DNA of 64,000 nt, taken from NCBI GenBank assembly GCA_017936745.1, contig JAGBEY010000006.1:1-64000 (forward strand). The letters run 5' to 3'. A model generated the notes under the pieces. That model ran no database searches and had not been told where the DNA came from. It saw nothing but the letters and a program-made list of their open reading frames with translations. Positions 1 through 64,000 of the stretch are shown here, piece after piece; position 1 is the first letter of the stretch; each line of letters begins with the position of its first letter. Made by a program: the position numbers and the translations under genes. Source of the DNA: Clostridia bacterium (GTDB lineage Bacteria; Bacillota; Clostridia; UMGS1840).

Positions 1-150
1 AACAAACTGGTTCAGATTAACTTAGTAACCATCGACACTACCAAACAGGAAGTTGGTACTGCTGTAGGATACTCTGTATCCTTACCGACCGCTTCTACCG
101 GTACTGTAAAAGCAATGCTGTTTACCAGCAACTTAGTTCCCCTGTTCTAA
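1..150 (+). CDS. C-terminal end of an unidentified protein (partial)
   Basis: An open frame enters from the left edge and stops with TAA at 148-150, giving the last 49 residues. The piece is rich in Thr, Ser and Val, as in beta-sandwich domains of secreted proteins, and ends in ..NLVPLF. A rho-independent terminator follows directly, which supports a true gene end. The family cannot be named from so short a tail. Confidence 0.6.
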   Translation, partial: NKLVQINLVTIDTTKQEVGTAVGYSVSLPTASTGTVKAMLFTSNLVPLF

Positions 151-178
151 TTTAAAGATAACCAGTTAAATTTTCTAA

Positions 179-217
179 AAAAAGCGGAACATCCCCCGGA
201 TGTTCCGCTTTTTTATT
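179..217 (+). terminator. Rho-independent terminator
   Basis: A 12-bp perfect stem (AAGCGGAACATC with GATGTTCCGCTT) is followed by a T-run. It closes the transcript of the partial gene at 1-150. Confidence 0.85.
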
Positions 218-260
218 TCTCAAAAAAACAACAAAGGCTATTTACAGATAATATAACGGA

Positions 261-290
261 AAGCATATCAATAAGGTGATGTGCTTTTTT
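261..290 (+). terminator. Second terminator-like hairpin
   Basis: AAGCATATCA pairs with TGATGTGCTT (one T-G wobble) around a 6-nt loop and is followed by six T. It may be a back-up terminator between the upstream gene and the phosphatase promoter. Confidence 0.5.
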
Positions 291-356
291 ATTCCGCTTA
301 CCTGCCGTCACAACTCTTTGGGACTTTTTTCTTCCAAATAAGTCCTGATTACCAAA

Positions 357-385
357 TTGACAGACTCTTGTAGAAATGTTACAAT
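357..385 (+). promoter_or_regulatory. Sigma-A type promoter of the phosphatase gene
   Basis: TTGACA at 357-362, a 17-bp spacer and TACAAT at 380-385. It lies about 90 bp upstream of the start codon at 475, which has the Shine-Dalgarno AAGGAG. Confidence 0.65.
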
Positions 386-474
386 AATAAGGGGGGGAAA
401 ATGCGCTTTTTATTCATAATTCCCAACTAAACAGTGAAAAAAAATATATATACATCTAACAAGGAGACGACAAC

Positions 475-2031
475 ATGAAGATGAAAAAACTTTTAGCGCT
501 TCTGCTGTGCGTTTTGATGATGCTGTCCTCTGTCAGCATTGTTTCTGCCGCAGCACCCCAGATTAAGAACATTATCTACATGATCCCCGACGGGGGCGGT
601 ATGGATGCGTTCAATCTGGCAGACGCAGTAAAGCAGGCAGGTGGTGTGAACTCTCGGTTCCCCAATTCTACCCCGCAAACTGTAAACAAAATGTACTTAA
701 AAGATTACTTGGTAGGTGCAGAAACCACCTATAGTAATAATCAGGCAGTTACTGACTCTGCGGCATCAGGTACTGCACTTGCAACCGGTAAAAAAACCAA
801 TAACTATTTCATTGGTATCAACCCGGCAAGAAAACCTATTGCAACCATTTTGGAAGCAGCGCAGTATGTAGGTAAAAGAGCAGGTTTAGTTTCTACCTAT
901 CCCTGGGCTCATGCAACTCCGGCTGCATTTTCTGCTCACGCAGAAGACCGTTACTACTATCGTACCATTGCACAGCAGCAGATTAACCAAGGCTTAGACC
1001 TGGTTCTGCCCATGAACGCTACCGGCGCAGGTGCTTATGATGAAGCAGCACAGGATATCGCTGCTCGCGGATACAGCTCTGTCACCTCTGTAGAACAGAT
1101 GTTGAATCTTCAGTCTGGTGCAAAGGTATGGGGTAACTTAGGCGGAGACTTCACATTCTCTAACCGTGACATTACCAATGCAGCAAGCTATCCGAACTTA
1201 GCAGAAATGACCCAATCGGCAATTCAGGCATTGTCCGGCAGCAACGAAGGCTTCTTCCTGATGGTAGAAGGCAGTGCTGTTGACGGTGGCGGTCACGGAA
1301 GCAACGCACTGGATATGGTGACTGAATTTATTGCATTTGATGAAGCTTGTAAGGTTGCAATCGAATATGCAAAACAAAGAACTGATATGAGTAGTGATAA
1401 AACACCTATGCAGATTGAAGCAACGGAGCTTATCAAAAACAGCTTTACCAATGATAGATATGTTCCTGATACAAGGGATATTATCGTTACAAATTTTAAC
1501 GGCATTGAAAAAGCATATTTCCGTGAACGAAAAGAATATGTTGAGGTGCCGGAGTTTGTAGGCGTACATATACGCTCTGCGGTAATAAGTAATTACAGAG
1601 GATATACGGCCTTTATCGGAACTGACGACAAGGTTTATCTTGGACGGAGTGAAAACTATCTGCATAACAAGGAAAACGGATTTTTGCCGTTTTATAACAA
1701 TACCGATAATTCTCTTGTGTTCATATCCGATAATGAAAAAATGTATGCGTTCCTTTACGGCTCCGGCTGGATTGTTTCTCAACAAGAAATGATTGAGCAT
1801 GGAGCTTTTTCATTGAAAGACTATGCGGAATATGCAGCACTTAACGAGGGTGTATTATCCAGCTTTGATAAAACCCGTGAGATAAAATTTGACGGCAAGA
1901 GTTTTTCATATCCCGTCTTTGATAGAACGAAAAAGGTTTCTATCCGTCAGCAGCTTGCAGAAAATAAATCAAAGGACGCCGAAGTTCCCAAAGCTCCGGC
2001 GAAGAATAAAAATAATGATTTGGAGGTGTAA
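475..2031 (+). CDS. Alkaline phosphatase N-terminal half fused in frame to a mobile-element protein (chimeric)
   Basis: Residues 1-25 are a signal peptide (MKMKKLLALLLCVLMM..). Residues about 30-304 match alkaline phosphatase (PhoA family): the metal-binding start YMIPDGGGMDAF, and VTDSAASGTALATGKKT with the nucleophilic serine in D-S-A. The phosphatase text stops at AIEYAKQRTD (base about 1386), exactly where members continue into the VVxxDHDTGG metal site, so the later zinc ligands are missing. From MSSDKTPMQIEATEL (1387) the frame is a different protein of about 215 residues that I do not recognise. Its gene sits 2 bp before an ArdA-like gene, as in conjugative-element clusters. The fused product is very unlikely to be an active phosphatase. 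The element half may be translated from its own ATG at 1387, though no good ribosome-binding site precedes it. Confidence 0.7.
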   Translation: MKMKKLLALLLCVLMMLSSVSIVSAAAPQIKNIIYMIPDGGGMDAFNLADAVKQAGGVNSRFPNSTPQTVNKMYLKDYLVGAETTYSNNQAVTDSAASGTALATGKKTNNYFIGINPARKPIATILEAAQYVGKRAGLVSTYPWAHATPAAFSAHAEDRYYYRTIAQQQINQGLDLVLPMNATGAGAYDEAAQDIAARGYSSVTSVEQMLNLQSGAKVWGNLGGDFTFSNRDITNAASYPNLAEMTQSAIQALSGSNEGFFLMVEGSAVDGGGHGSNALDMVTEFIAFDEACKVAIEYAKQRTDMSSDKTPMQIEATELIKNSFTNDRYVPDTRDIIVTNFNGIEKAYFRERKEYVEVPEFVGVHIRSAVISNYRGYTAFIGTDDKVYLGRSENYLHNKENGFLPFYNNTDNSLVFISDNEKMYAFLYGSGWIVSQQEMIEHGAFSLKDYAEYAALNEGVLSSFDKTREIKFDGKSFSYPVFDRTKKVSIRQQLAENKSKDAEVPKAPAKNKNNDLEV

Positions 2032-2033
2032 CT

Positions 2034-2483
2034 ATGGCAGAAGCATTTAGATTGCATGTTTGGAACGGTGAAACAGACGAAGCAAAAAATGTTGATGATT
2101 GGATAGGCTTTCCCTGTTCGCCTGAAGAATTTAACTCAATACTAAAACAAAGTTGCTTTACAGACGAGCAGATAAAGAATTGTGTTATTGTAGGTTATTT
2201 GCCGGCATTTCCTGAATATGACGACGTAAACGATTTCTTTTCAAGTACAGACCACCCACACAAAGAAAATGGGTATATTATCCGTGAGAATATTGACGAG
2301 CTTAATTATCTTGCTCATTTCTTATGTTCTTTCGGAGAAACGGACAGACAGGCATTTGCGGCGGCAATAGAAGCCGGTGAGCATAACAGAAGCCTTACCG
2401 AGCTTATCAATCTTGCTCAAAATATAGAGTGCTACAATGTACTTGATGAAATATACGATTGGGAAGATTACGGAAAATACTGA
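2034..2483 (+). CDS. ardA: ArdA-like antirestriction protein
   Basis: 149 residues, acidic, starting 2 bp after the upstream stop with the Shine-Dalgarno GGAGGTG. The C-terminal half carries the pattern of Firmicute ArdA-like proteins: INxLNYLAxxL (IDELNYLAHFL), then FAAAIEAGEH, then LTELINLAQNIECYNV. ArdA proteins mimic DNA and block type I restriction enzymes, and they travel with conjugative and mobilizable elements. The gene ends at TGA 2481-2483, close to where another protein's sequence takes over, so the natural C-terminus may have been trimmed. The family call rests on this motif pattern alone. Confidence 0.65.
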   Translation: MAEAFRLHVWNGETDEAKNVDDWIGFPCSPEEFNSILKQSCFTDEQIKNCVIVGYLPAFPEYDDVNDFFSSTDHPHKENGYIIRENIDELNYLAHFLCSFGETDRQAFAAAIEAGEHNRSLTELINLAQNIECYNVLDEIYDWEDYGKY

Positions 2484-3066
2484 TGAAACAAACAGCGACG
2501 GGCATATAAGATTTTATATTGACACAAAAACAGGAAATGCCTATGCAGATGTTAATAAAAATGAACTTTTGTTTGAAGCAGGAAAAGAGTTTACAGACAG
2601 CGTAATTCTTGAAATTAAGACTATTCTTGACGGTGCAGAAAGCGAAACAAATGCTTATGCCTATATAATCGGCGGTGATAATACTGTTCTTACCCCTCCT
2701 TATACAGACAAGGCAAGCGGAACATATACCGAGAGTAAAACACCTTTTACTGTTAAATTTTATTCCATTTATGAGAACAGAACCGACATATCAATAGAAT
2801 GGAAATATGACGGTGAAACAAGTTGGAGAAAATATGACGCTGAAAATCCGCCTGAATTTGAAACAAAAGATAAAATAATCTATGCGAGAACGGTTGATGA
2901 AAGCGATAATGCAAGTCCTTCTGTTGGATATATCTATACTTTCAATCCTCCGGCGCCGAACATCACCCCTGCTTCCGGCATTTACTTAAAAGCAGATGAA
3001 GCAAGTGCTGTTATATCCCACGCTGAAGATATTGCTTATGAGCAAAAGTATCATAAAAAAATTTAA
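2437..3066 (+). pseudogene. Fragment of a surface protein with a chitobiase-like C-terminal domain
   Basis: An open frame overlapping the end of the ArdA-like gene. From about residue 15 it reads like the inside of a large exported adhesin or surface protein: DTKTGNAYADVNKNELLF, repeated Tyr/Thr-rich strands (VKFYSIYENRTDISIEWKYDG), and PPAPNITPASGIYLKADEASAVIS, which resembles the CHB_HEX_C / Fn3-like linkers of such proteins. No signal peptide or own start precedes it, and it ends abruptly at a TAA in low-complexity sequence. It is best read as an internal gene fragment left at a recombination junction near 2480. Confidence 0.5.
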
Positions 3067-3527
3067 TAAAAATTGGCGTGGCAATTTCGCTATACGCACA
3101 TAGGTAAATTCGCTCTTGCACGGCGGATTGCCGTGCGGTAGAGGTGATTTATCTATATGATAATAATATTTGTTACACACCATTTCAGGTACAGAGAGCA
3201 TAGAAAACACCACCGAGCAAACCGTCAGAAAAAATCAGACGACGGAGCAGGCGGTCAATTATACCGTACAGCCAATGCTTTTACTCTTTATAGAGTGAGC
3301 TTTGGCTGTTTTCTTTTTATAGCAGCAAAGATATTTTGCCGATGCCGTTCACCTCCGGCACCTTTGAAAATCATTTTGATAATTTTTGATTTTCGGAGGT
3401 GCCCTATGGCTAACAAAATTTATTTTAATTTTTTTCTTTGCGGAGGTTGTTTTTTAAGTAACTTTTGCGTTCATTATGCGAAAGGGAAAAAACACACCGA
3501 CTTTCTTGATGGAAAGGAGGTGAAAAA
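3067..3527 (+). other. Structured leader region of the mobilizable element
   Basis: There is no convincing long gene here. It contains a perfect 7-bp hairpin (GCACGGC at 3118-3124 with GCCGTGC at 3130-3136) and a long imperfect hairpin (3357-3373 with 3387-3403, 15 of 17 paired) whose 3' arm ends in a GGAGGTG Shine-Dalgarno sequence. That site lies just before a possible 41-residue ORF (3406-3531, MANKIYFNFF..). Sequestering the site in the stem would reduce translation, so this may be an attenuation-type leader. A frame fragment at 3172-3291 (TISGTESIENTTEQTV..) looks like decayed coding sequence. Confidence 0.35.
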
Positions 3528-3587
3528 ATGACTTCGCAAGATATACGTAACTTAAGAAATCGGAGGGAACAAGATGAAACGGAATAA
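3528..3587 (+). CDS. Possible 19-residue leader peptide
   Basis: MTSQDIRNLRNRREQDETE, preceded by a near-perfect AAGGAGGTG six bases before the ATG. Its stop overlaps the start of the next gene (ATG at 3574), an arrangement typical of translational coupling. It is short and charged, with no recognisable domain. Confidence 0.35.
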   Translation: MTSQDIRNLRNRREQDETE

Positions 3588-3810
3588 CCTCTTATTATTT
3601 TCATACATAGTATTTTTCTTCATATGCCTTGCTGTACGCTCTTTTACCAGTTATCAAAGTTGGGATTATGTTGTAGCCTCAGTAGCCATTTCCAGTGCTT
3701 TATTGGCCTATGCTGATTTTTTCTATGTGCATTCAAAATTTCATTATGATTCGTGTGAAATGGCAGAGAAGTTTTTTATTAAGAGTAAACAACTAACGGC
3801 GAAACATTAA
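3574..3810 (+). CDS. Small membrane protein of the mobilizable element
   Basis: 78 residues with two hydrophobic segments (about 7-23 and 31-48) and a charged C-terminal tail. The Shine-Dalgarno is GGAGGGAAC. The last base of its stop is the first base of the ATPase gene's ATG (3810), so the two are translationally coupled. I recognise no family. Its position first in a replication/mobilization operon suggests an element-maintenance role, but this is inference. Confidence 0.55.
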   Translation: MKRNNLLLFSYIVFFFICLAVRSFTSYQSWDYVVASVAISSALLAYADFFYVHSKFHYDSCEMAEKFFIKSKQLTAKH

Positions 3811-4838
3811 TGAACACATACATACCCCCGATAGAATTTGTAGTAGATGGTTTAATATCACAAGGCTTACATATTTTATCAGGAAAACCAAAGATAGGTA
3901 AGTCTTGGTTAGCACTTCTTCTCTGTTTAAAAGTAGCAACAGGAGAAAAGTTTTGGAATTTTGAAACCAAGCAAGGAACGGCATTGTATCTCTGCTTGGA
4001 AGACAGCTTTGCAAGAATACAAAGCAGACTGTTTGACCTGACTGATGATGCGCCGCCCGATATTCACTTCGCTACTATGGCAGAGAGTATTGGTTACGGA
4101 ATTGAAGAACAGATTGCAAATTTTTGTTCCAATCACCCTAACACAAAGCTGATAGTGATTGATACCTTCCAGAAGATACGTACCATATCAAATGATAACG
4201 CATATGCAAGTGATTATCGTGACATAAGTTTTCTCAAAAGCATCGCTGACAAATTGAAAATTGCCATCGTGCTAATCCATCATTTGAGAAAACAAAAAGA
4301 CGATGACCCGATGAATAGGGTGTCAGGCACTACAGGAATTACAGGCGGTGCTGACTCAAACTTTGTTCTCGATAGGCCAAAAAGAGAAGGTACAAGAGCA
4401 AAGTTTTTCTGTACCGGAAGAGACATTGAGGACAGAAGCATGGAATTGAATTTTGATCGCAAGAGTAAGATATGGGATGTAATTGCCGACAGCTATGAAA
4501 CTCCTGAAATACTTCTCGAAGATATTACCGCAACGGTGGTTAAATTTTTGAAGGATGAAAAATGTTTTTCAGGAACACCTGCGGAGCTTGCACAACAACT
4601 ATCTGCATACACCGAAGAAGAAATCTCACCCATAGTTCTATCAAAAAGACTCAATCAAAATATCCCGGAACTCGAAGAATTCGGGATTAGATATAAGTCG
4701 AAACGGAGCAATGGGAAGAGACTTATCTACCTAAACAGTGCCGATAGTGACGGAAATCTTGGTATCCCAATAACCGTCCCTACTGACCCTGTGAGTGAAG
4801 AAACTGTGTTAAGAGATGACGCCGAGGGAGAATTTTAA
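3810..4838 (+). CDS. RepA-like AAA ATPase (hexameric helicase/primase-associated, AAA_25 type)
   Basis: 342 residues. Walker A is GKPKIGKSW (about residues 26-34) and Walker B is KLIVIDTF (about 112-119). VLIHHLRKQKDDDP then MNRVSGTTGITGGADSNFVLDR is the conserved arginine-finger/sensor region of RepA-like replicative helicases (RecA fold). The C-terminal third (about 245-320) looks like a winged-helix DNA-binding segment. Such proteins act in replication or maintenance of plasmids and mobilizable elements, and here the gene lies immediately upstream of the candidate oriT and mob genes. Family identification is firm; the exact role (replication of the excised circle) is inferred. Confidence 0.8.
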   Translation: MNTYIPPIEFVVDGLISQGLHILSGKPKIGKSWLALLLCLKVATGEKFWNFETKQGTALYLCLEDSFARIQSRLFDLTDDAPPDIHFATMAESIGYGIEEQIANFCSNHPNTKLIVIDTFQKIRTISNDNAYASDYRDISFLKSIADKLKIAIVLIHHLRKQKDDDPMNRVSGTTGITGGADSNFVLDRPKREGTRAKFFCTGRDIEDRSMELNFDRKSKIWDVIADSYETPEILLEDITATVVKFLKDEKCFSGTPAELAQQLSAYTEEEISPIVLSKRLNQNIPELEEFGIRYKSKRSNGKRLIYLNSADSDGNLGIPITVPTDPVSEETVLRDDAEGEF

Positions 4839-4868
4839 TCCCCTCTTTTAAGAGGGGGCAAGCAGAGC

Positions 4869-4935
4869 GTCCGGCTATCCTGCCGCCCGTTTCGTCTCGC
4901 CGATGGCGTGCGAAATCTCGGGCGGTAGCCCGGAC
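4869..4935 (+). other. Candidate origin of transfer (oriT) inverted repeat
   Basis: GTCCGGCTA followed by GCCGCCCG (4869-4889) is mirrored by CGGGCGGTAGCCCGGAC (4919-4935). It is GC-rich in an otherwise AT-rich element and non-coding, lying between the ATPase gene and mobC. MOBP relaxase systems keep oriT just upstream of mobC, so position and structure agree. The nick site cannot be named from sequence alone. Confidence 0.5.
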
Positions 4936-4968
4936 CCACTATAAAAATTAATTAGGAGAATGATATTT

Positions 4969-5286
4969 ATGAAAGTAAACAGAAGGCGAAATATAACTCT
5001 TACAGTAAGACTTACTGAAGAAGAAAAAGCCCATATAGTTAATATGGCAAAGAAGGCTAACCTTAGTAGAACTGACTACATAGTGGAGCTTTCAAAACTG
5101 GTACCCATAGTTGTTCCCGAGAATGTTAAACCACTCCTTATAGAATTAAGAAGAATCGGAAACAACATAAATCAAATTGCTACGAGGGCAAATATGGATA
5201 TCTATCAGCGAGAAAATTTTGAAGGTATCAGAAAAGAACTCGAAATAATGAACGATAATTTATGCAAGATTGCGAGGCGAAAATAA
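4969..5286 (+). CDS. mobC: Mobilization protein MobC (ribbon-helix-helix relaxosome accessory)
   Basis: 105 residues from the ATG at 4969, chosen over the in-frame ATG at 4960 because AGGAG at 4954-4958 is correctly spaced only for the former. The N-terminus NITLTVRLTEEEKAHI is a ribbon-helix-helix DNA-binding domain. LRRIGNNINQIATRAN is the MobC/MobS signature. MobC binds oriT and assists strand opening for the relaxase. Its last stop base is shared with the relaxase ATG. Confidence 0.85.
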   Translation: MKVNRRRNITLTVRLTEEEKAHIVNMAKKANLSRTDYIVELSKLVPIVVPENVKPLLIELRRIGNNINQIATRANMDIYQRENFEGIRKELEIMNDNLCKIARRK

Positions 5287-6596
5287 TGGCAACTGTAACT
5301 TATGTAAAAGTTAAAAAACAATCACCTGCTGCAATGTACGGAGTAATAAATTATTGCAAGAGAGAGGACAAGGTTCGTGACATACAATCAGGCAGAAGAA
5401 TTGTCAGCGGTATCAATTGTAATGGTGAAAATGCCTTCCGTGAATTTATGACTACCAAAGCGGCTTATGACAAAATGGAAGGTACATATTATTACCACTA
5501 CGTGCAATCCTTCTCTTACAAGGAAGGAATCACACATGATAAGGCACATGAAATTGCAAGAGAATTTGCGGCAGAAGCTTGGCCCGGACATGAAATTTTA
5601 GTAGCAACACATCTCGATACTAAGAACCCTCACTCACACTTCGTCATAAACTCTGTAAACCTTGAGAACGGATATAAGCTAAGACAGGACACTCATACTC
5701 TGGAGCATCTCAGGGAGAAAAGCGACAGGATTTGTATGAGCCACGGATACTCAATTATAAAAAATCCTCAAAAGCGTACAAGCTATACCCCTCGGGGAGA
5801 ATACAGAGCAGCACAACGAGGTAACAGTTGGAAAGCAGTACTGATGCAGAATATCAATCAAGCTATGAAGAAAAGCGGAACCCGTAAAGATTTCGTACAG
5901 GAAATGAAAAGGCGCGGCTACGATATGATTTGGACAGATACAAGAAAATCAATTACATTTATTTGTCCCAACGGAATGAAATGCAGAGACTTCAAATTAC
6001 ACGAACAAAAATATTTGAAGGAGAACTTGGAAAACGAGTTCAAACTCAGGGAACAATTATCCGAACAACCGCATATAGAAAAGACCGTTTCTCAAAAGCC
6101 TATAAAAGATGACAGATGGATTATCTTCGGGGACGAACCTAAACCTGAAACAAAGAAAGAATCCGCTATGGAGGATGTAACAGGATGGGAAAAAGAAAGA
6201 AGTATTTACTACGGAGATATCCCTGACGATGAATCAGAAGATATCAGTAATAGTAACTTTGAGAGAAAAGCTGAGGAATCATATGCAGAAACTAATTATC
6301 GCAATCAGGATGACTTTAGTGGGATTGTCGGCACTGCTCTTCATGGTGCTGCAGCGCTTGCTGACATGATAGACTCAGGCAGCGATGATGAGGAAGAACG
6401 GAAAAAGGAACAGGAAGCCAAAATGGCAGGCGGAAATCTTGGTGCATTAGTAGGTATCGGTGCAGGAATTGTATCAGCACTTATACAAAAAGATGAGCCT
6501 GACGAAGAGCTTATCCGCGAACAAGAGGAAATCGATGAAATGTTAGAAGACGAAATTGAAGATGAAGAATATATCGATTTTATGATGGGAATGTGA
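5286..6596 (+). CDS. MobA/VirD2-type relaxase (MOBP)
   Basis: 436 residues from ATG 5286; the earlier in-frame ATG would overlap mobC for 24 bp without a ribosome-binding site. Relaxase domain about residues 1-230: candidate catalytic tyrosine near Y15 or Y20, EILVATHLDTKNPHSHFVIN with the HxDxxNPHxH metal-binding motif, and SYTPRGEYRAAQRGNSWK. The C-terminal third is acidic and ends in a glycine-rich hydrophobic helix (GGNLGALVGIGAGIVSALI), so it may touch the membrane or coupling protein. It nicks oriT and leads the strand into the recipient. No coupling protein or type IV secretion genes are present, so the element would be mobilizable, not self-transmissible. Confidence 0.88.
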   Translation: MATVTYVKVKKQSPAAMYGVINYCKREDKVRDIQSGRRIVSGINCNGENAFREFMTTKAAYDKMEGTYYYHYVQSFSYKEGITHDKAHEIAREFAAEAWPGHEILVATHLDTKNPHSHFVINSVNLENGYKLRQDTHTLEHLREKSDRICMSHGYSIIKNPQKRTSYTPRGEYRAAQRGNSWKAVLMQNINQAMKKSGTRKDFVQEMKRRGYDMIWTDTRKSITFICPNGMKCRDFKLHEQKYLKENLENEFKLREQLSEQPHIEKTVSQKPIKDDRWIIFGDEPKPETKKESAMEDVTGWEKERSIYYGDIPDDESEDISNSNFERKAEESYAETNYRNQDDFSGIVGTALHGAAALADMIDSGSDDEEERKKEQEAKMAGGNLGALVGIGAGIVSALIQKDEPDEELIREQEEIDEMLEDEIEDEEYIDFMMGM

Positions 6597-6610
6597 GGTG
6601 TGAGATTAAA

Positions 6611-6769
6611 ATGGCAAGAAAAGAAAAAGAACTTTATGTTTATACAGTTAGCATTAAATGCGTTGGAACCGAAGAAGATTATATGAATTTTCTTCGAGCC
6701 GTAGCACAAGAATATCTGACTGAAAATATGATATTAGCCGAGGATGAATTGCACGAAAATTCAGCATAA
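6611..6769 (+). CDS. Small conserved-looking protein downstream of the relaxase
   Basis: 52 residues (MARKEKELYVYTVSIKCVG..) starting 14 bp after the relaxase stop with the Shine-Dalgarno GAGGTGTGAG. It is mixed and acidic toward the C-terminus, with no membrane segment. Its place between relaxase and recombinase is typical of small ORFs in clostridial mobilizable elements. Function unknown. Confidence 0.5.
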   Translation: MARKEKELYVYTVSIKCVGTEEDYMNFLRAVAQEYLTENMILAEDELHENSA

Positions 6770-6886
6770 CTTTGGTTGGATTTTTAGCTGGATATATTGA
6801 AATCTTTGTGGTATTGTATGTTGCTGAAAAGGGAACTGAAAATAACCCTTTCGGTTCCCTCACAAATAAAACGGAGGTGAAAACAA

Positions 6887-8506
6887 ATGGCAGGATTTAT
6901 ACTATGCAGAAAATCACGAGACGAAGATGCAGAACACGAATCCCTACATATGCAAAGAGACTTAGTAAGAGAATATGTACATAAGGTCGGAGATACCATT
7001 ATTGATGAAGTTTTAGAGAATAACATAAGCGGAACGCTTTTTGACCGCCCGGGTATCAAACGAATGTACGAACTGGCAGATGCTAAAATGATTGATACAG
7101 TATATGTAAAAGATTTATCAAGACTAAGCCGTGATAGATTCTATACGCTTCTCATCGTAAAGGATATGAAAGAGCGAAATGTAAGGATTGTATCCGTAAC
7201 GGAAGGAATAGACTCCTTTAACAGAAGTGATGATTTAATCATAGGTTTCAAAGGCTTAATAAACGATACTTATGTGCAAGACATAATCGTCAAAATTCTC
7301 GCCGCATTAAGACACAAACAAGAATTTGAAGGAATAGTTATCAATGTGCCGATGGGATACCTAAAGGACAGATACACCAAAAAAGTTGAGATATGTGAGG
7401 AAACGGCGGATATTATCAGAAGAATATATAAGCTGTTCTTAGATGGGCATGGTACGGAAACAATAGCAAAAATATTGAATCAAGAAGGTGTTAAAACACC
7501 TGCCTACTATGAACTAAAATTAAAAGGGAAAAGTCTTGGGGATAACAAGCCAAAAGCAACCTTTGAATATCTGTGGACATATTCCATAGTGCGAAGAATT
7601 CTCACTAATCCCTTCTACTGCGGCGATTTAGTCAATCATCAAAGGGAACGAAGCCGTATAACCAAAAAACAGATAAAGGTACCTAAAGAAGAACAGTTTA
7701 TACATAAGGATGCTGTTCCTGCAATTATCCCAAGAGAGATTTGGGACAAGGTACAAGAGATTATACGAATAAATTCAGAGGGCAAAGTGAAATCGCAAGG
7801 CAATCAGCCTTGCCACAGATATGCATCTCTCCTAAAATGTGGAGACTGTGGTAGCACATTCACGGCAAAAAGGCGAAAAACCAAGGATAATCCAGACAGA
7901 ATCGAATATGTATGTAACGGCTATCACAGACACACTCATATGGTATGCTCCTCTCACAGAATTAACGAATCGGTGCTTGACGAGCAGATTTACAAGCAAC
8001 TTGCCGTAATGAGAGACGGACTCTCCAAATGCTCAAGGCAAATCGAAAGTGATATACGGTCATGGATGTCGCAGAAAAATAATGTCAGCAAGAGAATAAA
8101 ACGGCTTCAGGACAGTATAAATATCACCGAACTTGAGGTTGAACAAATACTTATGGAGAAAATCAAGGACAGGGATAATGCCGAAAGGTACGAGAGAATG
8201 ATAGAAAAGCGAAACAGAGAAATCGAAGGCTTCAAAAATGAGATTACAAAAATAGAGAACATCGATAAAACTATCAAAGAGAGAAAAAAGGCAATGCTCG
8301 AAAATGCTAATCTGCTTGATAAGATATTAAGCGAAAAGGAATTGAGCCACACAAATCTGTGTCTGCTGTTAGAAAAAATAATAATCCACGAGGATGAATA
8401 CGGACTCCGCCTTGAAATACGAATGAAAGCACCATTCCTCGAAAAGAGTTATACAGATGAAATTGGTATGATATACGAGGACGATTACGAGGAAGTATCC
8501 GCCTGA
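6887..8506 (+). CDS. Large serine recombinase (site-specific integrase of the element)
   Basis: 539 residues; start ATG 6887 with the strong site GGAGGTG. The N-terminal resolvase domain has the catalytic serine in CRKSRDED (about S10), followed by DLSRLSRDRF. A Recombinase domain follows (about 160-290; PMGYLKDRYTKK, YSIVRRILTNPFYCGDLVNHQ). Next come a zinc ribbon (CGDCGSTF ... C..H..H) and a long coiled coil (about 385-475). This architecture carries out directional integration and excision. A terminator lies 20 bp downstream and a complete tRNA-Leu just beyond, marking the element's right end. Confidence 0.92.
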   Translation: MAGFILCRKSRDEDAEHESLHMQRDLVREYVHKVGDTIIDEVLENNISGTLFDRPGIKRMYELADAKMIDTVYVKDLSRLSRDRFYTLLIVKDMKERNVRIVSVTEGIDSFNRSDDLIIGFKGLINDTYVQDIIVKILAALRHKQEFEGIVINVPMGYLKDRYTKKVEICEETADIIRRIYKLFLDGHGTETIAKILNQEGVKTPAYYELKLKGKSLGDNKPKATFEYLWTYSIVRRILTNPFYCGDLVNHQRERSRITKKQIKVPKEEQFIHKDAVPAIIPREIWDKVQEIIRINSEGKVKSQGNQPCHRYASLLKCGDCGSTFTAKRRKTKDNPDRIEYVCNGYHRHTHMVCSSHRINESVLDEQIYKQLAVMRDGLSKCSRQIESDIRSWMSQKNNVSKRIKRLQDSINITELEVEQILMEKIKDRDNAERYERMIEKRNREIEGFKNEITKIENIDKTIKERKKAMLENANLLDKILSEKELSHTNLCLLLEKIIIHEDEYGLRLEIRMKAPFLEKSYTDEIGMIYEDDYEEVSA

Positions 8507-8525
8507 CAAAAACAGGCACGAAAAA

Positions 8526-8556
8526 AGCTTACAGTTTAAATCCTGTAAGCTTTTTG
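8526..8556. terminator. Bidirectional terminator between recombinase and tRNA-Leu
   Basis: AAAAAGCTTACAG pairs perfectly with CTGTAAGCTTTTT around TTTAAATC. T-runs on both strands let it end the recombinase transcript (+) and the tRNA transcript (-). Confidence 0.8.
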
Positions 8557-8560
8557 TTGG

Positions 8561-8644
8561 TGGTGCGGATGAAGGGACTTGAACCCCCACGATAAAATCA
8601 CTAGATCCTAAGTCTAGCGCGTCTGCCAATTCCGCCACATCCGC
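8561..8644 (-). tRNA. tRNA-Leu(UAG)
   Basis: On the minus strand it starts GCGGATGTGG and ends CATCCGC-A-CCA with CCA encoded. The acceptor stem GCGGATG/CATCCGC is perfect. The anticodon stem CTAGA/TCTAG encloses the loop CTTAGGA, anticodon TAG. The T-loop is GTTCAAGTC. The short extra arm lies within the normal 84-nt leucine tRNA length. A second, truncated tRNA-Leu lies about 120 bp upstream of it. Confidence 0.92.
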
Positions 8645-8670
8645 ATATTAAGTTTTTACCTCTTAATTTT

Positions 8671-8808
<138 letters not shown>

Positions 8809-8867
8809 AAACGCCTACTTATTATATCACAAGCAATCACGGTTGTCAACAAAATTATATTCATTTT

Positions 8868-9557
8868 TTAATCCATATCCAACTGTACCTTCAATTTTTC
8901 CAAAGCTCGTTTTTCAATGCGGGAAATATAAGAACGGGAAATTCCAAATTTTTTTGCTATCTCCCGTTGCGGAACGGGGTTTCCATCCAAAAGACCATAG
9001 CGAAGAAGAATGATTTCCTGTTCCCGTTGTGTCAGACAATGTCGGATGGCACGATAGAGCTTTTTTTGATGAATCTCTTTCATTGCATCGGCAAAAACAG
9101 ATTCTTCCTCATCCGTTAAAATATCCATAAGAGAAATCTCGTTCCCCTCGGAATCCTTGCCGATGGGTTCCTCCAGCGACACCTCATTCACCAGCTTCTT
9201 TTCGGCACGCATCACCATTAGAATTTCGTTGGAAATACAACGCACCGCATAAGTGGCAAGCCGAATTTTTTTCTCGGGATTATAGGACTTAACAGCCTTA
9301 ATCAAGCCAATGGTTCCGATAGAAACCAGATCGTCAAAGTCTTTTTTCTCCTTGGTATATTTTTTTGCAACATAAGCCACCAGACGAAGATTCGACTCAA
9401 TCAGACGGTCTCTTGCCGCTTCATCTCCGGCAAGCATTTTTTGAATCAGTTCTTCTTCCTCAGCCTTTGGGAGTGCCTGGGGAAATCCACCGGAATTTCC
9501 AAAATAACCCAAACAAAAAAACAGATGCTTTAACGCCTCAAACCATAAATGAAACAT
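8868..9557 (-). CDS. sigK: RNA polymerase sporulation sigma factor SigK
   Basis: 229 residues. A hydrophobic N-terminal pro-sequence (MFHLWFEALKHLFFCLGYF) precedes GGFPQALPKAEEEELI, as in pro-sigma-K. Region 2: LIESNLRLVAYVAKKY, DLVSIGTIGLIKAV, LATYAVRCISNEILM. Region 4: LTQREQEIILLRYGL and QREIAKKFGISRSYISRIEKRALEKL. SigK directs late mother-cell transcription (spore coat and maturation) after its pro-sequence is cleaved. The gene is uninterrupted, with no skin element. SigE is the close alternative, but the FPQ.L start and pro-peptide favour SigK. Confidence 0.88.
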   Translation of the reverse strand: MFHLWFEALKHLFFCLGYFGNSGGFPQALPKAEEEELIQKMLAGDEAARDRLIESNLRLVAYVAKKYTKEKKDFDDLVSIGTIGLIKAVKSYNPEKKIRLATYAVRCISNEILMVMRAEKKLVNEVSLEEPIGKDSEGNEISLMDILTDEEESVFADAMKEIHQKKLYRAIRHCLTQREQEIILLRYGLLDGNPVPQREIAKKFGISRSYISRIEKRALEKLKVQLDMD

Positions 9558-9620
9558 AGTAAAAAATCCTTTTTTATTTTATACTATGTCTCCCTTTTTT
9601 TATTCTTGCAGGTCCACCAT

Positions 9621-10784
9621 TTATTTTATACCAACATAGCCTGTTTGCTCGATAATATATTGCCCTTCCTCGGATAAAATCCATTCAATCAGCTTGTCAA
9701 CATTTTCATTTTCATTTCCCTCATAGGTCACAGCGTACAAATTACCTGTAATGGGATAGCTTTCGTTTTTTATATTTTCGGCTGTGGGTGCAATTCCATC
9801 CACTGAAAGAAGCTTAATATCCGGATTTTTGATGATTCCCTCCATATAGTAACGGAATGAAAATCCGATAGATCCGGATTTACTCTTATAATTGGCAACT
9901 TCCTCCACAATGCCCGCCATCAGGTCATTCACACGCTCTGTAGGCGGATTCATAAGCGGTGTTTCTCCCATAAATCGCTTCAGCATACTCTGGCTTCCGC
10001 TTCCCTCGTTCCGCTGAAACGCGGCAATTTCCTCGTTCTTTCCACCAACCTCTTTCCAGTTGGTAATTTTTCCGGAATAAATGTTCCGAATCTGCTCGGA
10101 GGTTAAACTATCAATCGGATTATCCTTATGCACAAAGAACACGAATGCATCTGTACCGATTGGAGTATAAGTAAACTCTGTTCCCTTTTCTTTTGCCGTT
10201 AAAATCTGCTCTTCTGAGGGATAAGCACCGAAGAATATATCAATCTTTCTTTCCCCCAGAAGCTTATAACCGCCTACCGTATTGTTATATTCAAACACTC
10301 CATCATGCAAAGCTGTAGTGTCCGGATAGGTTGCATTGACAAAAGCGGAATACACTGGAAACACTGCCGCTGCACCGTCTAAAACCGGTAAATTTTCTTC
10401 CAAACGGAATGCCTCACTACGAAATTTCACAATTTTAGACTCCTCTGTAAAGGGCAGGTATTCTCTCACATTGATATTAGGGGTGGTATTAATGGTTATA
10501 CGCCTGTTATACTCCCGGATTCCCACATTCACACCCCAAAGAACACAGAAAACAAACGGCAATATCAGCCAGAATGCAAAATAGCGTCCTCTCTTTTTCA
10601 CCCAGATAAGCGGAATCAGAAGTGAGGGAATCAACACAGCACCCAAAGTGGTTACCACATCCCACACGCCGGAAAAGGCAAGCATCAGGACAATAATAAA
10701 CCCTCCATATACACTGAGAAACAGTGCAGCCAACGTAGCAATAATTTTCCACACAAGATATGTATGTTGTTTTTGTTCGTTCAT
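9621..10784 (-). CDS. Membrane-anchored PstS-like phosphate-binding protein
   Basis: 387 residues. Three or four hydrophobic segments fill residues 12-105, followed by a periplasmic-binding-protein domain (PBP-like_2, PstS type): DGAAAVFPVYSAFVNATYP, DIFFGAYPSEEQ, PIDSLTSEQIRNIYSGKITNWKEVGG, FQRNEGSGSQSMLKRFMG. The NIYSGKITNW motif is typical of phosphate-binding proteins. The multi-pass N-terminus in place of a lipoprotein signal is unusual, and no pstCAB genes are adjacent. It may sense or bind phosphate at the membrane instead of feeding a transporter (inference). It lies 13 bp after sfsA on the same strand, so it is probably cotranscribed. Confidence 0.8.
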   Translation of the reverse strand: MNEQKQHTYLVWKIIATLAALFLSVYGGFIIVLMLAFSGVWDVVTTLGAVLIPSLLIPLIWVKKRGRYFAFWLILPFVFCVLWGVNVGIREYNRRITINTTPNINVREYLPFTEESKIVKFRSEAFRLEENLPVLDGAAAVFPVYSAFVNATYPDTTALHDGVFEYNNTVGGYKLLGERKIDIFFGAYPSEEQILTAKEKGTEFTYTPIGTDAFVFFVHKDNPIDSLTSEQIRNIYSGKITNWKEVGGKNEEIAAFQRNEGSGSQSMLKRFMGETPLMNPPTERVNDLMAGIVEEVANYKSKSGSIGFSFRYYMEGIIKNPDIKLLSVDGIAPTAENIKNESYPITGNLYAVTYEGNENENVDKLIEWILSEEGQYIIEQTGYVGIK

Positions 10785-10797
10785 AAAATGCTCCTTT

Positions 10798-11475
10798 CTA
10801 TAAAACCACGGTTACAAAATCGCGGATTGTCATTTCCGAGGCGGTGACATTGCAATCCACGGCATAAATCTGTACCCCCTCTTTTTTCGCAGTTCGCAAG
10901 GCTTCAGCAAATTCCGGATGAGTTGCTTCGTTTGGCATAAAGCACTTCACATCACGCATTTGCACCACGAAAAAGAGATAAGCACCATAGCCCTCTTTCA
11001 CACACTCACACAGCTCACGAAGATGTTTTACACCTCTCTCGGTGGGAGCATCGGGAAACAAAACGATACCGTCTTGCTCCAAGGTTACACCCTTTACTTC
11101 CACAAAGCTCGCCCTGCCATCTCTATGAGTCACACAAAAATCAAACCGGGAATTTCCGAATGTTTTTTCCGGCAAAACGGAAATCGCGTCCCGAAAAAAG
11201 CAGGTTGCCCACTCCGAAAATACACGATTCGGTGCCTGAGAATCCAGATTGATGAGTCTGTCCCCTTTTTCCACCGCCACCAAATCATATTTTGTTCTGC
11301 GGTTTGTATTGTTGGATTCTTCCAGATATACCGTTGCACCTTCCACCAGAAGCTCCTTACATCTGCCGGTATTTTTCACATGGCAGATTTCATCCTTGCC
11401 GGCTATTTCAACATAGGCAATAAAGCGATTGGGACGGGAACGAAATATACCTTTTTTTATTGTTTTGTACTGCAT
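10798..11475 (-). CDS. sfsA: SfsA family DNA-binding/nuclease-like protein
   Basis: 225 residues from the ATG at 11475, preferred over the GTG nine bases upstream because AAAGGTG is correctly spaced for it. SfsA signature: IFRSRPNRFIAYVEI, CHVKNTGRCKELL, KYDLVAVEKGDRLINLDSQAPN, FVEVKGVTLEQDGIVLFPDAPTERGVKHLREL. The EVK and FPDAPT motifs form the PD-(D/E)XK-like core. Known members are sugar-fermentation-stimulation proteins with DNA binding or nuclease activity; the precise role is unresolved. It is the first gene of a two-gene unit with the PstS-like gene. Confidence 0.9.
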   Translation of the reverse strand: MQYKTIKKGIFRSRPNRFIAYVEIAGKDEICHVKNTGRCKELLVEGATVYLEESNNTNRRTKYDLVAVEKGDRLINLDSQAPNRVFSEWATCFFRDAISVLPEKTFGNSRFDFCVTHRDGRASFVEVKGVTLEQDGIVLFPDAPTERGVKHLRELCECVKEGYGAYLFFVVQMRDVKCFMPNEATHPEFAEALRTAKKEGVQIYAVDCNVTASEMTIRDFVTVVL

Positions 11476-11578
11476 ATAAAACACCTTTTTCTTTCTGGCG
11501 CTATTATAACACAGAGGTATCTTTTTGTCAAATCAAAGTGTTTTTTCTTTTTTTTATATACTCTAGATAAGAGGACTT

Positions 11579-11618
11579 GAGTTTCTACCTTGTTATACAG
11601 GGCAGAAACTCATTTTTT
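11579..11618 (+). terminator. Terminator-like hairpin
   Basis: GAGTTTCT (11579-11586) pairs with AGAAACTC (11604-11611), with further CC/GG pairs inside, and is followed by six T. No coding gene ends just before it on the plus strand; it may be a remnant of a lost transcript. Confidence 0.45.
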
Positions 11619-11739
11619 GCTCAAAATTTCCCTGTATATCGTTGAAAACGGGCGGACAGTTTTCTTGATTTTTTTCAAATTATCGTTGAACTTTATTTTT
11701 AGATTGTAGGGTTTTGAACTACTTTTATGTCCAAAGTTA
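11619..11739. other. Non-coding stretch, possible element remnant
   Basis: No gene is visible. A minus-strand frame (..NDNLKKIKKTVRPFSTIYREIL) looks like a short decayed coding tail but has no start. A similar GTTCAACGATA word occurs here and again near 12944, on either side of the small-membrane-protein/TetR pair. These could be short flanking repeats. Confidence 0.25.
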
Positions 11740-11768
11740 TTTACTTATACTTAAGTCTGTAGTATAAT
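11740..11768 (+). promoter_or_regulatory. Promoter of the membrane-protein/TetR operon
   Basis: TTTACT at 11740-11745, a 17-bp spacer, and a perfect TATAAT at 11763-11768, about 105 bp before the ATG at 11876. Confidence 0.55.
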
Positions 11769-11875
11769 AATTTTAGAAAGTGCCTTAATTCAACATTTTC
11801 TCAAAAGTTTGTTGTTCATTTTATGATTTATCCCTTTTATAATTAAAATGTAAATCAAAAAAAGGGGGTCTTAAA

Positions 11876-12226
11876 ATGAACACAGACAAAATTATAGCAG
11901 AAGCAATAGCAAAGGATTATGCTCCAAAAGACAATTCAAAAATAATTGCCTTAAAGAAATTAGATAATAAGGCAAAATTACCTGCAACTATCTTCACATA
12001 TTCCTTTGGCATCATTTCTTCCTTAATAGTAGGAACAGGAATGTGTCTTTCTATGCATGTATTAGGTAGTAGTATGGTAAGTATGGTTTTAGGTATTATC
12101 ATAGGCATAATAGGTTTTATAGGATGTGGTATTAATTATCCTATTTATAAAAGAATGCTTGAAAAAGGCAAATCAAAGTATGCCTATGAGATAGTTGAAC
12201 TTGCTCGTCAAATAAGCGAGATGTAA
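11876..12226 (+). CDS. Small two-helix membrane protein
   Basis: 116 residues; start ATG with the Shine-Dalgarno GGGGGTC. Two strongly hydrophobic segments (about 38-60 and 63-84; IFTYSFGIISSLIVGTGMCL and VLGIIIGIIGFIGCGI) lie between charged N- and C-terminal helices. It sits 30 bp upstream of a TetR-type regulator and is probably its target or partner. Family not recognised; it could be a stress-induced envelope protein. The AT-rich codon use differs from the neighbouring chromosomal genes, which suggests acquisition. Confidence 0.6.
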   Translation: MNTDKIIAEAIAKDYAPKDNSKIIALKKLDNKAKLPATIFTYSFGIISSLIVGTGMCLSMHVLGSSMVSMVLGIIIGIIGFIGCGINYPIYKRMLEKGKSKYAYEIVELARQISEM

Positions 12227-12256
12227 GTGTAATGTTTAATGCAAGGAGTGGTAATA

Positions 12257-12850
12257 ATGAATAAATCAGAAAGTAAATATTTCAATACAGCCAAGAAAAT
12301 GAACCTTGCATTAATTTCTTTACTCAAAAAGAAACCATTTGAATATATAACCATAAGTGAATTATGTGAAAAAGCAGGAGTAAATCGCTCTACTTTTTAT
12401 CTTCATTATGAAAACACTTATGATTTGCTTAGTGAAACAACACAATATATATTAGATGGTTTTTTGTCTTACTTCACAACAGATACAAAATCTATTGCTT
12501 TCAATGTGGCAAACAGCAATTTAGATGAACTCAATTTTATTAATAGCAAGTATCTTACACCATATCTAACATACATCAGGGAAAACAAGGAGATTTTCTC
12601 GACTGCATTATCACACATAAAATCCTTCGATTTTGGTAGCGTGTATGAAAGAATGTTTGAACACATTTTTAATCCAATATTAGATAGATTTCATTATCCT
12701 GAAGAGGACAGAAAATATGTAATGATGTATTATCTGAATGGTATAAATGCAATCAGCTCTGAGTGGGTTAAAGATGGCTGCAAGAAATCAATAGAAGAAA
12801 TTGCAAAAATAATAGATACATGCATTTTTGGATTGAACAATGAGCATTAA
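12257..12850 (+). CDS. TetR/AcrR family transcriptional regulator
   Basis: 198 residues from the ATG at 12257, chosen because AAGGAGTGG at 12242-12250 is properly spaced; the ATG at 12239 has no site. N-terminal helix-turn-helix: MNLALISLLKKKPFEYITIS, ELCEKAGVNRSTFYLHYENTYDLL. The C-terminal domain (residues 70-190) is helical with a TetR_C ligand-pocket look. It probably controls its own operon with the upstream membrane protein. The ligand is unknown. Confidence 0.85.
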   Translation: MNKSESKYFNTAKKMNLALISLLKKKPFEYITISELCEKAGVNRSTFYLHYENTYDLLSETTQYILDGFLSYFTTDTKSIAFNVANSNLDELNFINSKYLTPYLTYIRENKEIFSTALSHIKSFDFGSVYERMFEHIFNPILDRFHYPEEDRKYVMMYYLNGINAISSEWVKDGCKKSIEEIAKIIDTCIFGLNNEH

Positions 12851-12875
12851 AACATATTTCGTAATTGTGAGCTTT

Positions 12876-12904
12876 GAGCCTATGGGTTCAAGGCTCTATT
12901 TTTA
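12876..12904 (+). terminator. Rho-independent terminator after the TetR gene
   Basis: GAGCCT pairs with AGGCTC around a 9-nt loop, followed by an AT-rich T-run, 26 bp after the TetR stop codon. Confidence 0.6.
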
Positions 12905-13055
12905 TTGTGTAAAGAATGATTAGTGTTAGTGGGATGAATTGTTGTTCAACGATATTTTTGACCATTTTAATGGTTTTCAAGATTGTTTTTGCAGATATGA
13001 CAAGGGATAATCACTAAAGTCCATTTTGATGGAGTATATAATTTTTTTAAAACTA

Positions 13056-13084
13056 TTGACATTTTTTCCAATTGATGATATAAT
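13056..13084 (+). promoter_or_regulatory. Promoter of the T-box/trpB transcript
   Basis: Consensus TTGACA (13056-13061), 17-bp spacer, TATAAT (13079-13084), just upstream of the T-box leader. Confidence 0.75.
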
Positions 13085-13099
13085 AAGTTAAGTTTTATA

Positions 13100-13370
13100 A
13101 GCAAAACCGTTGAGACAGAAAAAAAGCAGGTCAAGTCTTTTTCAGCGAGCGGATTACGGTGTGAGTTCCGCAAAGGCTTCTGCATAATATGGACTGTTGA
13201 GGGCAGTGTCAAATGCACTGACGCTTTCGACCGGCGTTACTGGTCAGGAGTATGATGGTACTTCGCACAAGAGCACGGAGGTTTCCGTGAATACAAGGTG
13301 GCACCGCGGATAAGTCAGTTATTCGTCCTTGATAGATGTTTTTATGAATTCTGTCAGGGGCTTTTTTATT
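13100..13370 (+). promoter_or_regulatory. T-box riboswitch (tryptophan) of trpB
   Basis: The T-box core AAGGTGGCACCGCGG lies at 13295-13309. A terminator follows (13327-13336 with 13350-13360, then T6). The upstream sequence can form the Stem I arm. A TGG codon at 13190-13192 lies where the specifier loop is expected, and the TGGC of the T-box bulge would pair with a GCCA 3' end, as in bacterial tRNA-Trp. Uncharged tRNA-Trp would stabilise the antiterminator and switch on trpB. The specifier placement was judged by eye, not folded. Confidence 0.9.
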
Positions 13371-13482
13371 TTCCCGGCAAGAAAACGCGGAGGTTTTTAC
13401 AATGAAGCTACTCACACGACGATGGCGACGAAGCCCTTTTCAACTGATACTATTTGTTTTGTAAATAAAGGAGGATTTCCCT

Positions 13483-14703
13483 ATGGAATTAAACGGCGTA
13501 AATTTTGATACATATTTTAAAAACTATCCTGATAAAGACGGATATTTCGGTAAATACGGCGGTGTCTACATTGAGGACAAGTTAAAGGATGCTATGGCAG
13601 AAATTACCGAAGCATACTTTTCTATCTGCCAGTCCAGAAAGTTTATTGCAGAACTGAGAAGAATCCGAAAGGAATTTCAGGGCAGACCTACTCCCGTCTC
13701 TCACTTGGAACGTCTTTCCGATGCTTTAGGCGGCAAGGTTCAGCTGTATGCAAAACGTGAAGACTTAAATCACTCCGGTGCCCACAAACTCAATCACTGT
13801 ATGGGTGAAGGCTTGCTTGCTAAATACATGGGCAAGAAAAAAATTATTGCAGAAACCGGTGCCGGTCAGCACGGGGTAGCTTTGGCAACTGCTGCTGCAT
13901 ACTTCGGTCTGGAATGTGATATTTATATGGGTGCTGTCGACATTAAAAAGCAAGCTCCCAATGTTGCCAGAATGAAAATCTTAGGTGCAAACGTGGTAGA
14001 GGTTACTCACGGATTACAAACCCTGAAAGAAGCGGTAGACGCCGCGTTTGACGCTTACAGCAAGGAATATAAAGACTCTATTTACTGCATTGGTTCTGTC
14101 CTTGGTCCCCACCCCTTCCCCATGATGGTAAGAGATTTTCAAAGTGTTGTGGGAATCGAAGCAAGAGAGCAGTTTCTGGAAATGACCGGTCATCTGCCCA
14201 ATGCGGTGGTTGCCTGTGTAGGCGGCGGCTCCAACGCAGCAGGAATGTTCTCCGGCTTTTTAAACGACCCTGTTGACATTTACGGTGTAGAACCCTTAGG
14301 AAAAGGTCCGAAATTGGGAGACCATGCAGCAAGCTTAAAATACGGAACAGAAGGTATTATGCACGGCTTTAACAGCATAATGTTAAAGGATGAAAACGGA
14401 GAACCTGCTCCGGTGTATTCGGTAGCAAGCGGTCTGGATTATCCCTCCTCCGGCCCGGAACACGCGTTCTGGCAGGAAATCAACAGAGTAAAATACGATG
14501 TCATTGACGACGAGGAATCTATTGATGCATTCTTCAAACTTGCCCGTATGGAAGGAATTATCCCGGCAATTGAAAGCTCTCATGCTGTTGCCTATGCGAT
14601 GAAGCTGGCAAAAACCATGGACCACGGCTCCATTCTCATTAACCTCTCCGGCAGAGGCGATAAGGATATGGACTTCGTTATCGAAAAATACGGAATCAGA
14701 TAA
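13483..14703 (+). CDS. trpB: Tryptophan synthase beta chain
   Basis: 406 residues, full length; start ATG with the site AAAGGAGG. It joins indole with L-serine to make tryptophan using PLP. The PLP lysine is in [14 protein letters not shown], followed by [14 protein letters not shown] and the phosphate-binding loop GGGSNAAG. The usual NHTGAHKIN reads NHSGAHKLN here, a mild change. No trpA or other trp genes flank it, so it probably salvages indole made by other microbes or acts with a distant trpA. It is controlled by the T-box upstream and closed by a strong terminator. Confidence 0.93.
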
Positions 14704-14706
14704 AAA

Positions 14707-14742
14707 AACACTGCAGACTTTAAAAGTCTGCAGTGTTTTTTT
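14707..14742. terminator. Bidirectional terminator
   Basis: A 14-bp stem, AACACTGCAGACTT with AAGTCTGCAGTGTT, and a T-run. It separates the convergent trpB and hemolysin-III genes. Confidence 0.88.
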
Positions 14743-14743
14743 C

Positions 14744-15382
14744 TTATATCACATAGAAAAAGATGGAAAAGAAGAAACAGATGCTTCCACCCAATACAAA
14801 CAAATGCCAGATGGAGTGCATATATTTCACTTTCCAAAGATAGAACAAAATTCCAAAGATATATACACCACCGGCAATACACATCCAGACAACGCCACCA
14901 ACAGACAACAGACTCAACAGCATTGGCAATCTAAGTAAAATTGCCAGTCCCATAATAACATAAAAAATCAAACTGACTGTCTTTACCTTTTCCAGTGCAA
15001 TGGCATTAAATACAATCCCTAAAATTGCACAGGTCCAGATAGCAATGAGAATGCCAAGTCCACCATTTCCCCATAACGTGCATAGGCAATAGGGCGTATA
15101 TGTACCTGCAATCAAAAGAAAAATCGAACAATGGTCAAAGATTCGGAACACTTTTTTTGCCGTTTCATTTGTCAGCGCATGATACAAGGTACTCATAGTA
15201 TATAAAACAATCATCGTACCTCCGTAAATAGAACTGCCTACCACCCCCATCGTGTTCCCCTTTAATGCAGAAAACACAATCAAAAGCACCGTAGCCGCGA
15301 TGGATAGCAACGCTCCAACACAGTGAGAGACCCAGCTGAATATTTCTTCCCCAACTGTATATTTTTTTAATTTAATAGACAT
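14744..15382 (-). CDS. Hemolysin III / YqfA family membrane protein
   Basis: 212 residues, seven predicted membrane helices. Family motifs: EEIFSWVSHCVGALLSIAA, STLYHALTNETAKKVFRIFDHCSIFLLIAGTYTP and the C-terminal HSIWHLFVLGGS. The conserved S..H..D..H..H residues are the candidate metal ligands of the PAQR-like/HlyIII superfamily. The physiological role in bacteria is not settled; members are integral membrane proteins linked to envelope stress. Confidence 0.9.
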   Translation of the reverse strand: MSIKLKKYTVGEEIFSWVSHCVGALLSIAATVLLIVFSALKGNTMGVVGSSIYGGTMIVLYTMSTLYHALTNETAKKVFRIFDHCSIFLLIAGTYTPYCLCTLWGNGGLGILIAIWTCAILGIVFNAIALEKVKTVSLIFYVIMGLAILLRLPMLLSLLSVGGVVWMCIAGGVYIFGILFYLWKVKYMHSIWHLFVLGGSICFFFSIFFYVI

Positions 15383-15406
15383 ATTCTTCTCCTTATTTTT
15401 ATATCG

Positions 15407-15916
15407 TCAATACTCGATTCCCTTTCGCGGTAAAGCACCACCGTAAAAGGGATGTTTTACGGCTCGCACCTCTGAAATATAATCGGACAGCTGTTCAATA
15501 CTTTCCGGTAAGCTATGCCCGGTGAGAACAATTTCTTTCTGCTCCCCATAAACCTTTAAAAATTCTACCAGGACATTCTCCGAAACGTATCCAAAGGATA
15601 CCGTATCCAGAATTTCATCAAGCACAATCATATCATAACTGTCACACCGCTTTTCTGCCTCGGCTAACAGCTTGGTATAAGCATCCGAAAACACAGGAGA
15701 AAGGTCCTCTTTTTGGTTATCGAACAAGCGATATTCCACAGGGGAATAAAGAACGTCAATTTTCTCCAGCTTGGAAAACACAGCAAACTCCGAAGAACGG
15801 TTATTTTTCAAAAAGGAGACATATAACACTTTGTTTCCGCTACCGGCATAACGAACAGCTGCACCTACCGATGCAGTGGTTTTCCCTTTTCCGTTGCCAA
15901 AATAACATTGAATCAT
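15407..15916 (-). CDS. cobO: Corrinoid adenosyltransferase (CobA/CobO/BtuR type)
   Basis: 169 residues. The P-loop GNGKGKTTASVGAAVRYAG begins at residue 7, Walker B is MIVLDEILDTVSFGYV, then VLTGHSLPESIEQLSDYISEVRAVKHPF. It transfers the adenosyl group from ATP to cob(I)alamin, making coenzyme B12. A corrinoid protein gene lies far downstream (62.6 kb), so the organism uses B12. A single gene away from any cob operon fits cobalamin salvage. Confidence 0.88.
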   Translation of the reverse strand: MIQCYFGNGKGKTTASVGAAVRYAGSGNKVLYVSFLKNNRSSEFAVFSKLEKIDVLYSPVEYRLFDNQKEDLSPVFSDAYTKLLAEAEKRCDSYDMIVLDEILDTVSFGYVSENVLVEFLKVYGEQKEIVLTGHSLPESIEQLSDYISEVRAVKHPFYGGALPRKGIEY

Positions 15917-16071
15917 AAGTGAAGCCTACCCTTATTTTTTTCGTCAAAACAACATACGCTTATTGTAGCACAATTTATGAAGCAAGTCAATATGAATGCA
16001 ACCTTTCATTATTTAAAAATTCAAAAAGTGACACCCTTCCTATTTTCTTCTTCCTCTTTTAAATGTCTGTG

Positions 16072-16476
16072 TCACATCTCCCAAAATCGACTATCAGGAG
16101 AATCAAAATTTGGTTTTCTTCCATCGTTCCACCACTGAACAAACTCTTTTGCATCCTTCAAATCAAACGGCGTATCTTGCCACCAACCGTCCTCAAACTC
16201 CATATCGTCCATAATGTTGAGAACCCCGGGGCGAAATACTCGCTGTACTCTTAAATTTTCCAGCCAATCCACCGAAACCTATTCCACAAAATACCGTTTT
16301 CCACGGTTGAGTCCCAATGCCGAAATTCCATTGCGATTCCGATTCCAGATTTTTCCGCATAAATACACCTTACTTCCACCGGTGAATGCCGGTGTTCCAT
16401 AACGTAAAATACCATTTTCATCAATTCTTGTTTTTACAATATTGGCAACTACACAATATTTCCATCGTCTTTTCAT
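16072..16476 (-). pseudogene. Small conserved protein broken by one in-frame TAG codon
   Basis: Two adjacent short ORFs (16279-16476 and 16072-16272) are in the same frame. Reading through the TAG at 16279-16281 gives one continuous 134-codon gene: ..GLNRGKRYFVE-stop-VSVDWLENLRVQRV... The first half (MKRRWKYCVVANIVKTRID, GTPAFTGGSKVYLCGK) and second half (LNIMDDMEFEDGWWQD) read as one soluble protein. The upstream half has a good site (GAAAGGAG). I do not know its function. Either it has been recently inactivated by a nonsense mutation, or the TAG is read through. Confidence 0.6.
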
Positions 16477-16603
16477 CGTATCACACTCCTTTCAAAGATA
16501 GAACTTTTTATCAGTACGATATAATTCTTCTGTCAAGTAATTTTAGTGAAATATCTCGCTTTGCTCGATGTGAAATAATTTCTTACAGAAATTGTGAGAT
16601 TTG

Positions 16604-16717
16604 ATGCTAAAGCATAAAATGAAATAAAATAAATCCTTATATCACACGCCGTCAGGCGTATTTCACATTGCGAAGCAATATTTCATAGCAAAGCTATTTC
16701 ACAAATCCAAAGGATTT
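16604..16717. repeat. Array of short palindromes with about 18-bp spacing
   Basis: Five mini-hairpins: ATGCT-AA-AGCAT (16604-16615), ACGCC-GTCA-GGCGT (16646-16659), ATTGC-GAA-GCAAT (16667-16679), ATAGC-AAA-GCTAT (16685-16697) and AAATCC-AAA-GGATTT (16703-16717). The last three start exactly 18 bp apart and are separated by a common TATTTCA(CA) word. The stems differ in sequence but keep pairing. The array abuts the terminator of a serine-recombinase remnant. No coding sequence lies here. Confidence 0.6.
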
Positions 16718-16720
16718 ATT

Positions 16721-17563
16721 TCATTGAAAAACGATACAGTTTTCACTGTATCGTTTTTCTGGTGGAGCAAGATTGCTCAAATCCGAACCTTGCCCCGATG
16801 GTATTCTAAATGTGCTTGTCTTGCTCGATGTGAGGTTATAAACCGATGTAATCTTAAACCATCCATCCGGCTCATCCCATACAGTAACAGAGTTTACGAG
16901 CAGGTCTATAATGTGTCTGCGGAAATCCTCATCCTCGATGTCTCCATTACAGAACTCAGTAAGCCACCATATAATATGTTCCTTTTCTAATACAATAATT
17001 TCATCCTGTGCAACAACGAGTCGCTTTTCGGTGGCTCGTTTTTGTTTTTCTAATTCCATCAGACGGGTAGTGAGAGCATCGGAATCCGCTCCCTTTTCTA
17101 CCATCTTAATAAGATTGGCTATACTTCTCTCTATTTCGTAGAGTTCCTGTGTGAGTGCAGGAACAAGGCTTTCATTTTCAATGTCGATTTTATTCTGTCT
17201 TACTGCGGCTTCTGCAAGTTCCTCGATGACTTCGGGTGTGAGGATTGATAAAGCATCCTCTACAACCGCTCTCTCGATGAAATCTTTCTTGACGGGTATC
17301 TTCTCGCAGGAATGGTATCTCTTTCTCGTGGAGCAGGTGTAATAGTGATATTTACCACCTAAGCGACCTGTGCCGCTCTCACCCGTCATAGTAGCCCCAC
17401 AATGACCGCAGAAGAGTTTTTGTGATAAAAGGTAATCTACCTTAGCCTTACCCCTCGCAGGTGCTTGTGCGTTGATTTTGAGCCGTTTCTGCACGATGTC
17501 GAATGTCTCCTTATCTACGATAGCAGGAACGCCACCCTCTATGCGAATATCCTTATATTTATA
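16721..17563 (-). pseudogene. C-terminal remnant of a large serine recombinase
   Basis: The in-frame text begins KYKDIRIEGGVPAIVDKETF (about 17563) and continues QKRLKINAQAPARGKAKVDYLL. The zinc ribbon follows (CGHCGAT ... C), then a coiled coil (ELYEIERSIANLIKMVEKGA), and WWLTEFCNGDIEDEDFRRHIID. The whole catalytic resolvase domain and most of the Recombinase domain are missing, replaced at about 17565 by an unrelated element gene. It is unlike the intact recombinase at 6887 (different zinc-ribbon and C-terminal text), so it marks a second, older element. Confidence 0.8.
16727..16758 (-). terminator. Terminator overlapping the recombinase remnant's 3' end
   Basis: AAAAACGATACAGT pairs with ACTGTATCGTTTTT around a 4-nt loop. 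The recombinase reading frame runs through it before stopping at 16721, which suggests the natural stop codon was lost. Confidence 0.7.
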
Positions 17564-17871
17564 TATAAATCAATAAATTGTTTTACCCATCCCCGGCGGT
17601 CGTTGTCAAAGTCAGTTGATGCAGTTATAACAAAACCAACTTGCACAGGTTCGCCCGTTTTCGTGTCTCTGTACATTGGGGATTTTGTTTTAATAGCATT
17701 ATCAGAAATATCAATATAAAAACGGTCGTGTACTTCTTTTTGATATTCTTTAACGGCTGCCGTTATTGTGTCGGCTTCTATGGTTATTTCTCTAACTATG
17801 CCCGAATCAATCCACCATTTACGGCGGTTATATTCTTTCATTGTTGCGGTTGTTTTGAATTGATATAACAT
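17539..17871 (-). CDS. Conjugative-element accessory protein, 3' end probably altered
   Basis: 110 residues, start with the strong site GAGGAGGAATAAAA. Mixed alpha/beta soluble protein: KEYNRRKWWIDSGIVREI, IEADTITAAVKEYQKEV, NAIKTKSPMYRDTKTGEPVQVG, VITASTDFDNDRRGW. The last residues (NIRIFA) come from reading into the recombinase remnant, so the natural C-terminus may be missing. Its start follows the upstream stop directly, as in an operon. Not a family I can name; the style matches small ICE cargo proteins. Confidence 0.5.
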   Translation of the reverse strand: MLYQFKTTATMKEYNRRKWWIDSGIVREITIEADTITAAVKEYQKEVHDRFYIDISDNAIKTKSPMYRDTKTGEPVQVGFVITASTDFDNDRRGWVKQFIDLYINIRIFA

Positions 17872-17873
17872 TT

Positions 17874-18071
17874 TTATTCCTCCTCTGCTGCCGCTTCTAA
17901 TTCATCAAAAAGGGCGGTTAATTCTTCGTCATTGTCGATGGAATCAATATAACTGCGGTTTTCGCTCATTGCTTCAACGGCGTAATTGTCGAGATGTGTG
18001 GAATAATCTTTATAATCACTCGATACTAAATTACCATAACCGTTGTAATAAAAATAATCTCGGTTTGCACG
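17874..18071 (-). pseudogene. C-terminal fragment of an element protein
   Basis: About 65 acidic residues (DYFYYNGYGNLVSSDYKDYS, NYAVEAMSENRSYIDSID, ELTALFDELEAAAEEE) ending 2 bp before the next gene's start. On the opposite strand the phage variable-protein frame becomes authentic at about 18070, so this gene's N-terminus was lost at that junction. Function unknown. Confidence 0.45.
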
Positions 18072-18946
18072 ACTGTCTCGCAGGTGTACAGTTCGATGCA
18101 AGAGAAGCCCTGTTTTATATAGAGAACGGACTTGCCGCAGGTACATACAACTTCACAGTAAAGCAGCACAGTTGGGTAAGCACAGATGTAGGTAAGACAT
18201 TCCAATTCACCTTGACTCAGCCTATACCTGCCGGGGGACAGATTGTATTGTTATCAACTTACAATGTCGCTATCGCAGGAACTACGGTCAAGACTTACGC
18301 AAGTTCCACGACCACAACCGAAATCGAAGTCGCTACTGTTAGTGAGGGTTCTGAGGGTACAAGTTTGGGTGATGTAAACAACTCCATCAATGGTAATACA
18401 AACTCTTTACAGAGAGGTCTTCTCGGTAACAATCGTTACTCTCAGTCTGCTATCAAGCAGTATCTCGATAGCGATGGAGCAGCAGGTTCGTTTTGGAATC
18501 CGCAGAACATTTTCGATAGACCTCCTTCTTGGGTCGCTTCACAGGCAGGATTCCAAAAAGATATGGATGTCGATTTTCTCGCCGTTCTTGGTGAGGTAGA
18601 TAAGATTACTGCATTAAATACTGTCTCCGATGGCGGCGGTAGCGAAACATCTGCGGAAAAGTTTTTCCTGTTGTCTCGTACCGAAGTTTATGGTGGCAAA
18701 GAAGGTAGTATCTCAGAAGGTAACGCTTACCCTTATTATTCCGAAACATCGGATTTAAGTGCGGCAGGTACAGGAGCAGACACAAATCGTATCAAGTACA
18801 GAAATGGTGCGGCACAGTATTGGTGGCTTCGTTCTCCGTACGCCTCGAGCTCGTACATTGTGCGTTATGTGATTACCACAGGCAGTGTCAGCAACATCAC
18901 TGCCTACATCAGTTCTGGAGTTGCCCCGGCTTGTTGTATCATCTAA
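18071..18946 (+). CDS. DGR variable protein (phage receptor-binding or tail protein), N-terminally truncated
   Basis: About 291 residues remain. The first part is a phage structural segment (VQFDAREALFYIENGLAAGTYNF .. PAGGQIVLLS). The C-terminal 150 residues resemble a DUF6273/C-type-lectin-like fold: FFLLSRTEVYGG, ADTNRIKYRNGAAQYWWLRSPY, GVAPACCI. The last 106 bp before the end form the variable repeat, diversified from the template repeat at 19413. In known DGRs this domain displays variable residues that bind receptors. No start codon with a ribosome-binding site exists in frame; the frame opens inside the truncated element gene on the other strand. As assembled, the protein has lost its N-terminus and may not be expressed. 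Confidence 0.85.
   Translation, partial: DCLAGVQFDAREALFYIENGLAAGTYNFTVKQHSWVSTDVGKTFQFTLTQPIPAGGQIVLLSTYNVAIAGTTVKTYASSTTTTEIEVATVSEGSEGTSLGDVNNSINGNTNSLQRGLLGNNRYSQSAIKQYLDSDGAAGSFWNPQNIFDRPPSWVASQAGFQKDMDVDFLAVLGEVDKITALNTVSDGGGSETSAEKFFLLSRTEVYGGKEGSISEGNAYPYYSETSDLSAAGTGADTNRIKYRNGAAQYWWLRSPYASSSYIVRYVITTGSVSNITAYISSGVAPACCII
18829..18934 (+). repeat. DGR variable repeat (VR)
   Basis: 106 bp aligned without gaps to TR 19413-19518. There are 17 differences, 16 of them at TR adenines: VR positions 18839, 18842, 18849, 18854, 18858, 18866, 18873, 18885, 18891, 18897, 18900, 18905, 18909, 18914, 18915 and 18930. The single exception is 18916 (C to T). The 3' end is the invariant GGAGTTGCCCCGG, in the place of the initiation-of-mutagenic-homing site. 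Confidence 0.95.
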
Positions 18947-18958
18947 AAAATAAAGAAT

Positions 18959-18974
18959 CGCCCCGTTAGGGGCG
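18959..18974 (+). other. Hairpin/cruciform just downstream of VR
   Basis: CGCCCC-GTTA-GGGGCG, a perfect 6-bp GC-rich stem with a tetraloop, 24 bp after the VR and before the avd ribosome-binding site. DGR target sites of the Bordetella phage BPP-1 type have a hairpin/cruciform in this position that promotes retrohoming. The same role here is inferred from position. Confidence 0.55.
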
Positions 18975-18986
18975 TAGGAGGAGAAT

Positions 18987-19400
18987 ATGTCAGTAGTAAA
19001 GTCAAAACGAGGAGAAGGTCAGTTGTTGGTTATCACTAAGGCTAATGAACTTGCCACATATACCATTAAGATATGCTCTAACGAGAAGAATTTCCCGAAG
19101 CATTATCGTTGGTGCATCACAAGCAAGATAGTTGATGCCGCTATTGAAATCAGCAACAATGCGAATATGGCAAACTCGGTGTTTGTAAGAGATGAAAGCG
19201 ACTATGCTCTTCGTAAGCAGTATCAAACCAAAGCACTTGCTTCGACATATTCTCTCCTCAGTATGATGGATATTTCGTACAGAGTCTTCGGTATCGAGAA
19301 TAGCCGTATGGAGCATTGGACTAAGATTGCGGTCGAAGTTCAAACGATGCTGAGGAATTGGCGAAAGTCCGATATAGACCGATATAAGAATATGGGTTAG
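18987..19400 (+). CDS. avd: DGR accessory variability determinant (Avd-like, four-helix bundle)
   Basis: 137 residues, basic; start with the site GGAGGAG. Four predicted amphipathic helices: ITKANELATYTIKICSNE, HYRWCITSKIVDAAIEI, YALRKQYQTKALASTYSLLS and WTKIAVEVQTMLRNWRKSD. FPKHYRWCITSKI matches the Avd/bAvd (and 23S rRNA-IVP-like) four-helix-bundle pattern. Avd forms a pentamer, binds the reverse transcriptase and TR RNA, and is needed for mutagenic retrohoming. The position between VR and TR is canonical. Confidence 0.88.
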   Translation: MSVVKSKRGEGQLLVITKANELATYTIKICSNEKNFPKHYRWCITSKIVDAAIEISNNANMANSVFVRDESDYALRKQYQTKALASTYSLLSMMDISYRVFGIENSRMEHWTKIAVEVQTMLRNWRKSDIDRYKNMG

Positions 19401-19412
19401 CAGTTGTTAAGC

Positions 19413-19518
19413 TCGTTCTCCGAACACCTCGAACTCGAACAATGTGCGTAATGTGAATACCACAGGCAATGTCAACAACAACAATGCCAACAACAGTAAC
19501 GGAGTTGCCCCGGATTGT
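19413..19518 (+). repeat. DGR template repeat (TR)
   Basis: 106 bp between avd and the reverse transcriptase, rich in AAC/AAT. Read in the variable protein's frame it has 14 Asn codons, 13 of which are changed in VR. The frame continues past the repeat as ..APDCEYRSY-stop, so TR itself looks like a captured gene 3' end. It is transcribed and reverse-transcribed with adenine mutagenesis to supply new VR sequence. Confidence 0.95.
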
Positions 19519-19623
19519 GAGTACCGCTCGTATTAAAGTAATCTGTCCTTTTTCAGACGAAATCAATGCACTCACACACAAGGAACTGCTATCCCGACCG
19601 ATATGGTGAAAACAGGAGTGCCG

Positions 19624-20730
19624 ATGCGATTTACTTCCAATAGTAAGCATCGCTATACACGGCAACTAATTTTAATTATGATGAATGAATCGAAAATAAA
19701 AGAAAAGGTTTGTAACTTTGGAAACCTGTATGATGCTTTATGGAAATGTAAGCGTAATGTAGGTTGGAAAGATAGTGTTGCAGGTTATGTAAAGAACGGC
19801 TTGGTAAACTGCTTAACACTTAGGGAACAACTTATGAATGGTACATATGAGATAAGTAAATACACGATGTTCAAGGTTTACGAACCAAAAGAACGGGACA
19901 TAGTAAGCACCCGAATAAAGGATAGGGTGTTTCAACGAAGCCTGTGCGATAACTACCTTACCGAAGAAATATCACGCTCGTTTATCTACGATAACTGTGC
20001 GTGTCAAGAAGGTAAAGGTACGAAGTTCGCAAGAGACAGGCTCAAATCCCACCTGCAACGCTTCTATCGGAAACACGGCGTTGAGGGATATGTCCTTAAA
20101 TGTGATTTATCTAATTTCTTTGGTAGCACTCGCCACGATGTCGCTATTGCGGCAGTTGAAAAGCGTGTCGGTGATGCGTGGGCGGTCTCCGAAGTAACGA
20201 GAATAATCAAGAGCTTTAATCAAGGCGAGAATCCCGATGTAGGTATGGGTCTTGGGTCGCAGGTAACTCAACTCGTACAGTTGGCGGTACTTGATGACTT
20301 CGACCACTACATCAAAGAGCAATTACACATCAAGCATTACATTCGATACAACGATGACTTTGTTCTCATTCACGAGGATAAAGATTATCTCCGAAATTGT
20401 AAGGCGTTGATTGAGAAGTGGGTTACGGATTTAGGGTTAAAACTGAGTCCGAAAAAGACACAGTTGTTTCCGATAACTCAACCGATTCACTTCTTGGGTT
20501 TCAGTTTTCGATTGACTGCGACCGGCAAGGTTGTTATGAAACTTCTCCCGGAGAAAATCTCTCACGAGCGTAGGAAACTTCGTAAATTGGTGGCACGAGC
20601 GAAAGCCGGACACCTTACGAGAGAACAGGTCGATGAGTGTTTCAAGAGTTGGAAGGCTCACGCTGAACAGGGAGATACACACAATCTTGTAAGAAAGATG
20701 TACGAATACTATCAAGAATTATGGAGGTAA
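19624..20730 (+). CDS. DGR reverse transcriptase
   Basis: 368 residues from the ATG at 19624, chosen for AGGAGTG at 19614-19620; ATGs at 19603 and 19678/19681 are alternatives. RT motifs: VLKCDLSNFFGSTRHDV (motif A), GMGLGSQVTQLVQLAVLD (about 207-224; the SQ replaces the QG of group II intron RTs, a DGR hallmark), YNDD active site at about 242-245 in HYIRYNDDFVLIH, then LKLSPKKTQL and IHFLGF. It makes cDNA from TR with adenine-specific errors and delivers it to VR. The C-terminus ends 5 bp before the next phage gene's start. Intact by inspection. Confidence 0.95.
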   Translation: MRFTSNSKHRYTRQLILIMMNESKIKEKVCNFGNLYDALWKCKRNVGWKDSVAGYVKNGLVNCLTLREQLMNGTYEISKYTMFKVYEPKERDIVSTRIKDRVFQRSLCDNYLTEEISRSFIYDNCACQEGKGTKFARDRLKSHLQRFYRKHGVEGYVLKCDLSNFFGSTRHDVAIAAVEKRVGDAWAVSEVTRIIKSFNQGENPDVGMGLGSQVTQLVQLAVLDDFDHYIKEQLHIKHYIRYNDDFVLIHEDKDYLRNCKALIEKWVTDLGLKLSPKKTQLFPITQPIHFLGFSFRLTATGKVVMKLLPEKISHERRKLRKLVARAKAGHLTREQVDECFKSWKAHAEQGDTHNLVRKMYEYYQELWR

Positions 20731-20735
20731 ACAGT

Positions 20736-21206
20736 ATGTTTAAGTTTATAACCGACAAAGAACAACTCTTGCGTGAGCGTAGGAAGACGGAACATATCGA
20801 GTCTCGTCAGAGTAGCGTTGAGGTTGCGACCTCCGTAACCTTTGTTACTTTGGCTGAGAATGGTACTATTGACGAGGTTACGGCTACCGAACACACAGAC
20901 CTTTTCTCCCCGTGGGTGAGCGGAATGGCGTATGCGGTCGGTGCATTGAGACAGTACAACGATGAGTTATATCGTTGTGTACAGGCTCATACTTCACAAG
21001 ATGATTGGACTCCCGATGTTTCTGCTTCTCTGTGGAGCAAGGTCGGAAATCCTGCTGAGGAATATCCTGCGTGGTCTCAGCCTATCGGTTCTCACGATGC
21101 TTATGCTTCGGGAGATAAGGTTACTCATAATGATAAGAAATGGGTTTCCACCGTTGACGGAAATGTGTGGGAGCCGGGAGTTTATGGATGGGAGGTTGCA
21201 GAATGA
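20736..21206 (+). CDS. Phage tail-associated protein with carbohydrate-binding modules
   Basis: 156 residues from the ATG at 20736 (site GGAGGT inside the RT's last codons). A helical N-terminus (1-45) is followed by two aromatic modules: WVSGMAYAVGALRQYNDELYRCVQAHTSQDDW and WSQPIGSHDAYASGDKVTH..GNVWEPG, each like the CBM5/12-type chitin/cell-wall-binding fold common in tail proteins. It probably binds cell-surface glycans next to the DGR-varied protein. Overlaps the next gene by 4 bp (ATGA). Confidence 0.7.
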   Translation: MFKFITDKEQLLRERRKTEHIESRQSSVEVATSVTFVTLAENGTIDEVTATEHTDLFSPWVSGMAYAVGALRQYNDELYRCVQAHTSQDDWTPDVSASLWSKVGNPAEEYPAWSQPIGSHDAYASGDKVTHNDKKWVSTVDGNVWEPGVYGWEVAE

Positions 21207-21475
21207 TTGAAGCGTTGATTGCTGCCGGTTCAGCCATTGTCGTAGGTGGCTTATCGCTGATAGGTGTAATTATCACCAACAACAAATCCAACAATGAGAT
21301 GAAGAGCGATATTAAAACGGCACAAGCGGTAACAAACGAGCGAATCAATGAACTTACTCGTGAAGTGCGTTTACACAATGATTTTGCTACAAGAATCCCT
21401 GTACTCGAAGAAAAATTAGATGTTGCGAATCATCGCATATCTGACCTCGAAGTATTTCACAAACCCACAAACTAA
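21203..21475 (+). CDS. XhlA-like phage lysis-associated membrane protein
   Basis: 90 residues from ATG 21203 (site GGAGGT). There is one N-terminal membrane helix (IEALIAAGSAIVVGGLSLIG), then a coiled coil (AQAVTNERINELTREVRLHN, RIPVLEEKLDVANHRISDLE). This size and order resemble XhlA/hemolysin-type proteins of lysis cassettes. It precedes the endolysin and holin genes. Confidence 0.65.
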   Translation: MIEALIAAGSAIVVGGLSLIGVIITNNKSNNEMKSDIKTAQAVTNERINELTREVRLHNDFATRIPVLEEKLDVANHRISDLEVFHKPTN

Positions 21476-21491
21476 TCGGAGGTGTAATAAT

Positions 21492-22499
21492 ATGGCAGTT
21501 ATGACAAACAAAGAGTTCGTACAGAAACTCAAAGATGTAGTTTATAACTACAAGACCCTGTATGTTATGGGATGCTTCGGTGCTCCTATGACAGAAGCGA
21601 ACAAGATTCGCTATTGCAACAATCACTCCTACAACAAAAAAGCGGCTCGTACCGCTATGATTAAGGCGGCAACGAGCGACACATTCGGTTTCGACTGTGT
21701 GAACCTTATTAAAGGTATTCTGTGGGGATGGAATGGCGATGTATCAAAGCAATACGGCGGTGCGAGATATGCCGTAAATGGTGTACTCGATGTTAGTGCC
21801 GATGGTATGATTGCTCTCTGTTCTGACCTCTCGACCGATTTCAACCACATCGAAGTCGGAGAAGCGGTATGGTGCAAAGGTCATATCGGTGTTTATATCG
21901 GTGATGGTCTTGCAATCGAATGTACTCCCTCGTGGAAAAACAATGTACAGATTACCGCTTGTAATTGCAGTAAGTCGGGGTACAATCGTAGAAATTGGAG
22001 TAAACACGGCAAACTTCCTTATATTAAATATATCGTAGAAGCCGTGGATGCTCCTCAGCCTGTGGTTTCCGACAAGACCGAATATAATGTCGGCGATGTA
22101 GTCGATTTCACAGGTACTACACATTACACTTCTTCCTACATTGCGGCAATCGGAAGAAAATGTAAGCCCGGTAAAGTTAAGATTACCGCAAAGAGTATCA
22201 AAAACAAACACCCCTATCACGCAGTTGCTATTTCGGGTGGCGGTTCTACCGCATACGGATGGATAAACGCATCCGATATTAACGGTCCCGTTGATACCGC
22301 ATACGCTCCTGCAAAGGGAGATAAAGTCAAGATGGTTAAGGATGCTCCTGTGTATGGTAAAACATACAAATTCTCTCCGTGGGTGTATAATTGCACTCTG
22401 TTCGTGAGAGATGTACAGGGTTCTCGTATAACGATTTCCACACAGAAAACGGGAGCAATCACAGGTGTTGTCGATAAGAAATACCTTACTAAAATATAA
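21492..22499 (+). CDS. Phage endolysin, NlpC/P60-type peptidase with C-terminal SH3-like domain
   Basis: 335 residues from ATG 21492 (site CGGAGGTG). Catalytic cysteine in DTFGFDCVNLIKG (about C65), candidate histidine in KGHIGVYIGDG (about 130). The C-terminal half has EYNVGDVVDFTGTTHYTSS and KGDKVKMVKDAPVYGK, bacterial SH3-like wall-binding segments. It cleaves peptidoglycan peptide links to release phage. Flanked by the XhlA-like protein and holin. Confidence 0.85.
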   Translation: MAVMTNKEFVQKLKDVVYNYKTLYVMGCFGAPMTEANKIRYCNNHSYNKKAARTAMIKAATSDTFGFDCVNLIKGILWGWNGDVSKQYGGARYAVNGVLDVSADGMIALCSDLSTDFNHIEVGEAVWCKGHIGVYIGDGLAIECTPSWKNNVQITACNCSKSGYNRRNWSKHGKLPYIKYIVEAVDAPQPVVSDKTEYNVGDVVDFTGTTHYTSSYIAAIGRKCKPGKVKITAKSIKNKHPYHAVAISGGGSTAYGWINASDINGPVDTAYAPAKGDKVKMVKDAPVYGKTYKFSPWVYNCTLFVRDVQGSRITISTQKTGAITGVVDKKYLTKI

Positions 22500-22515
22500 T
22501 CGGAGGTAACGAATT

Positions 22516-22875
22516 ATGGAACTCTTCACACAATTTATCAATGAATACGGAACTACCCTTATCTATGCCGTACTTACTGCTATTGCAGGATATGTCGGTC
22601 TTTGGGTTAAGTCCCTTTACACAAAATACATCAACGACAAGACCAAACAGGATGTCGTTAAGACCTGCGTAAGTGCGGTCGAACAGTTATACAAAGACCT
22701 CCACGGCGAAGAAAAATATAACAAGGTCGTGGAATCCGTTTCCGAAATGCTTATGGAAAAAGGCATCACTATTACTGAACTTGAATTGAAGATGTTGATT
22801 GAAGCAACGGTCGGAGAGTTTAATAAGGTCTTTGCATCCGCTCCGGCTATTACCGAATCGGAAGAATCGGTATAG
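22516..22875 (+). CDS. Phage holin (LL-H type)
   Basis: 119 residues; site GGAGGTAAC. One N-terminal membrane helix (LIYAVLTAIAGYVGLWV) is followed by a long charged helix (DVVKTCVSAVEQLYKDL, EEKYNKVVESVSEMLMEKGI) as in phage_holin_LLH proteins. It times membrane permeabilisation for the endolysin. Last gene of the prophage remnant. Confidence 0.8.
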   Translation: MELFTQFINEYGTTLIYAVLTAIAGYVGLWVKSLYTKYINDKTKQDVVKTCVSAVEQLYKDLHGEEKYNKVVESVSEMLMEKGITITELELKMLIEATVGEFNKVFASAPAITESEESV

Positions 22876-22900
22876 TATATAGTCCTCCTCAAACAAAACG

Positions 22901-22940
22901 AAGCACCGACAGGGCGTTCAACCTTGTCGGTGCTTTGTCG
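22901..22940 (+). terminator. Terminator of the phage lysis operon
   Basis: AAGCACCGACA pairs with TGTCGGTGCTT around a 13-nt loop, with a short T-rich tail, 25 bp after the holin stop. Confidence 0.75.
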
Positions 22941-22989
22941 TTTGTCCGAAAAACACTCCTACTATAAAGTGGTTCGGATTATACTTCAA

Positions 22990-23338
22990 TGGTGGAGATG
23001 AGGAGAATCGAACTCCTGTCCGAAAACGCATTCACAAAACTTTCTCCGAGCGCAGTTATCTGTTAGGATTCCCCACAAAGGCAGGTAGATAACAAACCAA
23101 CCTCTGCCGGTATCGTCTTAATACGGCTTATTACCCGACGAAAGACAATGAGTCGTTGACCACTAAATGATGCCCTGTCCTAAGCCGTGGTGCTCTCAGG
23201 CAAGACAGCCGCCGTAATTAGGCAGCGTAAGCTAAATTTTTGTTAGCGTTTAATTTTAAGTTTGAAGCTTTTATAGTTGCGCCCCACAACTGCTCGCTTA
23301 TCTTGCTTCAACATCCCCGTCGAAACCTTTACATCCCC
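22990..23338 (-). ncRNA. ssrA: Transfer-messenger RNA (tmRNA)
   Basis: On the minus strand the 5' end GGGGATG pairs with the 3' end CATCTCC-A-CCA (CCA encoded). AAAGGTTTCGACGGGG follows the 5' stem and GGTTCGAGTCC-like T-arm sequence precedes the 3' end. The tag frame reads GCT AAC AAA AAT TTA GCT TAC GCT GCC TAA, giving the degradation tag ANKNLAYAA. It rescues stalled ribosomes with SmpB, whose gene lies just upstream. Its 3' end faces the prophage remnant, a usual prophage att site. Confidence 0.95.
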
Positions 23339-23391
23339 ATATATCAGTCGAGGAGAGTTTTCTCCCCCGCTATTTTTACAGACGAAACCTC

Positions 23392-23847
23392 TTACCGAAA
23401 GTTCCGTTCCTTTAAAGCGCGATCCATACTACGCTTTGCATCCGCTTCCGCTTTTGCATCGCGCTTATCATAATTTTTCTTCCCTTGTGCCAGGGCAATG
23501 CTGAGCTTAATCCAGTTATTTTTTAAATATACCTCCAGCGGTACAATGGTAAGTCCTTTTTCGGTTAATTTGCCTGTAAGCTTCATAATTTCCTGCTTCC
23601 GAAGAAGAAGCTTCCGCACCCGTTCCGGTTCACGGTTGAAAATGTTGCCATGTTCATAGGGACTGATATGAGCACCGATTAAAAAAGCTTCCCCATTTTT
23701 AATATCAATATAGGAATCCTTCAAATTCATCTTTCCCTGACGCACTGATTTTACTTCTGTTCCCACAAGCTCTATGCCTGCTTCGTAGGTTTCTAAAATA
23801 AAATAGTCGTGTCTGGCTTTTTTGTTTTGTACCAATGTTTTTCCCAT
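23392..23847 (-). CDS. smpB: SsrA-binding protein SmpB
   Basis: 151 residues from the ATG at 23847; upstream in-frame starts add 15 residues not seen in the family, and GGGAG is correctly placed for 23847. Motifs: NKKARHDYFILETYEAGIEL, GTEVKSVRQGKMNLKDSY, GAHISPYEHGN, KKNYDKRDA near the C-terminus. It binds the tRNA-like part of tmRNA and brings it to stalled ribosomes. It lies 54 bp upstream of ssrA on the same strand. Confidence 0.95.
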   Translation of the reverse strand: MGKTLVQNKKARHDYFILETYEAGIELVGTEVKSVRQGKMNLKDSYIDIKNGEAFLIGAHISPYEHGNIFNREPERVRKLLLRKQEIMKLTGKLTEKGLTIVPLEVYLKNNWIKLSIALAQGKKNYDKRDAKAEADAKRSMDRALKERNFR

Positions 23848-23890
23848 AATAACTCCCATTAAAACAAAATGCAACAATTTTTCTTTAGGC

Positions 23891-23929
23891 AAAAATTCGG
23901 AAAGTGGAACCCAGCCACTTTCCGAATCT
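23891..23929 (-). terminator. Terminator of the rpsF-ssb-rpsR operon
   Basis: GATTCGGAAAGTGG with CCACTTTCCGAATT around a 7-nt loop, then T5 on the minus strand, 20 bp after the rpsR stop. Confidence 0.85.
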
Positions 23930-23948
23930 GATGTCTTATGGACTTATA

Positions 23949-24200
23949 TTAGTCTGCAGAATAAGGCATTAAAGCAATATGTCTTGCTCGTTTGATTGCG
24001 ATAGTCAGCAGTCTCTGATGTTTTGCACAAGTACCGGTTACTCTTCTGGGCAGAATTTTTGCTCTTTCAGAAGTGTATCTTCTTAACTTTGCTACATCTT
24101 TATAATCGATATCCATTGCTTTATCAACACAGAACTGGCAAACTTTTCTTTTGGGTCTTCTGTTTGCTCTGAATGAATTTTCTCTTTTAATTTCAGCCAT
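23949..24200 (-). CDS. rpsR: 30S ribosomal protein S18
   Basis: 83 residues, basic. [55 protein letters not shown] is the full S18 signature. The CxxC and a further cysteine suggest the zinc-containing form. Third gene of the standard rpsF-ssb-rpsR operon. Confidence 0.97.
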
Positions 24201-24244
24201 TTTTCTAATCCTCCTTATAAAAATTTGTTTCTTACATTTGGATT

Positions 24245-24688
24245 TTAGAACGGGAGCCCGTCATCCTCAACGGTCATAAAACCGTCGTTTGCGGGAGCAT
24301 CCTGTTGGAATCCGTCACCCGAAGGTCTTTGCTGTGCCTGGTAACCGCTGTTATTTCCGCCGTTAGAATCGCGACGGTCGCCGGTGAAGTGAACCTCATC
24401 TGCAATAACTTCGGTTGCATAGTTTTTCTTGCCGTCCTGTTCCCAGGTTCTGGTCTGAATCGAGCCACACACGCAAGCTAACTGACCTTTAACAAAATAT
24501 TTTTTCACAAATTCAGCAGTATGCCGAAATGCAACAATATTGATAAAATCAGCCTGCCTTTCCTCTCCCTGACGTTGGAAATTACGATCCACCGCCAAAG
24601 TAAAGGTAACAACAGAAACGCCGCTCTGTGTTGCACGAAGCTCAGGGTCTCTGGTTAAACGGCCCATCAGCATTACTTTGTTTAACAT
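24245..24688 (-). CDS. ssb: Single-stranded DNA-binding protein
   Basis: 147 residues. N-terminal OB fold: [72 protein letters not shown] Gly/Asn/Gln-rich linker follows, then the acidic tip [10 protein letters not shown] that docks partner proteins. It protects single strands in replication and repair. Lies between rpsF and rpsR as usual in Firmicutes. Confidence 0.96.
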
Positions 24689-24710
24689 AATTTCACCTCA
24701 AAATCCGAAA

Positions 24711-25007
24711 TTATTCGCCTTTTGCGATAACTAAAGAACGGATAACCGCATCGGAAATATTGAATTTTCTTTCCAGTTCGCGGGGGAAATCAGTTAAAGA
24801 AGTAAATTCGCAAAGCACATAGTAACCTTCGCTCATTTTCATGATCGGATACGCCAGTCTTTTCTTACCGATTTCTTCAACCTTGGTAAGCTCGCCGTTA
24901 GCTGAAATCAATGCTTTGAATTTTTCAATAGTTGCACTGATCTGATCCTCACCTAAATTTGCGTTTACGATGAACATTGCTTCATAATTTTTTTTGATTT
25001 CGCTCAT
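24711..25007 (-). CDS. rpsF: 30S ribosomal protein S6
   Basis: 98 residues from the ATG at 25007, correctly spaced from AGGAGGTG; the GTG nine bases upstream lies inside that site. Motifs: KNYEAMFIVNANL, GKKRLAYPIMKMSEGYYVL, NISDAVIRSLVIAKGE. First gene of the rpsF-ssb-rpsR operon. Confidence 0.96.
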   Translation of the reverse strand: MSEIKKNYEAMFIVNANLGEDQISATIEKFKALISANGELTKVEEIGKKRLAYPIMKMSEGYYVLCEFTSLTDFPRELERKFNISDAVIRSLVIAKGE

Positions 25008-25100
25008 CTCTTTCACCTCCTTATGGATTTGAGCTTTTCGCCCATCAGCCTTACCTCTCTTGGATAAGGCAAGGATGTATTCTCATACATAACCTATAAT

Positions 25101-25129
25101 ACTATAATATAAAATCTTCGTTTTGTCAA
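25101..25129 (-). promoter_or_regulatory. Promoter of rpsF-ssb-rpsR
   Basis: On the minus strand TTGACA (25129-25124), 17-bp spacer, TATAGT (25106-25101). A GCCTTA/TAAGGC hairpin lies in the roughly 90-nt leader. Confidence 0.75.
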
Positions 25130-25153
25130 GCTTTTTTTCAATTTTTTTGTAAT

Positions 25154-26863
25154 TTATCGGATTTCCACATAAGATAAGGGCCGGAGGCTGCCATCTCCGG
25201 TAAAAAGGAAGAATTTTTTTGTCACACTTTCTTCCGGAAAAGAACAAGGATAATTTTCCTGATTCTCCACCAAAATCAATTCTTCTGTTCCCAGGAGCTT
25301 TCCGTGAATATCGTACCCTGCAGCCAGAAACGTAACGCCGCTTTCGGGCAAATCGCCGTGAGTCAGATTCACCATGGTGTCAGAAACAGCATTCAAATCA
25401 TAGGTAAAATCACCACGGTTAGAAAACGAAACATAAGAAAGATTAGTGTTTGACGGAGTAAAATTCTCAGGTTGTGCCAGCACCACTGCCGCACCGGGTT
25501 TCAGAGTCAGGTCTGCGGTTCCGGTATAAGCATTGTCGGAAAGACCGGAAAAGGTATCCTCCCCCGCAAAGCCATAGGGCCCTGTAGAATTTTTCAGGAT
25601 GGTAGCCATACGGAAATTGCGGTACAATTCTTCAAAGTTAGAGGGGGTATACTCATAACCGATAGCAGCAAGTCCTGCTAAAATTGCGGTATAATCAGTT
25701 CCCACCTGCTCTAAAATTGTACGGTAAATCTGATTTCCGCCTCCTGTCAAATGTTTGGTCTGACATCGTAAATACTGCCCAAACAAATAAGAGGTGCTGT
25801 AGTTGGAGGCAACATTGTTATTATTTTCCGAATAATCTAAATACCCCAACACCAACCCGTTTCTCAGCGGTGTGGAATTATTCACCTGATTATAGCTATT
25901 GAGTCGGTACGTCAAAGGTTTTCCCGTATACAAATGCTCTGCCGCCATAGAGAACGCCTCATTCCACCAGGCATCGTTAATGTAAAAAGATGTTTTACCA
26001 ATAAAATAATCAAACAAACTGTCGGAATAGCTGATTTGATGCTGAAATTCATGCACAATCGTAGAATAGGCTTTTTCGACATCCGGCTCTCCGCTTGTCC
26101 CCATCAGGGGGTAAATATCAATATGTAAAATCCCTTGCTCATTGCCGTTACCACCTAAATCTGTGGAAATAAAATCAGTCAAATCGGTATAACCGCCTAC
26201 GTAAGACCGATTGGTGGTGCCGTTGTAGCCATCCTGAATATCATAAAGGAGAATATCCATTTTTTGATTTTTTGAGGTCAGCAAGTATTTTTCTAAATAT
26301 AGCCACATCTCGGTGTAATAGTCACCAAAATTCGTCACCATAAAGGGCTGGATATTCGTGTCAAATTCGGTTACAAGCTTTTGTGCATCTGCAACAGAAA
26401 TCTTGGGGTCTCCGTTGGCATCCGGTTCTACTAAAATGTTGCAGTACTGTCCCGATGCCTGATAAATAAAATCTTGATAATACATCACTCCCGTCTGCGG
26501 ATTGGTAACCAGATACGTGAGAGTATCTCCAACATCGGAAGAAGATGCAGCATATAAAACAGCAGAATCACGCTTCTTCAGCACGGATGATTCTATCAAA
26601 TCAGTTTTTAAAGATAAATCAGAATAATCAGGAGACCAGTGTAGCTGTTCTGTTGAATCTGTCGGATTGCCCACTGTGTTTCGCAGCATCATACTTTTCA
26701 CCGATGCGGACACTGCAGGAGAAAAAGAAACTTCGCTGTCAGTCGGATTATACACAAATAAATAGTCTCCAAAATAAGGAGCCTTGGTATCCAAAACGGT
26801 TGCCCCAACTGTTTCAACCGCCAACAGAAAACACAATACGATACAAATAACAAACTTTTTCAT
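25154..26863 (-). CDS. Secreted zinc metalloprotease (HExxH, M30/hyicolysin-like)
   Basis: 569 residues from the ATG at 26863 (site GGAG); the upstream in-frame start adds 12 residues before the signal peptide and is less likely. Signal peptide MKKFVICIVLCFLLAVETVGA. Zinc site IVHEFQHQISY (HEFQH, about residues 273-277) and a downstream glutamate motif, AWWNEAFSMAAEHLYTG, as in the gluzincin-type M30 group. The C-terminal 150 residues look like beta-sandwich domains. Probably cleaves extracellular proteins; substrate unknown. Separated from the ACT gene by a terminator, so likely its own unit. Confidence 0.78.
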   Translation of the reverse strand: MKKFVICIVLCFLLAVETVGATVLDTKAPYFGDYLFVYNPTDSEVSFSPAVSASVKSMMLRNTVGNPTDSTEQLHWSPDYSDLSLKTDLIESSVLKKRDSAVLYAASSSDVGDTLTYLVTNPQTGVMYYQDFIYQASGQYCNILVEPDANGDPKISVADAQKLVTEFDTNIQPFMVTNFGDYYTEMWLYLEKYLLTSKNQKMDILLYDIQDGYNGTTNRSYVGGYTDLTDFISTDLGGNGNEQGILHIDIYPLMGTSGEPDVEKAYSTIVHEFQHQISYSDSLFDYFIGKTSFYINDAWWNEAFSMAAEHLYTGKPLTYRLNSYNQVNNSTPLRNGLVLGYLDYSENNNNVASNYSTSYLFGQYLRCQTKHLTGGGNQIYRTILEQVGTDYTAILAGLAAIGYEYTPSNFEELYRNFRMATILKNSTGPYGFAGEDTFSGLSDNAYTGTADLTLKPGAAVVLAQPENFTPSNTNLSYVSFSNRGDFTYDLNAVSDTMVNLTHGDLPESGVTFLAAGYDIHGKLLGTEELILVENQENYPCSFPEESVTKKFFLFTGDGSLRPLSYVEIR

Positions 26864-26872
26864 AACATTCTC

Positions 26873-26909
26873 CAAAAAAATAAAACGGGGAGAAGGCACA
26901 CTTCTCCCC
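26873..26909 (-). terminator. Terminator after the ACT-domain gene
   Basis: GGGGAGAAG pairs with CTTCTCCCC (26887-26909) around 5 nt, followed on the minus strand by GTTTTATTTTTTT. It ends the asd-dapA-dapB-ACT transcript. Confidence 0.8.
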
Positions 26910-26915
26910 TGCTTT

Positions 26916-27377
26916 TTATTTGTTCAATTCCTCCATAATCTGTTTCACACGAAGGGCATTTTCTTCGGTAACCAAGAGAGAAATCTCCGTTTCTGCCGTG
27001 GTAATCAAAGAAATGGGAATCTGCGCCTTTGCCAAAATAGAAAGCACACGAGTAGCAATGCCGCATTCATTCCGCATTTGCTCTCCGGAAATCAGAACTT
27101 TTGTGTTATTGGACAGAATTTGTGTGGTTAAGGTGGAAAACACTTCCTTAAATTTGTAGATAATAGAAATCACCTTAGCCGTATCATTATCATCTACCGT
27201 GAAGGAAACATTCACACAGTTATTGAGGGGGGCAGTCTGGCTGATCATATCCACACAAATGCCCTCATCGGAAACAATTTCAAACACTCTGTGCAAAGAT
27301 TCCACATCACTTTTAATATTATTTAATGTAACCAAAGCCACATTGTCTTTGTATCTGATATCAAAGGTCTGTGCCAT
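26916..27377 (-). CDS. Stand-alone double ACT-domain protein (aspartokinase regulatory-domain type)
   Basis: 153 residues made of two ACT domains: 1-75 (NVALVTLNNIKSDVESLHRV .. GICVDMISQTAP) and 80-153 (TKVLISGEQMRNECGIATRV, QIPISLITTAETEISLLV). The second part resembles the lysine/threonine-binding C-terminus of aspartate kinase, but there is no kinase domain. Downstream of asd-dapA-dapB, so it may sense lysine or regulate an aspartate kinase encoded elsewhere, like the separate beta subunit of Bacillus aspartokinase II (inference). Site AAAGGACC. Confidence 0.75.
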   Translation of the reverse strand: MAQTFDIRYKDNVALVTLNNIKSDVESLHRVFEIVSDEGICVDMISQTAPLNNCVNVSFTVDDNDTAKVISIIYKFKEVFSTLTTQILSNNTKVLISGEQMRNECGIATRVLSILAKAQIPISLITTAETEISLLVTEENALRVKQIMEELNK

Positions 27378-27418
27378 AAAATAGGTCCTTTCCGCAGATT
27401 TTATCTGCTTGGGGTGAT

Positions 27419-28177
27419 TTATTGGTTGGAGATAACATCCTTCATTGAATAGTATCCGTTTTTCTTTCCTGCCAAAAACCGTGCAGCTCTTACTCCACCG
27501 GTAGCAAAAATTTCCTTGCTGGTTGCAGTGTGAGTGATAGAAATCATTTCATCCTTGCCTGCAAAAAGCACTTCGTGTTCCCCTACAATGGTTCCACCGC
27601 GAACTGCATGAATCCCGATTTCCGGCTTTTCTCTCTTTTTGCGGACACTGTGACGGTCATACACATACTGCATGGAATCAGACAAAGAATCGGAAACTTC
27701 ATCCGCAATCATAAGAGCTGTTCCACTGGGCGCATCAATTTTCTGATTGTGATGTTTTTCAATAATTTCAATGTCAAAGTTGCCATACAGAACCTTTGCA
27801 GCCTGCTTCACTAAATCAACAAGCAGATTCACTCCCAACGACATATTGGCAGAATGGAAGATAGCAATTTCTTTGGAAACATCTATCATTTTCTGCTTCT
27901 GTTCGGAGGATAAGCCGGTGGTGGCAATTACCAGCGGTGTGTGAGTGGAAAGACCATACTCAACAATACCGTCAAAGAGTGCAGGATGGGAAAAATCAAT
28001 CACCACATCCAACTGGTGAGGACAATCCGCAGGTGCTTTGTAAACGGGACATCCGTTTGTGCCATCATCAAAAATATCAAATCCGCACACCAGCTCCATA
28101 TCTTCCTGGTTTCTTACTGCAGCTGACAAAACCTTCCCCATTTTGCCGTTGATTCCGTTAATTGCAACTTTAATCAT
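27419..28177 (-). CDS. dapB: 4-hydroxy-tetrahydrodipicolinate reductase
   Basis: 252 residues. N-terminal nucleotide-binding GINGKMGKVLS; VVIDFSHPALFDGIVEYGL; catalytic EKHHNQKIDAPSGTALMIAD; RGGTIVGEHEVLFAG. It reduces the DapA product in lysine/diaminopimelate synthesis, also feeding dipicolinate for spores. 26 bp after dapA, same operon. Confidence 0.96.
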   Translation of the reverse strand: MIKVAINGINGKMGKVLSAAVRNQEDMELVCGFDIFDDGTNGCPVYKAPADCPHQLDVVIDFSHPALFDGIVEYGLSTHTPLVIATTGLSSEQKQKMIDVSKEIAIFHSANMSLGVNLLVDLVKQAAKVLYGNFDIEIIEKHHNQKIDAPSGTALMIADEVSDSLSDSMQYVYDRHSVRKKREKPEIGIHAVRGGTIVGEHEVLFAGKDEMISITHTATSKEIFATGGVRAARFLAGKKNGYYSMKDVISNQ

Positions 28178-28203
28178 TGTGTTCTCCTTTTAAAGTATCT
28201 GCT

Positions 28204-29094
28204 TTATGCTTTTACAGGGATTCCTGCATCAATCATTGCTTGTTTTAATTTTTCCAGATTTGCTTCTTCCATTTCGCAAAGAGGCATCCGAAGTTTTCCA
28301 ACATTCATACCCATCAGGTTCAGTGCGGTTTTTACGGGAATGGGATTCACTTCGATAAAGAGGTTATCCACAAGCTCCAGATATTTTAACTGCAGCTCTT
28401 TTGCGGTTTGCACATCCCCTCTTAAGTAGCTTGCACAAAGCTCATGGGTTTCCTTGGGAGCCACATTGGCAAGAACAGAGATAACCCCTTTTCCGCCTAA
28501 GGACATCACAGGAACAATCATATCATCATTTCCGGAGTAAATATCCAGCTCCGGAACTTTTGCTGCAACCTGGGCAGTATAAGAAATATTGCCGCTTGCT
28601 TCCTTAATTCCCACAATGTTTTTATGCTTTGCAAGAACTTTTAAGGTAGGAACAGGAATGTTCATTCCGGTTCTGCCTGGCACATTATATAAAATAATGG
28701 GAATATTCACCGAGTCTGCAACTGCTTCATAATGCTTAATCAAGCCCAGACGGGAGGTTTTATTGTAGTAAGGTGTTACAATCAAAAGACCGTCTACACC
28801 AAGCTTTTCTGCCTCCTGAGACAGTTTGATACAATGCTCGGTATCATTGGAGCCGGTTCCTGCAATAACGGGAATCCGTTTATTGATAACTTTTACTGCA
28901 TGTGCAATCACAGACAAATGTTCTTCGTCCGGCATAGTAGAAGCTTCTCCGGTGGTTCCGCAGATAATGATGGAATCAGTCTGATTCGCAACATGGAACT
29001 CCAGAAGCTCAGTCAGTTTTTCAAAATCAACACCGTTTTCGTGGAAGGGGGTTACAATTGCAACACCGCTGCCGGTAAAAATGGGGTTTGCCAT
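28204..29094 (-). CDS. dapA: 4-hydroxy-tetrahydrodipicolinate synthase
   Basis: 296 residues, a full TIM barrel. GSGVAIVTPFHENGVDF, CGTTGEASTMPDEEH, IAGTGSNDTEHCI, the Tyr motif ILYNVPGRTGMN and the Schiff-base lysine in VGIKEASGNIS. It condenses pyruvate with aspartate semialdehyde made by the upstream asd product. Confidence 0.97.
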   Translation of the reverse strand: MANPIFTGSGVAIVTPFHENGVDFEKLTELLEFHVANQTDSIIICGTTGEASTMPDEEHLSVIAHAVKVINKRIPVIAGTGSNDTEHCIKLSQEAEKLGVDGLLIVTPYYNKTSRLGLIKHYEAVADSVNIPIILYNVPGRTGMNIPVPTLKVLAKHKNIVGIKEASGNISYTAQVAAKVPELDIYSGNDDMIVPVMSLGGKGVISVLANVAPKETHELCASYLRGDVQTAKELQLKYLELVDNLFIEVNPIPVKTALNLMGMNVGKLRMPLCEMEEANLEKLKQAMIDAGIPVKA

Positions 29095-29145
29095 ACTCTC
29101 ATATCCTTTCCTTAGTAAGAGTGTTTTATGATAAAATGGATTCTT

Positions 29146-30225
29146 CTAAATGTAATTTTCCGCACACAGAAGCTCTGCTAAAAGCACTGCACCACCTGCC
29201 GCACCGCGGAGAGTATTGTGAGACATACAAACAAATTTGATGTCAAAGATACTGTCGGGACGAAGTCTGCCGATGGAAACCGCCATACCGTTTTCCAGAT
29301 TCCGTTCCGATTTAATCTGGGGACGGTTATCCTCAGTGAAATAATGGAGGAACTGCTTAGGAGCAGACGGCAATTCCAATTCCTGTGCTCTGCCCTTGTA
29401 TGTTTCCCACCGTTTGATAATTTCTTCCATAGGAATTTTTTTATCAAAGGATGCATACACTGCCGCAGTGTGCCCGTCAGACACCGGAACACGGATACAC
29501 TGTGCCGTAAACAAGGGAGCAGATGCGGGTTTAATTTCTCCGTCTTCTATTTTTCCCCAGATTTTCAGAGGCTCTTTTTCAGATTTTTCTTCTTCGCCAC
29601 CAATGTAAGGAATCACATTATCCACCATTTCCGGCCAGGTTTCAAAGGTTTTGCCTGCTCCGGAAATTGCCTGATAGGTACAACATAACACTTTGGTGAC
29701 TCCTAAATCCATCAAAGGATGAATGGCAGGCACATAGCTCTGGAGAGAGCAATTGGATTTTACGGCAACAAAACCGCGTTTGGTTCCCAGACGCTTTCTC
29801 TGGTCATCAATTACCTTGATATGGTCTGCATTGATTTCCGGAATTACCATAGGCACATCGGGAGTAAAACGGTGTGCAGAGTTATTGGAAACCACGGGAC
29901 ATTCCTTTTTCGCATAGGCTTCTTCTAATTTTTTGATTTCGTCTTTGGGCATATCTACTGCACAAAAAACAAAATCAACCTGTTTCACAATTTCATCAAT
30001 ATCACCGGTGGCATCGTAAATTACCATATCTGCCATAGATTCCGGCATAGGAGCAGGCATTGCCCAACGGCTTCCTACTGCTTCCCGATAGGTTTTCCCT
30101 TTCGAACGGGAGGATGCTGCAAGAGCAGTGACCCGAAACCAGGGATGGTTTTCCAAAAGAATGGCAAATCTTTGCCCTACCATACCGGTTGCACCTACAA
30201 TACCCACATTATACTGTTTCATCAT
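29146..30225 (-). CDS. asd: Aspartate-semialdehyde dehydrogenase
   Basis: 359 residues. NADP-binding GIVGATGMVGQRFAILL; catalytic cysteine in AVKSNCSLQSYVPA; QAISGAGKTFETWPEMVDN; the substrate histidine region RVPVSDGHTAAVYASF. The SNCSLQ form and length fit the archaeal/fungal-like ASADH branch more than the E. coli type. First gene of asd-dapA-dapB-ACT, with its own promoter. Confidence 0.95.
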   Translation of the reverse strand: MMKQYNVGIVGATGMVGQRFAILLENHPWFRVTALAASSRSKGKTYREAVGSRWAMPAPMPESMADMVIYDATGDIDEIVKQVDFVFCAVDMPKDEIKKLEEAYAKKECPVVSNNSAHRFTPDVPMVIPEINADHIKVIDDQRKRLGTKRGFVAVKSNCSLQSYVPAIHPLMDLGVTKVLCCTYQAISGAGKTFETWPEMVDNVIPYIGGEEEKSEKEPLKIWGKIEDGEIKPASAPLFTAQCIRVPVSDGHTAAVYASFDKKIPMEEIIKRWETYKGRAQELELPSAPKQFLHYFTEDNRPQIKSERNLENGMAVSIGRLRPDSIFDIKFVCMSHNTLRGAAGGAVLLAELLCAENYI

Positions 30226-30249
30226 TGTTTGTCTCCTTTTATGTATCGC

Positions 30250-30276
30250 CGCGGAATTTTCTTCATCAATTCCGCG
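30250..30276 (-). other. Hairpin in the asd leader
   Basis: CGCGGAATT (30250-30258) pairs perfectly with AATTCCGCG (30268-30276) in the 5' leader of asd, with no T-run. It resembles an mRNA-stabilising or regulatory stem. No lysine-riboswitch core was seen. Confidence 0.45.
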
Positions 30277-30315
30277 TTATCGCTTACAACAACTATATAC
30301 TTCTATACATAATAT

Positions 30316-30344
30316 ATATTACCACATAATATAATAAATGTCAA
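30316..30344 (-). promoter_or_regulatory. Promoter of the asd-dapA-dapB operon
   Basis: Minus strand: TTGACA (30344-30339), exactly 17 bp, TAATAT (30321-30316). Confidence 0.75.
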
Positions 30345-30364
30345 ACAAAATTTGAACCTTTCCG

Positions 30365-30394
30365 ATAAAAAAGCACCTTATCCGGTGCTTTTTT
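30365..30394 (-). terminator. Terminator of the eutS-eutP-metY unit
   Basis: AAGCACC-TTATCC-GGTGCTT extended by A/T runs to a 10-bp stem; T-run on the minus strand, 20 bp after metY. Confidence 0.85.
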
Positions 30395-30411
30395 CGTTAA
30401 TTTTATAAAAT

Positions 30412-31674
30412 TTAAATCTGCGCTAATGCCTGCTTGATGTCATCTAAAATATCGTTGACATTTTCCAATCCAACAGAAAAACGAACCATACCTGCATCAA
30501 TGCCTGCAGCTACCAGCTGTTCATCGGTGAGCTGACGGTGTGTTTCCGATGCCGGATGAAGCACACAGGTACGGATATCCGCAACATGAACCTCATTGGA
30601 AGCCAAGTTTAAAGAATCCATAAATTTCATCGCAGTCTGTCTGCCGCCTTTGATAACAAAGGAGATGACACCGCTGCAGCCGCTTAAATATTTTTTACCC
30701 AATTCGTAGCCTGCATCCCCCTCCAGACCGGGATAGGTGATGCTTTCGATTTTGTCAGATTCTTTTAAGAAATTGGCAACAATCATTGCATTTTCGCAAT
30801 ACTGTTTCATACGGATTGCCAGAGTTTCCAGCCCCATATTCAGAAGAAATGCAGAATGAGCTGCCGGATATACGCCAAAGTCTCTCATCAGCTGCATTCT
30901 CGCTTTGATGATGTAGGCGGCTTTTCCGTAGGTCTCGGTATAAGAAATTCCGTGATAGGTAACGTCCGGCTCTACCAGCTCAGGGAAATTGCCGTTGGTC
31001 CAGTCGAAGTTACCGCTATCAACGATAACACCGCCAACCTGAACCGCGTGACCATCCATATATTTGGAGGTGGAATGAATCACAATATCCGCACCAAATT
31101 CAAAAGGACGGCACAAAACCGGAGTAGCAAAGGTGTTATCCACAATCAGCGGAACGCCGTGTTTATGAGCAAGATTTGCAAACCGTTCAATATCTAAAAC
31201 AGTTAATGCCGGATTTGCAATGGTTTCCCCAAATACTGCTTTGGTATTGGGTTTGAATAATTTGTCAATTTCTTCGTCTGTTGCTCCCTTAGGAATAAAA
31301 ATACATTCCACACCCAGCTTTTTCAGGGTGTAGGAGAACAAATTCACAGTACCGCCATAAATTTCGGTGGTGCTTAAAAAGCTATCGCCTGCCTGGCAAA
31401 TATTTAAAATAGAAAGCAGGGTTGCTGCCTGACCGGAGGAGGTACACATTGCACCAACGCCGCCCTCCATATCCGCAATTTTGTTTTCCACCGCCATAAC
31501 CGTGGGATTAGCAAAACGGGAATAAATGAGAGATTTGGTCGGCTCGTCAAAGACAGATGCTACCTCTTCGGTGGAATCATACACATAGGTAGTACTCTGC
31601 ACAATAGGAACCACACGGGGTTCTGTATTTTTGGGAGTATATCCCGAATGTAAGCATTTGGTTTCAATTTTCAT
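30412..31674 (-). CDS. metY: O-acetylhomoserine aminocarboxypropyltransferase / cysteine synthase (MetY)
   Basis: 420 residues, Cys/Met-metabolism PLP enzyme. IYSRFANPTVMAVENKIADMEGG, CTSSGQAATLL, VDNTFATPVLCRPFEFGADIV, PLP lysine in HSTSKYMDGHAVQVGG, SVGLENVNDILDDI. It makes homocysteine from O-acetylhomoserine and sulfide. It starts 3 bp after eutP, so it is cotranscribed with the eutS-eutP pair. Cystathionine gamma-synthase/lyase are alternative members, but length and motifs favour MetY. Confidence 0.9.
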   Translation of the reverse strand: MKIETKCLHSGYTPKNTEPRVVPIVQSTTYVYDSTEEVASVFDEPTKSLIYSRFANPTVMAVENKIADMEGGVGAMCTSSGQAATLLSILNICQAGDSFLSTTEIYGGTVNLFSYTLKKLGVECIFIPKGATDEEIDKLFKPNTKAVFGETIANPALTVLDIERFANLAHKHGVPLIVDNTFATPVLCRPFEFGADIVIHSTSKYMDGHAVQVGGVIVDSGNFDWTNGNFPELVEPDVTYHGISYTETYGKAAYIIKARMQLMRDFGVYPAAHSAFLLNMGLETLAIRMKQYCENAMIVANFLKESDKIESITYPGLEGDAGYELGKKYLSGCSGVISFVIKGGRQTAMKFMDSLNLASNEVHVADIRTCVLHPASETHRQLTDEQLVAAGIDAGMVRFSVGLENVNDILDDIKQALAQI

Positions 31675-31677
31675 AAT

Positions 31678-32133
31678 TTATCCTATCCTTTCCGGAATTT
31701 TTTCAATGTCCTGAGCTAAATAGTTCATTAGCTCTTCAATTCCCTCTCCTGTATAAGAACTGACAGGGAAAATTTTTTCACATCCCGCTAAACGAAGCCA
31801 GCTTTCTGCCTGCGCTATGTTGGCATTTTCGTGATCACACTTGGTGATAATCCCAATCACTTCCCGGTTTGCCGATGCTGTGACACAGGGGGGATACAAG
31901 GAATATGCTTCCGTGGCACTTAAAAGAAGTCCTACCACATCCGCCTCGTAAGTATACAGTGCCAGTGCACGCCCCAACCCCTTAGTCTGGGCATATTCTC
32001 CGGGAGTGTCGATAATCACATCGTGATAATTGACATACTGTGTTTTATGATAATGCAGATTTTCGCCCCGAAGTGCTTGGGTCAAGGTGGTTTTGCCGCT
32101 TTCGCTTCTGCCCACCAGAATCATTTTTCTCAT
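31678..32133 (-). CDS. eutP: EutP/PduV-family GTPase
   Basis: 151 residues. P-loop GRSESGKTTLTQAL, DTPGEYAQTKGLGRAL (G3), ITKCDHENAN (G4, TKCD form), VSSYTGEGIEEL. EutP/PduV proteins are small GTPases or kinases linked to ethanolamine/propanediol microcompartments. Here it is paired only with eutS, 14 bp upstream. Function in this reduced setting is unknown. Confidence 0.85.
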   Translation of the reverse strand: MRKMILVGRSESGKTTLTQALRGENLHYHKTQYVNYHDVIIDTPGEYAQTKGLGRALALYTYEADVVGLLLSATEAYSLYPPCVTASANREVIGIITKCDHENANIAQAESWLRLAGCEKIFPVSSYTGEGIEELMNYLAQDIEKIPERIG

Positions 32134-32147
32134 ACAGCACGCCCCTT

Positions 32148-32525
32148 TTAGGTTTTGGTAATCTCACAAACCACACAGCCTAAATGCTTCTGGCAATAAT
32201 CAGCAATGGCTCTCAGGGAAGAATCTACATCGGCAACTCTGCCGGTAACAATCAACGTGCCGGAAAAACGGTCCACAAAGCCAAGCTCCACATTGGAGGT
32301 CTTGGTTGCAATATCTCCTGCAATAATTGCAATCTCTGCAGGACAAATCGTTAAAATTCCAATTGCCGAACGGGAATAATCCACCGCCGGATTCAATCCC
32401 AGCTTCTGATAAATTACTGGGTCGGGATTGGCAATAATATGAGCTAAGGTTATTTGCTTTCCGGGAACCGTTTCCTGCACAATTCGCAGCTTGTCCTCGG
32501 AAGAAAGCATTTGTTTCATATCCAT
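32148..32525 (-). CDS. eutS: EutS-type bacterial microcompartment shell protein
   Basis: 125 residues, circularly permuted BMC domain. VPGKQITLAHIIANPDPVIYQKLG, AIGILTICPAEIAIIAGDIATK, VELGFVDRFSGTLIVTGRVADV, CVVCEITKT. EutS forms hexamers of the ethanolamine microcompartment shell. No other eut or BMC genes are nearby, so either the remaining genes are elsewhere or this is an orphan shell protein. Confidence 0.88.
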   Translation of the reverse strand: MDMKQMLSSEDKLRIVQETVPGKQITLAHIIANPDPVIYQKLGLNPAVDYSRSAIGILTICPAEIAIIAGDIATKTSNVELGFVDRFSGTLIVTGRVADVDSSLRAIADYCQKHLGCVVCEITKT

Positions 32526-32648
32526 GGTATTCGCTCCTTATCTGTTGCAACTCATTTTGCAACGGATGTTATCAAACTTTTTTCGATATACTTTGTCAGT
32601 ATAACATATTTCTTTGAAAAAAACAATAGTTTTTTCAAATTTTCCAAA

Positions 32649-32680
32649 AAAAACGGACTGTTTTTCACAGTCCGTTTGTT
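32649..32680 (-). terminator. Terminator after spoIVA
   Basis: ACGGACTGT with ACAGTCCGT around TTTTC, flanked by A and T runs, next to the spoIVA stop. Confidence 0.85.
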
Positions 32681-32682
32681 CC

Positions 32683-34152
32683 CTACAATATAATACAGAT
32701 AAGTCCGCCACTGCCCTCGTTGATAATTTTGGTGAGGGTTTCTTTCAGCTTGCCTCTGGCATCCTCCGGCATACGGGATAATTTTGTCTGCAGTCCCTCA
32801 TTGATAAGCTCGTGCAGGGATTTTCCGAAAATGTTGGACTCCCAGATTTTCTTGGGGTCTTCCTCATAGTCGGAAAGTAAGTATTTCACCAAATCCTCCG
32901 ATTGCTTTTCTGTTCCCACAATGGGAGAAACCTCGGTCTGAATGTCTGCACGAATCATATGGATAGAGGGGGCGGAAGCTTTCAGGCAAACACCATATTT
33001 ATTCCCCTGACGGATAATTTCCGGTTCTTCCAAGGTCAGTTCCTCAATATCGGGATATACAATCCCGTAGCCTTTTTCTTTTACCTCATTTAAAGCATAT
33101 TCCATACGGTCAAATTTAGCTTTTGCCAACGATAATTCCTTCAGCACGGACATCAGAGTATCATCCGAATCAATCGGAATACCCGTAGTTTCTGAAATAG
33201 CATCGTAAAAGAGCTTTTCCGGAACACTAAAGGAAACGGTAACACTTCCCTCTCCCGGTAAAATGGAGGAAATGCGGATATCTTCAAACAAATCTCCTTT
33301 TTCCAGGGTTTTGCATCGTTCTGTCACATCACGAACAGATTTTACATCCTGCATCAGGGTATGAACAGTTTGGAATAAGGTTTTTTTCAGAGGGTGCTCC
33401 TGCTCCAGAGACCGAATCCATTTCGGAAAAGAAAAGCCAACCTCCGAAATAGGAAATTCATAAAGCACAGTTTTCAATAAAGCAAGTATTTCTTCCTCTG
33501 TGATTTGTGCACAATCAGCACAAACCACAGGGACTCCGTATTCACCTGCCAATTGGTCACAAAGCTCGCAGGCTGCAGTGCTTTTCGGCTGTCGGGAGTT
33601 TACAACTACTACAAAAGGCTTTTTGATTTCCTTTAGCTCAGAAACCACTCTGCGCTCTGCTTCCACATAACTTTCCCTACCAATATCGGTAACCGTTCCG
33701 TCTGTTGTAACAACCAAGCCAATGGTGGAATGCTCGCAAATCACTTTTTTTGTGCCGATTTCCGCTGCACGGATAAAAGGTATCTCCTCCTCCGACCAAG
33801 GTGTGTGCACCATTCGCTCGTTGCCGTCCTCCTCATACCCTAATGAATCAGGAATGACATAACCTACACAGTCTATCATTCTGATTTTTGCACTGCCGTT
33901 ATCGCAAAAATCAATAAGTGCCGCTTCATTGGGAATAAATTTCGGCTCGGTGGTCATGATGGTCTTGCCTTGGGAGGATTGGGGAAGCTCATCGTTTAAG
34001 CGTTCTTTGTCGTAACTGTTTTTCATATTGGGAAGCACCATCAAATCCATAAACCGCTTGATAAAGGTGGATTTCCCTGTCCGCACTGGGCCGACAACAC
34101 CGATATAAATGTCGCCTCCGGTTCGTTTCGCAATGTCTTTTAATACGTTCAT
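32683..34152 (-). CDS. spoIVA: Stage IV sporulation protein A (spore coat ATPase)
   Basis: 489 residues, full length. Walker A GVVGPVRTGKSTFIKRF (about 18-34), TEPKFIPNEAAL, RMIDCVGYVIPDSLGYEEDG, RMVHTPWSEEEIPF, VICEHSTIGLVVTTDGTVTD. The C-terminus EGSGGLICIIL is the membrane/SpoVM-contact region. It polymerises on the forespore outer membrane using ATP to make the coat basement layer. Confidence 0.97.
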   Translation of the reverse strand: MNVLKDIAKRTGGDIYIGVVGPVRTGKSTFIKRFMDLMVLPNMKNSYDKERLNDELPQSSQGKTIMTTEPKFIPNEAALIDFCDNGSAKIRMIDCVGYVIPDSLGYEEDGNERMVHTPWSEEEIPFIRAAEIGTKKVICEHSTIGLVVTTDGTVTDIGRESYVEAERRVVSELKEIKKPFVVVVNSRQPKSTAACELCDQLAGEYGVPVVCADCAQITEEEILALLKTVLYEFPISEVGFSFPKWIRSLEQEHPLKKTLFQTVHTLMQDVKSVRDVTERCKTLEKGDLFEDIRISSILPGEGSVTVSFSVPEKLFYDAISETTGIPIDSDDTLMSVLKELSLAKAKFDRMEYALNEVKEKGYGIVYPDIEELTLEEPEIIRQGNKYGVCLKASAPSIHMIRADIQTEVSPIVGTEKQSEDLVKYLLSDYEEDPKKIWESNIFGKSLHELINEGLQTKLSRMPEDARGKLKETLTKIINEGSGGLICIIL

Positions 34153-34263
34153 CTTGTTTCCTCCGATATTTTATATTTTCACTACTTCCATACGTATGTA
34201 ACAACAAAGGAAAATATGCAGAAAAAGGAAGTGTTCTGTAATCGGATACATTTTTGAACATAA

Positions 34264-34299
34264 AAACGGCATAGCATCGGAAGCTGCTATGCCGTATAA
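34264..34299 (-). terminator. Terminator after the DUF5693 gene
   Basis: ACGGCATAGCA pairs with TGCTATGCCGT around 8 nt; T-run on the minus strand. Confidence 0.8.
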
Positions 34300-34301
34300 A
34301 A

Positions 34302-36404
34302 TCATCGTTTTTTCTTGGAACGTTTCTTTTGTTTATTCTTTACTTGTTGTTTGGGAGCTTGTTTTTTCACCGGTTCAACCACTTCCAATGGCTTTTCTTT
34401 TGCCTTATCAAACGCGGGAGCTTCGTTTGCTACAGGCATCTTCTGATTCTTCGTTCTACAAATCAGATACCGCACTAAAATAATCAATCCAATCAATACA
34501 GCAGAAACAACCACTCCGCACAATAGTCCGTTCACCACACGAAGCAGACTGACTGTAACCGCGGTAAAGGTATGGCAAAAGGTGTTCAGAATAGAGGTGA
34601 ACAGCACGGTCGCGCAAATTCCCAAAGCAATTTTCCATTCCGTTTTCACACCGCTCCAACAAAAATACAAGAACAAGAAAAATGCAGGATAACCAAATAA
34701 AAATTCCTTAAATCGCGGGCGGATATAGAACACATCGGTAAGCCATTTGCGGAAGCTATCCTCTATGGGTAAAATCAAGTTGGATTTTCCGCTTCGGATT
34801 AAGTAATATGCCACTATAAGAAGAACCGCTACGCCAACCGGAACCAGAATCCATTTGTTCATTTGCTTCAGCCGGCTCCACAACGCTTTGGGCAGCTCTT
34901 TCAAAGAAATTTTTTCTCTGTAATAAATAAGATATGCATTCACTACTGTTACCAATACCGGTAACAGTAAGCTGATTTTCACACCATAGAAAAAGGCTGT
35001 GGAGGTGTAAAACTCAATTCCGCCAAGCAGTGCCGCAATCCCAATCACACTGCTAACCAATGTGCTGCACACCGCACCAAGAATCAAAAACAGCTTTTTC
35101 TTTCCCTGGGTATGCTTGTCCAGATAAAACATCACTGCAGTGATGAAACCACAGGAAGCGAGCATAATTGCCAACGCATACAATGCACAGAGATATTCCG
35201 AAAGTGCATAAGAAACAATCACCGACACAATCATCAGCCCGAAATAACTTTCGGTAAAATAACTTGGTGTTTTTTTCATAAAAAACATCAGATATAAATA
35301 AAGCAGAGTCAGTGCCAGAATCCCGCCTGCCATCGCCATAGTGTTTTGAGAATAGGGATACGGAATTTTTTCACGGGAAGCTGTGGTCTCTCCCTTTGCA
35401 AAACCGGTAAAGTCGGAAATTGCTTTTACAGTCAGATGAAAATTGGTATCCTTATCCACATCGGGATTTTCCAACAGATTGGTGTGGATAAATGCAGTAT
35501 TCCGCTCAATTGCCGAATTAAACCACTGATAAAACCGATAACGATACAAGGATTGGTCGTAGTCTACAATCTTGTCCATATGAAATCCACGCACCGTATT
35601 ATACTTCATAATCGAAAACAGCTCGTCATAAAGATGTGGTGTTTCATTTCCAATCTGATTTTCGTTTTCCCAAACGACTAAGGTAAAATCCATTGTCCGG
35701 AGAGTTGCTTTCATTTCCTCGGATAATGGTTTTTTATTATCGTAGGGATTATTTCGCAGAATAACAAAAGAAACACTGTTGGAATTTACAAACTCATTAA
35801 AATATTTGGGATAAACCGAATGCTCAAAGGTATAGGATGGATACACCACTGCCGCTTTCATGCCCACACTTTCAATGAGAGCCAAATCCTGATAATCATA
35901 ACCCACTATCAAATCATTCTCATGGGTCAGATTTTGAAAGGCAAACACCATCGTTTCTCCGTCCTCTAAAAAACGGTTGGTATAATCACTGTAACGGTAG
36001 GACAGCTCCAGACTCATAAATTCCCGCAAGGAAGCATCTCTTACCACGGCAACCAGATTTTCATTTTTCATCGGGTAGCCATCCAACGATTCCCGGATTT
36101 GTCGGGAAATATCATCCTCGTTGATAAACAGCGATGAATAGGTAATCAGCTCCAGCCGACCAGCTTCCTGCAGACCCTTCACCGTCATTGGTTCTACGGT
36201 AACTACCCCTGCACCTGCATCCTGCAAGGTCTGCAATGCTTCTTGTGTGTTTTTTCCCTGCTCTTTCAAATTGGCCATATCACAAGAGACGAAAAACTTC
36301 CGGCTGTCGGTTTCATAAGCAATTCTCTGAACAAATCCGGTCAATAAAATCAGTGTCATCACCGTTGCAATCAGAGTGGCAATCCATACTCTCTCTTTTT
36401 TCAT
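34302..36404 (-). CDS. DUF5693 family membrane protein
   Basis: 700 residues. One N-terminal anchor (VWIATLIATVMTLILLTGFV), an extracytoplasmic domain of about 300 residues (QTLQDAGAGVVTVEPMTVKG, NNPYDNKKPLSEEMKATLRT, NTVRGFHMDKIV), then about ten membrane helices (350-660) and a Lys/Pro-rich basic tail. The outer domain recalls TIM-barrel/polysaccharide-hydrolase-like folds. DUF5693 is widespread in spore-forming Clostridia; function not known. A terminator separates it from fucU. Confidence 0.75.
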   Translation of the reverse strand: MKKERVWIATLIATVMTLILLTGFVQRIAYETDSRKFFVSCDMANLKEQGKNTQEALQTLQDAGAGVVTVEPMTVKGLQEAGRLELITYSSLFINEDDISRQIRESLDGYPMKNENLVAVVRDASLREFMSLELSYRYSDYTNRFLEDGETMVFAFQNLTHENDLIVGYDYQDLALIESVGMKAAVVYPSYTFEHSVYPKYFNEFVNSNSVSFVILRNNPYDNKKPLSEEMKATLRTMDFTLVVWENENQIGNETPHLYDELFSIMKYNTVRGFHMDKIVDYDQSLYRYRFYQWFNSAIERNTAFIHTNLLENPDVDKDTNFHLTVKAISDFTGFAKGETTASREKIPYPYSQNTMAMAGGILALTLLYLYLMFFMKKTPSYFTESYFGLMIVSVIVSYALSEYLCALYALAIMLASCGFITAVMFYLDKHTQGKKKLFLILGAVCSTLVSSVIGIAALLGGIEFYTSTAFFYGVKISLLLPVLVTVVNAYLIYYREKISLKELPKALWSRLKQMNKWILVPVGVAVLLIVAYYLIRSGKSNLILPIEDSFRKWLTDVFYIRPRFKEFLFGYPAFFLFLYFCWSGVKTEWKIALGICATVLFTSILNTFCHTFTAVTVSLLRVVNGLLCGVVVSAVLIGLIILVRYLICRTKNQKMPVANEAPAFDKAKEKPLEVVEPVKKQAPKQQVKNKQKKRSKKKR

Positions 36405-36426
36405 AAAAAAACCTCTCTTATCACGA

Positions 36427-36462
36427 AAAAATAGCAGAGAGGATACTTCTCCGCTATTTTTA
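36427..36462 (-). terminator. Terminator after fucU
   Basis: AAAATAGC...GCTATTTT stem with a partly paired AGAGAGG/CTTCTC interior; T-run on the minus strand, 3 bp after the fucU stop. Confidence 0.7.
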
Positions 36463-36464
36463 TC

Positions 36465-36887
36465 TTATTCGGTTACAACACCTTTTTTCAAAATAATGTT
36501 AGCATACAATGCACTTTCGCCGCTCATAATCACTGCATAAGCTTTTTCTGCTCTTTCATAAAAAGCATAGCGTTCCACAAATTCGATGGGGGCATCAGTA
36601 TACTTGGAAACAATCTCTTTATAAGTGTCCCAAATGGGGGTTTCTACCGTATCTCCCGGCACCTTTTCCATTAAATACACCGGATTCGCATAGGTATCCA
36701 AGGGAAATAATTTTAAAATTGCCTCTAAAATTTCAGGCACATCGTGACCGTCTAAGCGAATCAGCTTATCGCCGATTCTCGCACCGGGAAAGTTCCCGTC
36801 ACCAATTACAATTTCGTCACCATGACCCATTTCCATCAAAATTTTTAAAAGCTCGGGAGATAAAATTTTTGGAATTCCTTTTAACAT
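36465..36887 (-). CDS. fucU: L-fucose mutarotase (RbsD/FucU family)
   Basis: 140 residues. LKGIPKILSPELLKILMEMGHGDEIVIGDGNFPG, with the catalytic histidine in MGHGDE; LIRLDGHDVPEILEAIL; FVERYAFYERAEKAYAVI. It interconverts alpha and beta L-fucose. A fucokinase-GDP-fucose pyrophosphorylase gene lies about 1 kb upstream, so a fucose salvage role is coherent. Confidence 0.9.
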   Translation of the reverse strand: MLKGIPKILSPELLKILMEMGHGDEIVIGDGNFPGARIGDKLIRLDGHDVPEILEAILKLFPLDTYANPVYLMEKVPGDTVETPIWDTYKEIVSKYTDAPIEFVERYAFYERAEKAYAVIMSGESALYANIILKKGVVTE

Positions 36888-36977
36888 TTCTTACTGCTCC
36901 TTTACGATAAAATAGAAATAACAAACTGTATTTGTTACAGTATAGCATAAAATTTGACATTCGTCAACCAATTCTTG

Positions 36978-37706
36978 CTATTTTAAAAGGATTCCCAAAA
37001 GAAGCCCCAGGATATACACCCCCTCACAAATTTTTCGGTTGGATAAATGCTTCGCCTCGCGAGAAAGTTCAAAGGTAAGAATATAGAGCATACTCCCTGC
37101 TGCAAAGCCTAAAAGAATCGCATTCCATACCGGTCCGCTTTCTCCGGCTACACTCCCGAACAGTGCAGCAACTCCCGTAGGAACCATGCAGACAAATACA
37201 ATTCCAAGAATCGACAACAGACTTTTGTTTCCCGTCTGCAGGGAAAGGTAACACGAAATTCCCTCCGGAATATCGTGAATGGTAATCACTGTTAAGAGAG
37301 AAATTGCCAGGTCAAAATGATTCAGTGCTGAAGTCCCGATAGCAATTCCTTCGGGAATGTTATGCAGCATCACTCCAAACAAAAGGAACATCCCTGCCGC
37401 GTTCTCCGGCATTTTGTTATGCAGCCAACGTCCTGCTATATGTAAAAAAAACATCCCGAAAAGAAGTCCGGCACAAGCATTCCAAAGTCCGCCTGTATCT
37501 ATTGCCTCCGGCAGCAAATGGAAGGTGACCACTGCCATCATCAGTCCCGAGGAAAATTCATAGACAGAAGCATAAAAAATGTTTCTGTCCATCTGCATTT
37601 TTTTAGGGAGCAACCCTTTTAACCGAAATATCAGCCATCCTGTCAGGCAACCAATGGTTGTGCCCATCCCGCCGGCTAAACATCCCAACATAAATATTGC
37701 AATCAT
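36978..37706 (-). CDS. ZIP family divalent metal transporter
   Basis: 242 residues from the ATG at 37706 (site GGAG), preferred to a start 46 codons upstream that adds a non-family tail. Eight membrane helices; metal-path motifs LLFGVMLHNIPEGIAIGTSAL (HNIPEG, helix 4) and ITIHDIPEGISCYL (HDIPEG, helix 5). Moves zinc or iron into the cytoplasm; the exact metal cannot be read from sequence. Confidence 0.9.
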   Translation of the reverse strand: MIAIFMLGCLAGGMGTTIGCLTGWLIFRLKGLLPKKMQMDRNIFYASVYEFSSGLMMAVVTFHLLPEAIDTGGLWNACAGLLFGMFFLHIAGRWLHNKMPENAAGMFLLFGVMLHNIPEGIAIGTSALNHFDLAISLLTVITIHDIPEGISCYLSLQTGNKSLLSILGIVFVCMVPTGVAALFGSVAGESGPVWNAILLGFAAGSMLYILTFELSREAKHLSNRKICEGVYILGLLLGILLK

Positions 37707-37773
37707 AGATAATCGCTCCGTTTTTTTGTTTCTCGGTTCACTATATGCAACAATTCCGGTTTCTAAAACAAAA

Positions 37774-37812
37774 AAACTGTGATAAACCGCCACAGGTTTA
37801 TCACAGTGAGAA
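37774..37812 (-). terminator. Terminator of the fucosylation operon
   Basis: ACTGTGATAAACC with GGTTTATCACAGT around 6 nt; T-run on the minus strand. Ends the glycosyltransferase-acyltransferase-fucokinase transcript. Confidence 0.85.
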
Positions 37813-37815
37813 AAA

Positions 37816-40812
37816 TTATAAAATCGTACAATCCCAGATGTCAATACTGCTGTCTCCGAAAACAGTTTTCAGCTGTTTACGAACTTCCTCTTTGGTCACA
37901 TTTTCTTTTAATATTGCCTGAAGAAATCCACCGCCACCTGCACCGCATACCATTTTTCCGTCAATGAGATGAGAAATGGAAGAAAAAATCTGATCGATTA
38001 AGGTGTTGGTAATGCCCTTATCAATTTTTTGAGAAAGCTCCCAATGATAATTCATAAGCTCCGAAAAGGCATCTACTCTGCCCCGTTGCAGCTCAAATTT
38101 CATCAGAGCAGCCACACGCTGAATTTCATTTAAGGAGAACACTACCTCAGCCTGGTTGCCAATGTATCTGCCGACCACATCCCGAAGGAGATTCCGTGCC
38201 AAACGGCGCTGCCCTGTGTAAATCAGAACAAAACGACGGTTCAGCTCCTCCTTCACCGCCGGCTGAAGCTTTACATATTCAATCTGTAAATTCTGCTCTG
38301 CTCCCGGACTGGCTGTAATATATTTCAGTCCGTCTGTCATACCGCCGACCTGGTCCTGCCAGCCACCGCCGGTAGACATCAGCTGTTCCACACACAATAC
38401 CTGACTGCAAAGCTTTTCTTCTGTGCAGGAAAGTCCGAAAAATTCCTGGATAGCCTTCACACAAGCGGCAGATAAAATCGAGCTTGTTCCCAGACCGCTT
38501 CCTTTGGGAACCCCGGTTACCTCCGATTTCATAAAGAAGCCGCCGCCCATACGGTTTAAAATTTCTTGAAGGTTGCCCCCCTCTTTTGGAAGAATACCAC
38601 ACGCCAACAGTGCCGCTTTTTGTAAAGCAAAGGGGTCATAGGGGTTCCCCGTCTGCTGGAGAGGTGTAATGGTATCAAACTCTCCGTAAACATCCATATC
38701 CCGGCTTTCAAACACGATTTTTTCTTCCGGGATTCGTTTCAGGGTTACTTCTACAGGCTTTTCTCCGTTTAACAGAATTGCCGCGTTAAGAACAGTGCCT
38801 CCCTGCTCCAGGCAATAGGGGGGAGTATCGCTCCAGCCACCTCCGAAATTTACCCGCAAGGGCAATGCAACGGTGTGACTGTCCATCATAATACGACAGG
38901 AGCTCTGATATTCCATACAATGCTCGTTGCTGTCCAATATGGTCTCACGAATGCTTTGGAAGCACTTGGTGTAATATTCTTCCCCGTAAACCTCTCCCAA
39001 TGCACGACCAATGTAGTAATAAAAGCGGATTTTGGTAGAAAAATCAGCAGTGCTTAAATATTCCGCTATCCACCGCTCCTGGGCAGGCGTTACCCGGGAA
39101 AGCGGAAACGTATTCACGACGTCCTCAACGGGAGTTTTCAATGCGATAGCTTTGGCAATGCCATCCATAGTCATAAGCTCCTGCAAATAGCTGTTCCAAT
39201 CTAAAATAGACTGAGAATCTGCATCATAAAAGCCGGAAGAAAGGCTTTTTCGATTTGCAGCTTTCCAACTGTTCAAATCCCCGCCATCATTAAATAGGGC
39301 ATATAGATTCAATGCCTGTCTTACAGATTCCTCCATTGTGCTACAAACGGGATAGAGTTTTGCATTCCACAAGGTACGGTCATTTGTGTCAAAAAGGTCA
39401 GAATCCGATAATTGATGCTCTTTCATAAAATCGGAAAGTCCTCCGCCGCAAAAGCTGCAATTTTCATCAACAGAAAGCTTAGGATTATCGGAAACTCCAT
39501 AAATTCTTACCACATAATTTCCATCCCGTTGCCTGAGTCCGTGAAGAACCACATCAGAGGGAATGGTTACCCCTGAAACCTCTACAGCTGATAACACCAC
39601 ACGATCGCCGATTTTTGTATCCGAATGTACCAGACTGCTTTCAAAATAGCAGTCCGTTCCGATTGTTGCCAAATCAGAAACTACACTGTTATAGCCCGCT
39701 GCATCCTGGGTGACCGTACAGCACACCTTTCTGCTCCACCCTAAATTAGAGTAGCCATCAATTTCTTTAGACATTAAGCGTAAAATCTCGGAGGTAGTAC
39801 CGAAATGAATAAATTTAGCAGGTGCAAATCGTAAGAGCTTCATACGATAAGGACGTAAAACCTGCCAAACCTTCTCTCTGGCAAGTTTCAGTTCCTCCGA
39901 AAAATCCCCCTCCGGTTTTTCCAGATAAAACGCATCCAAAGTAGAATTTTCAGCCAGAGGATATAAAAAATCGCCATAAAGAGAAAGGCGAACGGTATCA
40001 TTCACCAAAGATTGATATTTTTCTTCCTGAAATACACCATTTTCACAGACCAATCCATACAGCGAACGAATCATATCGGTAGAAAAAATCACTGCACCGG
40101 TGTCAATATCAACACAGCCGCTTTCGTTGACTGCATTTTTTTCAGTTAACTGCTCTACACTTTGTTTATGTAAAAAGGAGGCTACATTTCCGCTGTCTCC
40201 CTGCACAAACACACCATGGTTTTTTCCGGTTTCCACCGGTTCTTTAAAGGAAATTGCCGCCGCACCGTTACCGGAATAGTCAATTTGCAAGGGGTTAAAT
40301 AATAAAAGAACATCGCCCGATGCCAGCATCATCCCCTCCCGGATTCTTCCGGGAACCGATGCCATCACAATCATAAACTCATCAAACAGAGTAGAGGCTA
40401 TCCCGTTGGGTAACCGATGAGGCACAGGTGAAAACAGCTTACCCAGTGCAGAATACTGGGGAACCCGTTTACTGTCGCCACCGGAGTGAATCACCAGAAT
40501 CCGAAGCCCCGAAAAATCGGAAGAACCTCTGTGTTCAGCAATATATCGGATGACACCCAGTGTTGCACCGCCGCTGCCTACCCGTTTCCCATCCGGATCC
40601 GGTACTACAGCAAAATGAGTCTGTTTCGGCAAAAGTCCTTGTTCATATCTGACTTGCAGCTGAGCACGATACCCTTCTGCCTGCAATTCATTGGAGGCAG
40701 TCAAAATCACATAATCCCACAAAGCACAGTTTGCTTGTTTCAAGCTTCGTTGATATTCCTCCCAGGCATCACTATATGATTGTGCGAGAAAGAGAGAAGT
40801 TAAATGTTCCAT
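37816..40812 (-). CDS. fkp: Bifunctional L-fucokinase / L-fucose-1-phosphate guanylyltransferase (FKP-like)
   Basis: 998 residues from the ATG at 40812 (AGGAG 8 nt before). N-terminal pyrophosphorylase part (about 40-550): VPDPDGKRVGSGGATLGVIRY, VIHSGGDSKRVPQYSALGKLF, then a left-handed beta-helix. C-terminal GHMP kinase (about 640-998): VNFGGGWSDTPPYCLEQGG, GVPKGSGLGTSSILSAACV, MVCGAGGGGFLQAIL. It turns free L-fucose into GDP-fucose. It is the last gene after a glycosyltransferase and an acetyltransferase, suggesting fucosylation of a surface glycan. FKP is best known from Bacteroides and uncommon in Firmicutes. Confidence 0.88.
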   Translation of the reverse strand: MEHLTSLFLAQSYSDAWEEYQRSLKQANCALWDYVILTASNELQAEGYRAQLQVRYEQGLLPKQTHFAVVPDPDGKRVGSGGATLGVIRYIAEHRGSSDFSGLRILVIHSGGDSKRVPQYSALGKLFSPVPHRLPNGIASTLFDEFMIVMASVPGRIREGMMLASGDVLLLFNPLQIDYSGNGAAAISFKEPVETGKNHGVFVQGDSGNVASFLHKQSVEQLTEKNAVNESGCVDIDTGAVIFSTDMIRSLYGLVCENGVFQEEKYQSLVNDTVRLSLYGDFLYPLAENSTLDAFYLEKPEGDFSEELKLAREKVWQVLRPYRMKLLRFAPAKFIHFGTTSEILRLMSKEIDGYSNLGWSRKVCCTVTQDAAGYNSVVSDLATIGTDCYFESSLVHSDTKIGDRVVLSAVEVSGVTIPSDVVLHGLRQRDGNYVVRIYGVSDNPKLSVDENCSFCGGGLSDFMKEHQLSDSDLFDTNDRTLWNAKLYPVCSTMEESVRQALNLYALFNDGGDLNSWKAANRKSLSSGFYDADSQSILDWNSYLQELMTMDGIAKAIALKTPVEDVVNTFPLSRVTPAQERWIAEYLSTADFSTKIRFYYYIGRALGEVYGEEYYTKCFQSIRETILDSNEHCMEYQSSCRIMMDSHTVALPLRVNFGGGWSDTPPYCLEQGGTVLNAAILLNGEKPVEVTLKRIPEEKIVFESRDMDVYGEFDTITPLQQTGNPYDPFALQKAALLACGILPKEGGNLQEILNRMGGGFFMKSEVTGVPKGSGLGTSSILSAACVKAIQEFFGLSCTEEKLCSQVLCVEQLMSTGGGWQDQVGGMTDGLKYITASPGAEQNLQIEYVKLQPAVKEELNRRFVLIYTGQRRLARNLLRDVVGRYIGNQAEVVFSLNEIQRVAALMKFELQRGRVDAFSELMNYHWELSQKIDKGITNTLIDQIFSSISHLIDGKMVCGAGGGGFLQAILKENVTKEEVRKQLKTVFGDSSIDIWDCTIL

Positions 40813-40831
40813 CACTATGCTCCTTCTTGTT

Positions 40832-41446
40832 TCATTCTGATATTGGTTCCACTCCGGGAACCATTCCAATTTTTTTGGCAGGATTTCCCGCCCAAATTTC
40901 GCCCGTGGGGATGGATTTGGTCACAACCGAACCGGCTCCCACCACGCTGTATTTTCCAATGGTAACTCCCTTTAAAATGCAGCTTCCTGCACCAATAAAG
41001 GCATAATCTTCTATCACTATGGGCTTTGTTACAACATTTGGAATTTCAGGCTTTGCCGTTCTTTCAAAGGGATTGAGGGAATGAAAATCGGTATCGTAAA
41101 TTTTAACCCCGGCACCAATTCTAACGAAATTTCCAATCGCAATCTGTTCTCCGCAGGTGATAGCACAGTTAGACAGCCCCACATCGTTTCCAATTGTGAG
41201 TTTTGCCTCTTTTAATACCTGAAGATAGGTTCGGTCACCGCCTCCAATCGGGTTTGCTTTTCCCGAGGAATTGATACGAACACGGTCACCAAACACGATT
41301 TCTCCTCTATTTTTTATGTATAAACTGCCTTTGGTTTCGTGTTCTTTCCCAACGCGGACACCTTGAAAAAAATATCGGATTCGATTTCTCACATTGGAGG
41401 GAAAATAATAAAAAAAGCGAAGAATTTTTTTAACTGCACCATTCAT
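40832..41446 (-). CDS. Hexapeptide-repeat acyltransferase (sugar O-acetyltransferase)
   Basis: 204 residues from the ATG at 41446, which overlaps the glycosyltransferase stop as ATGA. Left-handed beta-helix repeats: IVFGDRVRINSSG, LTIGNDVGLSNCAI, IAIGNFVRIGAGVKIYDTDFH, IEDYAFIGAGSCILKGVTIG, YSVVGAGSVVTKSIP, EIWAGNPAKKIG (the CoA-binding end). Probably acetylates a sugar of the surface glycan. Confidence 0.88.
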   Translation of the reverse strand: MNGAVKKILRFFYYFPSNVRNRIRYFFQGVRVGKEHETKGSLYIKNRGEIVFGDRVRINSSGKANPIGGGDRTYLQVLKEAKLTIGNDVGLSNCAITCGEQIAIGNFVRIGAGVKIYDTDFHSLNPFERTAKPEIPNVVTKPIVIEDYAFIGAGSCILKGVTIGKYSVVGAGSVVTKSIPTGEIWAGNPAKKIGMVPGVEPISE

Positions 41447-42618
41447 TTGATACTCTCCATAAACTGACGTAATCTGTCTGCCCACTTGGGATAATCGAAT
41501 TGTTCACAAACAGTATGACGGGCTTTTTCACACATCCTTTTTTGTTCCTCCCGGTTCATCTGAAGCACCCGCCGCAAAGCTTCCGCACACGCCTCCGGGG
41601 TATTTTCGTTAAATAAAACCGAATCCTCTCCGTCGGTTAAATAACGGTAGTAATCCCCCACCCGATTTCCGATGGGTGCAATACCGTATGCCATCAGCTC
41701 CGGCAATTTACTGGGAAAATTTGCTCTCGTTACTAAATTGTCTGGACGGGACATATAAAGGAAATCCACCTTTTGATACAGAGCAATCAGCTCCTCGTAC
41801 TCCATCCAGCCGTGAAACACCACAGTATCCTTGAGTGTATCAAAAACGTGCTGCCCGTCTCCCAAAAAGCTTCTCAGCTTTTCCTCTTTTACGCCCGTCA
41901 GATGAAACTGTAACCGACTTCGCTCCGCCTCGGTTAGCTCTGCCAAGCCCTTGAGCATCACCTCGATATCATCCTTATACATAGGATTTCCGGGATAAAT
42001 CAGATGCACCTGATTGTCCGTTGCCTTTTTGTCGCAATCAAAAGGTATTCCATCAGCATCAATAATTACCGGAAAAACTTGTGTATTACAGTGCTTTTCT
42101 CTGTAATATTCTGCGATACACTCGGAAATAGACACAATAGCGTCTGTTTTTGGGGCGAGTTTAGTAAAGGTTTTATTGGCGGAACGATAGCGAATATCCT
42201 TTTCCTTTTTTGGATATTGAAAGGGCTGATGCCATTCCACCACATCAATCACCGTTTTGATGCCATGTCTTTTACAAAATGACAAAATCGGCGAAATATA
42301 CATACTGTTCGAGCCATACAGATACACAATGTCTCCCCGTTTGACGCCGCATTTTTTCATCAGAGACACCATCAGATAACCGCTCAAAAGCTTTTCTTTC
42401 TTTACACTTTTCAGCTCCAGATTGCGGTAAGGCACTCCGGCATATGTATACCAACCGTTTTCTAAAACTGCCGTTTTGGGAGTTTGTCCGCAAGACAAAA
42501 CTGCCACATCATAGGATGCCAATTGCAAGCCCTGAGCAATGTATTGAATTCGGTTTGCTCCTGCATCCCCATGCGGGAAATGAGCACTGGCACAAATATA
42601 TATCTTTGGCTGAGACAT
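41443..42618 (-). CDS. Glycosyltransferase family 4 protein
   Basis: 391 residues, GT-B fold. N-terminal SAHFPHGDAGANRIQYIAQGL, acceptor half to about residue 190; C-terminal donor half VHLIYPGNPMYKDDIEVMLKGL, VVFHGWMEYEELIALYQKVDFLYMSRP, LPELMAYGIAPIGN (nucleotide-sugar loop). Transfers a sugar onto a surface polysaccharide or glycolipid. First gene of the operon with the acetyltransferase and FKP. Confidence 0.88.
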   Translation of the reverse strand: MSQPKIYICASAHFPHGDAGANRIQYIAQGLQLASYDVAVLSCGQTPKTAVLENGWYTYAGVPYRNLELKSVKKEKLLSGYLMVSLMKKCGVKRGDIVYLYGSNSMYISPILSFCKRHGIKTVIDVVEWHQPFQYPKKEKDIRYRSANKTFTKLAPKTDAIVSISECIAEYYREKHCNTQVFPVIIDADGIPFDCDKKATDNQVHLIYPGNPMYKDDIEVMLKGLAELTEAERSRLQFHLTGVKEEKLRSFLGDGQHVFDTLKDTVVFHGWMEYEELIALYQKVDFLYMSRPDNLVTRANFPSKLPELMAYGIAPIGNRVGDYYRYLTDGEDSVLFNENTPEACAEALRRVLQMNREEQKRMCEKARHTVCEQFDYPKWADRLRQFMESIK

Positions 42619-42741
42619 AAAACACTTACTCCCTTACTGATAAATTGGTATCACAAAATGTAAAATTTCTCTTTTTATAGTATACCACCGAAAAAGACAT
42701 TTGTCAACAATTACTCCCCGACACCTTATTTTTCATATATA

Positions 42742-42779
42742 AAAAAATTGCTTGCCGAAATTCGACAAGCAATTTTTAT
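42742..42779 (-). terminator. Terminator after secDF
   Basis: AAAAATTGCTTG pairs with CAAGCAATTTTT around 11 nt, 7 bp after the secF stop. Confidence 0.85.
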
Positions 42780-42785
42780 GGTTTC

Positions 42786-43679
42786 TTATTTGCCCATTGC
42801 TTTCTTTCTCTGATTTAAGCCTGCAGTTTTCATGGAAGCCCACAGAGGAGATACAATAAAGATGGAAGAATATGCACCACCGAGAATACCAATAATCAGC
42901 GGGAATGCAAATTCTTTGATGGACTCAACGCCCAGTACATACAACACAGCAACCATAACGAAGGTGGTGATGGTGGTGTTGATGGAACGACCCAAAGTCT
43001 GAGTGATACTCTTATCGGTGATTTCTGCAAAGGTTTCTTTCTTTGCCATTCTCTGATTTTCTCTGATTCTGTCAAAAATAACGATGGTGTTATTGATGGA
43101 GTAACCAAGAATTGTCAGAACAACTGCAATGAAAGAGGAGTTTACGGGAACTCTGAAAATTGCATATACGGAAATCATAATGAGCACATCGTGAATCAGT
43201 GCGATAATTGCACTCAAGCCGGATAAAAACTCAAAGCGGATCGTGATATATACAAGCATTAAGATAACTGCAATTACCACTGCCCACAGAGCTTCTCCTG
43301 CCAACTGTTTTCCGTATGCAGGAGTAAAGGTGGAAATAGAATAATCACTGAAATCATCTGCTAAGCTGTATTTGGTTTTCAATGCACCAATCACAGCATC
43401 AGCTTCTGCTTCGGTTAAGTTTTTGGTTTTGATGGTCATTTCATTGGGATTATCCAGACTGGGCTGAACAGCAGAAACATTAAAGCCCAGTGCTTCGTTA
43501 CAAACAGCTGCAACATCATCTTTAGAAGCTTCCTGACCTAAATTGATCATAATACTGGTACCGCCGGCAAAGTCAATATCAATATTGAAGCCGCCAACCA
43601 GAGAAAATACCAACCCTACTAAGATAATTGCAACAGAAACAGCTGCATAAATCCATCTGTTTTTGTAAATATTAAGCAT
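42786..43679 (-). CDS. secF: Protein translocase subunit SecF
   Basis: 297 residues, six membrane helices. SLVGGFNIDIDFAGGTSIMI, IRFEFLSGLSAIIALIHDVLIM, ILGYSINNTIVIFDRIRENQR, SITQTLGRSINTTITTF. Works with SecD to use the proton-motive force in late steps of Sec export. Overlaps the 3' end of secD by 8 bp. Confidence 0.96.
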   Translation of the reverse strand: MLNIYKNRWIYAAVSVAIILVGLVFSLVGGFNIDIDFAGGTSIMINLGQEASKDDVAAVCNEALGFNVSAVQPSLDNPNEMTIKTKNLTEAEADAVIGALKTKYSLADDFSDYSISTFTPAYGKQLAGEALWAVVIAVILMLVYITIRFEFLSGLSAIIALIHDVLIMISVYAIFRVPVNSSFIAVVLTILGYSINNTIVIFDRIRENQRMAKKETFAEITDKSITQTLGRSINTTITTFVMVAVLYVLGVESIKEFAFPLIIGILGGAYSSIFIVSPLWASMKTAGLNQRKKAMGK

Positions 43680-44985
43680 TGTTGTTTCCTCCTTTCAGCG
43701 GTGCACCGTATAAAAATCTGTTTTTAATGTTAATGTCAACCATAGCTTTCAATAAGAACTTGGTAACAACGATTGCAGTAAACATAGAAACTAAAATACC
43801 AACACCTAAAGTAATTGCAAAGCCTTTAATCGGACCGGAGCCTAAGAAATACAAAACGCCGGCTGCGATAATGGTGGTAACGTTAGAGTCAATGATGGAA
43901 ATCAATGCTCTGTTGAAACCGGCATCCAAAGAAGCTTTCATGGTTTTACCCAGTTTGAATTCTTCTTTCATTCTTTCAAAGATAATGACGTTTGCGTCAA
44001 CTGCCATACCGATGGACAGAATAACACCGGCAATACCGGGTAAAGACAGGTTAATTCTGAGGCCTGCATAAATGAGGCAGCAAAGTGCTACATAGAACAC
44101 CAGTGCGATAGAAGCTACCAGACCGGGTAATCTGTAAAGGGCAATCATAAACACGAAGATAATGATTAAACCGATTAACGCAGCCAGTAAGCTTGTCTGC
44201 AGTGCGGAATCCCCTAAGGTAGGACCTGCGGTTCTCTGCTGAACAACAGAGAGGTTAAAGGGAAGCTGACCGTCGTTGATTAACGCAGCCAATTCTTCTG
44301 CAGAAGCCTTGTCAAAGTCCCCTTCAATCTGGAACTGAGTGCTTTCAATTCTTTCTTTTACCATGGGTGCAGAAATCATTTCTTCATCCAGCATAATTGC
44401 AATGTGTTTGCCTGCATACTGACTGGTTGCATCTGCAAACCGTTTGGATGCATCTTCGGTTACTTCAATTGCAACAACGTGCTGAGCACCGGTTGTGTTA
44501 GTTGCCTGCAGATAAATACCTTCTGCAGATTTGATATCGTCACCGGACATAATTTCTTCGCCAAACTCCTGAGTGGCAGAATCATAACCGTAGAACGCCA
44601 GTTTCGCAGTCTGTCCGATTTCCTGAATTGCTTTTGCAGTATCTTTTACAGAGGGCAATTCCACTTCCAGCTGATTTCCTTTTACGGTAACAGTGCCTTC
44701 GGTGTAACCCTGTCTGTCCAGACGGGCAGAAATAATTTTTCTTGCAACATCCATCTGAGATTCATCCGGATTGATTGCAACGGCAGTGCCGTCTTCTGCA
44801 GTCTGAGATGCCTGATAAACAATTACAGAACCGCCTGCCAGGTCAAAGCCTTTTCTGATACCATGTTCTTCATCAAAAACAGGGTATGTCTTAAATGAGC
44901 CGATTGTCACTCCGAAAGCTGCTGTGTAACAAAGTACAAAAACAACCAGGAGGGCAATCACAATTTTGCCAATACCTTTAGCCAT
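43672..44985 (-). CDS. secD: Protein translocase subunit SecD
   Basis: 437 residues. RKGFDLAGGSVIVYQAS, DRQGYTEGTVTVKGNQLEVELP, the P1-head domain, GPTLGDSALQTSLLAALIGLI, LPGIAGVILSIGMAVDANVIIFERMKEEF, GSGPIKGFAITLGVGILVSMFTA. Separate secD and secF genes, as in many Clostridia (fused in Bacillus). Confidence 0.96.
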   Translation of the reverse strand: MAKGIGKIVIALLVVFVLCYTAAFGVTIGSFKTYPVFDEEHGIRKGFDLAGGSVIVYQASQTAEDGTAVAINPDESQMDVARKIISARLDRQGYTEGTVTVKGNQLEVELPSVKDTAKAIQEIGQTAKLAFYGYDSATQEFGEEIMSGDDIKSAEGIYLQATNTTGAQHVVAIEVTEDASKRFADATSQYAGKHIAIMLDEEMISAPMVKERIESTQFQIEGDFDKASAEELAALINDGQLPFNLSVVQQRTAGPTLGDSALQTSLLAALIGLIIIFVFMIALYRLPGLVASIALVFYVALCCLIYAGLRINLSLPGIAGVILSIGMAVDANVIIFERMKEEFKLGKTMKASLDAGFNRALISIIDSNVTTIIAAGVLYFLGSGPIKGFAITLGVGILVSMFTAIVVTKFLLKAMVDINIKNRFLYGAPLKGGNNNA

Positions 44986-45044
44986 TTTTTCCTCCTATGT
45001 GCTCTTGTTTGAGCACTATTTGAAATTATTTTATAATCTAATAC

Positions 45045-45073
45045 AGTATACTATTTTTTTAAGAATTAGTCAA
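45045..45073 (-). promoter_or_regulatory. Promoter of secDF
   Basis: Minus strand TTGACT (45073-45068), 17 bp, TATACT (45050-45045). A GTGCTC/GAGCAC hairpin lies in the leader near 45000-45015. Confidence 0.65.
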
Positions 45074-45133
45074 GTATATTCTTAAAAATACACAAATTTT
45101 GTTCTTTTTTACAAAATTATGTTGTTTTTTCCA

Positions 45134-45478
45134 TTAACCTGCAGGCCAGGTAAGCTCCCGGCCGCCAATTAAATGAAAATGAATATGAAACACAGTCTGC
45201 CCAGCCGCTTTGTTGCAGTTGGTCACCACCCGGTAACCGTCCTCCGCAATCCCGTTTTCTTTTGCAATTTTGGGAATTGCTTCATAAATTTTGGAGATTA
45301 CAGAGGAGTTTTGCTCGGAGATATCATTCAACATAGCAATATGCTTTTTGGGAATTACCAAAATATGTACCGGTGCTGTGGGAGAAATATCCCAAAAAGC
45401 ATAGACATCTTCATCTTCATACGCTTTTTTGGAGGGAATTTCTCCTTTTATAATCTTACAGAATAAACAATCTTCCAT
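45134..45478 (-). CDS. HIT family nucleotide hydrolase (HinT-like)
   Basis: 114 residues. DCLFCKIIKGEIPSKKAYED, ILVIPKKHIAML and the histidine triad VFHIHFHLIGG. Hydrolyses nucleoside phosphoramidates and aminoacyl-adenylates. It lies 9 bp after alaS, so it may clear alanyl-AMP by-products (inference). Confidence 0.93.
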   Translation of the reverse strand: MEDCLFCKIIKGEIPSKKAYEDEDVYAFWDISPTAPVHILVIPKKHIAMLNDISEQNSSVISKIYEAIPKIAKENGIAEDGYRVVTNCNKAAGQTVFHIHFHLIGGRELTWPAG

Positions 45479-45487
45479 AGAGCCTCC

Positions 45488-48133
45488 TTAGAGTTGTCCT
45501 TTGAGAACTTGTTCCGCTAAGCTGATAGCCTCTGCAATTTTGGAAGCATCCTTACCGCCGCCTTGCGCCATATCAGGCTTACCGCCGCCGGAGCCACCAG
45601 CCGCTTTGGTTACTTCACGGATAATGTTGCCCGCATGAGCACCTTTTGCAACTGCAGCTTTATTCGCACTTGCTAAGAAGGTGATTTTATCATCTGCTAA
45701 GTTGGAAAGTACGATTACCACAGGGTTTTCAGCATATTTGTTTTTGATTTCATCGCACAGATTCCGAAGCATTTCAACGGTTGCTCCTTCTTTTTGTGCA
45801 GTAATCAGCGCTACACCGGATACGTCTTTTGCAGAATTTAAAATTTCATCTGCTTCCCCTTTGGAAAGCTTTGCACGAAGCTCGTCCATCTCTTGCTTTT
45901 GTGCTTTCATTTCGTCAAGCAACTGATTTGCCTTCAGGGTCAAATCGGAAATATTGTTCACCTTCAACACTTTTGCGGTATCAAAGAGCAATTCTTCCCT
46001 TTTTGTCATATAGTCAATATAATTTGCACCGGTTACAGCCTCAATTCTTCTGACTCCGGCTGCAACACCGCTTTCGGATACAATTTTAAACAAGCCTGCC
46101 TGTGCCGTATTGGTCAGGTGAGTACCGCCGCAAAATTCCATCGAATAGTCACCCATGGTAACTACGCGGACATTCTCACCGTATTTTTCACCAAACAGTG
46201 CCATTGCCCCTAATTTTTTAGCCTCGTCAATGGGCATTACCTTACAGGTGATATCCATTGCAGATAAAATCGCATTGTTAACCAGAGCCTCAGTTTGCTT
46301 GATTTCATCAGCAGTCATCCCCTCAAAATGAGAGAAGTCAAAGCGCAACCGTTCGGGAGTTACATAGGAGCCTGCCTGATGAACATGGTCACCCAGTACG
46401 GTCTGCAGTGCTTTCTGCAGCAGATGTGTGGTGGAGTGGTTTCTTGCGGTTGCCATTCTTTTTTCTTTGTCTACCGAAAGAGATACTTTTGCACCTTTTT
46501 TCAAAGCACCGCTTTCTACGGTTACCATATGTCCGAACTTCCCATCGGAATATTTTTTGGTGTCGGTTACAACAGCTTTCATGCCGTTTGCAAAAATCAC
46601 ACCGGTATCCCCTGCCTGACCGCCGCTTTCTCCGTAAAATACGGTGGTATCAGTCAAAACCGTTCCGGATTCCCCTGCACCCAGGGCATCCACCAATGCA
46701 CCGTCTTTCAAAATAGCGGTAACGGTGGCTTCGGTTTCCAGTGCTTCGTAGCCGATAAACTCGCACAAGGGCAAATCCTTAATCAGCTTTGCCACTTCGT
46801 TTTCCCATCCTAAGGTAGAGGTATCACCACGGGCATTTCTTGCTTTTTCTCGCTGTTCATTCATACAAGCCTGATACTTGTCCTCATCCAGAGTGAAACC
46901 GTTTTCTTCCACCATTTCTTTGGTTAAATCCAGGGGGAAGCCGTAAGTATCATATAATTTGAACGCAACCTCACCATCAAACACGGTTTCGCCCTTTTGT
47001 TTCATATCAGCGATGAAGTCATTCAGCATAAGCAACCCTGCATCAATGGTTTTATAGAATTTTTCTTCTTCGGTAGAGATAATTTTCTTGATGTAATCCT
47101 GCTTTTCTTCCAGCTCCGGATATGCGTCCTTGGACTGGGAAATTACCACATCAGCAAGCTCGGTTAAGAACATTTTGTCAATGCCCAGCAGCTTCCCATG
47201 ACGAGCCGCACGGCGAAGCAATCTTCTTAAAACATAGCCTCTGCCTTCGTTGGAGGGAATAACCCCGTCGGACACCAAAAATACGGTGGAACGGATATGG
47301 TCGGTTACCACACGGATGGAAACATCGGTTTCGTGCGTTGCACCGTAAGTTTTCCCGGACATCTGGCAAACAGTGTCCAGCACTCTTTTTACGGTGTCAA
47401 CTTCAAACAAAGAGCCAACACCCTGCATAATTGCGGCAATACGTTCCAGACCCATACCGGTATCAATGTTGGGATGTGCCAAACGGTTATAATTGCCATC
47501 TTTATCTTTGTCAAACTGGGTGAACACCAAGTTCCAGAATTCAACAAAACGGTCACAGTCACAACCAACAGCACAATCAGGACTGCCGCAGCCGTTTTCC
47601 TCACCACGGTCAAAATAAATTTCAGAACAAGGACCGCAAGGACCGGTTCCGATTTCCCAGAAATTGTCCTCTTTGCCCAAACGAACCATACGGTCGGGAG
47701 ATACGCCAACCTTTTTGGTCCAGATATCATAAGCTTCATCATCATCCTGATATACACTGACCCACAGTCTGTCTACCGGTAATTTCATACGCTGGGTAAT
47801 AAACTCCCAAGCCCAGCCGGTTACTTCGTTTTTGAAGTAGTCACCAAAGGAGAAGTTCCCCAGCATTTCAAAGAAAGTGCCGTGACGGGCGGTTTTTCCT
47901 ACCCGTTCGATATCAGGGGTTCTGATACACTTCTGGCAGGTGGTTACCCGTTTTGACGGAGGAGTTTCTTCCCCGGTAAAGTATTTTTTCAAAGGTGCCA
48001 TCCCTGCATTGATTAACAAAAGAGAGTTATCGTTAATCGGTACCAGCGGGAATGACTGCATTCTTAAATGTGCTTTTTCCTGGAAGAACGATAAAAATTC
48101 TTCCCGGATTTGGTTAAGACCCATTTTTTCCAT
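45488..48133 (-). CDS. alaS: Alanyl-tRNA synthetase
   Basis: 881 residues, full length. Class II catalytic core: INAGMAPLKKYFTGEETPP, GKTARHGTFFEMLGNFSFGDYFK, GTGPCGPCSEIYFDRG, NTGMGLERIAAIMQG. Editing domain with HSTTHLLQKALQ and MEFCGGTHLTNT (zinc ligands H..H..C..H). C-terminal oligomerisation domain NPVVIVLSN .. AAGGSGGGKPDMAQGGG. Charges tRNA-Ala and clears mischarged Ser/Gly. Confidence 0.98.
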   Translation of the reverse strand: MEKMGLNQIREEFLSFFQEKAHLRMQSFPLVPINDNSLLLINAGMAPLKKYFTGEETPPSKRVTTCQKCIRTPDIERVGKTARHGTFFEMLGNFSFGDYFKNEVTGWAWEFITQRMKLPVDRLWVSVYQDDDEAYDIWTKKVGVSPDRMVRLGKEDNFWEIGTGPCGPCSEIYFDRGEENGCGSPDCAVGCDCDRFVEFWNLVFTQFDKDKDGNYNRLAHPNIDTGMGLERIAAIMQGVGSLFEVDTVKRVLDTVCQMSGKTYGATHETDVSIRVVTDHIRSTVFLVSDGVIPSNEGRGYVLRRLLRRAARHGKLLGIDKMFLTELADVVISQSKDAYPELEEKQDYIKKIISTEEEKFYKTIDAGLLMLNDFIADMKQKGETVFDGEVAFKLYDTYGFPLDLTKEMVEENGFTLDEDKYQACMNEQREKARNARGDTSTLGWENEVAKLIKDLPLCEFIGYEALETEATVTAILKDGALVDALGAGESGTVLTDTTVFYGESGGQAGDTGVIFANGMKAVVTDTKKYSDGKFGHMVTVESGALKKGAKVSLSVDKEKRMATARNHSTTHLLQKALQTVLGDHVHQAGSYVTPERLRFDFSHFEGMTADEIKQTEALVNNAILSAMDITCKVMPIDEAKKLGAMALFGEKYGENVRVVTMGDYSMEFCGGTHLTNTAQAGLFKIVSESGVAAGVRRIEAVTGANYIDYMTKREELLFDTAKVLKVNNISDLTLKANQLLDEMKAQKQEMDELRAKLSKGEADEILNSAKDVSGVALITAQKEGATVEMLRNLCDEIKNKYAENPVVIVLSNLADDKITFLASANKAAVAKGAHAGNIIREVTKAAGGSGGGKPDMAQGGGKDASKIAEAISLAEQVLKGQL

Positions 48134-48178
48134 TGTTATATATATCCTTTCATTTTAATACAAAATCAAAGCAGCGGT

Positions 48179-49546
48179 TTATTGCTGCACACCGTATTTG
48201 TTCTGAATGGCTTCCCGCCGTTTCAGAAGAATCAGCGTTCCGCCGATGATAACATGACACAGCACCACATCAAAAAGTAGATTATATAAGAAAAGTTCAG
48301 CCCCAAGGGCGGCTTCTCCGCTGACAAAAATCGGAGCGACAAAGGCGGCAAGAGCTGCTACACACAAGAAAATCAAAAATAATGCCTGCGCCCGTTCCGA
48401 TGGTTTTTGTGACTTCTTCAGCCGAATCGCACTAAATACCATCACCGCACCGAAAAATACCAGTACAAACCAAAAATCCGGTTGCAAAAAGCGACGTTTC
48501 ACTGCACTGTATAAGTTGAAGCCATATTTTAACTTCTGCACTTCGGGATAATTGGAAACATATTGCTGACGGATTTCGTAGGCATTATCTGCACTGCGTT
48601 CCAGCTTTTCCCAAAGAATTTTGGGATGGGTGAGATAATATGCTAAAATTGTTCTGTCTTCAACCTGGAATCTCCCGTCATCCAACACAGAGGCATCCAC
48701 TTCATACACGGTTTTTCCGGCATACTTCCTTGCATCTTCCGGAAGTCCCAAATCCGAAACGGCATCGGGATTATCTTTTAAAATGCCGTAATATACCGAA
48801 TGAAATTGATTTTGCTGCTCTTTTTGAAAGAAAACGCCCTCCGAAAAACAAACCACAGAGCCAGCGGATACTATCACCGCAAGTGCAACCGTGATAATAC
48901 GATACCACAATTCTTTCCTGACAAACAGTGTGGGAAGTAAACAAAGTGCCAGCAAAATTCCAATCCAGAAATAGCCTGTTTTTAGACCTGCCGCAAAGAA
49001 CGCAAGAACGGCACAGAAAATAGTGCGAACGATGCCTGGTTTGGTGTAAAACTGCGATAACAGCAATCCGACCGTCACCAGAATTACGGCATAAAATGCC
49101 CCCTCTAAATTCAAAGAATTAAGATGTAAGAGATAAGCAAAATCACAAAAAAGAAAAATGCCGACCCCGCCGATGAAAAGCCGGTGCCACGGTTTTTCAG
49201 CCGGAAATTTTGCCAGAAAATACGCCATAGACAGCAATACCGCAAGAAAATAAGCACTTGCCAAAAACCGCACATCTAACCCGGAAAACAGAAGCGATAA
49301 TGGCCGCAGAAGCCAATTCATGGAACCGGTGTAGCTGTTTTCAAAGGGGATGGCAGAAAAATAGGTCTGGCAGCCGTTTGAGCTATTCAAATAAAATCCG
49401 CCTGAAGCAATCTGAAAATAATCTGCTCCACCCATTCCGGCAATGGGCGGTAAGTGGTTACACCATAGAAATAATATCATAGAAATTCCTAAAAACAAAA
49501 AAATAGTTTGTTTTTTGGTCCACTCTCGTTTCAATATTCTGCTCAC
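48179..49546 (-). CDS. Polytopic membrane protein of unknown function
   Basis: 455 residues with about ten hydrophobic segments (e.g. TIFLFLGISMILFLWC, LAVLLSMAYFLAKF, RTIFCAVLAFFAAG, IGGTLILLKRR) and an extracytoplasmic loop between about 230 and 330 with YGILKDNPDAVSDLGLPEDA. The layout resembles GT-C glycosyltransferases or polymer flippases, but no diagnostic DxD/ExD motif is clear. Starts at ATG 49546 with site GAGGTGAG. It ends 45 bp before alaS, so it may be upstream of it in one transcript. Confidence 0.6.
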   Translation of the reverse strand: MSRILKREWTKKQTIFLFLGISMILFLWCNHLPPIAGMGGADYFQIASGGFYLNSSNGCQTYFSAIPFENSYTGSMNWLLRPLSLLFSGLDVRFLASAYFLAVLLSMAYFLAKFPAEKPWHRLFIGGVGIFLFCDFAYLLHLNSLNLEGAFYAVILVTVGLLLSQFYTKPGIVRTIFCAVLAFFAAGLKTGYFWIGILLALCLLPTLFVRKELWYRIITVALAVIVSAGSVVCFSEGVFFQKEQQNQFHSVYYGILKDNPDAVSDLGLPEDARKYAGKTVYEVDASVLDDGRFQVEDRTILAYYLTHPKILWEKLERSADNAYEIRQQYVSNYPEVQKLKYGFNLYSAVKRRFLQPDFWFVLVFFGAVMVFSAIRLKKSQKPSERAQALFLIFLCVAALAAFVAPIFVSGEAALGAELFLYNLLFDVVLCHVIIGGTLILLKRREAIQNKYGVQQ

Positions 49547-49642
49547 CTCCTGTAAAAATCGCTACACTGTAACAGCATTGTCATTCACAAAAATGGTCGA
49601 CAAAACATCCCGAAGCAGGATGCTTTGCCGAGCATCTTTTTC

Positions 49643-50002
49643 TTAGTTCAATTTTTCTCCGCAAGATAAGCAGAAGTTTGCATCGCTGGGATTGGTTTTC
49701 TTGCAGGACGGACATACCGATACATTTTTGATATTGTTGATTTCTTCTTTAATCTGAGCAATTTCTTCGTATTTTGCATCAATATCCTTTAAAAGCATAT
49801 CAATATCTTCCGAAAATTCTGCACCTGCTTCATAATCACGGTATACCAGCATACCAATGTTTTTAAACAGTTTGTCAATCTTGTTTTCCAACTCGTTGAT
49901 AGAAAAGCTCATGCGGGTAATGTCATACAGCTCTGTAGACTTATCCTTTGTAAATTTTGCAGTTTTGGTCACTGTACTTTTTACTTTATCAAACCATTCC
50001 AT
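49643..50002 (-). CDS. Zinc-ribbon coiled-coil protein
   Basis: 119 residues. Residues 1-85 are helical with heptad character (KSTVTKTAKFTKDKSTELYD, INELENKIDKLFKNIGMLVY). The end VCPSCKKTNPSDANFCLSCGEKLN is a double-CxxC zinc ribbon. Typical of small cytosolic Clostridia proteins of unknown role. Site GGAGGTA. Confidence 0.7.
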   Translation of the reverse strand: MEWFDKVKSTVTKTAKFTKDKSTELYDITRMSFSINELENKIDKLFKNIGMLVYRDYEAGAEFSEDIDMLLKDIDAKYEEIAQIKEEINNIKNVSVCPSCKKTNPSDANFCLSCGEKLN

Positions 50003-50040
50003 AAAAATACCTCCGAAAATTTATCATTTATATTTATTTC

Positions 50041-50802
50041 TCATTTTTCTCTGCGTCTTCTCTCATACATACTGATGCCGGCGGCAACCGCAACATTGAG
50101 AGATTCAATTTCCCCGTTCATCGGGATAATATAAACACCGTCCAGTTTTTCCAGAAGTGCTTTTTCAATTCCATTTGCTTCCGATCCCATCATCAGTGCC
50201 GTTTTCCCGGGAAAATCTGTATCATAAATGGATTTTGCACAGTCTGTCAATGCCGCTCCATATACAGAATACCCCATTTGCTGCAAGGTTTCCACCGAAT
50301 CGGTCAGCTCCTTCACCCGGATGAGGTTGAGAGAAAAGATTGCCGACATAGCGGAGCGAACCACCTTGGGTGCATACACATCGGCACAGTTTTCATCCAG
50401 AATAATATCGGTAAATCCACTTGCCAGTGCAGTACGAAGAATTGTGCCTAAATTCCCGGGGTCAGAAACCCCGTTTAAAAGCAACACAGAAGAAGATGTG
50501 ATATCCCTTTCCTCAGGAATGGAAAACACAGCCGCAATCCCCTGAGGGGTTTTGGTATCGCAGACTTCTTTCAGCACAGCATCGGTCACCCGATAGACCT
50601 CTGTCTCCTCCGAAGCGGAAAACGGTTCGGAAAAATCCATATCGACGAACAGCATCTTCGGTGCTTGTTTTGCAATACTGTCACACACATTGCGATAGCC
50701 CTCTGCTAAAAACAGTCTGCTTTGCTCCCGATATTTTTTCTGCTTCAGTTTTTTCAGTTCGCACACAGTTTTGTTTTTTAAACTGGTGATTTCTTTTATC
50801 AT
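50041..50802 (-). CDS. TrmH/SpoU family RNA 2'-O-methyltransferase
   Basis: 253 residues. The N-terminal substrate-binding segment (SLKNKTVCELKKLKQKKYREQ) is followed by a SPOUT fold: LLNGVSDPGNLGTILRTALASG (motif 1), TALMMGSEANGIEKALLEK (motif 2), IPMNGEIESLNVAVAAGISMYE (motif 3). Methylates a ribose in rRNA or tRNA using SAM; the target base cannot be told. Confidence 0.9.
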   Translation of the reverse strand: MIKEITSLKNKTVCELKKLKQKKYREQSRLFLAEGYRNVCDSIAKQAPKMLFVDMDFSEPFSASEETEVYRVTDAVLKEVCDTKTPQGIAAVFSIPEERDITSSSVLLLNGVSDPGNLGTILRTALASGFTDIILDENCADVYAPKVVRSAMSAIFSLNLIRVKELTDSVETLQQMGYSVYGAALTDCAKSIYDTDFPGKTALMMGSEANGIEKALLEKLDGVYIIPMNGEIESLNVAVAAGISMYERRRREK

Positions 50803-50881
50803 ATTATAATCTCCCTAAGAAGATGTTGAAACTTGTTTCTGTTGATATGTATAGCATCGTACCACGAAGAAAAAATACACA

Positions 50882-51203
50882 GCTGATTCTTTGCTTTCTA
50901 ATTTGGCAAAAGAAGCAAGCAGGTCAGTTTTTTCCTGAGTGCCGCATACTCACTGTATGCAAACGAAGTAAAAAGCTGAGATGCGCCGCTTATACCCTAA
51001 CTCTCAATTTGGCAAAAGAAGCAAGTAGGTTGTGCATTTTTACGAATGCCGCGTACCGGGTGTACGCAAATGAGATAAAATGTACAAGATGCACCGCTGA
51101 TTCTTTGCTTTCCAATTTGGCAAAAGAAGCAAGCAGGTTGTGCATTTTTACGAATGCCGCGTACCGGGTGTACGCAAATGAGCTAAAATGTGCAAGATGC
51201 GCC
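50882..51203. repeat. Three tandem ~107-bp structured repeats
   Basis: Units at 50882-50987, 50988-51095 and 51096-51203. Each has AATTTGGCAAAAGAAGCAAG, then an outer stem enclosing an inner hairpin. The inner stem is GCATAC/GTATGC in unit 1 and GCGTAC/GTACGC in units 2 and 3. The outer stem changes from TCAG-T(n)/A(n)-CTGA in unit 1 to TTGTGCATTTT/AAAATGTRCAA in units 2 and 3. Pairing is kept although bases differ, so structure is under selection. Plus-strand frames cross the units but lack a ribosome-binding site and gene character. Lies between relA and the methyltransferase gene. Confidence 0.75.
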
Positions 51204-51213
51204 GCTTATTTTG

Positions 51214-53391
51214 TCAAATTCGTTTGGCAGCAATGACTCCCCTGACATTATTCAACCGAACCAGTACCTTTGATAACTGGTCCTGACCGGTGACTTCGAT
51301 GGTTAGGTGGATGAGACCGGTGCCGTCTTTGACAACTTTTGCAGACATAGCATTCACGGGGACTTTCATATCGTTCAAGGCAAGGGTCAAATCGACTAAA
51401 AGCCCGTTACGATCGGCAGAAGTAACTGCCAAATCCACACTGTGAGAGCTGCCATCCTCCACCGCCCAGGTGGCTTCTACCAAACGGTTTTTATCACCGT
51501 CTGAGCGTTCGATATCCCGCAGAGCAACACAATCTGCACGATGAATGGTAACGCCTCTGCCTCGGGTAATATAGCCGACTACCTTATCTCCGGGAACAGG
51601 AGAACAGCATTTTGCAGTTCGCACCAGACAATTGTCCTGCCCTTTTACGACAATTCCTTTTTTAATATGCTTTTTGGTTGCTTTTTCTTTATTGGCATTC
51701 TGAATACCATTCAGTATGCTGGTATCATCCGGAACACGGGTACGCTCCAGATAATCTTCAATTCTGAGGCTGATTTTTTCCGGCGTAATCCCACCATAGC
51801 CTACAATGGCATAAAAATCTTCCACTCTTGCAACACTGTATTTCTTGGAAATATAGCCGAATAATTCCTCGTTATCCACCAAATCCTTCAGGGTCATATC
51901 AAACTTCTTGATTTCTTTTTCCAGCATTTCCTTGCCCTTTTGGATATTTTCTTCCCGTTTTTCTTTCTTGAAAAACTGGTTGATTTTACTCCTTGCCTGA
52001 CTGGTACAAGCAATTTTTAACCAATCAGAATGAGGGCCGGAAGACGTGGCGGAGGTGATAATTTCCACAATATCACCATTTTGCAGTTTATGGTCAATCG
52101 GAACAATACGGTTATTCACCTTCGCTCCTACCATACGCCAACCAACGGCACTATGCACCATAAATGCAAAATCTATGGGAGTTGACCCGCTGGGGAGACT
52201 GTATACATCCCCTTTTGGGGAAAACACAAACACTTCATCCGCAAACAAGTCAATTTTAATGTGGCTGATATATTCAGAGGGATTAGAAAAATCTTTTTCT
52301 GTTTCCAGAAGCTGACGTACCCACTGGAACTTATCTCCTGAACTATTATGATTCTGCGAGCCTTCTTTATATTTCCAGTGAGCCGCAATGCCATACTCCG
52401 CTGTGCGGTGCATATCCCAGGTTCTGATTTGAATTTCAAAGGGAATCCCCGCACGGCTCACCAAGGTGGTGTGCAAGGACTGATACATATTCTGCTTCGG
52501 CATACTGATGTAGTCTTTAAATCTTCCGGGAATCGGCTTATACAGCTCATGCACACATCCCAGCACAGTATAGCACTCGTTGATATTTCCCACAATGATA
52601 CGAAGTGCAAACAAATCGTAAATTTCATCAATGGTGATATTTTTGGAGTACATTTTCTTGTAGATGCTGTAAAAATGCTTGGCTCTGCCTTCAATATGAG
52701 CCTGCACACCGATTTCTGAAAGCTTTTCCGTGAGCTGCTCTTTGATATCGTCAATAATTTCAAGACGCTGGGTTCTTTTTTTTGCAATGCCGGTGGAAAT
52801 TTCTTTATAACCGATGGGGTCAAGATATAACAGAGACAAATCTTCCAATTCCCATTTCAGATTATAAATTCCCAAACGGTGTGCAATGGGAGCATAAATC
52901 TCCATGGTTTCCAACGCCTTTTCCAGACGTTTTCCCTCCGGCATACTTTTCAAGGTTCGCATATTGTGGAGACGGTCTGCCAGCTTAATCAGAATCACAC
53001 GAATGTCCTTCGCCATCGCCATAAACATTTTTCTTAAGTTTTCAATTTGTTCTTCCTCTTTGGAGCTGAAATCAATCTGCCCCAATTTGGTAACACCGTC
53101 CACAATATTGGCAATATCCTCGCCAAATTCCTTTTTTACATAATCATAGCCATACTCGGTATCTTCAATCGTGTCGTGGAGTAAAGCAGCACAAATAGAC
53201 TCATCATCCAGGTTTAATTCAGCAATAATCTCTGCCACGGAAACCGGATGGTTATAGTAGGGTTCTCCGCTGCGCCGAAACTGACCTTCATGAGCCATTT
53301 TACAAAACCGATATGTTTTTTCCAACAACGCTTCGTTGCATTTTGGATTATACTTTTTTACCTTTTCCAAAAGACGGGCAAACTGTTCCAT
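51214..53391 (-). CDS. relA: Bifunctional (p)ppGpp synthetase/hydrolase RelA/SpoT
   Basis: 725 residues. HD hydrolase domain with YYNHPVSVAEIIAELNLDD and LLHDTIEDTEYG; synthetase domain with RAKHFYSIYKKMYSKN and DLFALRIIVGNINECY .. GRFKDYISMPKQNMYQSLH; TGS domain (DEVFVFSPKGDVYSLPSGST); zinc-finger region with CCSPVPGDKVVGYITRG; C-terminal ACT domain (GLLVDLTLALNDMKVPVNAM). Sets the alarmone level for the stringent response. The HD motif is intact, so it is probably a two-way enzyme. Confidence 0.96.
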   Translation of the reverse strand: MEQFARLLEKVKKYNPKCNEALLEKTYRFCKMAHEGQFRRSGEPYYNHPVSVAEIIAELNLDDESICAALLHDTIEDTEYGYDYVKKEFGEDIANIVDGVTKLGQIDFSSKEEEQIENLRKMFMAMAKDIRVILIKLADRLHNMRTLKSMPEGKRLEKALETMEIYAPIAHRLGIYNLKWELEDLSLLYLDPIGYKEISTGIAKKRTQRLEIIDDIKEQLTEKLSEIGVQAHIEGRAKHFYSIYKKMYSKNITIDEIYDLFALRIIVGNINECYTVLGCVHELYKPIPGRFKDYISMPKQNMYQSLHTTLVSRAGIPFEIQIRTWDMHRTAEYGIAAHWKYKEGSQNHNSSGDKFQWVRQLLETEKDFSNPSEYISHIKIDLFADEVFVFSPKGDVYSLPSGSTPIDFAFMVHSAVGWRMVGAKVNNRIVPIDHKLQNGDIVEIITSATSSGPHSDWLKIACTSQARSKINQFFKKEKREENIQKGKEMLEKEIKKFDMTLKDLVDNEELFGYISKKYSVARVEDFYAIVGYGGITPEKISLRIEDYLERTRVPDDTSILNGIQNANKEKATKKHIKKGIVVKGQDNCLVRTAKCCSPVPGDKVVGYITRGRGVTIHRADCVALRDIERSDGDKNRLVEATWAVEDGSSHSVDLAVTSADRNGLLVDLTLALNDMKVPVNAMSAKVVKDGTGLIHLTIEVTGQDQLSKVLVRLNNVRGVIAAKRI

Positions 53392-53430
53392 ACCGTTTCA
53401 TCAAAAACCTTTCTTCCACAAACAACAAAG

Positions 53431-55137
53431 TTACACCAATTTGATATCCTTTAGCTTCAACGCCGGATATTTTTTGTTTCTGTATTCGTTGGTATAAGGA
53501 GAAACGATAGCATTTACCACATCGCCATTGCGAAGCATACGGAAGCTTTCGTTAGAGCCAAGACCAAAGCCGATTACCATAATGGAGAAGCTCTTCTTGG
53601 AGAATTTCATCCGGATATGTTTTTCGTCACCAAAATAAGTGATATCTTCAATTTTGACTTTTTCAATCAGGAAGTGAGGCATGGGATTTCCCATACCGCA
53701 AGGCTGGATACCCTCCAACATATCGGTCAGCTCCAGGTTAATATCCTTATCGGTGATTTTACCTTCGTAGGTGATTTCTTCCACATATACCTTGGTGTTA
53801 AAATGTTCCTTGGCATAGAGGTTAATTTTTTCACGGAACGCATCAATATTGTCTTTGGAAACAGTAAGACCGGCAGCCAACTCGTGTCCCCCGAATTTTA
53901 ACAGCAATTCGTCACAGTAAGATAATGCTTCAAACATATTGAAGCCCAAGAGACCACGGCAGGAGCCTTTTGCTTCATTTCCTTCCACTGCAATCAGCAC
54001 ACAGGGTTTGCCGTATTTTTCAGTAATTCTGGATGCTACAATTCCGATTACACCATGATGCCAGGATTCAGATGCCAAAACGATAACACGATCCGTATTA
54101 TGAGATTTATCTTTATCAATAATTGCACATGCCTGACGAAGAATTTCCTGCTCAATGGTCTGACGGCGGACATTTTCTTCACACAGCATTTTTGCAAGAC
54201 TTTCCGCCTCCTTGGGATCGGAGGTAGTAAACAATCTGACTGCATCTATCGCATTGCCTAATCTGCCCACTGCATTGATTCTGGGAGCAATAATAAAACC
54301 AACATGGGAAGAAGTCAGCACTTTACCCGCAAGCCCTGCTTCCTGAATCAAAGCCTTCAGACCGAGGTTTTGAGGATCTCCCAGAAGCTTCAGCCCCAGA
54401 GATACAAACACACGGTTTTCTTCAGTTAAGGTTACAATGTCTGCAATCGTGCCCAGACACAGCAAATCGCCATACTGATCCAATAACTGCTGAGATTCGC
54501 CGCCACCTTCCAATGCTTCAATCAGCTTAAATGCAACCCCGACACCGGATAATTCTTTAAAGGGATATGAACAATCGGGACGTTTGGGATTGATCACCGC
54601 ATACGCCGGAGGAAGGTCTTCTTTACATTTGTGGTGGTCGGTCACTACCACAAAAATGCCCAGAGAGGTAGCATACTGAATATCATCAAAAGCGGTAATT
54701 CCGCAATCGGCGGTGATAATCAGACCCACACCGTCGTTTTTAAAGGACAGCACAGCATCCTTATTCAAGCCGTAACCTTCATCGGAACGGGACGGAATGT
54801 AATAAGAAACATTTGCACCCTTGGATTTCAAGTACAGATAGATGATAGAAACAGCGGTAATCCCGTCAACATCATAGTCTCCGTATACCACTATTTTCTG
54901 ATTTTGAGAAATGATTTCCTGGATTTTGGAAACCCCTTTCTCCATATCCTTCAATAAAAAAGGATTCAACAGTGAATCCACGCTGGGATTTAAAAAAGCC
55001 GCTGCCTGCTCGGGAGTCTCAATGCCTCTGTTGCAAATTACATTTGCACACAGAGGATGCAGTTTCAGTGCTTCTCCTATTTTTTTTGCAGCTTCTAAAT
55101 CGGGTTGTTTTAACACCCATTTGCTTTTTTTTGTCAT
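53431..55137 (-). CDS. recJ: Single-stranded-DNA-specific exonuclease RecJ
   Basis: 568 residues. DHH motifs: VVYGDYDVDGITAVS, LIITADCGITAFDD, FVVVTDHHKCKEDLPPAYAV (DHH), GVGVAFKLIEAL; DHHA1 domain with SWHHGVIGIVASRITEKYGKP, GSCRGLLGFNMFEALSYC, KFGGHELAAGLTV. C-terminal OB fold. Degrades 5' single strands in recombination and mismatch repair. Upstream of relA on the same strand with a 39-bp gap. Confidence 0.95.
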   Translation of the reverse strand: MTKKSKWVLKQPDLEAAKKIGEALKLHPLCANVICNRGIETPEQAAAFLNPSVDSLLNPFLLKDMEKGVSKIQEIISQNQKIVVYGDYDVDGITAVSIIYLYLKSKGANVSYYIPSRSDEGYGLNKDAVLSFKNDGVGLIITADCGITAFDDIQYATSLGIFVVVTDHHKCKEDLPPAYAVINPKRPDCSYPFKELSGVGVAFKLIEALEGGGESQQLLDQYGDLLCLGTIADIVTLTEENRVFVSLGLKLLGDPQNLGLKALIQEAGLAGKVLTSSHVGFIIAPRINAVGRLGNAIDAVRLFTTSDPKEAESLAKMLCEENVRRQTIEQEILRQACAIIDKDKSHNTDRVIVLASESWHHGVIGIVASRITEKYGKPCVLIAVEGNEAKGSCRGLLGFNMFEALSYCDELLLKFGGHELAAGLTVSKDNIDAFREKINLYAKEHFNTKVYVEEITYEGKITDKDINLELTDMLEGIQPCGMGNPMPHFLIEKVKIEDITYFGDEKHIRMKFSKKSFSIMVIGFGLGSNESFRMLRNGDVVNAIVSPYTNEYRNKKYPALKLKDIKLV

Positions 55138-55217
55138 GACGCAAGTCCTGCCTTCTCATATTTTTTTACATTATACCACTAACAAAAAAATTTTTCAAGA
55201 TATATTTGAAAAAAAAC

Positions 55218-55246
55218 TTTACAAATTTATAAAGTTATGCTAAAAT
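55218..55246 (+). promoter_or_regulatory. Promoter of rsmD-coaD
   Basis: TTTACA (55218-55223), 17 bp, TAAAAT (55241-55246), in the divergent gap between recJ and rsmD. Confidence 0.5.
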
Positions 55247-55345
55247 AAATACTGATATTTTCTATTCTCTTGTTTTGGATGACCCGGAATCATCCCGACA
55301 AGCAAAAAATGATACAGTTTTTCCGATACCGGAGTTGATTTTACC

Positions 55346-55876
55346 ATGAAAGTAACCAGCGGAATCCGCAGAGGAGCTTTGCTCTATGCACCGGAGGATT
55401 TATCGGTGCGCCCCACAACAGATAAGGTTAAGCAGGCCGTATTCAATATGATTCAGTTTGATGTGGCAAAGGATTCTGTTCTTGATTTATTTGCCGGAAG
55501 CGGTGCTTTGGGGATTGAAGCCCTGAGCCGCGGTGCAAAACACTGCACTTTTGTGGATATTCGTCCGGACATTGTGAAAAAAAATATTGAAAAGGTTCGT
55601 TTTGGAGAAATTTGCAAAATAATTCCCGCCGATTATCAGGCGTTTTTAATGCAATGCAATCAACAGTTTGACCTGGTTTTCCTGGACCCTCCTTATCAGA
55701 AGGGAATGCTGGAAATTGCACTTTCTCTCCTGGTGGAGCGCAAGCTTTTATCGCCCGATTGTCTCCTGATATGGGAATGTGATGCATCGGAGCAAATTGC
55801 AGTTCCCGAACAAATCAAAATCATAAAAGAAAGAACCTTTGGCAGAATTTGTGTCAGAATTGGAGCATTACTATGA
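55346..55876 (+). CDS. rsmD: 16S rRNA (guanine(966)-N(2))-methyltransferase RsmD
   Basis: 176 residues. [38 protein letters not shown] motif [19 protein letters not shown], catalytic [12 protein letters not shown] (DPPY). Methylates G966 of 16S rRNA. Overlaps coaD by 4 bp (ATGA), the usual rsmD-coaD pair. Confidence 0.94.
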
Positions 55877-56346
55877 AAATCGCAGTGTATCCCGGAAGTT
55901 TCGACCCGCTTACCAACGGGCATTTAGATATTATTACCCGTTCCTCAAAATTATTCGATAAGGTTTTGGTCACGGTACTGACCAACAGCACGAAGCAGCC
56001 TTTGTTTTCTGTTGAGGAGCGTCTGGACCTGATCCGCCGCACCACAAAGCACCTGAAAAATGTGGAAGTGGAAAGCTTTTCCGGATTACTGGTCAATTTT
56101 GCAAAAGAAAAAAATTGTAATGTTTTAATCAAGGGGCTTCGCGTTGTGTCAGACTTTGAATACGAATTTCAAATGGCTCTGGCAAACAAAAGTCAGATGC
56201 CTGAGCTGGAAACCTTATTTTTGCCGTCTGCGCAGGAGTATATGTTTTTATCCTCCAGCATCGTAAAAGAGCTTGCCCGGTATCACGGTGACCTGACCGG
56301 TTTGGTTCCCCCCGAAATTGAACAGGATATACGAAATAAATTTTAA
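55873..56346 (+). CDS. coaD: Phosphopantetheine adenylyltransferase
   Basis: 157 residues from ATG 55873. [21 protein letters not shown] with the T/HxGH-type nucleotidyltransferase motif, [19 protein letters not shown], and the signature [19 protein letters not shown]. Adenylates 4'-phosphopantetheine in coenzyme A synthesis. Confidence 0.97.
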
Positions 56347-56369
56347 TGTTTTGAAAGGAGAATCCCCTT

Positions 56370-56948
56370 ATGGATTTACAAGCATTGATAGACGAATTGG
56401 AAGAAATCGTTGAATCTGCATCAAAGGTACCCTTTGCCAACAAATGTATGATTGACCGCGAAGAAGTGTGGAGTGTAATTGAACAAATCAGACTGCACTA
56501 CCCTGAAGAATTGAAGCAGGCACAATGGGTCAAAAAAGAAAGAGAACGCATCATCAACGAAGCAAATCAGGAAGCTGACGCCATCATTGAAACTGCAAAT
56601 CAGCAGGTTGTTCAGATGGTAAACGAAACCGAAATTGTCAGAATTGCAAAATTAAAAGCAGATGAGCTGGTAAAAGAAGCTGATCTGGAAGCTGTGGAAA
56701 TCAAGCACAAGGCAGAGGTTGCCGCAGCTGCTCACTACGATGAAGTAAAAGACCGTGCAGACCAGTATAAGCTGAATGCACAGAAATATGCAGACGGGCT
56801 TTTGGCAACTGCAGACGGAGCGGTAAATTCTGCAAGAGAAGTGCTTCATAATGCATACGCTCAAATCAATGCATCTTATCAGGAAACCGAAACCCTCTTG
56901 GATAAGATTGCATCCTCCAGACAAATTATCAACAGTGCGAAAGAATAA
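56370..56948 (+). CDS. Coiled-coil protein following coaD, function unknown
   Basis: 192 residues, nearly all helix, rich in Ala, Glu and Lys: ELEEIVESASKVPFANKCMI, DREEVWSVIEQIRLHYPEEL, then a long coiled coil (ERERIINEANQEADAIIETA .. ADQYKLNAQKYADGLLATAD). The start resembles DivIVA-like/ATP-synthase-stalk-like proteins often annotated 'ATPase' after coaD in Clostridia, but it has no nucleotide site. Site AAAGGAG. A cytoskeletal or division-related scaffold is possible; this is speculative. Confidence 0.65.
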   Translation: MDLQALIDELEEIVESASKVPFANKCMIDREEVWSVIEQIRLHYPEELKQAQWVKKERERIINEANQEADAIIETANQQVVQMVNETEIVRIAKLKADELVKEADLEAVEIKHKAEVAAAAHYDEVKDRADQYKLNAQKYADGLLATADGAVNSAREVLHNAYAQINASYQETETLLDKIASSRQIINSAKE

Positions 56949-56965
56949 AAAGGTGGCGAATTCCC

Positions 56966-58267
56966 ATGTTCTATGATGAAAAAATCGAAACAGCTTCTCC
57001 GGAGGAGCTGAAAAAAATCCAGTCCGAACGCCTGGTGGACGCTGTAAAACGAGTATACGAAAACGTTTCTTACTACCGTGAAAAAATGGATGCCGTCGGG
57101 CTGAAGCCGGAAGATATCAAATCGGTAGACGATTTACATAAGCTCCCCTTTACCTACAAGCAGGATTTGAGAAACGCTTATCCTTTCGGAGCATTTGCTT
57201 TGCCAAAAAGCCAGGTTGCCCGGATTCACGCCTCCAGCGGAACAACAGGAAAGCAAACCGTGGTGGGCTTAACCAATCAAGATATTGATATGTGGGCAAA
57301 CTGTGTAGCCCGCTGCTTAACCTCCATTGGTGTTACCAACGACGATATCATACAGGTTGCGTATGGCTACGGTCTCTTTACCGGAGGACTTGGTCTGCAT
57401 TACGGTTCTGAAAAAATCTGTGCTTTAACTGTTCCTGTTTCCGGAGGCAATACCAGACGGCAGATTCAGTTTATGCAGGATTTTAAAACTACTGTGTTGT
57501 GCTGCACCCCCTCTTATGCTTTGTTCATTGCAGACGAGCTGAAAAAGATGGGGCTAACCAAAGACGATTTATACCTGAAGCACGGTATTTTCGGTGCAGA
57601 ACCCTGGACCGAAGCAATGCGTAAGGATATTGAGGAAAAGCTTGGTCTGGAAGCACACGATATTTATGGCTTGTCTGAAATTATCGGTCCGGGTGTATCT
57701 ATGAGCTGTCTGGAACATGATGGTATGCACATCAATGCCGACCATTTCATCCCCGAAATTATCGACCCCGAAACCGGTGAAGTGTTACCCGAAGGTGAAA
57801 AAGGAGAATTGGTATTCACCTGTGTCACCAAAGAAGCATTGCCGTTAATCCGCTACCGTACCCGTGATTTAACCTCCCTTACTTTCCAGAAATGTGCTTG
57901 CGGCAGAACCACCCCCCGTATGGCAAAAGTAATGGGCCGCAGTGATGATATGCTGATCATCCGCGGAGTAAATGTATTCCCCTCTCAAATCGAATCGGTG
58001 CTGTTGGAATGTCCTGAGGTGGAACCCCACTATATGATTTATGTAGACCGTGTCAACAATCTGGATATTATGACCATCGAAATCGAAATGTCGGATCATT
58101 TCCATTACGACTCCATTAAGGAAATCGAAAAATTAGAGAAAAAGCTGAATTCGGAAATTGCTTCTGCTCTGGGTGTCAGCGGTAATGTGAAGCTGGTAGA
58201 ACCCGGCAGAATCCCGCGCAGCGAGGGCAAGGCAAAACGTGTAATCGACAGACGAGAATTGAAGTAA
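56966..58267 (+). CDS. paaK: Phenylacetate-CoA ligase
   Basis: 433 residues, ANL superfamily. AMP-binding RIHASSGTTGKQTVVGLT, GYGLFTGGLGLHYGSEK, FGAEPWTEAMRKDIEEKLGL, DIYGLSEIIGPGVSMSC, YRTRDLT, and the C-terminal GRSDDMLIIRGVNVFPSQIE. Activates phenylacetate (or related arylacetates) with ATP and CoA. In anaerobic fermenters it often works with indolepyruvate:ferredoxin oxidoreductase in amino-acid use; none is adjacent here. Confidence 0.93.
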   Translation: MFYDEKIETASPEELKKIQSERLVDAVKRVYENVSYYREKMDAVGLKPEDIKSVDDLHKLPFTYKQDLRNAYPFGAFALPKSQVARIHASSGTTGKQTVVGLTNQDIDMWANCVARCLTSIGVTNDDIIQVAYGYGLFTGGLGLHYGSEKICALTVPVSGGNTRRQIQFMQDFKTTVLCCTPSYALFIADELKKMGLTKDDLYLKHGIFGAEPWTEAMRKDIEEKLGLEAHDIYGLSEIIGPGVSMSCLEHDGMHINADHFIPEIIDPETGEVLPEGEKGELVFTCVTKEALPLIRYRTRDLTSLTFQKCACGRTTPRMAKVMGRSDDMLIIRGVNVFPSQIESVLLECPEVEPHYMIYVDRVNNLDIMTIEIEMSDHFHYDSIKEIEKLEKKLNSEIASALGVSGNVKLVEPGRIPRSEGKAKRVIDRRELK

Positions 58268-58325
58268 GCACTTCGATATCACAGCATAAATTGTAAAAGG
58301 CGAACCAATCATATAAACAATCAGG

Positions 58326-58350
58326 AGGGTTGTGGCAGGATGTCACAGCC
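58326..58350 (+). other. Hairpin in the uvrC leader
   Basis: GGGTTGTG pairs with CACAGCCC (one T-G wobble) around a 9-nt loop, 38 bp before the uvrC start. No T-run, so not a classic terminator. Confidence 0.35.
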
Positions 58351-58387
58351 CTTTCTTGCCCTCATATTGTCCCGGGAGGAATATAAG

Positions 58388-60217
58388 ATGACCGTTGTTT
58401 CCAAATTACAAGAGCATAGAGAAAAGCTAAAGCTTGTGCCCAAAAAACCCGGTGTGTACCTGATGAAAAATCAGGAGGACCGGATAATTTATGTTGGAAA
58501 GGCAAAGGCACTTCTTAATCGGCTTTCCCAATATTTTATTGGCACACCAAAGGATAAAAAAACCATGCTGATGGTGTCCAACGTAGACCATTTTGACTAC
58601 ATCGTCACCGCTTCTGAAAAGGATGCTCTGCTGCTGGAAAATAATCTCATCAAAAAATATAAGCCAAAATATAACATCTTGTTAAAGGACGATAAAACCT
58701 ATCCCTTCATTAAGATTCATACCGCTGAAGCATTTCCTTATCTGTCTCTTTCCAGAAGCGTGCAAAAGGATGGCGGACAATATTACGGGCCATATCTGAA
58801 TGCACAGGTGGTCAACGAGGTGATTGATGTTGTATCCAGGGAATTTGGTCTTAGAAGCTGTAAAAGCGATTTGACGAAGCCAAAGAGCCGTCCCTGTCTG
58901 AACTTTCACATCGGATACTGTTCTGCACCCTGCACCCGAAAGGTTACCGAAGAAGCATACAGAGAGCAATTAAAGGCGGCAACTCATGCACTGGACCAGG
59001 GTCTCAGAACCATTTTGCCCACGCTGAAAGAAAAAATGGAAGCTTGTGCCGCTGCGCTGGATTTTGAAGGTGCAGCAAAGCTTCGTGACAGCATCCGCCT
59101 GATTGAAAAATTTGCAGAAAAGCATCAGGTCATCACTGTTAAAAAAATCAATTTAGATGTGGTTTATCTGTACCGTGACGGAAACCTCAGTGCTATTGCC
59201 GTATTAGAAGTCAGAAACGGCATCATCAACGGAAAAAAATCATACACCTTTCCCGAGTCGCAGAATATAGCAACCGAAGAAATGATTTTCTCCTTTTTGG
59301 AGCAGTACTATCTGATGCAGGAAATCGTTACAGGAAGAATTGTGTTGTCTGTCAACGAAGATACGGAGCCGGATTACCCTGCTCTGTCAGACTCTCTGTC
59401 TCAGCTTTCCTCGCAACCAATCACCGTATCCAAAGGACGAGGCAGATTTACGAAAAACCTGATAGAAATGGCAAGAATCAATGCAATCGAAGCCATTAAG
59501 CTCCGTCTGGAAACCAAAATTGACGACCAGCTCTTTCTCCTAAAAGAGGCACTGGAGCTGTTTCAGACACCCATTCGGATTGAAAGCTACGATAACTCCA
59601 ACACTGCGGGTGCCAATGCCGTGGGTGTAATGACTGTGTTTGAAAACGGAATGCTTTCCCAAAAAGAAAAACGAACCTTTGCCATTAAAAATAAAAACGG
59701 GGCAGATGATTATGCCGCTATGTATGAGGTTTTGGACAGACGCTTCCACCATCTCTCCCAAAGCGACAAAGGCTTTGAGGTTGCACCCGATTTAATTTTA
59801 GTAGACGGCGGAAAAGGGCAGGTAAAAGTGGCAAAAGACGTTCTCTTGAAATACGGATTTCAGATTCCCGTCTTTGGTATGGTCAAGGATGATAAGCACA
59901 GACTTCGTGATATAACCGACGGGTATCGGATGTTTCAGTTGAAAGAGAATAAGCCGGCATTTTTATTTGTGGCAAAAATCAATGAAGAAACCCATAAAAA
60001 TGCCCTTTCGTACCATAAAAAGAAAACAACGCTCACCGCAACCCAATCGGAGCTGCTCACCATCCCGAAGGTTGGAATGAGCACATTGAAAAAGCTGTAC
60101 GGTCATTTCAAAACCTTGAAAAACATCAAAGAAGCGACAGTTGAAGACCTGCAAAAAGCAGTTCCCCCTTCTGTCGCCCGCAATATCTATGAACATTTTC
60201 ATAAGGAGCATCCGTAA
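58388..60217 (+). CDS. uvrC: Excinuclease ABC subunit C
   Basis: 609 residues from ATG 58388, chosen for GGGAGG eight bases before it. GIY-YIG nuclease KPGVYLMKNQEDRIIYVGKA, cysteine cluster NFHIGYCSAPCTRKV, UVR motif ALDFEGAAKLRDSIRLIEK, RNase H-like 5' nuclease with IESYDNSNTAGANAVGVM and LILVDGGKGQVKVAK, C-terminal helix-hairpin-helix pair (LLTIPKVGMSTLKKLYGHF). Makes both incisions in nucleotide-excision repair. Confidence 0.96.
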   Translation: MTVVSKLQEHREKLKLVPKKPGVYLMKNQEDRIIYVGKAKALLNRLSQYFIGTPKDKKTMLMVSNVDHFDYIVTASEKDALLLENNLIKKYKPKYNILLKDDKTYPFIKIHTAEAFPYLSLSRSVQKDGGQYYGPYLNAQVVNEVIDVVSREFGLRSCKSDLTKPKSRPCLNFHIGYCSAPCTRKVTEEAYREQLKAATHALDQGLRTILPTLKEKMEACAAALDFEGAAKLRDSIRLIEKFAEKHQVITVKKINLDVVYLYRDGNLSAIAVLEVRNGIINGKKSYTFPESQNIATEEMIFSFLEQYYLMQEIVTGRIVLSVNEDTEPDYPALSDSLSQLSSQPITVSKGRGRFTKNLIEMARINAIEAIKLRLETKIDDQLFLLKEALELFQTPIRIESYDNSNTAGANAVGVMTVFENGMLSQKEKRTFAIKNKNGADDYAAMYEVLDRRFHHLSQSDKGFEVAPDLILVDGGKGQVKVAKDVLLKYGFQIPVFGMVKDDKHRLRDITDGYRMFQLKENKPAFLFVAKINEETHKNALSYHKKKTTLTATQSELLTIPKVGMSTLKKLYGHFKTLKNIKEATVEDLQKAVPPSVARNIYEHFHKEHP

Positions 60218-60224
60218 TGGTTTT

Positions 60225-60413
60225 CTAAAAAATCCAAAAGAAAAGCATCACCCAGAAAACAATACTGATTCCAACCCCGAAAAGAAGAAAGAATCCCGGC
60301 GGAAGCTTTCTTCTTTTTTTAATACGAAACCGATGTGACAAGGCACTTTGTTTTTTTATATAATTGGATATAATTTCCTCTGCCTCACGGACTACCGGAC
60401 TTTTATGCTGCAT
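60225..60413 (-). CDS. Small single-helix membrane protein
   Basis: 62 residues. A charged N-terminal half (VREAEEIISNYIKKQSALSH, RIKKRRKLPPG) is followed by one C-terminal helix (FFLLFGVGISIVFWVMLFFWIF). The strong site AAAGGAG 6-7 nt before the ATG argues for real translation. It lies in the gap between uvrC and spoIIP on the opposite strand. No family recognised; a sporulation-time small membrane protein is possible given its neighbours. Confidence 0.5.
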   Translation of the reverse strand: MQHKSPVVREAEEIISNYIKKQSALSHRFRIKKRRKLPPGFFLLFGVGISIVFWVMLFFWIF

Positions 60414-60547
60414 ACGATTTCTCCTTTCCTATCATACAAAAGCTATCTTTAGTATCGGTTTTTTTCTTCCGTTTATGCAGGAAAAACACGGGAGAACAGT
60501 TCTTTTTCATCCTTTTTTCTCATAGCATGAAAAAAAGGAGGCATACT

Positions 60548-61591
60548 ATGAAAACAAGCATTGTAATTTCTATGAAAAAAATATGGAAAGTAACAGGATT
60601 TTTTTGCCTGTGTGTTATCTTTCTGATTGTCACAATCAAGGGACATCTTCCCGGCCGGCTGTTTCGGGCAATGACAAAAGAACTGATTACCGCACCGCAC
60701 GATACTTTGTTCAATCCAAAATCTGTTTTTTCTCTTGGTCTTATGCAAACAGTATATGCACAGATGCCCACTCCGCCCAAGGAAATTGAACAGAAACCCA
60801 CGCCGGTGGAGCTTGTTCCTCTGTCAACCCCTGCTCCCTCTCCGGATGCAGTTCCAGCCTCCCGCGATTTTTCCAATCAAAAATCTGAAGCCACCGTACA
60901 AAATATTATCGTAAAAAATCATGCAGGAAAATCCTTTCAGACAGAAGAACTGTTGAAAAAACCGCTTCCTTATGATGCAACCACAGGAGGATACAAGGTT
61001 CTTGTCGTACATACCCATACCACCGAAAGCTATTTCCCCACCGACCGTAGTAATGATGAAACCCAAAATATGATTCAGGTGGGGAAGGAATTTTCTGCCG
61101 TGTTGGAGCAAAATGGCATTAAAACACTGCACATTACCAAGGTGCATGATGTGCCGTATACCACTTCCTACAAAAAAAGTCTGGAAAGCGTCACCGCTGC
61201 ATTGGCAGAGCATCCCACTATTGAAGTGGTAATTGACCTGCACCGTGACGCCTTATATAACGAAGCGGGCGAAAAAGTGAAACCATTAGCCACAATCAAC
61301 GGGGAAGCCGTAGCACAGGTTATGCTGGTAACCGGTACAGAGCAAGGCGGTCTCCCCCATCCGAACTGGGCAGATAACCTTGCCTTTGCCGTCAAAGTAC
61401 AAAGGGAATTGCTGACTCACTATCCCAATCTCGCAAGACCCGTAGATTTACGAAAAGAACGGTTTAACACCCATACCACAAAAAATTCGGTCATTTTTGA
61501 AATCGGTGCAAACGGAAACACCCTTTCGGAGGCAATCGCAGGGGCAAAACTGGCAGCACAATCGGTTGCGAATGTACTGAACAAAAACTAA
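60548..61591 (+). CDS. spoIIP: Stage II sporulation protein P
   Basis: 347 residues from the ATG at 60548 (AAAGGAGG nine bases before), not the earlier ATG at 60527 that lies before that site. N-terminal membrane anchor (VTGFFCLCVIFLIVTI), Pro-rich linker (PTPVELVPLSTPAPSPDAVP), catalytic domain with VLVVHTHTTESYFPTDRS, VVIDLHRDAL and NTHTTKNSVIFEIGANGNT. SpoIIP is an amidase/endopeptidase that, with SpoIID and SpoIIM, drives engulfment. Converges on gpr end to end (1 bp apart). Confidence 0.93.
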   Translation: MKTSIVISMKKIWKVTGFFCLCVIFLIVTIKGHLPGRLFRAMTKELITAPHDTLFNPKSVFSLGLMQTVYAQMPTPPKEIEQKPTPVELVPLSTPAPSPDAVPASRDFSNQKSEATVQNIIVKNHAGKSFQTEELLKKPLPYDATTGGYKVLVVHTHTTESYFPTDRSNDETQNMIQVGKEFSAVLEQNGIKTLHITKVHDVPYTTSYKKSLESVTAALAEHPTIEVVIDLHRDALYNEAGEKVKPLATINGEAVAQVMLVTGTEQGGLPHPNWADNLAFAVKVQRELLTHYPNLARPVDLRKERFNTHTTKNSVIFEIGANGNTLSEAIAGAKLAAQSVANVLNKN

Positions 61592-62497
61592 TCAGGAAAC
61601 AAAATTTTCAGCATAGGAAAGGTCGATATTCCGATGGAGTGCCAGATTGATTCCCCCTGCCACCGCTCTTGCCGATTTGGCAATCAGATTATCAATATCC
61701 TTGGGACTCACAAACAGCTTGGTGTCCACGTGCTGCATCATTCCCGAAATCATTTGGTCGGCATCCTTCAGGCTATGATTTGCCTCAAAAAAACCGGTCA
61801 GTGCGGAATGGACAATGGCATGGGAATCTACCACAGTGGGTATCCCAACGGCAATCACGGGGACTCCCAGTGTTTCCCGGTTCAGCCCATCTCTGCGGTT
61901 TCCCACACCTGATCCGGGATGGATTCCCGTGTCGGTAAGTTGAACGGTGGTGAACATTCGTCCCGGTGTTGCCGCACACAGTGCATCAACGGCAATCACC
62001 ACCGAGGGCTGATAGCGTTCCACTACCCCTTTCACAATTTCCACAGTTTCCAGCCCTGTAACGCCCATAACACCGGGAGAAACTGCTCCCACTGCCCGAA
62101 AATCGGAGTTTCCGTCTGTGTTGAGATATTCCATAATATGATTGGTTACCATAATTCTGTCCAACACACAAGGGCCTAATGCATCCGGCGTGATGTTTCG
62201 GTTTCCCAATCCAACCACCAGAATTTTATCAAAAGAGGCAGGCAAAAGCTTCCCAAGCATTTTGGCAAGAAGATTGGCATTTTGCTCCAGCTTTTCCGGC
62301 TCAGTTTCAAAAAAACTGTCAGTTTCCATGGTGATAAACTTCCCCATGGGCTTTCCAACCAAATCGGAGGCTTCCTGACTGGTAATCTCTATCTCGGTAA
62401 CTGCAACCCCGTTATAATTGGTCTGTGCCTGAGTAATTCCCTCGTGCTGATGAGTGTAAACACTTTCTAAAGCAAGATCTGTTCGGATTGAAAGCAT
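61592..62497 (-). CDS. gpr: Germination protease (GPR)
   Basis: 301 residues. A short N-terminal zymogen segment MLSIRTDLALE, then SFFETEPEKLEQNANLLAKM, VVGLGNRNITPDALGPCVLD, VSPGVMGVTGLETVEIV, VIAVDALCAATPGRMFTTVQ, DTGIHPGSGVGNRRDGLNRETLG, IPTVVDSHAIVHSAL. Degrades small acid-soluble spore proteins in germination. The conserved Asp residues of this aspartate-type protease family are present. Confidence 0.95.
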   Translation of the reverse strand: MLSIRTDLALESVYTHQHEGITQAQTNYNGVAVTEIEITSQEASDLVGKPMGKFITMETDSFFETEPEKLEQNANLLAKMLGKLLPASFDKILVVGLGNRNITPDALGPCVLDRIMVTNHIMEYLNTDGNSDFRAVGAVSPGVMGVTGLETVEIVKGVVERYQPSVVIAVDALCAATPGRMFTTVQLTDTGIHPGSGVGNRRDGLNRETLGVPVIAVGIPTVVDSHAIVHSALTGFFEANHSLKDADQMISGMMQHVDTKLFVSPKDIDNLIAKSARAVAGGINLALHRNIDLSYAENFVS

Positions 62498-62582
62498 ATT
62501 GAATCTCCTATTCTGAACTCATATTTACTGTTAGTATGAACCAAAAACGAAAAAATATAATTTTACAGATCAATTGTTTATA

Positions 62583-62615
62583 AAAAAAGCTATGACCGGA
62601 GTCATAGCTTTTTGT
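62583..62615 (-). terminator. Terminator of the corrinoid-protein gene
   Basis: AAAGCTATGAC-CGGA-GTCATAGCTTT, T-run on the minus strand, next to the stop at 62620. Confidence 0.88.
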
Positions 62616-62619
62616 TTTC

Positions 62620-63255
62620 TTATTTGATACAGGATTTGAGGGCTATCTCGGAGCAGGTTGCTGCATCGGGAGTATAATAATCAGCAGTGATTTGGTCACA
62701 AAATTCCTGAGTAACGGGAGCACCGCCAATCATAATGGTAACTTTGTCTCGGATTCCTTTCTCCGTGGCTTTTATAATGACATTTTTCATTTCGTTCATC
62801 GTGGTGGTCAATAATGCAGAGCAACAAATGACGGTGGCTTGATGCTCGATGGCTTTCTCTACAAAAGTGTCTGCAGTGACATCCGTACCCAAATCAAATA
62901 CCGCCAGACCTTTTGCCTCCAGCATCATTTTACAGATGTTTTTTCCGATGTCGTGTAAATCACCCTTAACCGTACCAATCACAGCTGTTCCCTTATTTGT
63001 AACACCTGTGGAAACTAAGAGAGGACGAAGCAATTCCACACCCGCATTCATGGCTCTTGCAGCCATCATCACTTCCGGAATAAACACTTCGTTTTTCTTG
63101 AATTTTTCGCCGATAATTTCCATTCCCTTGAGCAAACCGTCCTCTAAAATGGAATCAGGTGCAATCCCCTCAGAAATGGCTTGTTCCACCAGTTCTTTCA
63201 CTTTGGGAACACGTCCTCTTTGCAGGATTTGTGTCAATTCTTGTAATACGTTCAT
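62620..63255 (-). CDS. Methyltransferase-associated corrinoid protein
   Basis: 211 residues from the ATG at 63255 (AAGGAG). N-terminal four-helix cap (LQELTQILQRGRVPKVKELV, PEVMMAARAMNAGVELLRPL), then a B12-binding Rossmann domain with VKGDLHDIGKNICKMMLEA (DxHxxG, histidine to cobalt) and TIMIGGAPVTQEFCDQI. Carries a methyl-corrinoid between a substrate-specific methyltransferase (MtaB/MtbB/MttB type) and a methyl acceptor. No partner methyltransferase adjoins it. Confidence 0.92.
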   Translation of the reverse strand: MNVLQELTQILQRGRVPKVKELVEQAISEGIAPDSILEDGLLKGMEIIGEKFKKNEVFIPEVMMAARAMNAGVELLRPLLVSTGVTNKGTAVIGTVKGDLHDIGKNICKMMLEAKGLAVFDLGTDVTADTFVEKAIEHQATVICCSALLTTTMNEMKNVIIKATEKGIRDKVTIMIGGAPVTQEFCDQITADYYTPDAATCSEIALKSCIK

Positions 63256-63332
63256 AAAAGAGACTCCTTTCACTGCCTATGGAAACCCTTGCATGCTTTC
63301 GCAGCATTTCGCTGATAACCGGCAGCTTGTTC

Positions 63333-63407
63333 TGGCACCCCTGACCGGAATCGAACCGATGACTAGTCCTTAGGAGGGACTCGTTATATCCACTTAACTA
63401 CAGGGGC
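63333..63407 (-). tRNA. tRNA-Arg(CCU)
   Basis: Minus strand GCCCCTG.. to CAGGGGT-G-CCA with CCA encoded (a G-T pair at the first acceptor position). Anticodon stem AGTCC/GGACT, loop CTCCTAA, anticodon CCT. T-arm CGGTTCGATTCCG. 75 nt. Confidence 0.9.
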
Positions 63408-63468
63408 AAAATATAGAAATGTAAAAAAGGAACAGACCGTAAAAATTGAATTTTCAGACGAATACAAT

Positions 63469-63500
63469 CCGTGACAATCTAACGGCTTAGACTGTCACGG
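63469..63500. other. Long hairpin 3' of argH
   Basis: CCGTGACA..TGTCACGG encloses TCTAA-CGGC-TTAGA, a 13-bp stem with one mismatch. It lies 29 bp after the argH stop (minus strand). No T-run follows, so it may be a processing or stability element instead of a strong terminator. Confidence 0.5.
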
Positions 63501-63529
63501 TAAATTTTGTTATTTCTGTATCCTTATTG

Positions 63530-64000
63530 TTACAAACTATTCAAAAAATCCTTCGCATTTTCAATGGCAACAGCCAACGCTTTGGGAGACGGACCGCCGT
63601 AAACATTTCGTTCGTTGACACAGGTTTCCAAAGAAATTGCAGTGTAATAATCTTCTTCAATTACATCAGAAAAGTCTTTCAATTTGGTGAGCGGAATGTC
63701 TTCCAGTGCAATTTTTTCACCAATACAATAGCTCACCATTTCCCCAATCACTTTATGAGCATCCCGGAAAGGCATCCCTTTTTTTACCAGGTAATCTGCT
63801 GCATCGGTAGCATTGGTAAAGCCACCCTTTGCACCGTTTCTCATTTTTTCGTGATTTACAGTCATGGTGTCTATCATTTTTGCAAAGATGGGTAAGCACA
63901 TTTTCACCGTGTCATACGCGTCAAATAAAGCTTCCTTATCTTCCTGCATATCTTTGTTATATGCCAAAGGAATCCCTTTTAAAATCGTTAAAATGGTAAT
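63530..64000 (-). CDS. argH: Argininosuccinate lyase, C-terminal part (partial)
   Basis: The frame runs off the right edge. Visible: ITILKGIPLAYNKDMQEDKEALFDAYD (the substrate-binding region after the GSS loop), then TNATDAADYLVKKGMPFRDAHKVIGEMVSYC and the C-terminal FSDVIEEDYYTAISLETCVN. Cleaves argininosuccinate to arginine and fumarate. About the last 155 residues are in the window. Confidence 0.93.
   Translation of the reverse strand: MTILTILKGIPLAYNKDMQEDKEALFDAYDTVKMCLPIFAKMIDTMTVNHEKMRNGAKGGFTNATDAADYLVKKGMPFRDAHKVIGEMVSYCIGEKIALEDIPLTKLKDFSDVIEEDYYTAISLETCVNERNVYGGPSPKALAVAIENAKDFLNSL

Follow-up and report, generated by a model that had tools for sequence, protein, structure and literature searches.

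Between relA and an rRNA methyltransferase gene of a Clostridia genome (1.5 Mb, 20 contigs) lie three similar units that can fold, which raises the question of whether they form an RNA specific to relA or belong to something that is also found elsewhere. The features of this locus in the window, meaning the whole stretch of 64,000 nucleotides that was analysed, are as follows.

50041-50802, minus strand: TrmH/SpoU-type rRNA methyltransferase gene, the next gene downstream of relA, with its start at 50802.
50823-51236, plus strand: 137-aa ORF spanning the array, judged spurious.
50900-50995, plus strand: unit 1, model core 50917-50987 (covariance model R1, E 3e-12).
51006-51110, plus strand: unit 2, model core 51023-51095 (R1, E 8.7e-15).
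51044-51076, plus strand: apical module of unit 2, the same module as in unit 3.
51114-51220, plus strand: unit 3, a complete hairpin of about 107 nt, core 51131-51203 (R1, E 4.5e-16; MFE -39 kcal/mol).
51152-51184, plus strand: apical module of unit 3, GA-AT-GCC-GCGTAC-CGGGT-GTACGC-AA-AT-GA.
51214-53391, minus strand: relA (RelA/SpoT family, 725 aa), whose stop codon (51214-51216) forms part of the base of the unit-3 hairpin.

The family of the methyltransferase was assigned by reading the sequence, without a profile search. The ORF at 50823-51236 was rejected as a protein gene, since there was no conserved frame and the units start 106 (units 1-2) and 108 (units 2-3) nucleotides apart here and three times 107 apart in the array of the sister genome G001. 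Elsewhere in the window, a reverse transcriptase domain (PF00078, E 1.4e-16) was found at 19894-20505 of the plus strand in a 397-aa open frame; a Gut-1 structured RNA (RF01706) and a tmRNA gene (RF00023) lie on the minus strand at 16655-16726 and 22990-23338, respectively. The related genome G004 carries two PF00078 domains.

The preliminary description had reported three repeats of about 107 bp at this place, and these are present. The exchanges on which it relied can also be read in the sequence: the inner stem changes from GCATAC/GTATGC in unit 1 to GCGTAC/GTACGC in units 2 and 3, and the next stem from TCAG/CTGA to TTGTGC/GTACAA or GTGCAA, while the apical module of unit 1 reads GA-GT-GCC-GCATAC-TCACT-GTATGC-AA-AC-GA. 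These stems had been taken as two nested ones; the base changes stand, but both stems proved to be parts of a single imperfect hairpin of about 107 nt. Likewise, a hairpin linking the units (TTGCTT..AAGCAA with CCAATTTGG) can be drawn, but other members of the family do not conserve it; in them, AAGC and GCTT pair with each other in the base of the unit's own hairpin. In unit 3, the outer arm AATTTG (51114-51119) pairs with CAAATT (51215-51220), which is the stop and last codon of relA.

A search with the core pattern revealed two more sites, C9:165637 and C11:13443, in the source genome, and each of the four sister genomes had copies as well. The covariance model R1 was then built from 11 aligned copies with the hairpin written by hand as its structure, because misaligned outer arms in the first MAFFT alignment had allowed RNAalifold to recover the hairpin only partly. 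A genome-wide search of this kind had been proposed from the array alone, and it found more copies both in the source genome and beyond. Five to nine copies per genome, a few of them weak, were present in all five genomes of the genus, and R1 matched 32 of 391 Clostridia genomes with a patchy spread over 11 families, the richest being G109 (23 copies) and G288 (13); the genomes compared are in part MAGs. Moreover, each of the three Collinsella genomes tested had 7-12 copies. Scanning the GTDB contigs for the apical module gave 29 stretches where about one was expected by chance, comprising many from Collinsella, two from Chromatiales/Chromatiaceae MAGs, and others from a third gammaproteobacterial MAG, Acidaminococcaceae and Ca. 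Limadaptatus. The whole structure was recovered by R1 in Collinsella, with E values down to 1e-8. The match to the gammaproteobacterial candidates was weak or partial, and the copies of purple sulfur bacteria and their relatives are therefore probable, not proven, members.

No RNA family could be named for the units at the outset, and at the gathering thresholds of Rfam release 15 the array indeed had no match; nor did 15 Collinsella, Chromatiales and other loci, and in 20 Clostridia loci the only match was a neighbouring tmRNA. A text search of the literature for the core motifs and for Collinsella repeats returned nothing relevant. Matches were also absent from viral contigs, from phages (with a query of the Chromatiales type) and from plasmids, except for one 900-kb Collinsella record, so a phage or plasmid origin was rejected. 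The hairpin repeat family of about 105 bases thus appears to be undescribed in the literature and databases searched, and R1 provides a covariance model for a family that is absent from Rfam.

Each copy forms one imperfect hairpin of about 100-110 nt. Its apex is nearly invariant over 93 distinct copies and reads GA-NN-GCC-[6-bp stem]-AA-NN-GA, where NN stands for two covarying pairs and the loop is short. Below the apex follow a helix of about 10 bp, frequently with a tandem U.G/G.U step, and a second GA/GA; further down, the relA arrays and the copies of some other genomes have a second GCC/AA loop. In the 93 copies, 95.1% of the cells were paired, and 22 of 23 pairs had changes on both sides. 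The covariation score was 0.586 compared with 0.203 in shuffles (none of 500 shuffles reached any of the measures), and it dropped to 0.146 or less when the partners were slid. As the alignment of these copies had been fitted to the model, 21 copies from genomes unused before were held out, and they gave 93.8% pairing and a covariation score of 0.654 compared with 0.244 in shuffles. The preliminary description had claimed selection on structure. Three tandem units alone would be weak evidence of it, but the covariation of the same pairs over 93 distinct copies and in the independent set of 21 confirms the observed pairing and supports a constraint on structure. Furthermore, 111 paired double changes and 37 changes to G.U were counted at orthologous sites, compared with 54 broken pairs, which indicated that the structure is maintained in place after insertion.

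Some copies depart from the common shape. The inner units of two arrays behind ruvA (L033:1650-2100 and L035:1950-2250) have a different, shorter hairpin, e.g. TCAGCAAGCGCCGCGTAC...GGTACGCGTCATCTGCTGA, with new arms on an unchanged apical stem, so that array units can switch their fold. In G109, four loci (L133, L135, L137 and L142) carry extra hairpin-capable segments, inserted into the 5' or the 3' arm at constant positions, which are comparable to insertions known in ERIC.

The strand on which the structure is selected was read from the wobble pairs. With the helices read on the plus strand, 252 G.U pairs faced 27 A.C pairs, and without tandem wobbles the counts were 130 and 26. The ratio was 32 to 5 in the set of Collinsella and others, and 64 to 10 in the held-out set. 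In addition, the predicted RNA energy was more favourable for the plus strand in 86 of 92 copies, with a mean difference of 11.7 kcal/mol, and in 19 of the 21 held-out copies. The G.U excess and the predicted energy together indicated that the selected strand is the plus strand. A first reading from the apical UU.GG pairs had favoured a minus-strand 3'-UTR RNA, and this was ruled out by the G.U and A.C counts over all helices and by the held-out test. On the structural model, the selected form is the plus strand and at relA it is antisense to the transcripts of the two neighbouring genes. Since G.T pairs form in DNA too, these data fit a plus-strand RNA and a single-stranded DNA equally. Promoter scans of the copies stayed at chance level. 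Part of the covariation could stem from hairpin-templated (quasipalindrome) correction rather than from selection; we argue for selection because G.U pairs are in excess on the plus strand and because modules of non-Watson-Crick type are conserved.

The position of the copies relative to genes, which were called as simple ORFs, was counted once per gene. Fifty-six copies abutted only the stop of a minus-strand gene, 12 had stops on both sides and four abutted only a plus-strand gene, under a criterion that a random point meets in 6.7% of cases; 36 copies, including inner array units and those at contig ends, had no stop in range. The median distance to the stop codon was 13 nt. Among the held-out copies, 15 of 21 were near a stop (minus only 13, both two, plus only none), and six had none. 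The settings include the interior of operons as well as convergent gene pairs, and in an annotated Collinsella record a copy lies between cysS and rlmB in an operon-like run of genes. C-terminal sequences compared by eye, not by profile search, suggest relA, ruvA, argB, purH and mnmE among the host genes. Copies behind an argB-like C-terminus were seen in two different families of the class (L159 in G135; L070, L072, L185 and L187 in genus g1), and mnmE-like ends precede copies in G178 (L165) and in another Clostridia MAG (L204). At four G109 loci (L135, L137, L138 and L142), the element is followed on the gene-sense strand by a common segment of about 25 nt with an RBS-like GGAAGGA and an ATG, as if the copies carried a start region for the next gene.

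Beyond the common part, the two arms of a copy pair with each other and not with the arms of other copies. In a within-genome permutation, the summed score of own arms was 512 compared with 384 (SD 16), a value reached in 0 of 20,000 permutations. An arm score of at least 8 was found for 65 of 78 own pairs, compared with a mean of 15 (maximum 23) after swapping, and the pairing extended to stop or coding bases in 49 of the 78 copies, compared with a swapped mean of 13 (maximum 22). Because coding ends are under constraint, it is most likely the distal arm that is derived. Such locus-specific pairing can be produced by snap-back copying of the gene end, by quasipalindrome correction or by selection.

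Comparison of the sister genomes showed that sites are gained or lost. All five have relA next to the methyltransferase gene, and the interval between the two holds three units in G000 and four in G001. From the relA stop to the methyltransferase start it measures 17 nt in the empty G002 and G003, and in G004 it is a short spacer without a unit. An RNA specific to the relA locus was therefore rejected, as the repeat is dispersed and was gained behind relA in two of the five sister genomes. The ruvA-ruvB interval carries the repeat in G001, G003 and G004 but not in G000, and the intergenic region at purH of Collinsella has one of several versions or is short. G109 contains near-identical copies at different sites, which together with this presence/absence polymorphism is typical of MITEs. 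The termini pair, but are locus-specific. The empty sites compared (relA region and Collinsella purH) showed no clean target-site duplication, and no precise excision footprint was seen at the purH site. TA..TA occurs around several G109 copies only, so that a TA target-site duplication is not general. The Y1 (RAYT) transposase domain PF01797 was absent from six copy-bearing genomes (G109, G288, G254, G154, G135 and G235) and gave weak matches in g1 genomes, and no reverse transcriptase domain (PF00078) was detected in G288, G254, G154, G130, G001, G003 and two Collinsella genomes. With Y1 absent from six element-rich genomes and reverse transcriptase from at least eight element-bearing ones, neither is required as a resident partner, and RAYT/IS200 and a resident reverse transcriptase were set aside as mobilisers, although loss after spread is possible. 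Copy numbers were modest, and throughout the genus the same genes have kept their copies, a pattern that resembles a resident functional element more than a parasite.

Taken together, the repeat is probably, though by no means certainly, a dispersed chromosomal, non-autonomous and apparently mobile hairpin, comparable to REP and ERIC though without sequence relationship to them, in which selection acts on the plus strand, be it RNA or single-stranded DNA. A putative trans-acting factor would recognise this strand through the apical GA-NN-GCC/AA-NN-GA module, and new copies of the element would be placed downstream of stop codons. At such positions it may be tolerated or even useful, since of the two hairpins the mRNA would carry just the minus-strand one, which is weaker. 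Snap-back copying of the gene end probably gave rise to the distal outer arm or keeps it perfect, and tandem arrays such as that of relA would be secondary duplications. The minus-strand hairpin may tune how stable the 3' end of the upstream gene's message is or how its translation terminates; such effects have been reported for REP and ERIC, and an effect on the host genes is plausible because these analogues affect theirs.

A second explanation, which we regard as rather unlikely, is a resident cis-acting mRNA element, that is, an intercistronic or 3'-UTR hairpin which, from its place at the stop codon, would modulate the stability of the mRNA or the termination of translation and would move only rarely and incidentally. 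The strict position and orientation behind stops, the location inside operons (Collinsella cysS-rlmB, relA, ruvAB) and the persistence of copies behind the same genes throughout the genus, with compensatory changes in them, would all fit, as would the ribosome stalling by REPs near stops (PMC12306157) and the orientation-dependent effect of ERIC (PMC2229807). However, the better-conserved and more stable structure lies on the strand opposite the mRNA, and the host genes are unrelated housekeeping genes.

A bolder possibility, to which we give little credence, is a SINE-like or guide-like element spanning at least two phyla, whose plus-strand hairpin RNA would be recognised through the module by a putative enzyme and written antisense behind stops, with snap-back copying of the gene end. 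A retrotransposed, SINE-like RNA, with the plus RNA reverse-transcribed onto the sense-strand 3' end of the gene and the cDNA snapping back to leave an inverted outer arm, would account by one mechanism for the structure of the plus strand, for copies lying antisense and for outer arms copied from gene ends, but it is improbable given the eight element-bearing genomes in which PF00078 was undetected. A purely mutational quasipalindrome, in which replication template switching perfects and extends a short hairpin without selection, is very improbable and was already disfavoured: concerted changes in both arms and the extension into coding ends would follow from it, but such a process should have removed the mismatches of the conserved modules (GA/GA, GCC/AA, tandem UG/GU), and both the G.U strand asymmetry and the sequence common across genomes and phyla are left unexplained. 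An intrinsic, possibly bidirectional, transcription terminator is equally hard to believe, as the A-tract, hairpin and T-tract layout of the Clostridia copies is offset by a U-tract absent in Collinsella and Chromatiales copies, by the many copies inside operons and by a terminator scan at chance level.

Structure-conserved repeats are usually confined to a genus or family. The apparently mobile repeat that we favour is defined by shape and not by sequence, spans at least two phyla and is strictly placed, with copies lying antisense and at stop codons and with an outer arm from the gene's own end. The usual mobilisers are absent from several genomes. The repeat offers a testable case for how bacterial palindromic repeats move, and for a possible regulation of operons such as relA and ruvAB by hairpins at stop codons.

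Among known systems, the integron attC site is likewise a sequence-variable, structure-conserved hairpin behind a stop, with its folded strand opposite the coding strand; it carries R and L boxes (GTTRRRY/RYYYAAC) and goes with an integron integrase. The present repeat shares these four traits of sequence, structure, position and strand, but its constant part is at the apex and not at the base, where attC R/L boxes were not seen by eye, and its neighbours are housekeeping genes, not cassettes. The BOX, RUP and SPRITE repeats of pneumococci and the NEMIS-type MITEs of Neisseria are small, non-autonomous chromosomal repeats that can fold (PMC3049150, PMC2229807), whereas the present one has neither a fixed terminal inverted repeat nor a demonstrable target-site duplication, and its sequence diverges while its structure stays. 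REPs are palindromic extragenic repeats near stop codons, some within 15 nt (PMC12306157, PMC3733652), and those at 15 nt or less stall ribosomes (PMC12306157). The present repeat is also close to stops, but its unit measures about 105-107 nt, compared with a REP palindrome of 20-40 bp, and the Y1 transposase was not found in the six element-rich genomes. ERIC (IRU) is a long imperfect hairpin of about 100-130 bp, dispersed in intergenic and intercistronic DNA, mobile without an enzyme of its own and co-transcribed with its neighbours, and it acts on the upstream mRNA depending on its orientation (PMC2229807). The repeat described here is a single long hairpin in the same kind of DNA; it differs in that its better-folded strand is antisense, in its conserved GA/GCC-AA module and locus-specific outer arms, and in its occurrence in Clostridia, Collinsella and probably Chromatiales. 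There is also no sequence similarity, and blastn with the array found no match in 20,395 E. coli records. The repeat resembles the REP/ERIC/MITE class of small chromosomal repeats in the way it functions. In the defining traits that were tested, it departs from REP by its unit length and the missing Y1 transposase and from ERIC by its sequence, and it shares closeness to stops with REP, a long single hairpin with ERIC and presence/absence polymorphism with MITEs.
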